Virus record (IMG/VR): IMGVR_UViG_3300033998_000311
Coordinates: 1 to 20,689 of that record
Direction: 5' to 3' (one strand)
Length of the DNA: 20,689 nucleotides
Source of the DNA: a virus
Under the pieces are notes generated by a model. That model was not told the origin of the DNA. It did no database searches and saw nothing but the letters and a program-made list of their open reading frames with translations. Both the position numbers and the translations under genes were made by a program. Below are positions 1-20,689 of this stretch, piece by piece. The first letter of the stretch is position 1. Each line of letters starts with the position of its first letter.

Positions 1-56
1 GAGATCCTGCTGAAGTGGAATTTGGAAATGGAGTATCTACATCCCTACCCGCGTGA
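1..56 (+). CDS. C-terminal end of an upstream gene (partial)
   Basis: Reading from base 3, 17 sense codons (ending VSTSLPA) run to a TGA at 54-56. This stop is followed by GGTGAAAGA and the next ATG, the same stop/ribosome-site/start arrangement seen at 13461-13475 in this window, so I prefer this frame. The alternative is frame 1, open to a TAG at 97-99 and ending in YPREVKEWLRRNSLGSE, which also looks protein-like but would overlap the next gene by 34 bases. No family can be assigned from so few residues. Confidence 0.35.
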   Translation, partial: DPAEVEFGNGVSTSLPA

Positions 57-65
57 GGTGAAAGA

Positions 66-341
66 ATGGCTCAGAAGGAATTCTCTTGGGAGCGAATAGA
101 TGAACTCCTGCGACTCGAAGAACTCACAGCAGAGGAACTACAAGTGATCACAGCCCAGGAAGCGATGATACGCATGCAGAAGAACGCAGATCTGCTGGCG
201 AGGGTGAATAACCTGCTACTGGAAGCAACGAATGAACTAGGAAAGTGGAGAGTCATCGTCGAAAAGCTCAAGCACACGAAGAACACACTGATAGAACAGA
301 ACAGGGCACTGAAGGAGATCCTGAAAGCCGAGCGCTGGTAG
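66..341 (+). CDS. Small coiled-coil phage protein, unknown function
   Basis: This 91-residue protein starts at an ATG with GAGGTGA 5-8 bases upstream. It is almost entirely charged, heptad-like helix, for example LLRLEELTAEELQVI near the N terminus and TNELGKWRVIVEKLKH in the middle, with no Cys, no signal peptide and no membrane segment. Its place directly before the small terminase-like gene suggests a role at the packaging/early-late boundary, but I do not recognise the family. Codon use matches the neighbouring genes and the strand is the same. It could be a small regulator or a terminase accessory protein. Both are guesses. Confidence 0.7.
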   Translation: MAQKEFSWERIDELLRLEELTAEELQVITAQEAMIRMQKNADLLARVNNLLLEATNELGKWRVIVEKLKHTKNTLIEQNRALKEILKAERW

Positions 342-380
342 GTATAACGGTGTATAACATCGCAAAAAAGAGGTGTAACT

Positions 381-881
381 ATGTTCAACCCACAGTGTAA
401 GGTTTGTGTTTCTGAACATCGGGGCGAGATCGAGGAAAGATACCAAGTTGGTATGAGTGCACGTGCAATTTCTAAATGGTTGGCTGAGACGTACGACGAA
501 CATATAAGTCACAGAAGCATTTCCAACCACATGGCAAAGCACTTCAATGTGCAAGAGCAAGTCCGGGAAGAGTACATCAAACGCAAGAGCGATAATCCTG
601 AAGAGCGCATGAAAAAGTTTGTCGAGGAAGAACTCGACGAGATAGCAGAGCTCGACTCGATTATCAGAGAGAGTCGAGAGCTTCGCAAACTTGCTTTTGA
701 GCGAATCAAGGAAGCCACAAGAGCGCGTTCGGTGGAGGTCTGGGGTGCCGCGTGGAGCAGTGCATCACGTGAAGCGGTCAGAGCAATGAAGATGAAGATG
801 GAAAAACTTGGCACGACAGCAAAGAACGAACTCGTGAACCTCCTAAAGGAGATGTGGGAGGATGAGAACGTGGAAGAATGA
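381..881 (+). CDS. Terminase small subunit-like DNA-binding protein
   Basis: This 166-residue protein begins with CKVC (Cys6, Cys9) and His13, followed by a helix-turn-helix-like stretch (YQVGMSARAISKWLAE, then HISHRSISNHMAKHF, about residues 21-55). The rest is a long charged helix. Small terminase subunits bind the packaging start site with an N-terminal HTH and oligomerise through helices, and this gene directly precedes the large subunit, overlapping it by 20 bases. GAGGTGT sits upstream of the ATG. The assignment rests on context and architecture rather than a diagnostic motif. A phage HTH regulator with the same C-x2-C/HTH/H-x3-H pattern is the main alternative. Confidence 0.6.
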   Translation: MFNPQCKVCVSEHRGEIEERYQVGMSARAISKWLAETYDEHISHRSISNHMAKHFNVQEQVREEYIKRKSDNPEERMKKFVEEELDEIAELDSIIRESRELRKLAFERIKEATRARSVEVWGAAWSSASREAVRAMKMKMEKLGTTAKNELVNLLKEMWEDENVEE

Positions 882-2130
882 TCCTGTTTTGTTTGCTGAG
901 AGGTTCTTCGGCTGGAAAGCGCACGACGCACAAAAGCAAATACTTCGTGCGAAAGGACAAGTTATCACGATAGCAGCCGGGCGACGATTTGGAAAATCAG
1001 AAGCAATGGCGATAGATGCTTTGTTTTATGCATTTAAACATCCGCAGACAATCCAATTTATTATTGCACCTACTTATGATCAATCGACTGTTATTTTCGA
1101 AACGATTCTAAAATTTTTGTCTAAGTCACCTTGGCAAGGCTTGATTGAAAAAGTAAAATATTCGCCATATCCAACTTTAAAGTTTTTGCATAATTCTGAG
1201 ATACACGCAAGATCAGCCGATAAGTATCACAACCTTAGAGGGCGAAAGGCTCACAGAGTTATCTTGGATGAAGCGGCTTTTATAAAAGACGAAGCGGTAT
1301 ACGAAGTTATAGAACCCATGCTTGCGGATTACAACGGTCAGATGATAAAGATCTCGACACCGTATGGAAAGAATCACTTCTGGGAGACGTGGGTGAAAGG
1401 CAGAGAAGGGGTGCCTGGTTATGTTTCGTTTCAGTTCCCTTCAACGGCAAATCCATATATATCACATGAATTTCTCGAAGCAAAGAAAAAAGAATATGGC
1501 GAAACGTCTTTGAGATGGCGGATCGAATACATGGCAGAGTTTGTAGAAGATCAAGATCTTGTGTTCCCCTGGCGCGTCATAGAAAATGCGATAGAGGATT
1601 ATGATATCCCGCAAGAGCCGTTAAAAACCAAGAAATACTTTATGGGTGTGGATGTTGCTAAATACGAAGATTGGACTGTGATTATTGTACTTGATAATTC
1701 AGGCAAGTTAGTTTATTTTGAGCGTTTCAATCGCAAACCATGGAGTTATATTGTCGAGCGGGTGGCAACCGCGCAAAGACACTATAACGCAGCTGGCTAT
1801 ATAGATGCAACGGGTGTAGGAGACCCTATTTGGGAAGCCTTGAAACAAGAAGGGGCTTATCTTGAACCATTCAAATTTACTGCCCAAACAAAACAGGCTC
1901 TTATTGACAATCTTAGAGGCCGGCTTGAAGAAGGAACAATCAAATTTCCGCGAATACCTGAACTTATAGATGAACTGCGCTTCTTTGAGTACGAGATGAG
2001 ACCGACCGGGAGCATAAGGCTTGAAGCAAGATACGGATACCACGACGACTGCGTAATGGCTTTAGCACTTGCTGTGTGGGGACTAAGCAAACCGCGCAGA
2101 GCGTTCTCGACTCGCCTCGACATTCTCTAA
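862..2130 (+). CDS. Terminase large subunit (packaging ATPase/nuclease)
   Basis: This 422-residue protein is the motor that translocates DNA into the prohead and cuts it. The Walker A motif is GRRFGKS (residues 40-46), Walker B is VILDEAAF (Asp136, Glu137) and the coupling motif is STP (165-167). The C-terminal RNase H-like nuclease starts at FMGVDVAKYEDWT (Asp264), continues with YIDATGVGD and ends with the paired acidic residues of YGYHDDCVMALALA. Length and domain order are normal. The ATG overlaps the preceding gene and has AAAGGAG at 845-851. Base composition changes inside the gene: about 1010-1950 is AT-rich with many TTA/ATA/AAA codons, while both ends match the surrounding phage genes. 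Confidence 0.95.
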   Translation: MRTWKNDPVLFAERFFGWKAHDAQKQILRAKGQVITIAAGRRFGKSEAMAIDALFYAFKHPQTIQFIIAPTYDQSTVIFETILKFLSKSPWQGLIEKVKYSPYPTLKFLHNSEIHARSADKYHNLRGRKAHRVILDEAAFIKDEAVYEVIEPMLADYNGQMIKISTPYGKNHFWETWVKGREGVPGYVSFQFPSTANPYISHEFLEAKKKEYGETSLRWRIEYMAEFVEDQDLVFPWRVIENAIEDYDIPQEPLKTKKYFMGVDVAKYEDWTVIIVLDNSGKLVYFERFNRKPWSYIVERVATAQRHYNAAGYIDATGVGDPIWEALKQEGAYLEPFKFTAQTKQALIDNLRGRLEEGTIKFPRIPELIDELRFFEYEMRPTGSIRLEARYGYHDDCVMALALAVWGLSKPRRAFSTRLDIL

Positions 2131-2142
2131 GGGGTGATGCAT

Positions 2143-3357
2143 GTGACGAAAAGCTATGCAGAGCTGTTCGAGCTGTTCTACGGTGACTACACGGAAAGAT
2201 ACTGCAGGGAGCATCATCTGTTTGTGGATTACGACACTTCGGGCAATGTCAAAAACATCACACGTTCGCTTGTGGACTATGCCTACGAGATCATCATGAC
2301 GGACTACGCACTTGTCTTCGGCAAGCGCTTTGAAATCAAAGCAGAGAACGAAAGCGCTCAGGACACACTCGAGAAGATCCTCGAAACAAACAATGCAGAC
2401 GGACTCTTCAGACTTTTTGTCGTGCAGGGCCTCATCTTGGGAGACACAGCGCTGAAGCTGGGGCGCGACGATGCGGGCAACATCCGAATGGGGCTTGTGA
2501 ATCTACTTCAGGGACGACTCAATTACCGCATGGAGTACGGGCAAGTAGTCGAATGGGTCTACGAGTACGAGCAAAAACACAACGAAGGCTTTGTGAACGT
2601 GAAGGAGATCTACAGGCGTGACAGGGTGCAAGTTTATCGTGACGACAAGCTCATCCTCGATGTGCCAAACCGCCACGGTGAGTTTTGGCTCATCCACGTT
2701 GCGAACATGCCAAGCCTGAAGGATCCCGTCTGGGGCGAAAGCGAGCTCGAGCGGATCGGCGACACAATCGACGAGATGAACAGCACGCTGTCGAGGATCT
2801 CTGCTATCGAGGACATCTATGCAAAGCCGCGGATTATCGCATCGGGCATCCACGACGTCTCTAACCTCAAACAGGAGCACAACGTCTGGGCAATCCCCGA
2901 GGGCGCAGAATTCAAGATCCTCGAGTATCAAGGGGACGTGATCCCCTCGATGCTCCGCAAGTACGAAATGCTTGAAAACTACCTGCGCAACAAATGTCCA
3001 GAGTTGATTCTGAACGATCTTGGAAACATCTCCGGCTATGCGCTCCGCCTCAAACTCTCAAAGCTGATCCGAAAGATCGAAAACTATCGCTCCGTGTACT
3101 TCGCGGGGATCAAAAAGGCCTGCAGACTCGCGCTGAGGATGGCAGGATTCGATACAGACGTGGAGATACACACAGACCCCGTTGCGCCCGCAGATGAAAT
3201 GGCAGACCTGAACAAGCTCATCACGTTGTTGTCGATGAACATCATCTCGAAGCGAACAGTCGCCGAAGCGCTAGGCTACGACTTCGAGAAGGAGCAAGAG
3301 CGTATCGAGGAAGAAAACGCTTGGTTTTTTGGGGATGAGCGCAAATGGACAGACTGA
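2143..3357 (+). CDS. Portal protein, SPP1 gp6-like
   Basis: The portal is the dodecameric ring at the packaging vertex through which DNA enters and leaves. Supporting signs are the position right after the terminase, a size of about 404 residues, and family-like stretches such as GLILGDTALKLGRD, LIHVANMPSLKDPVWGESEL and ISGYALRLKLSKLIRKIE. The last is the conserved 'S-G-A-L-R/K' helix region near the C terminus of gp6-type portals. Three starts lie close together: GTG 2134, ATG 2137 and GTG 2143. I chose 2143 because AAGGGGTGA (2129-2137) is then correctly spaced. The 3' end overlaps the next gene by 13 bases. Confidence 0.88.
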   Translation: MTKSYAELFELFYGDYTERYCREHHLFVDYDTSGNVKNITRSLVDYAYEIIMTDYALVFGKRFEIKAENESAQDTLEKILETNNADGLFRLFVVQGLILGDTALKLGRDDAGNIRMGLVNLLQGRLNYRMEYGQVVEWVYEYEQKHNEGFVNVKEIYRRDRVQVYRDDKLILDVPNRHGEFWLIHVANMPSLKDPVWGESELERIGDTIDEMNSTLSRISAIEDIYAKPRIIASGIHDVSNLKQEHNVWAIPEGAEFKILEYQGDVIPSMLRKYEMLENYLRNKCPELILNDLGNISGYALRLKLSKLIRKIENYRSVYFAGIKKACRLALRMAGFDTDVEIHTDPVAPADEMADLNKLITLLSMNIISKRTVAEALGYDFEKEQERIEEENAWFFGDERKWTD

Positions 3358-4130
3358 TCAGGCTCGAGAAAGCACTAGTGAATAAGGGACTTCGGCTGAC
3401 AAATCAGTTTCTGCGAAAACTTGCTGGTCTTCTTGTGACACAGGAGATCGGCACAAAAACGTTTGAATGGCTAAGAGCACACATACAAGCACAGATCGGT
3501 GAGTACGTTACAACGTTCCAGCAACAGCTCGAGCCTGAGCTACTTGACCTGTTTGTGTGGGCAGTCAAAGAGGCACATAGTGATCTTCGGATCACTTTTC
3601 GCGGTATACCCCTCGATACGCTTGGCTGGTTCCACGAGAACTTCCTTGCGCTGGAAAACACAGTCATGCGCAATTACGCAGGAGATCTGATGCGCAAGAT
3701 CGAAAACACCCTGCTTCCTGCACTTATCACCGGAACACCTGCAGACGAGGTGATGAAGATCCTGCTCAAAGAGATCAAACCGACAGCGAATCAGCGAATC
3801 CCCGTGATGGTGCGTGACCAACTGGGCCATGCGATGCAACAAGGAATCTGGCGGACATACGAGCGCTTCCAGGATATCGTAGAAGGCTACAGGTGGGTAG
3901 GCCCATCAGACCGGAGGACGACAAAGTGGTGCAGAAACAGGAAAGAGATCACACGTGAGCAACCCTGGACGCCCGAGGAGGTGCAGAGATACATCGCAAC
4001 AAACCCGCAGAAATTGAAAGGGAAAGAGATCCGTGCACGCCATGGTACGTTTCTGCATCCTCACATCCAGTGCAGACATCGACTGCTTGCAATTCCGAAG
4101 AGAGTATACGCATTTGTGAGGGAGGGATGA
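3345..4130 (+). CDS. Head morphogenesis protein, SPP1 gp7 / Mu F-like
   Basis: This 261-residue protein follows the portal, as gp7 follows gp6 in SPP1. The N-terminal two thirds is helical. The C-terminal third has the usual signature: YRWVGPSDRRTTKWCRNR (about residues 183-200) and then HPHIQCRHRLLAI close to the end, a conserved Cys/His arrangement of the minor head protein family. Proteins of this family bind the portal, are packaged into the prohead at low copy and influence DNA ejection. It overlaps the portal gene by 13 bases, which suggests translational coupling. Confidence 0.85.
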   Translation: MDRLIRLEKALVNKGLRLTNQFLRKLAGLLVTQEIGTKTFEWLRAHIQAQIGEYVTTFQQQLEPELLDLFVWAVKEAHSDLRITFRGIPLDTLGWFHENFLALENTVMRNYAGDLMRKIENTLLPALITGTPADEVMKILLKEIKPTANQRIPVMVRDQLGHAMQQGIWRTYERFQDIVEGYRWVGPSDRRTTKWCRNRKEITREQPWTPEEVQRYIATNPQKLKGKEIRARHGTFLHPHIQCRHRLLAIPKRVYAFVREG

Positions 4131-4132
4131 GG

Positions 4133-4396
4133 ATGCCCGAGGTGATGAAGAATGACAAAGCCTGGAACCCACCACCCGCAGGATCAAAAGAACGAGAAGA
4201 ATGGCCAGCACATGCATTTCTCGACCCTGAGAACAAGCGCTATCCCTACAAGAAGTACGTCGACGGCGAGTGGAAAGTCTCCTGCGCAGGGCTTCTTGCG
4301 GCATACAGAAGAGCGATCATGAGCAAAGAGCAGAGCATTGCCGCAAAAGCAAGAGCTCTCGCAGAAAGGTACAAATGCCCGTGGGCAACAAAGTAA
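4133..4396 (+). CDS. Small phage protein with an AFLDPENKRYPYK motif
   Basis: This 87-residue protein starts at ATG 4133, which is well placed after GGAGGG (4121-4126). ATG 4127 is too close to it, and the longer open frame from 4070 lacks a ribosome site and runs back into the gp7-like gene. The motif AFLDPENKRYPYKKY, then DGEWKVSCAGLLAAYRRA and an Ala-rich helix, resembles a family of short phage proteins (DUF6582-like) often found near capsid genes, where 'FLxPxxKxYPY' is followed by a helical C terminus. The function is unknown. The location between the gp7-like protein and the scaffold suggests a head-assembly or accessory role. Confidence 0.75.
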   Translation: MPEVMKNDKAWNPPPAGSKEREEWPAHAFLDPENKRYPYKKYVDGEWKVSCAGLLAAYRRAIMSKEQSIAAKARALAERYKCPWATK

Positions 4397-4409
4397 AGGA
4401 GGGATTTAG

Positions 4410-5066
4410 ATGGCAGAGGAAAAGAGGACTGACTCTCCCGAACTCGAACAAGAGGTCGTGGAGAGCAGGACTCAGGAAGCGCAAGAGGAAGTTGTCTACG
4501 ACGATCAGGATCCCATCGAGGTTCTTCGGGCAACAGCGATTCAGCTGGGGCTCGATCCCGAGGAAGTTGCGATCATGAGTAAGAAGGAGCTTCAGTCTGT
4601 CATCGACAGAAGAGTCACTGAAGCGATTCAGACGCGGGAGAAAAAGCTCAGAAAGCAAGCAGAGATAGAGAAACTGAAAGAGAAGGGGGAGTGGGAACAA
4701 CTCATTAAGCAAGAACGCGCTGAAGCTCTCGAGGATCTCAAACGCACATACATGCAAGCAAAAGGACTCCCGGAAGAGTTCGCAGACCTGATAGACGTCA
4801 CGCCCCTGCTCGACAAAAGCCTTTCTGAGGCGAAAGAAACTCTCACAGAAGCGGTCGAAAGAGTCGCTTCAAAACTGAACGAACTCATCGAGCAGAAAGT
4901 CAACGAGCGCCTCGCCTCACTCGAAAAGGGAACGTTCAGAACAACCGAAACTCCCCTTGAAGAGCTTCCAACGACACGCGAAGAACTCCTTGCTCTACCT
5001 TACGAGAAGCAAGTTGAGATCTTCACAAAGTATCCAGACATCTGGAGAAGGCTGGTAGGAGGGTGA
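4410..5066 (+). CDS. Capsid scaffolding protein (gp20-like)
   Basis: This 218-residue protein is very charged and Glu/Lys-rich, with an acidic N terminus (residues 1-35) and a long coiled coil through REKKLRKQAEIEKLKEKGEW (about 77-96) and beyond. This composition and the position immediately before the major capsid gene are typical of scaffolds that template prohead assembly and then leave. The C terminus (EIFTKYPDIWRRLVGG) is short, aromatic and basic, a plausible capsid-binding tail. AAGGAGGGA lies just upstream of the ATG. No protease gene is seen between portal and capsid, so the scaffold is probably removed intact or cut by a host protease. Confidence 0.85.
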   Translation: MAEEKRTDSPELEQEVVESRTQEAQEEVVYDDQDPIEVLRATAIQLGLDPEEVAIMSKKELQSVIDRRVTEAIQTREKKLRKQAEIEKLKEKGEWEQLIKQERAEALEDLKRTYMQAKGLPEEFADLIDVTPLLDKSLSEAKETLTEAVERVASKLNELIEQKVNERLASLEKGTFRTTETPLEELPTTREELLALPYEKQVEIFTKYPDIWRRLVGG

Positions 5067-5071
5067 TGTAG

Positions 5072-5902
5072 ATGGCAGTAACGGTGAAATCTAACCTTGT
5101 AGTGCCCGAAGTGTTTGCAAACATTGTCGAGGGAGAATTTCTCACAAAAGCCAAGCTCCTCAAGTTTGCGAAAGTCTACAACGACCTTCAGGGGAAACCG
5201 GGCGATACAATTCACTTTCCAAAATGGGGAACGTTGTCTGAAGCGACCGACCTGACCGAAGCGCAAGCAATGACGACTGAAGTGCTCTCTGCATCCGATA
5301 CAACCGCAACAGTCAAGGAGATTGGAAAAGCGGTTGAGATCTCCGACACTGCGATCCTGACAGCAATAGGAGATCCCATTGCCGAAGCCGCAAGACAGCT
5401 TGCGACGGTCCTTGCCCTCAAGGTCGACACCGATATCAAAGCCGAGCTCGAAAGCGCCACAAACGTCGTAGATCACTCTGCGGACGGCGTGCTCAGATAC
5501 GAGTACATCGTCGAGGCTCTTGCAAAATTCGGCGAAAACTACGACGACGTTGTAGCCCTCGTGGTGCACTCAAAACAGGCAAGTGACTTGTTGAAGGACT
5601 CCAACTTCATCAACGCTTCCGCATTCGGACAACCCGTGATGGTTGCAGGCTATCAGGCGATTGGAAAGATCGCTGGAATACCAGTCGTGATCAGCGACAG
5701 AGTCTCTGTTGTGAGTGGAACACCTAACACCTACGTGGCTCTGCTTCTCAGGAGGGAGCCCGTTGCGGTTGCATACAAGAGAGAACTCAAGATCGAGCAG
5801 GACAGGGACATTCTCAAGAGGACAACCGTCATCGCAGCAACAATGCACTACGCAGTGAAACTGCTCGACGCAAACAGAGTTGTCAAGATCATTACGCAGT
5901 AA
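5072..5902 (+). CDS. Major capsid protein, HK97-fold
   Basis: This 276-residue protein has the order expected of compact HK97-fold capsid proteins of the N4-gp56-like type. The N-terminal arm carries VPEVFANIVEGEFLTKAKLL. An E-loop-like region follows (PGDTIHFPKWGTLSEATDL). The A-domain contains VALVVHSKQASDLL and AGIPVVISDRV, and the C terminus is YAVKLLDANRVVKI. Start ATG 5072 has AGGAGGGTGAT upstream, the strongest ribosome site in this part of the window, which fits the most abundant virion protein. A perfect 9-bp hairpin with a T-run lies directly at the stop codon, so the transcript may be partly terminated here to favour capsid production. Confidence 0.92.
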   Translation: MAVTVKSNLVVPEVFANIVEGEFLTKAKLLKFAKVYNDLQGKPGDTIHFPKWGTLSEATDLTEAQAMTTEVLSASDTTATVKEIGKAVEISDTAILTAIGDPIAEAARQLATVLALKVDTDIKAELESATNVVDHSADGVLRYEYIVEALAKFGENYDDVVALVVHSKQASDLLKDSNFINASAFGQPVMVAGYQAIGKIAGIPVVISDRVSVVSGTPNTYVALLLRREPVAVAYKRELKIEQDRDILKRTTVIAATMHYAVKLLDANRVVKIITQ

Positions 5903-5926
5903 GCGGGGGATGTGCCCCCGCTTTTT
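5901..5926 (+). terminator. Rho-independent terminator after the major capsid gene
   Basis: The arms AAGCGGGGG (5901-5909) and CCCCCGCTT (5915-5923) are perfectly complementary, with loop ATGTG, followed by TTT. The hairpin starts in the capsid stop codon. Downstream head-tail genes lack an obvious promoter of their own, so it probably acts as a partial terminator or as a 3' stabiliser. Confidence 0.85.
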
Positions 5927-5939
5927 GTGAGGTGAAAGT

Positions 5940-5985
5940 GTGGGGATTGGACTGCTAAGGCGCTATCACGAAGGCGGTGAGACAA
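5940..5985 (+). other. Orphan translation start before the adaptor gene, possible gene remnant
   Basis: GAGGTGAAAG (5929-5938) is a good ribosome site followed by two overlapping GTG codons. From 5938 only six codons follow before TAA. From 5940 the frame reads GIGLLRRYHEGGETND and stays open to 6158, but from 5986 it lies out of frame inside the adaptor gene. The first 16 residues look like a real protein start and the rest does not. It may be a decayed small gene or a leader peptide coupled to the adaptor. Confidence 0.25.
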
Positions 5986-6450
5986 ATGACGAACATCGAG
6001 TACCTGCGCATGAAGATACCAGACAAAAACAGCGAACTGTTCACGGATCCGGAACTGGCAGAGATCCTCAAAGACAACAGCGAAGTGAGGGTGCTAAAAG
6101 CAGAAAGACTCGACGCAGAAGGAAAGCTGTGGAAGATTCCGTTCAAAAGGGTGGATGAGACCTACAAGGAGCGAGTCTTTGTCAACGGGCAAGAAGTGAC
6201 AGATTTCACCTTCGACAAGGAAACAGGCACACTGACCTTCCCGAGTGCCGTTATAGGCATCGTCGAGGTGCAGGCAAAAATCATCTATTGGAACGACGTG
6301 CTCGCAGACTGCTACGAAATGATCGCGGGCGACTACAAAAAGCTATCTTCATTCAACCTCGCAAACGCTTCGCAGAGCATGGATGACATAAAGGCGCATC
6401 TTCGCATGCTTGTGCGACACTACAGAGGCGTAAAAGGGGCGGAACTGTGA
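5986..6450 (+). CDS. Head-tail connector (adaptor / head-completion) protein
   Basis: This 154-residue protein opens with TNIEYLRMKIPDKNSELFTD, the 'L-R-x-x-I-P-D ... L-F-x-D-E/P-E-L' pattern common in small head-completion proteins that dock under the portal. The centre holds a beta hairpin (VFVNGQEVTDFTFDKETGTL) and the end a helix (DVLADCYEMIAGDYKKLSS). The position after the capsid gene supports the call. ATG 5986 is preferred because AAGGCGGTGA (5971-5980) is correctly spaced. The GTG at 5977 lies inside that ribosome site. Its TGA stop overlaps the next ATG (TGATG). Confidence 0.7.
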   Translation: MTNIEYLRMKIPDKNSELFTDPELAEILKDNSEVRVLKAERLDAEGKLWKIPFKRVDETYKERVFVNGQEVTDFTFDKETGTLTFPSAVIGIVEVQAKIIYWNDVLADCYEMIAGDYKKLSSFNLANASQSMDDIKAHLRMLVRHYRGVKGAEL

Positions 6451-6926
6451 TGGAGATCACACTTATAATCGACAAAGACAGCTTGAAGAAAGTACAGGCC
6501 CTCGTATCAGACAAACGCTTCAGGGAAGCGCTACTCAAAACCCTCATGGCTGCAGGAATGGACTTGGAAGCAAGAATTGTAGAGAACATCACCGAGCGTG
6601 CTTCGAACACAGGAGCACTTGCACAGTCATGGAAGGTCGAACCCCGAGACTACGACGAGGTTGTGGTCTTTTCAAACTTGCAATACGCTCCCTTCGTTGA
6701 GTACGGTACACGCCCGCATAGAGCACCGATCGAGCCTCTACGCAAATGGGCACACCTGAAGCTGAACAAATCAGGCAAAGAGCTCGAACGGACAACGTGG
6801 GCAATCTGGCAAAAAATAGCACGAAAAGGAACAGAAGGCAAGCGATATCTACGGGACGCACTCGAAAACTTCAACCTGAACAGCTACGTGAAGGAGCTCC
6901 TAAAGGAGTGGGAGAATGCTCGCTAA
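6450..6926 (+). CDS. HK97 gp10-like tail/neck completion protein
   Basis: This 158-residue protein carries the hallmark YAPFVEYGTRPHRAPIEPL (about residues 72-90), with the conserved 'Y-A-x-x-V-E-Y-G-T-R-x-H' signature of the HK97 gp10 family. The C terminus (GTEGKRYLRDAL) also matches that family. These proteins sit at the head-tail interface and are needed to join or close it. ATG 6450 shares bases with the preceding stop, indicating translational coupling. A GTG codon at 6447 is in frame but less likely. The 3' end overlaps the next gene by 11 bases. Confidence 0.88.
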   Translation: MEITLIIDKDSLKKVQALVSDKRFREALLKTLMAAGMDLEARIVENITERASNTGALAQSWKVEPRDYDEVVVFSNLQYAPFVEYGTRPHRAPIEPLRKWAHLKLNKSGKELERTTWAIWQKIARKGTEGKRYLRDALENFNLNSYVKELLKEWENAR

Positions 6927-7269
6927 ACTGAGGGACTTTGCAAATCAGCTGACCTTTTTCGATTCGGTTGGTTTTTTCGACGACTCCGTACTCCAGAAGC
7001 CGAACACAGCGACGCTCTTTCTTGAGCGGATCCAGTACACACCGCTGACGTTTTCGAGAGTGCGAGCAACAGGACGGCTCAGCATCATCTTCCGTGTAGA
7101 TGGCAATGGCGACACAGTGCTCGAGACAGCAGAAGGCAAACTCTCCCAGATCTCACAGGTGCTAAGCGACAACTTCGAGACCTTTATGCTGTCAGATGTG
7201 CAGTTCGCATACGTGAACAATCTCAAGGCACTTTTCTGCTACCTCGCAATTGAAGTCGAGGAGGGATGA
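6916..7269 (+). CDS. Tail terminator-like protein
   Basis: This 117-residue alpha/beta protein lies between the gp10-like gene and the tail tube gene, where tail-terminator proteins (the hexameric ring that stops tube growth and binds the connector) normally lie. It has an N-terminal helix, central strands (YTPLTFSRVRATGRLSIIFR) and a C-terminal strand. The size fits. I see no diagnostic motif, so the call rests on order and length. The ribosome site GGAG at about 6906-6909 is inside the preceding gene, and its own end overlaps the ribosome site of the tube gene. Confidence 0.6.
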   Translation: MLAKLRDFANQLTFFDSVGFFDDSVLQKPNTATLFLERIQYTPLTFSRVRATGRLSIIFRVDGNGDTVLETAEGKLSQISQVLSDNFETFMLSDVQFAYVNNLKALFCYLAIEVEEG

Positions 7270-7271
7270 GA

Positions 7272-8210
7272 ATGGCCTACACAGGTGCAAAAAGCTCCAT
7301 ACTCCTTGGAATAGAAAGCACATTCGGAAGTGCGGCAATGCTCGAGTACAGAATCCCCTTCACGAGCGAAAGCATAAACTTCCGCGCACACACACAGACA
7401 TCCGAGGCTCTGCTGGGAGTAAGAGGAATCAAAGCGCTCGCTCCAGGAAAGTTGGGTGTTGAAGGCACAGTTGAGGCGGAAGTCTATCCATACTCCACGC
7501 CTGTTCTGTTCTTCCTTGCGCTCGGGAAAGCAACACTCGAGACAGATCACACGAAAATCGTTCCAATCTCACTCAGCGAAGATCTTCCGAGCGCAACAAT
7601 ACAAGTCGATCACGCAGGGCAAAAGTTTCATTATGTCGGCGTCAAGGTAAATCAGCTGACTTTCTCAGGCTCCGTGGGAGCAATCCCCAAAATCTCCATC
7701 GACGTGGTCGGAAAAGACGAAATCGAAGGCGGTGCAGTTGAAGGAACAATCACAGAGCCGGGCGATGAACCCTACTACTTCCGCGAACTGAAGCTGTACA
7801 CAGACAACTTCACAACCACCACAGATCTGTACTCCTCCATCGAGCTCACAATCAACAACAATCTCGACACCGACGACTACAGGCTTGACGGCACAGGAAA
7901 AAGGAAGACGCTTGAGCCTCAGCAACTTGAGATCACGGGGCGTCTTGACATCATTTTCGATGCATCTGTGATTTCCGGAGAATACGCAAAGTTCAAGAGC
8001 TTCCAAGATGCCGCACTCGGAATAGAGCTTGCAAAGACAACAGGCGAGAAACTGCAGATCTACCTTCCGAGAATCAGGTTCAGCGAGATCAACCACGACA
8101 TCGGCGGAGCAGAGAAGATCGTCATGAGCGCATCCTTCACAGCACTGGTTCCTGCATCAGGCGATATCATCGAAGTCAGAGACTATGTCAACACAACAGG
8201 TTCATACTGA
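7272..8210 (+). CDS. Major tail tube protein
   Basis: This 312-residue, strand-rich protein has the size and composition of the Phage_tube family. An opening stretch (YTGAKSSILLGIESTFG) is followed by repeated short beta strands, a central KISIDVVGKDEIEGG segment, SSIELTINNNLD, QQLEITGRLDIIFD and a C-terminal segment (KIVMSASFTALVPASGD). Such proteins form the stacked hexameric tube through which DNA passes. ATG 7272 follows GAGGAGGG at the right distance. ATG 7266 is too close. It is larger than the roughly 150-200-residue minimal tube proteins, so an extra decorating domain is possible. No sheath gene is present beside it. Confidence 0.82.
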   Translation: MAYTGAKSSILLGIESTFGSAAMLEYRIPFTSESINFRAHTQTSEALLGVRGIKALAPGKLGVEGTVEAEVYPYSTPVLFFLALGKATLETDHTKIVPISLSEDLPSATIQVDHAGQKFHYVGVKVNQLTFSGSVGAIPKISIDVVGKDEIEGGAVEGTITEPGDEPYYFRELKLYTDNFTTTTDLYSSIELTINNNLDTDDYRLDGTGKRKTLEPQQLEITGRLDIIFDASVISGEYAKFKSFQDAALGIELAKTTGEKLQIYLPRIRFSEINHDIGGAEKIVMSASFTALVPASGDIIEVRDYVNTTGSY

Positions 8211-8224
8211 TGTGAGGTGAGACG

Positions 8225-8569
8225 ATGGGACTTTTTGCGAGAACTGACACCGTGAAGCTATATATCAAGGATAAGCACATAGTCGAGGAAGAAACAGACA
8301 CGTGGGTTGAAGTACCCGTAGAGCTTTCCGCATACGAAAGAGAACTCGCTTTGAGAGTCTTTCAGAACAGCAAAATCGAGATCTCCGAGGACAGAAGAGC
8401 GATTGTGGATTTGTCGACGCTCGAGGCAATCCCCTACGAGTTTCTTGCCCGCGTAATCAAAAATTGGAGCGAAGCAGTGCCCGTGACAGTGGAGAATCTG
8501 CGCAAAGTCGAAGCCGTCACACTTCTTAATATCTGGAACAAGCTGAGGGAGATGTATGAGATTGGTTGA
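8225..8569 (+). CDS. Tail assembly chaperone, upstream ORF
   Basis: This 114-residue protein lies between the tube and tape-measure genes, the place of the lambda G/T-type chaperones that coat the tape measure during tail assembly. It begins with DTVKLYIKDKHIVEEETD, a strand followed by ETDTWVEVPVELSAYERE, then two helices, the second containing AVTLLNIWNKLREMYEIG. The length is typical of the short product. A good ribosome site (GTGAGGTGAGAC) precedes the ATG. It overlaps the next ORF by 14 bases in the +1 frame. Confidence 0.7.
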   Translation: MGLFARTDTVKLYIKDKHIVEEETDTWVEVPVELSAYERELALRVFQNSKIEISEDRRAIVDLSTLEAIPYEFLARVIKNWSEAVPVTVENLRKVEAVTLLNIWNKLREMYEIG

Positions 8570-9041
8570 AGTCGGGGGCGGTTGGGTAGTACTCCGCCCC
8601 CTCACTGTTCGTGGATATCAGCTATTTCGAGAAGGCGAAAGACTTCTCTGTCTTGCACTACACATCCACGAATGGAGTGAGAACGTACCTATCACACTCA
8701 GCAACGTTCGACGATTGCGAAACGATGTTGTTGACACGCTGATGAAAGAACTCCTCGCAACAGTAGAACCTGTTTTCTCGATGGACAAAGACCTGCTCAG
8801 GCGCTACGTTTCGATGTTTCTCCGAAACGTTCGAGCACCTCAGGACAAGACGTACAAACTCCTCTCCGAGAAATACTTCTGGCATGCACAGATGATGCTC
8901 GACCACAAAGGAAACATCGTGCAACTTCCCGAGTGCGGGGGCTGGCTCGATCAACCCCTTGATTGGGCGATCATCCTCGAGCTCTACAGGGTCGAATACG
9001 TGAAACTTCTTGCTTCACAAAACAAAGGAGTGAGAGCATGA
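8556..9041 (+). CDS. Tail assembly chaperone, downstream ORF
   Basis: This 161-residue protein lies in the +1 frame relative to the gene before it and ends in ATGA shared with the tape-measure start. In many siphoviruses the second chaperone ORF is made as a fusion by ribosomal frameshifting. Here an independent ATG at 8556 has AGGGAG four bases upstream, so ordinary initiation is also possible. The protein is rich in Leu, Trp and Arg, with HAQMMLDHKGNIVQLPECGG near its end, and I do not recognise a domain. Open +1-frame overlap before the first stop is only 8547-8569. Confidence 0.65.
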   Translation: MRLVEVGGGWVVLRPLTVRGYQLFREGERLLCLALHIHEWSENVPITLSNVRRLRNDVVDTLMKELLATVEPVFSMDKDLLRRYVSMFLRNVRAPQDKTYKLLSEKYFWHAQMMLDHKGNIVQLPECGGWLDQPLDWAIILELYRVEYVKLLASQNKGVRA

Positions 9042-11917
9042 ACACAGCGACGCTCTCTGTCATTCTGAAGGCAGTAGACAATCTCTCTCCAACCTTACAA
9101 AAAGCAGAGGGGAGACTTGCGACGTTCGATGCGAAGGTAAAGAAGTTTTCCCAGGGACTCAGCACTGCAATAAAAGGCGTCACGGCGACAATGAGCGCAT
9201 TAACAACACTCATCACTTCCGCGACGTATTTCGGGGCAAAGTTTGAAAAAACTTTCCAGAACGCGCTGACAATGTTCGACGCCTCGCAGGAGCAAATTGA
9301 CAATCTCAAAAGATCTCTCACAAGGCTTGCGCAAGAGTACGGTGTTTCCTTTGAACGGCTCAACAACGCTCTCTATACCCTCGGTTCTGCAGGGATAGAT
9401 GCAACTCACGCAATAGATGTGCTTGAAAAAACACTCAAGGCTTCTGCCGCTGGTGCTACAGACGTCCAGCTTGCCTTCGAGGGTGCGATCGGAATTATCA
9501 ATGCGTACGGCATGAGCATCGAGGATCTCAACACGGTGTACGCAATGCAGTTCGAGGCGGTCAAAAAAGGTCTGCTCACATACGAGGAGCTTGCACGCGA
9601 CTTTGGAACAATCATTCCCGCGGCAAGAAACCTCGGTGTCTCGCTGAGAGAAGCAATGGCGGGCTATGTGGCACTAACCACCGCAGGTATTCGCTCTGCG
9701 GAAGCGGCAAACGCCGTAGAAGGAGCCTTTCAAGATATCATGCAGCAGGCGGACAAATTCGAAAAGCTCGGCATAACGATCTACGACGCAAACGGGCAGT
9801 TCATAGGACTCACAAACGTCGTGGAACAGCTCTACGAGAAGATGAAGGGACTTTCTGACGCAGAAAAGAGAGCATTTCTGGAACAGCTATCGCTCTCTGA
9901 GACAGGCACAAGAGCAATCCTAACGTGGGTAAACAACCTCGAAAAGTACAGAGATGTGCTCGAAGGCATCCAAGGAAGCACAGAAGCACTGAATGATGCT
10001 TTTGCAAAGCAGACAGGCAGTATCTCGTTTTTGCTTGCAAAACTAAAGTCAGGCTTTGAAACTCTCAGCCTTGCACTATTCGAAGCGATACGTCCCGAGC
10101 TTGTCAAATTTCTCACTTTCGCGATTGGAAAAATGTCTGATCTTGCAAACTGGATCAAAGCAAACGCGTCGGTTCTGGGTCCGATGATCTGGAGCTTGCT
10201 AAAATTCGGTGGTCTTCTCCTTGGCGTGCTCATCCCTCTAAAATTCTTCGCCGAAACGATTCGAGCGGTAGCGCATCCGGCGGTTCTGATTCTACTTGGT
10301 ATAGCAGGTGCAATCGCGGGCATCTGGAAGCTCCAAAACAAAGGCAAGGGCTTTGTGGACTTCCTACTGTGGCTCGGGCAAGTAGCAGAGTCTGTGTGGA
10401 AAACATTTCAGAAGTGGGGAGAAGAAATCGCACAGCTGATGGAAGCAAGGAACGCGCAGAGTTTCTGGGAACGCCTCGTGGTCTTTCTCGAGTGGTTCTT
10501 CGCAAAAGCAGGAACGGGCGCAGCAAATTTTCTCGACTGGCTCGGCAACAAACTGCTGGCCTTCCTCGGATGGCTATGGGAGCAATTCAAAAAGGGAATG
10601 GAACAAGGCTGGGAGTGGCTCAAGGAGCTGTTCGCGTGGGTTGGGCAGTTGCTGTTTGAAACGATCGTGGTACCCATCGTCGACGCACTGCAACAGATCT
10701 TCAAGAAAAGCGTCGACTGGATGAAGGACGTAGGAAGCGGGATCCTGAGCGGACTCAAAGGCGCAGGAAAAGGCCTTGCGACCTTCGGGGGCTGGCTCAT
10801 CGGAAAAGATTGGCTCTGGGGTAAACAGGAAGGTGGATACACAGGCGATGGCCCCGTCGATCAGATCGCTGGTTTTGTACACGCAGGCGAATACGTCATT
10901 CCCGCGTGGATGGTGAAGAAATTCCCTACACTCGTGGCGGTGCTTGAGCGCATCAGAAGACGTGGGTATCAAGCAGGAGGTGCCGTTGGTGCCGGCGTTG
11001 GAACAGTACACACAGTTGCACTGGATCTTTCTCCTTTTGCCACGATCGTAGGCAAGATACAAGAGCAAACAAGACAAGCACAAGCAGAAGCGAAGAAGTG
11101 GTGGGAAGAGTTCCTGAATACTGCAAAAGACACGTGGACACGCTTCAAAGATTGGTACTCGAACTCATTCATTGCAGAAATTCTCAGCGAAACAGAATCG
11201 ATCAAATCCGCAGTGGATAGCTTTCTCATAAGTCTTCTCGGGGATCTATATCAGCTTCCAGGGGGCACGATCCTTGCACAATTCGTGCAAACGCTCTGGG
11301 ATCTCATAAGCGGTCTCGAAAGCGTGCAAAAACTTCTCAACCCCATCGGAACAATCCTCGAAGCGATGATGAAAGTAGTAAGTCCCATCATCGACAGCGC
11401 ACTGATGCCGTTTGTAGAACTGCTCACAATCCTCGGTCAGACGATAGGCACACTTCTTGTGCCCTTGCTCGAGCCCTTCAACGCACTCCTGCAGGCACTT
11501 GCACAGATTTTCCTGTGGCTCTACAACACAATTCTGAGACCTATCGCAAAAGGCCTCTACATCGTGTTCAGCATTGTAGCGGACGCATTCAACGTACTAT
11601 ACAACGTTGTCTCGGACATTGTAAGGGGCCTCACGTTCGGGATCATCAACCTCGGTCGCAGAACAGTGAAGGGGCTTGATCGGATTCTCAAGGAAGCAGA
11701 GGAAAAATTCCCCGAAGCACAGTTTGGAAGCACTGCGGAAAGCTACACGCAAGAGTATGTAGCAAACGTCACACGTACAGGCCCTGAGACGGTGTATAAC
11801 ATCATAAACCTGTACGCAAACGAAAGTTTTATCATGGATCACAAGCAGAAATTCTATGACTTCCTTGCTGAAGCAATACAGGAACTCATCGACACAGGAC
11901 AAATAAAATTTGCATAA
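9038..11917 (+). CDS. Tail tape measure protein
   Basis: This 959-residue protein sets tail length and probably helps DNA enter the host. The first 300 residues match the TP901-type tape measure domain, with LARDFGTIIPAARNLGVSLR and an Ala-rich helix TTAGIRSAEAANAVEGAF. Hydrophobic helices lie at about 390-430 (LLLGVLIPLKFFAE, VLILLGIAGAIAGIW). The typical GGYTGDGPVDQIAGFVHAGE / YVIPAWMV motif starts at about residue 599. Residues 430-594 hold 16 tryptophans. ATG 9038 is chosen because AAAGGAGTGA precedes it and it forms ATGA with the previous stop. At roughly 0.15 nm per residue the tail would be near 140 nm. Confidence 0.93.
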   Translation: MNTATLSVILKAVDNLSPTLQKAEGRLATFDAKVKKFSQGLSTAIKGVTATMSALTTLITSATYFGAKFEKTFQNALTMFDASQEQIDNLKRSLTRLAQEYGVSFERLNNALYTLGSAGIDATHAIDVLEKTLKASAAGATDVQLAFEGAIGIINAYGMSIEDLNTVYAMQFEAVKKGLLTYEELARDFGTIIPAARNLGVSLREAMAGYVALTTAGIRSAEAANAVEGAFQDIMQQADKFEKLGITIYDANGQFIGLTNVVEQLYEKMKGLSDAEKRAFLEQLSLSETGTRAILTWVNNLEKYRDVLEGIQGSTEALNDAFAKQTGSISFLLAKLKSGFETLSLALFEAIRPELVKFLTFAIGKMSDLANWIKANASVLGPMIWSLLKFGGLLLGVLIPLKFFAETIRAVAHPAVLILLGIAGAIAGIWKLQNKGKGFVDFLLWLGQVAESVWKTFQKWGEEIAQLMEARNAQSFWERLVVFLEWFFAKAGTGAANFLDWLGNKLLAFLGWLWEQFKKGMEQGWEWLKELFAWVGQLLFETIVVPIVDALQQIFKKSVDWMKDVGSGILSGLKGAGKGLATFGGWLIGKDWLWGKQEGGYTGDGPVDQIAGFVHAGEYVIPAWMVKKFPTLVAVLERIRRRGYQAGGAVGAGVGTVHTVALDLSPFATIVGKIQEQTRQAQAEAKKWWEEFLNTAKDTWTRFKDWYSNSFIAEILSETESIKSAVDSFLISLLGDLYQLPGGTILAQFVQTLWDLISGLESVQKLLNPIGTILEAMMKVVSPIIDSALMPFVELLTILGQTIGTLLVPLLEPFNALLQALAQIFLWLYNTILRPIAKGLYIVFSIVADAFNVLYNVVSDIVRGLTFGIINLGRRTVKGLDRILKEAEEKFPEAQFGSTAESYTQEYVANVTRTGPETVYNIINLYANESFIMDHKQKFYDFLAEAIQELIDTGQIKFA

Positions 11918-11920
11918 GGG

Positions 11921-11945
11921 GGGGCGTAAGCCCCTGTTTTTTTTT
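11921..11945 (+). terminator. Rho-independent terminator after the tape measure gene
   Basis: The stem GGGGC/GCCCC (11921-11925 and 11930-11934) with loop GTAA is followed by TG and nine T. It separates the tail-body genes from the AT-rich tail-tip cassette. No clear promoter is visible before the next gene, so read-through or an unrecognised promoter must express it. Confidence 0.82.
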
Positions 11946-11966
11946 AAGTTTAAAGGAGGGATAAGA

Positions 11967-12305
11967 ATGGTTCAAAGCACAACAAAACCAAGCGAAATTC
12001 AAATAATTTCAACTACTGATGACGTTAAAAAGAATAAAGTATTAGTCAAATACGCATTCAACTATAACATAACAGAAAAACAGATTGAAGAAACATTTAT
12101 TGATGAAAACGAGAATACAACAACACAGCTTGTTACAGTTTATGAATATTACCAATATATTTCAGAAGCAGAATTTGACTTACTTCTAAAGCCGTTTATT
12201 CCAGAGTTACTGAAACAAATGTACAAGCAGCTCGAACCAATTATTCAGGAACGATTGGATTTGGCAAGTACAGAAACACCGAAGGAAATTACGCTTGAGG
12301 GGTGA
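11967..12305 (+). CDS. Small tail-tip cassette protein (copy A)
   Basis: This 112-residue protein of unknown function has AAAGGAGGG (11952-11960) before the ATG. Its N terminus (KPSEIQIISTTDDVKKNKV, then KYAF) matches the small protein at 17293-17463 (KPAEIRILRTQDDLKKGTC, then RYAF), and both end in a similar EITLEG/EISLGE tail. Copy A carries about 50 extra residues in between (QLVTVYEYYQYISEAEFDLL and a helical LKQMYKQLEPIIQERL). Each copy directly precedes a fibre-like gene, so it may be a fibre partner, attachment protein or chaperone. The gene is strikingly AT-rich with AAA/ATT/TTA codons, unlike the tape measure gene before it. Confidence 0.75.
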   Translation: MVQSTTKPSEIQIISTTDDVKKNKVLVKYAFNYNITEKQIEETFIDENENTTTQLVTVYEYYQYISEAEFDLLLKPFIPELLKQMYKQLEPIIQERLDLASTETPKEITLEG

Positions 12306-12311
12306 TAATTG

Positions 12312-13463
12312 ATGGCTTTAGTTAAAACAAATTATGGATTGATATACAACGATGACGGTTCTCTCTGTGTGACGATAAGGAAGGACGACGTCCCCTTCCC
12401 CGGCGTCACGTCCTTTGCGCTGGAGGAGGGGACGACGAATTTGTTTACGAATCCAACATTTCAGAATGGTGAAAGTGGGTTTGATTATATTTGGGGTTGG
12501 TCTTCTCGTACAATCAAAGATGGTGGACCTTTAGGAAGGTATATTGAGCTCGTTGATTCAAACCCGGAAGCTGGTAATTACTATGGGCACACATTTAATG
12601 TAACACCAGGACAAACATATACGTTTTCTGTTTATATCAATGTATTAGAGTGCCAAGGTGGGGAAGTTGTTTTATATTACCATTGCCTTGATGCAAATGG
12701 TAATGTTATATCAGGAGCAACAAGCTTTGGAATAGGTGAAGAAGTGCCAAGCAATTTTATTGGTCAAGGTTGGAGAAGATACAAAATTACAGTTACAGCA
12801 CCTGCGAATGCAGCAAAAGTAAGAGCTTTTGTGTACTCTTATATACGAGCAACCAGCCGAATACAAGTCACAGGTTTTCAATTTGAAGAAAAACCCTTCG
12901 CAACCTCGTTCGTGGATGGGATGAGGGCGGATGGACAACTGCGAATTGAAAATGTTCTCCGGAATCGTGATTCATGGGTAGTATCGTTCTGGTATAAACA
13001 CCCTGGAGATTTTTCAGTCACCAGAATGCTATTTGGTTCACCAGAAAACGATATAGTTGATCCCAACGAATTTTCTGTATTTGTAACTTCAACTGGGACA
13101 ATCAAAATACTCAATAGAGTGAATAACACAACAATCTTTTCAATCGAATCGAGCGCCAGCATTCCTGCGAACGAGTGGATATTTCTAACGTTTATCTATA
13201 CTGGTAGTGAGATCCGTGCATACATGAACAGAAATCAGATATTGTCAGGAACCGCAACAATTAACTGGAATTTTACGGCCGGAGATCCTTCTAAGCTCTG
13301 GATTGGATCTGTACGAACAGGTAATTTAAGTCGAACAGGCGGACTGTTTGCAAACCTTCTCATTGCCCGCTACGACCCCGCCATCTGGACGGACGAGTAC
13401 ATCAAAACGCTGTATCAAGCAAGAAGGCCATTTGCAGTACCGCCGAAGTTACCGATTGTGTGA
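12312..13463 (+). CDS. Tail fibre/adhesin with CBM-like and LamG-like domains (copy A)
   Basis: This 383-residue protein has three parts. Residues 1-22 (KTNYGLIYNDDGSLCVT) are shared with the fibre-like gene at 17469. Residues about 38-200 form a beta-sandwich resembling carbohydrate-binding modules, opening with EEGTTNLFTNPTFQNGE and containing VTPGQTYTFSVYINV and GWRRYKITVTAPANA. Residues about 215-375 resemble a concanavalin/LamG fold (SWVVSFWYKHPGDF, ANEWIFLTFIYTGSEIRAYM, KLWIGSVRTGN). Such architecture suits receptor or glycan binding at the tail tip. ATG 12312 follows GAGGGGTGAT. The gene is AT-rich inside the domains and GC-rich at their borders, as if assembled from pieces. Confidence 0.8.
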   Translation: MALVKTNYGLIYNDDGSLCVTIRKDDVPFPGVTSFALEEGTTNLFTNPTFQNGESGFDYIWGWSSRTIKDGGPLGRYIELVDSNPEAGNYYGHTFNVTPGQTYTFSVYINVLECQGGEVVLYYHCLDANGNVISGATSFGIGEEVPSNFIGQGWRRYKITVTAPANAAKVRAFVYSYIRATSRIQVTGFQFEEKPFATSFVDGMRADGQLRIENVLRNRDSWVVSFWYKHPGDFSVTRMLFGSPENDIVDPNEFSVFVTSTGTIKILNRVNNTTIFSIESSASIPANEWIFLTFIYTGSEIRAYMNRNQILSGTATINWNFTAGDPSKLWIGSVRTGNLSRTGGLFANLLIARYDPAIWTDEYIKTLYQARRPFAVPPKLPIV

Positions 13464-13472
13464 GGTGAGAGC

Positions 13473-16400
13473 ATGATACAGCCTCTGAGCCTTGACACAA
13501 ATTACAAGGTGTATTGGCGACATCCTACACGCTACAAGAAGATTCTCTTCTACGCAAAAATAGACGGGCAGAACTGGTACGATCTCAGCGATTATGTTCT
13601 CAAAGTGCGCATCAGCAACCGCATCGAACTCCTCGAGTCTCCTGCAATTGACACAGCAACGGTCACAGTGCGTAACGTGAACAACATGTTCACACCGACG
13701 CAGTACAACGATACTTTTGACCCCGTAAATGGCAAGCTAAACGGCACTCCTGAGCAGGGCTATTTGAACAAATTGTGGGAAGTCCGTCTATACATACTCA
13801 CAACAAGGTGGGGTGACGGAATTGAACTTCCTGCAGGCGTAATTGAGTACTGGAGAGAGACGCTTTTGGGAGCACTAAACGACACAGTCCCTGACGGCTA
13901 CACAGCTTTCGCAGAAGACGAACACACAATTGTTATTCCCCTTTTTGCGGGCTGGAAACCTGCAAACGCAATCACAGAAAGGCACAAGGAAGCGGACATC
14001 GAGCTGAAAGACCTGCTCTGGGTTGCATCGCAGAAGAAACCTGCAAATCCCCTGCTCTACGTGAACTACACGCCTGATCAGATCATCCAGGACATCCTTG
14101 TGAACAGACTCGGTCTCGATGCTTCGTATCTGGATCTTCAGACTCTCACAACTCCATGGGAAGTCTTCATCGCAGACAACAACAAGACGTGGTGGCAGAT
14201 TCTACAGGAGATCACGCAGGCAACAGGAGGAAAACTCACCTGCTCACCTGACGGCAAAATCGTTTTCCGCACACGCATCGAGAACTACACCGAGCCTGCA
14301 ACAGCAGTCACAATCACTGCAGACGACATAAAGAACTATTCCATCGACACAAAAAGGCAGTACAACCAGATCCGCATTGAGTCGAAGGGGTACGAAATAG
14401 GAAGCTCAGCAGAGTATGTCATCGACCACGAGCTTCAAGGAGACGCTTCTGTTGTCAAAGCAGGGCAGACAGCAACGTTCGAGCTCGAATACAACTGCGA
14501 GTACGTGAAAGATCCTGCAAGCAACGTGCTTCTCACCTACTACCTTGGCGACACGGCAGTAGCAGTAGACAGATCCTTCACAGCAGGACAGAGCGCCGGA
14601 AACATTCGAGTCGATAAAATCTCAGCCTATCCAGATAAACTCACGTTGAAGATCACAAACCTTGCAACAAGCGTGGACTACACGATCAAGCACGTGAAGT
14701 TCTCTGCTATCCCAATCAGGCTCAAAAGCGAACTCAAACTCACAAAACCGAACCAAACCAGCGAGCCCGACTCAGAACTTTCCTTGACATCCTATTACTC
14801 AACTGAAGCGATGCTCTCAAACGTTGCAGACGCACTCTACAGCGAGACAAAGAAGAACATCAAGTTCTCTTTGCAAATGAACGAGTTCTACCCAGATGTG
14901 TTCGCAGGAAACCTTGTAGAACTCCAGCTTCCCCCAAAGGGCATCGCTTCAGGAAAATTCCTTGTGTACTCAGTCGAGCACAGCCTTGAAGCACAGAGAT
15001 TTCAGACGACGCTCAGCATCGTCGAGTGGAGCGATGTTGTGTTCAGCATAAGCGACAAGGAGATCACGCAGGCAACACCTGAAGACGCAGTTCTTCCTGA
15101 ATACTCCGAGGTTGCGAGTCACCTTCAGACGCTCGACAACAGCGTGCAAGATCTTACAGCGCAGGTACAAGAAATCGACAACCGCACAAGCTACATCGAC
15201 GGTTCCGCCCCAGCAACCCCCACAGGACTATCCCTTGCGACGCTAACTGAGGATGGAAGAAGCTACATCACAGCATCCTGGAACGCAAACACAGAACCCG
15301 ACCTGCTCGGCTACGAGCTTGCTTGGAGCTACGACGGGGCAAATTGGAACTACATCACAACAGCAGACACCCTTGTTCGCTTCGAGGTCGCAGGAAACAA
15401 AACAGTCTATGTAAGGGTGAGAGCGTACGACGCGGAAGGCAAAAAGTCGGGCTGGACGTCTGCAAGCATTGTATCAGCAAAGGACGAAATTCCTCCTTCA
15501 ACTCCTACGGGACTTACAGCGGTTGGACTTTTCGAGAAAGTCATGTTGCGCTGGAACGAAAACACAGAAGAGGACTTTGACGTCTACGAACTTCAGGTTG
15601 CAACAGACAGCAACTTCACAGAAAACGTGCAGACAATTACATTGAAGGCAACCTCTTTCACTTTTGCGGGAGAGGTGAACACAACCTACTACTTTAGAGT
15701 CCGCGCAAAAGACACAAGCGGAAACGCAAGCAACTGGAGTAGCACAGTCTCAGCAAGCACAGTGAATCTGAATGATCCCAATTACTACGACTACGCAGCA
15801 ATCAAGACAGCGATCATCCAGGGCAGTTACATCGACAGTGCGTGGATTTCTGAACTCGACGCCGGGAAGATCACAACAGGCTACCTCGATGCAGATAGAA
15901 TCGCAGCAGGATCTATCACAATTGACAAGCTCACAGTCACCCCCTCTTTCGGTGTCCCAACAGGCACAATCGCATACTGGACGAACTCGTTAGTGGACGA
16001 GATTGGGCAGATAACACCTGACGGGTACACAGAAATCAACCTTGCTCCTTCAATTGCTCTCACACCCGACAATGCACCAGAGGGAAGTGTTGTGGCAGAT
16101 CTGCTAGCTGGAAACAAAATCTTCGCAGGAAAAAGCATTCAGGTGGGAAACAAAGTCTTCATCGAAAACACTTCTGCAGACAAGGGTGTTATAAGAATCA
16201 ACTCGGGAGGAACGGACATTGTCAAGATTGGTGAAGGTGTCCTTTCAGATGGTGGAGACGGAATACGAGTGAAGAACGGGAGGATTGAAATTGTCTCTGC
16301 AACATCAAAACGCTTACTTGATTCGAATGGAATACGTCAGATGTACGTTATACCTATTATCGATCAAATTGATTCGTCACATCCTCTGACTATACCTCTG

Positions 16401-16976
16401 CATCTTCCTGCGAGTACGACATCATCGGGAACAACATCAGCAACTGCACGAATCATCGCGAAAGTAGAAAAATTCCGTGCTACAACATCAGGTGTGACAT
16501 CTTACAGCGGTGCAACGGTTACTACAACAACGAGTGGAGGTTCTCACTCTCACGCCGCCTCTACGTATTCTGGAGGATATCATAAACATTCAGGTGCTGC
16601 ATCTGTGGTTGACGGTCATACACATTCAGTTTCAGGTTCCACAACAGGTCCTGCAGGTGCTCACACTCATAATATCAGTATAGCCCCCGCAATAAGCCAT
16701 ACACATGACGTGGGAGTCTCCAGTTACAACACTTCTCATTCGCATAGTGTATCAATCCCCGGCCACTCACATTCATTAAGATACGGCATCTATGAAAGCA
16801 CAGCCACAGCGACTGTGACAGTCAAACTCAATGACAATTCACTGGGAAGTGTTTCTACAGGCAACACTCTTGATTTAGCAAATATTTCCATCGCCGATGG
16901 CGATACAATCACGTTCTCTTCATCCAATCTCGCACGTGTCGTAGCCTTCATTTACGTTGAATACATCATGCAGTGA
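13473..16976 (+). CDS. Tail hub / central fibre protein with two Fn3 domains and a seven-HxH tip
   Basis: This 1167-residue protein resembles lambda J in plan. The N-terminal 550 residues look like a baseplate hub (WYDLSDYVLKVRISNRIELL; WWQILQEITQATGGKLTCSP). A short coiled coil (LQTLDNSVQDLTAQVQEID) follows, then two Fn3 domains (about 579-668 and 671-763), then the stalk-like segment DAGKITTGYLDADRIAAGSI. The C terminus carries seven HxH motifs (first His at residues 1025, 1037, 1049, 1064, 1076, 1089 and 1098) in Gly/Ser/Thr-rich sequence. In T4 gp37 such a trimeric region forms an iron-binding needle. From about 16300 the DNA becomes more AT-rich. The start follows GTGAGGTGAGAGC. Confidence 0.88.
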   Translation: MIQPLSLDTNYKVYWRHPTRYKKILFYAKIDGQNWYDLSDYVLKVRISNRIELLESPAIDTATVTVRNVNNMFTPTQYNDTFDPVNGKLNGTPEQGYLNKLWEVRLYILTTRWGDGIELPAGVIEYWRETLLGALNDTVPDGYTAFAEDEHTIVIPLFAGWKPANAITERHKEADIELKDLLWVASQKKPANPLLYVNYTPDQIIQDILVNRLGLDASYLDLQTLTTPWEVFIADNNKTWWQILQEITQATGGKLTCSPDGKIVFRTRIENYTEPATAVTITADDIKNYSIDTKRQYNQIRIESKGYEIGSSAEYVIDHELQGDASVVKAGQTATFELEYNCEYVKDPASNVLLTYYLGDTAVAVDRSFTAGQSAGNIRVDKISAYPDKLTLKITNLATSVDYTIKHVKFSAIPIRLKSELKLTKPNQTSEPDSELSLTSYYSTEAMLSNVADALYSETKKNIKFSLQMNEFYPDVFAGNLVELQLPPKGIASGKFLVYSVEHSLEAQRFQTTLSIVEWSDVVFSISDKEITQATPEDAVLPEYSEVASHLQTLDNSVQDLTAQVQEIDNRTSYIDGSAPATPTGLSLATLTEDGRSYITASWNANTEPDLLGYELAWSYDGANWNYITTADTLVRFEVAGNKTVYVRVRAYDAEGKKSGWTSASIVSAKDEIPPSTPTGLTAVGLFEKVMLRWNENTEEDFDVYELQVATDSNFTENVQTITLKATSFTFAGEVNTTYYFRVRAKDTSGNASNWSSTVSASTVNLNDPNYYDYAAIKTAIIQGSYIDSAWISELDAGKITTGYLDADRIAAGSITIDKLTVTPSFGVPTGTIAYWTNSLVDEIGQITPDGYTEINLAPSIALTPDNAPEGSVVADLLAGNKIFAGKSIQVGNKVFIENTSADKGVIRINSGGTDIVKIGEGVLSDGGDGIRVKNGRIEIVSATSKRLLDSNGIRQMYVIPIIDQIDSSHPLTIPLHLPASTTSSGTTSATARIIAKVEKFRATTSGVTSYSGATVTTTTSGGSHSHAASTYSGGYHKHSGAASVVDGHTHSVSGSTTGPAGAHTHNISIAPAISHTHDVGVSSYNTSHSHSVSIPGHSHSLRYGIYESTATATVTVKLNDNSLGSVSTGNTLDLANISIADGDTITFSSSNLARVVAFIYVEYIMQ

Positions 16977-16988
16977 GGAGGTGCGAAA

Positions 16989-17222
16989 ATGTATAAGGTT
17001 ATTTATGGAGGACATACTTTTGAGAACTTGTCAGAACTGCGGGAAGAGAACTTTCCCAACGTGATAGTAATTACAGTTCCAGGAGCAATCAATGACGTGC
17101 CCACATCAGGAACACTCCAGATACTCAAAGATGATCAAATCATCAAAGAAGTGACTATCACTCGTGTGAAGGTAGTGATCGACTACTTGAGCGAAACGAC
17201 TCACATCTTCTTCAACTACTGA
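16989..17222 (+). CDS. Small tail-tip protein, unknown function
   Basis: This 77-residue protein has GAGGAGGTGCG immediately upstream of the ATG. It is mostly beta: YKVIYGGHTFENLSEL, then FPNVIVITVPGAINDVP, then SGTLQILKDDQIIKEVTI and a last strand. There is no membrane segment and no Cys. It follows the hub by 12 bases and precedes the second fibre cassette, so a role in fibre assembly or as a small tip component is likely. I do not recognise a family. Confidence 0.65.
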   Translation: MYKVIYGGHTFENLSELREENFPNVIVITVPGAINDVPTSGTLQILKDDQIIKEVTITRVKVVIDYLSETTHIFFNY

Positions 17223-17237
17223 GAATGATGTGGCTGA

Positions 17238-17267
17238 TATTATGCTCATCGGTATTATGCTCGTCGG
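17238..17267 (+). repeat. 15-bp tandem repeat, two copies
   Basis: TATTATGCTCATCGG (17238-17252) is followed at once by TATTATGCTCGTCGG (17253-17267), 14 of 15 bases identical, then TAT. It sits in the 70-base gap before the small cassette gene. Read through in frame with that gene it encodes a hydrophobic MLIGIMLVGI. In another frame, from ATG 17225, it encodes a 15-residue peptide with CSSVLCSSV. Confidence 0.7.
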
Positions 17268-17292
17268 TATAAAAGAAACAGGAGGTGATCGT

Positions 17293-17463
17293 ATGATCTT
17301 CTCAGCTGAAAAACCTGCTGAAATCAGAATTCTCAGAACACAGGACGACCTCAAAAAAGGAACGTGCAAAGTGCGCTATGCATTCCGCTTTGCGATTCAG
17401 GAGCCAACGCAGACTGAAATAACCTATTCTGAAGTTCCTTCAGAGATCTCGCTGGGGGAGTGA
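17293..17463 (+). CDS. Small tail-tip cassette protein (copy B)
   Basis: This 56-residue paralogue of the protein at 11967-12305 shares KPAEIRILRTQDDLKK, RYAF and the EISLGE end but lacks the roughly 50-residue middle insert of copy A. ATG 17293 follows a near-perfect AGGAGGTGAT (17280-17289). The in-frame extension back to GTG 17230 crosses a tandem repeat and has no ribosome site, so I reject it. Unlike copy A, its codons match the bulk of the phage (ATC, CTC, AAG). It directly precedes the second fibre-like gene. Function unknown. Confidence 0.72.
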   Translation: MIFSAEKPAEIRILRTQDDLKKGTCKVRYAFRFAIQEPTQTEITYSEVPSEISLGE

Positions 17464-17468
17464 TGTGA

Positions 17469-17765
17469 ATGGCACTCAACAAAACAGATTACGGTCTCAT
17501 CTACAACGATGACGGTTCTCTCTGTGTGACGATGCGGCGAGTAAGGATTTTTGGTGGTGCAATCGAAATTTACGACGGAAGTACAGCGCCCCCACTATTA
17601 ATTTCTCAGAATGGGTTTATTGGAGTCTCTGCAGCAACGGGTTATGGATTAATGGTCGGCGGCTCCCATTCGTCATTTCCTTCAAATCCACCAACAGGAG
17701 CAATTATTTTAAAGGGTGGCAAATTTTACGGTTATAACGGCTCTTCGTGGGTAGTTTTAGGTTAA
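17469..17765 (+). CDS. Short fibre/tip protein (copy B)
   Basis: This 98-residue protein has a first 22 residues (KTDYGLIYNDDGSLCVT) that repeat the start of the 383-residue adhesin at 12312, including 32 identical bases (12345-12376 = 17502-17533). After that the two are unrelated. Here a Gly-rich beta segment follows (FGGAIEIYDGSTAPPLLISQ, then GYGLMVGGSHS). The protein ends GGKFYGYNGSSWVVLG, an ending widely seen in short phage tail-tip proteins ('G-K-F-Y-G-Y-x-G-x-x-W'). The DNA turns AT-rich after about 17560. It is probably a small receptor-binding or capping protein, or the remnant of a longer fibre. Confidence 0.72.
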   Translation: MALNKTDYGLIYNDDGSLCVTMRRVRIFGGAIEIYDGSTAPPLLISQNGFIGVSAATGYGLMVGGSHSSFPSNPPTGAIILKGGKFYGYNGSSWVVLG

Positions 17766-17789
17766 AGAGGTGGTTGACGGTGAAATATG

Positions 17790-17811
17790 GCCCTCATTCG
17801 AGGGCTTTTTT
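17790..17811 (+). terminator. Rho-independent terminator after the tail-tip module
   Basis: GCCCTC (17790-17795), loop ATTC and GAGGGC (17800-17805) are followed by six T. It ends the tail-tip region just before the phosphoesterase gene. Confidence 0.82.
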
Positions 17812-17832
17812 CATGCCGAAAGGGGGTCTTAA

Positions 17833-18612
17833 ATGAACGTTGCAACGTATGAGTTCGAAAGCGAGTACGTGGATATCTTACCGCTTGGAGATTTACATCT
17901 TGGTTCAGAAGAAAGTATGTTTGACAAAGCAGTAGAATTTGTAGAAAACAATCCAGAAGCCAAAATAATCCTTCTTGGAGACCTTGTTGACAATGCAATT
18001 TGGGAAAGTTTGGGCGATGTGTACTCTCAAGTCACAAATCCGCATGGTGCTTTGGAAACGATAGCAAACTTTTTGACTACATTTAAAGATCGCATTCTCG
18101 GCGTTGTTGGAGGAAATCACGAAAGGCGGACGTGGAGAAAGGTTGGAGTAGACCCAATAAGCTTATTATGTAGTCAATTGCAGATACCATATGCAGATGA
18201 TTTATTGGTTTTGGATATTGGGATTAAAGGTAAATCTTCTTTTAGAGGTAGTAAGCGAAGAACTCATTATGCAATTGCCTGCCATCACGGAGGAGCTGGT
18301 GGGCGGTTTCCAGAAAAATCGATACGACAGCACAGATATTTTCAGAGTATGGTAAGCAACGTCGATATTTATATTACAGGACACACACACGTGCCACAGG
18401 CAAGTATGACTGCGGTATATGAATATGATCCACGAAACAAAAACATAACGATAAGAAACATGCAACATATAACGATACCTGCTTGGACGCAGGAAAAATA
18501 CGCAAGACAAAAGCTATTACCACCAAGCCCTGCAACAGTGCTAATCCTGCGATTGTACGCATCAAAAGAGAAGAAACACGAAGTGTTTATGAAGTCGAGG
18601 CGAGAAGTATGA
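17833..18612 (+). CDS. Calcineurin-like metallophosphoesterase
   Basis: This 259-residue protein has the full set of dimetal phosphoesterase motifs: GDLHLG (Asp20, His22), LLGDLVDN (Asp50), GGNHERR (Asn95, His96), HHGG (His151/His152) and GHTHVP (His184, His186). The family hydrolyses phosphoesters in nucleic acids, nucleotides or proteins, and the substrate cannot be read from the sequence. It lies between the tail tip and lysis genes, an unusual site for DNA metabolism. The gene is AT-rich with ATA/TTA codons, so it was probably acquired separately. AAAGGGGGTC precedes the ATG. Candidate roles include DNA repair, host nucleic-acid processing or countering nucleotide-signal defences. Confidence 0.9.
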   Translation: MNVATYEFESEYVDILPLGDLHLGSEESMFDKAVEFVENNPEAKIILLGDLVDNAIWESLGDVYSQVTNPHGALETIANFLTTFKDRILGVVGGNHERRTWRKVGVDPISLLCSQLQIPYADDLLVLDIGIKGKSSFRGSKRRTHYAIACHHGGAGGRFPEKSIRQHRYFQSMVSNVDIYITGHTHVPQASMTAVYEYDPRNKNITIRNMQHITIPAWTQEKYARQKLLPPSPATVLILRLYASKEKKHEVFMKSRREV

Positions 18613-18664
18613 AAAAGGTTTGGGTCTTTCTAAAAAAATTCTGAATGCGGTAGGAGGGATTGAC

Positions 18665-18889
18665 ATGACTGAGCTTGAACAAAAACTCCTCGAGAGAACC
18701 GCACGACTCGAGGGAACACTTGAAGAACTCCGGCACGACATTCGTACTCTCGAGCACAAGCTGAACGGCTATTTAGACCGCAGAATCCAGCAAGGCATTC
18801 AGGCCTTCGTCGGCAAAACAATCCTGGCATCCCTCATCTCCTCAGGAGCACTTACCGGGTTCCTTGTATGGCTATTTCAGGGGAGGTGA
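18665..18889 (+). CDS. XhlA-like membrane protein (holin partner)
   Basis: This 74-residue protein has an N-terminal coiled coil (LEQKLLERTARLEGTLEELR and onward to about residue 40) and one C-terminal membrane helix (about 50-70, ILASLISSGALTGFLVWLF), the layout of XhlA-type proteins that act with holins and endolysins. ATG 18665 follows AGGAGGGA. The upstream extension from TTG 18620 crosses that site. It lies five bases before the endolysin start, supporting a lysis role. No separate classical two-helix holin is evident nearby, so it may work alone or with the one-helix protein at 19737. Confidence 0.78.
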   Translation: MTELEQKLLERTARLEGTLEELRHDIRTLEHKLNGYLDRRIQQGIQAFVGKTILASLISSGALTGFLVWLFQGR

Positions 18890-18893
18890 TATC

Positions 18894-19370
18894 GTGAACA
18901 AAAAAATCGAGTTCCTGAAAAAGTACGGAAGGCAAGCATACATTGTCGCTCTTGCATTCGACGAATTGAATGCTCCCGCACTTGCACGACTTGCTCTTTC
19001 TCAAGCCGCACTCGAGACAGGCTGGGGAAAACACGTAGTAGGAAACAACCTCTTCGGGATCAAAGACCTCTCGTGGTTGGACGAGGATATAACAGCAGTA
19101 ACAAGAGAGGTTATTAACGGGCACGAAGTTACAATCAGCGACACGTTTCAGGGCTTTCGAGACGTCACGGAATGCTTTGTCGTATACTTCCTGCTTGTAT
19201 CTCGTACACGGCGCTACCACCGTGCATGGATGATGCGCTTCACTCATGCAAGATACTTCGAGGAACTCCAGAAGGCGGGCTGGGCGACAGATCCTAAATA
19301 TGCAGAGAAATGTCTCGCAGTCTACGAGTCCCTCCCTGACAACTGGCTCGAGATTGCCCTTGGCCGGTAA
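18894..19370 (+). CDS. Endolysin, GH73-type N-acetylglucosaminidase
   Basis: This 158-residue protein cuts the glycan strands of peptidoglycan for host lysis. SQAALETGWGKHVVGNNLFG (residues 36-55) contains the conserved glutamate (Glu41) and the 'N-N-L-F-G-I-K' signature of the FlgJ/GH73 glucosaminidases. Further conserved features are FRDVTECFVVYFLLV and the ending WATDPKYAEKCLAVYE. There is no signal peptide, so release depends on a holin. The GTG at 18894 is chosen because GGGGAGGTGAT (18880-18890) is ideally placed and the longer frame from 18864 reads through it. It is a single domain with no cell-wall-binding repeat. Confidence 0.9.
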   Translation: MNKKIEFLKKYGRQAYIVALAFDELNAPALARLALSQAALETGWGKHVVGNNLFGIKDLSWLDEDITAVTREVINGHEVTISDTFQGFRDVTECFVVYFLLVSRTRRYHRAWMMRFTHARYFEELQKAGWATDPKYAEKCLAVYESLPDNWLEIALGR

Positions 19371-19405
19371 AGGGGCAAATTTGTCAAGCATAAGGAGGCG
19401 AGCGA

Positions 19406-19744
19406 ATGGTTGTGATCTCTCGCAAGACAGCACGGACAATCCTGGAGGTTCTGCACGGCAAAGAGATCGACGAAGAAACAAAACGTGGCATAATCGACGA
19501 ACTAATCGACGGAATCCGCGACTCTCTTGAGCTAACCGATGCAGATGTGAGCATTTCTGTTGCAGACGCGAAGGCTCTCATCCAGGACTACACATCACAA
19601 GTGCTCGAGGCAATCCAGAGCCAAACGCCCGACGAGTTCTCGTATCGGCAAAAGACGATAATCAAGGAGATCCTCGATGACGTAGAGGATGAACTCCTGA
19701 CAATTCTCGACTCTTATAGAGAGGAGGAGGATGAGGATGAGTGA
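19406..19744 (+). CDS. Small acidic helical protein, unknown function
   Basis: This 112-residue protein has AAGGAGGCGAG before the ATG. It is helical and very acidic: KEIDEETKRGIIDELIDGIR near the start, EILDDVEDELLTIL near the end, then a REEEDEDE tail. The tail's Glu/Asp codons (GAGGAGGAGGATGAGGAT) double as the ribosome site and start of the next gene, and the two genes overlap. There is no membrane segment. The position after the endolysin makes a lysis-regulating or late accessory role possible, but no family is recognised. Confidence 0.7.
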   Translation: MVVISRKTARTILEVLHGKEIDEETKRGIIDELIDGIRDSLELTDADVSISVADAKALIQDYTSQVLEAIQSQTPDEFSYRQKTIIKEILDDVEDELLTILDSYREEEDEDE

Positions 19745-20018
19745 GCTTGTCTCTGTAGTTGTGACTATATTAGCCTACACTTTCGTTTTGCTCGTGAAAC
19801 CCGAGTGGATCATAGGCTGGCTACTCAATCTCCTAAAGAAACGGTTGCCCCTCAAAAGCGCAAACGATACCACCAACGCGCTCGGAATCAAAATGATCGA
19901 GATCGGAGCCTCTATGATCGAGGGCATTCCCGACATGAGTGAGACAGTCAACGCAAAGATACAGCAAATCAAGGAAGCAGTAGAGGAGCTGAGGAAAGAG
20001 CTTTTTCCACTAAGCTAA
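19737..20018 (+). CDS. One-helix membrane protein, possibly the N-terminal part of a split gene
   Basis: This 93-residue protein starts at ATG 19737, seven or more bases after GAGGAGGAGG. ATG 19731 is possible but closer. A membrane helix (VSVVVTILAYTFVLLV) and an amphipathic basic stretch (WLLNLLKKRLPLK) are followed by a soluble helical part ending EELRKELFPLS. The downstream open frame continues in the -1 frame across CTTTTTCC (20001-20008), giving EELRKELF then STKLKDDFKHMVEIV, which looks like the natural continuation. It may therefore be expressed as a fusion of about 190 residues or be interrupted by an indel. A holin-like role is possible but unproven. Confidence 0.6.
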   Translation: MSELVSVVVTILAYTFVLLVKPEWIIGWLLNLLKKRLPLKSANDTTNALGIKMIEIGASMIEGIPDMSETVNAKIQQIKEAVEELRKELFPLS

Positions 20019-20035
20019 AAGACGACTTCAAGCAC

Positions 20036-20317
20036 ATGGTAGAAATTGTCCTCAACAAAATTCTCCTCAAGCTCTCGCACGGGCGGTTGACTTATCAGGA
20101 TGCGGAGAGCGCCGTTTTGCGGTACAAAGCGCTCGAAAGACAAGTGAATGAGACGATACAGCAAATAAATCACCCCGAGGTGAAAAAGAAACTCGCACAG
20201 GAGATAATGTACAAGTTCGAAAACGGGGAAAGCTTCACGCTGGAAGAGTGGAACCAATGGCGGAAAGAAGGGTGGGGGAAGGTGTTCGAGGAACTAAAAA
20301 GGCGAGGGCGAAAATGA
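20036..20317 (+). CDS. Helical protein, probable continuation of the preceding gene
   Basis: From ATG 20036 there are 93 residues, highly charged and helical (ILLKLSHGRLTYQDAESAVL, QEIMYKFENGESF, EEWNQWRKEGWGKVFEELK). No ribosome site precedes this ATG, unlike nearly every other gene here. The frame is open without a start codon back to 19943, and the residues just upstream (STKLKDDFKH) continue the same kind of helix. I therefore think it is made by -1 frameshifting from the preceding gene or that the two were one gene. No family recognised. Confidence 0.5.
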   Translation: MVEIVLNKILLKLSHGRLTYQDAESAVLRYKALERQVNETIQQINHPEVKKKLAQEIMYKFENGESFTLEEWNQWRKEGWGKVFEELKRRGRK

Positions 20318-20354
20318 GGCAAACGACGGCAGGCTTTCAACAAAACAAATAAAA

Positions 20355-20376
20355 AAGGGAGCCACGAGGCTCCCTT
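20355..20376. terminator. Terminator at the end of the late gene block
   Basis: AAGGGAGCC (20355-20363), loop ACGA and GGCTCCCTT (20368-20376) form a perfect 9-bp stem. An A-run (20351-20356) lies upstream and a T-rich stretch including six T (20385-20390) downstream, so it can stop transcription from both sides: the phage genes on + and the convergent fragment on the minus strand. Confidence 0.85.
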
Positions 20377-20434
20377 AGTTTGTGTTTTTTGTGGAAGTTA
20401 TTCATAGATTTTGACGTCCTCCCAATCCCCCTCT

Positions 20435-20566
20435 CTACTCCCTTATTGCTGTTATATCTGTTTGAGTGATCTCAAAATTCCTGATCCATCCCCAGCCGTC
20501 ATCGTGTCCTCCGATTAGTTTTTGCAACTCGATGAAAAAGGTATACATTTTCGCAACTAAGGTTCC
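20435..20566 (-). pseudogene. C-terminal gene fragment cut by an IS-like end
   Basis: On the minus strand, 43 codons after the IS-like border read GTLVAKMYTFFIELQKLIGG, then HDDGWGWIRN and FEITQTDITAIRE to a TAG at 20435-20437. The sequence looks like a genuine protein C terminus (aromatic, mixed helix/strand) and points toward the shared terminator. An open frame to ATG 20651 exists only by reading through the hairpins of the IS-like end. I therefore take the part upstream of 20566 as foreign to this gene. The family is not recognised. It may instead be a short intact ORF from ATG 20549-20551. Confidence 0.4.
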
Positions 20567-20569
20567 TTG

Positions 20570-20689
20570 ACACTCCCAATCCCCTGAAGGAGATGGGATT
20601 CTTAGCAGCTCTTTAGGCTGCCTTCCATGGAGTATTTTTAACTCCATGGCCACAGAGGTGCGGCTTAAACCTCACACCCCTGACGGGTG
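20570..20689 (-). ncRNA. Possible omega RNA (TnpB guide RNA scaffold)
   Basis: Five consecutive inverted repeats lie in 116 bases on the + coordinates: 20574-20598; GCAGC/GCTGC 20605-20621; CCATGGAGT/ACTCCATGG 20625-20649; GAGGT/ACCTC 20655-20673; CACCC/GGGTG 20675-20689. In IS605-type elements the omega RNA covers the 3' end of tnpB and the right end, with its guide read from the flanking DNA, here the complement of about 20547-20566. The structure is seen directly; the identity is inferred. Confidence 0.35.
20613..20687 (-). CDS. Possible C-terminal tail of a transposon gene (tnpB-like), partial
   Basis: One minus-strand frame is open from the window edge to a TAA at 20613-20615 and reads PVRGVRFKPHLCG, then HGVKNTPWKAA. 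TnpB proteins often end in a variable tail that overlaps the guide RNA region, so this could be such a tail. It is too short to show the zinc ribbon or the RuvC residues, and chance is a real alternative. Confidence 0.22.
   Translation of the reverse strand, partial: PVRGVRFKPHLCGHGVKNTPWKAA

Follow-up and report, generated by a model that had tools for sequence, protein, structure and literature searches.

The virus fragment analysed here probably encodes a modular receptor-binding fibre with a dedicated partner protein (a chaperone or an attachment protein), together with a reduced second copy of this two-gene unit. The window (the whole analysed stretch, a virus record of 20,689 bases) carries head, tail and lysis-type genes. 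Its closest annotated phages are Marinitoga camini virus 1, Marinitoga camini virus 2 and MPV1, which are phages of Thermotogota; MPV1 is a temperate siphophage (PMC11921389). By sequence comparison, the window represents part of the genome of a Thermotogota siphophage that is kin to these viruses, and contigs L003, L004 and L013 represent nearly the same virus. Furthermore, CRISPR array spacers of Thermotogota genomes match the window phage with 90-100% identity (L101-L105; arrays are shown in G071, G102 and G074, and the matches in G070 and G105 are spacer-sized hits). These matches point to relatives of the spacer-bearing species as the probable hosts. They fall at the following positions:

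2561-2599, 3410-3446, 3777-3814, 3889-3926, 3957-3995, 7743-7783, 8125-8161: spacer matches, first part of the window
8574-8613, 10305-10344, 14689-14726, 15433-15469, 15619-15660, 15750-15790: spacer matches, second part of the window

The four genes of interest lie where the first-pass annotation had placed them, i.e., one pair of small gene and fibre gene before the hub gene and one pair after it. The region is organized as follows:

11920-11945 (+): terminator-like hairpin (scan) after the tape measure gene and before the small gene; marks the left border of the fibre module
11967-12305 (+): P0001, full-length small partner protein, 112 aa, PHROG 38476, GC3 0.29
12312-13463 (+): P0003, long fibre gene, 383 aa
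12312-12443 (+): conserved 44-residue N-terminal segment of P0003 ("anchor")
12345-12376 (+): 32-nt patch, first copy, identical to 17502-17533; its start is the GC3 jump from 0.18 to 0.79
12444-12878 (+): variable module 1 of P0003, CBM_4_9-like (weak Pfam hit, E 0.006, below the curated cut-off)
12879-12935 (+): conserved linker of P0003 between the variable modules, QxExKPFATSFVDGxRxxG
12936-13370 (+): variable module 2 of P0003, Laminin_G_3 / concanavalin-A-like lectin fold (Pfam, E 1e-11)
13371-13463 (+): conserved C-terminal tail of P0003, YDPxIWTDxYIxxLYxAxxPFxVPPK
13473-16976 (+): tail hub / central fibre-like protein, 1167 aa (phrog_32822, phrog_31)
17293-17463 (+): P0002, shortened second small protein, 56 aa
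17469-17765 (+): P0004, 98 aa, fibre N-terminus (about 24 residues) joined to a tail-tip-like C-terminus of unrelated sequence
17502-17533 (+): 32-nt identical patch, second copy
17789-17811 (+): terminator-like hairpin (scan) closing the second-copy site, before the metallophosphoesterase gene

The two hairpins bracket the fibre-hub block and may mark module borders. Hairpins were also read by eye at the site equivalent to the first one in L005-L008, L020, L049 and L083, and the segment around the second one (17790-17835) has 93% identity to a prophage whose identity to the window is about 65-76% elsewhere. Inspection of the window ORFs by eye revealed neither a reverse transcriptase nor an invertase, so a retroelement or an inversion switch is not indicated in this fragment. 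The frequency of promoter-like sites in a scan of the window was not above that in shuffles.

Alignment of the long fibre with its relatives gave a conserved start, a variable part, a conserved linker, a second variable part and a conserved tail. In Pfam, the LamG domain of P0003 is clear and the CBM_4_9 domain weak, and from domain type and position the variable modules would be those that bind receptors. The comparison of L006 with L007, which come from different metagenome records, is especially informative. Outside the fibre the two are practically the same phage (tape measure 100%, small gene 99.7%, hub 100% identity). Within the fibre, the identity is 99% for the anchor, 87% for the linker and 95% for the tail, and 50% for each of modules 1 and 2, which is the level expected for unrelated DNA under such alignment. 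Moreover, module 2 of L006 is close to that of a different phage, L008 (score 417; most other pairs score 26-101, and one 182). In the window itself, GC3 jumps at every module border of the long fibre: it is 0.29 in the small gene, 0.18 and 0.79 at the start and the end of the anchor, 0.22 in module 1, 0.62 in the linker, 0.40 in module 2 and 0.51 in the tail. Taken together, the L006/L007 swap, the L006-L008 match and the GC3 jumps show that the binding modules are replaced by recombination at conserved joints. The long fibre indeed has a fixed N-terminus and distal modules that are exchanged among close relatives (L006/L007, domain score matrix), and its description in the first-pass annotation as an exchangeable receptor-binding module agrees with the L006/L007 comparison.

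We therefore propose the following working model. The long pair (11967-13463) would be a receptor-binding cassette with a fixed N-terminus, two exchangeable modules of carbohydrate-binding type and a fixed C-terminal tail. Homologous recombination in the conserved DNA between the modules would swap the binding modules and leave the rest of the phage unchanged; L006 and L007 thus represent a clean natural experiment, in which the binding modules alone have changed. The AlphaFold model of the long fibre was poor (mean pLDDT 56.5), i.e., below use for a fold search. A scan of viral contigs with P0003 revealed no relatives because the scan patterns fell in the variable modules. Some weak hits of 17 residues (L014-L017) were set aside as chance matches.

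Exchange of fibre modules together with a partner gene is already known, e.g., from Alteromonas phages A5 and V22, whose host-recognition modules comprise a tail fibre and its cognate chaperone (PMC10579305). As in the window, a fibre is accompanied there by a small partner gene, and the module is recombined between otherwise different phages (PMC10579305). As points of difference, the partner gene in our phages is usually located upstream of the fibre gene, the searches with the small protein revealed no link in sequence or fold to a solved protein, and its role as a chaperone is putative.

The small protein was modelled with good confidence (mean pLDDT 84.7, 14 sequences). The predicted fold consists of beta strands at approximately residues 11-19, 24-45 and 51-71 and, C-terminal to these, a long helix (72-102). 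Foldseek comparison of this model with PDB and viral models returned nothing at an E-value of 0.001 or better, and the best value in a profile search of PDB sequences was 0.14. Likewise, P0001, P0002 and six relatives had no Pfam match above the cut-off, the known tail-fibre assembly chaperone families included. The first-pass annotation could not place the protein in any known family; it does belong to one, PHROG 38476, but this family carries no function. Should the small protein act as a fibre chaperone or adaptor, it would be one without a recognisable relative.

The linkage of the small gene to the fibre is evident from several data sets. In a profile scan of 31 loci, 22 had a full-length small gene immediately in front of the fibre anchor, corresponding to about 16 distinct phages (some of the 22 loci are the same phage from two collections, and the L028 contig starts at residue 5). 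The anchor is also present in seven of 103 Thermotogota genomes; in all seven, a full-length small gene precedes it on the same strand, with a gap of 9 to 45 nt in six genomes and of about 200 nt in one. The prediction that the small gene always directly precedes the fibre gene holds for these loci and genomes but fails in two contigs. In L078 (6015-6036, 11771-12103), the fibre directly follows the tape measure, and a single intact small gene is located after the hub; homologues without a fibre gene had been named beforehand as evidence against the module, and this gene is a partial instance of that kind. In L088 (1-840), whose contig starts inside the fibre, the order is reversed, which likewise runs in part against the module as first described: a LamG fibre ends just before the small gene, and other genes and a terminase-like gene come next. 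Finally, in L072 and L079, which belong to other phage types, the N-terminal segment of the fibre occurs without a small gene in the stretches read. These exceptions mean that the association is strong but its position is not fixed, and that the N-terminal segment can be found elsewhere without the partner.

The same exceptions bear on a different explanation, namely that the small protein is a general tail-tip or tape-measure-associated protein that happens to adjoin the fibre. In most phages the small gene does come after the tape measure gene, in L078 it lies apart from the fibre, and the fibre segment of L072 and L079 stands without it in the stretches read; in L088, however, it comes directly after the LamG fibre with no tape measure between them, and we consider this explanation doubtful. 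The gene arrangements rather support the small protein as a regular partner of the long fibre. As such, the 112-residue protein would most likely aid folding of the fibre or its attachment to the tail tip. PHROG 38476 thereby gains a context, i.e., one intact copy per phage, at or near a LamG-type fibre, in several phage lineages.

To our knowledge, the receptor-binding modules of Thermotogota phages have been little studied. The gene order tape measure-(extra gene)-small gene-fibre-hub of the window is also found in Marinitoga camini viruses 1 and 2 (UF08_34/35, UF09_37/38) and in MPV1 (MPV1_38/39), with 53-55% identity for the small protein and 30-34% for the fibre; unlike the window, these phages have no second copy after the hub. 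Tsac_2847 of Thermoanaerobacterium phage THSA-485A shares with the window fibre a part consisting of EEGTTN, a carbohydrate-binding-like region and QxExKPYATSY, but has another N-terminus and no small partner gene before it. The TDYGLIYNDDGSLCATL segment was also noticed in tail proteins of other phage types (a 508-aa ORF on the reverse strand of L072; L079, 5162-6712), once internally and once at an N-terminus, where the protein immediately follows a hub whose last residues are GLKPLGME. A stretch resembling GLKPLGME, namely GLKPSG, is joined to the TDYGLIYNDDGSLCATL segment within one protein of L072.

The likeness between the two pairs was examined at the protein and DNA levels. In BLASTP, P0001 and P0002 have 18 of 37 residues identical (E 7e-12) and P0003 and P0004 20 of 24 (E 7e-12), the E-values being those of single pairwise comparisons. 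In addition, the profile of phrog_38476 matches P0001 over residues 1-112 of 112 (E 7.9e-32) and P0002 over residues 1-46 only (E 4.1e-7), and that of phrog_38142 matches P0003 (E 9e-57) and only residues 1-24 of P0004 (E 5.9e-10), so that P0002 and P0004 are partial members of these families. The agreement of BLASTP with the independent PHROG profiles indicates that the likeness of the copies is not due to chance. Some details of the first-pass annotation need correction: the motif common to both small proteins is spaced KPxEI-x(6)-DD instead of x(8), and the 22 N-terminal fibre residues described as the same are similar but identical at 19 positions, 14 of them in a row (YGLIYNDDGSLCVT). The fibre starts have 53 nt of DNA in common (89% identity) with an exact 32-nt core (12345-12376 / 17502-17533).

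The second pair is greatly reduced. P0002 keeps the N-terminal 47 residues and the last nine of its family with nothing between them, and it thus lacks the predicted strand 51-71 and the helix 72-102, i.e., half of the predicted fold. As read from the sequence, the DNA of its last residues coincides in part with the ribosome-binding site of the gene downstream, and these residues may thus have been kept for translation signals only. In P0004, the fibre N-terminus extends over about 24 residues, and unrelated sequence ending in FYGYNGSSWVVLG follows. A C-terminus of this type also closes the hub of L024/L025 (50% identity over 46 residues, E 2e-5, one record); the C-terminus alone gave no match in phage records. 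As no domain was recognised in P0004 beyond its first 24 residues, its label as a fibre draws on the N-terminus and a generic tail-tip-like C-terminus. Second-site copies are shortened in the window and L013, interrupted by one stop in L021 and decayed in L023; the small gene at this site is thus broken in three lineages and intact only in L078, which has no first copy, a pattern given by few cases, with most phages having no second copy. Two full-length small genes were seen in no phage of the 31-locus profile scan. By eye, the hub-metallophosphoesterase interval contains varied accessory ORFs in L020, L065 and L078 (lipoprotein-like and others), as does the region after the hub in L063 and L070, so the interval has the look of a general insertion site. 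We regard the short pair (17293-17765) as most probably an old leftover. Rather than a second working cassette, it would be a reduced and dispensable relic at a site that these phages use at times for the partner gene.

The short pair could instead be a functional mini-fibre, with P0004 occupying the same attachment sites as the long fibre and presenting another small tip, which would give two kinds of tip. In fact, the short ORFs are open and closely coupled and have good ribosome-binding sites, the end of P0004 is plausible as a tail tip and resembles the L024/L025 hub C-terminus, and the pair is intact and identical in L013, the sole other copy. However, half of the predicted fold is missing from P0002, other lineages carry broken copies at the second site, and a short anchor protein was found in no other phage, which makes a working mini-fibre unlikely. 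A related proposal appears quite unlikely as well, namely that the short pair is a minimal receptor-tip unit, in which the stripped partner and a fibre reduced to the anchor and a hub-like tip would compete with the long fibre for its attachment sites; if true, one virion would carry two kinds of tip from two cassettes.

A single local duplication of the whole two-gene unit with subsequent divergence would account for the exact 32-nt repeat in the fibre starts but is quite unlikely, since a clade of P0001 and P0002 was rejected in trees (p-AU 0.001 and 0.002, with P0002 filling only half of the columns), the DNA of the small genes is identical at just 62 of 138 positions over the first 46 codons, and the composition break in the long anchor suggests that the front part of this anchor has been replaced. 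The simple form of this duplication is hence rejected for the small genes, which by the tree tests are of different descent, and the claim that the pair was duplicated as a unit has to be withdrawn: the second copy is truncated or decayed, and none of the phages seen has two full-length small genes. An old duplication with later replacement of the front half of the long copy is possible.

Several observations bear on such a history. In the trees, P0002 groups with L050 and the second-site genes of L078 and L021, although without strong support. The window small gene resembles the L005-L008 group (67-72% identity), and the first 11 residues of the window fibre are identical to those of L008; the "PFPG" of the window anchor is common to L050, L068 and L083. 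In the long fibre gene, the GC-rich 3' part of the anchor DNA starts at the first base of the 32-nt patch, and the AT-rich stretch before it includes the small gene together with 33 nt at the beginning of the fibre gene. The exact coincidence of the patch start with the break in base composition fits recombination at this point. The 32-nt exact repeat is the longest among the pairs compared, followed by one of 24 nt in sister phages. The simplest reading of these sequences, and a likely one, is that the second site received a copy of an older cassette, that the front half of the first cassette was replaced later by recombination within the anchor, and that the second-site copy decayed. The anchor protein scores alone do not settle this history, with L006 and L018/L020 slightly above L050.

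The hub protein itself has a peculiar C-terminal region: many His-Ser/His-Thr repeats (GHSHS and similar) are encoded at 16490-16780 of the window. Such repeats are also present in the hub of L005, and the hub of L024/L025 has another end.
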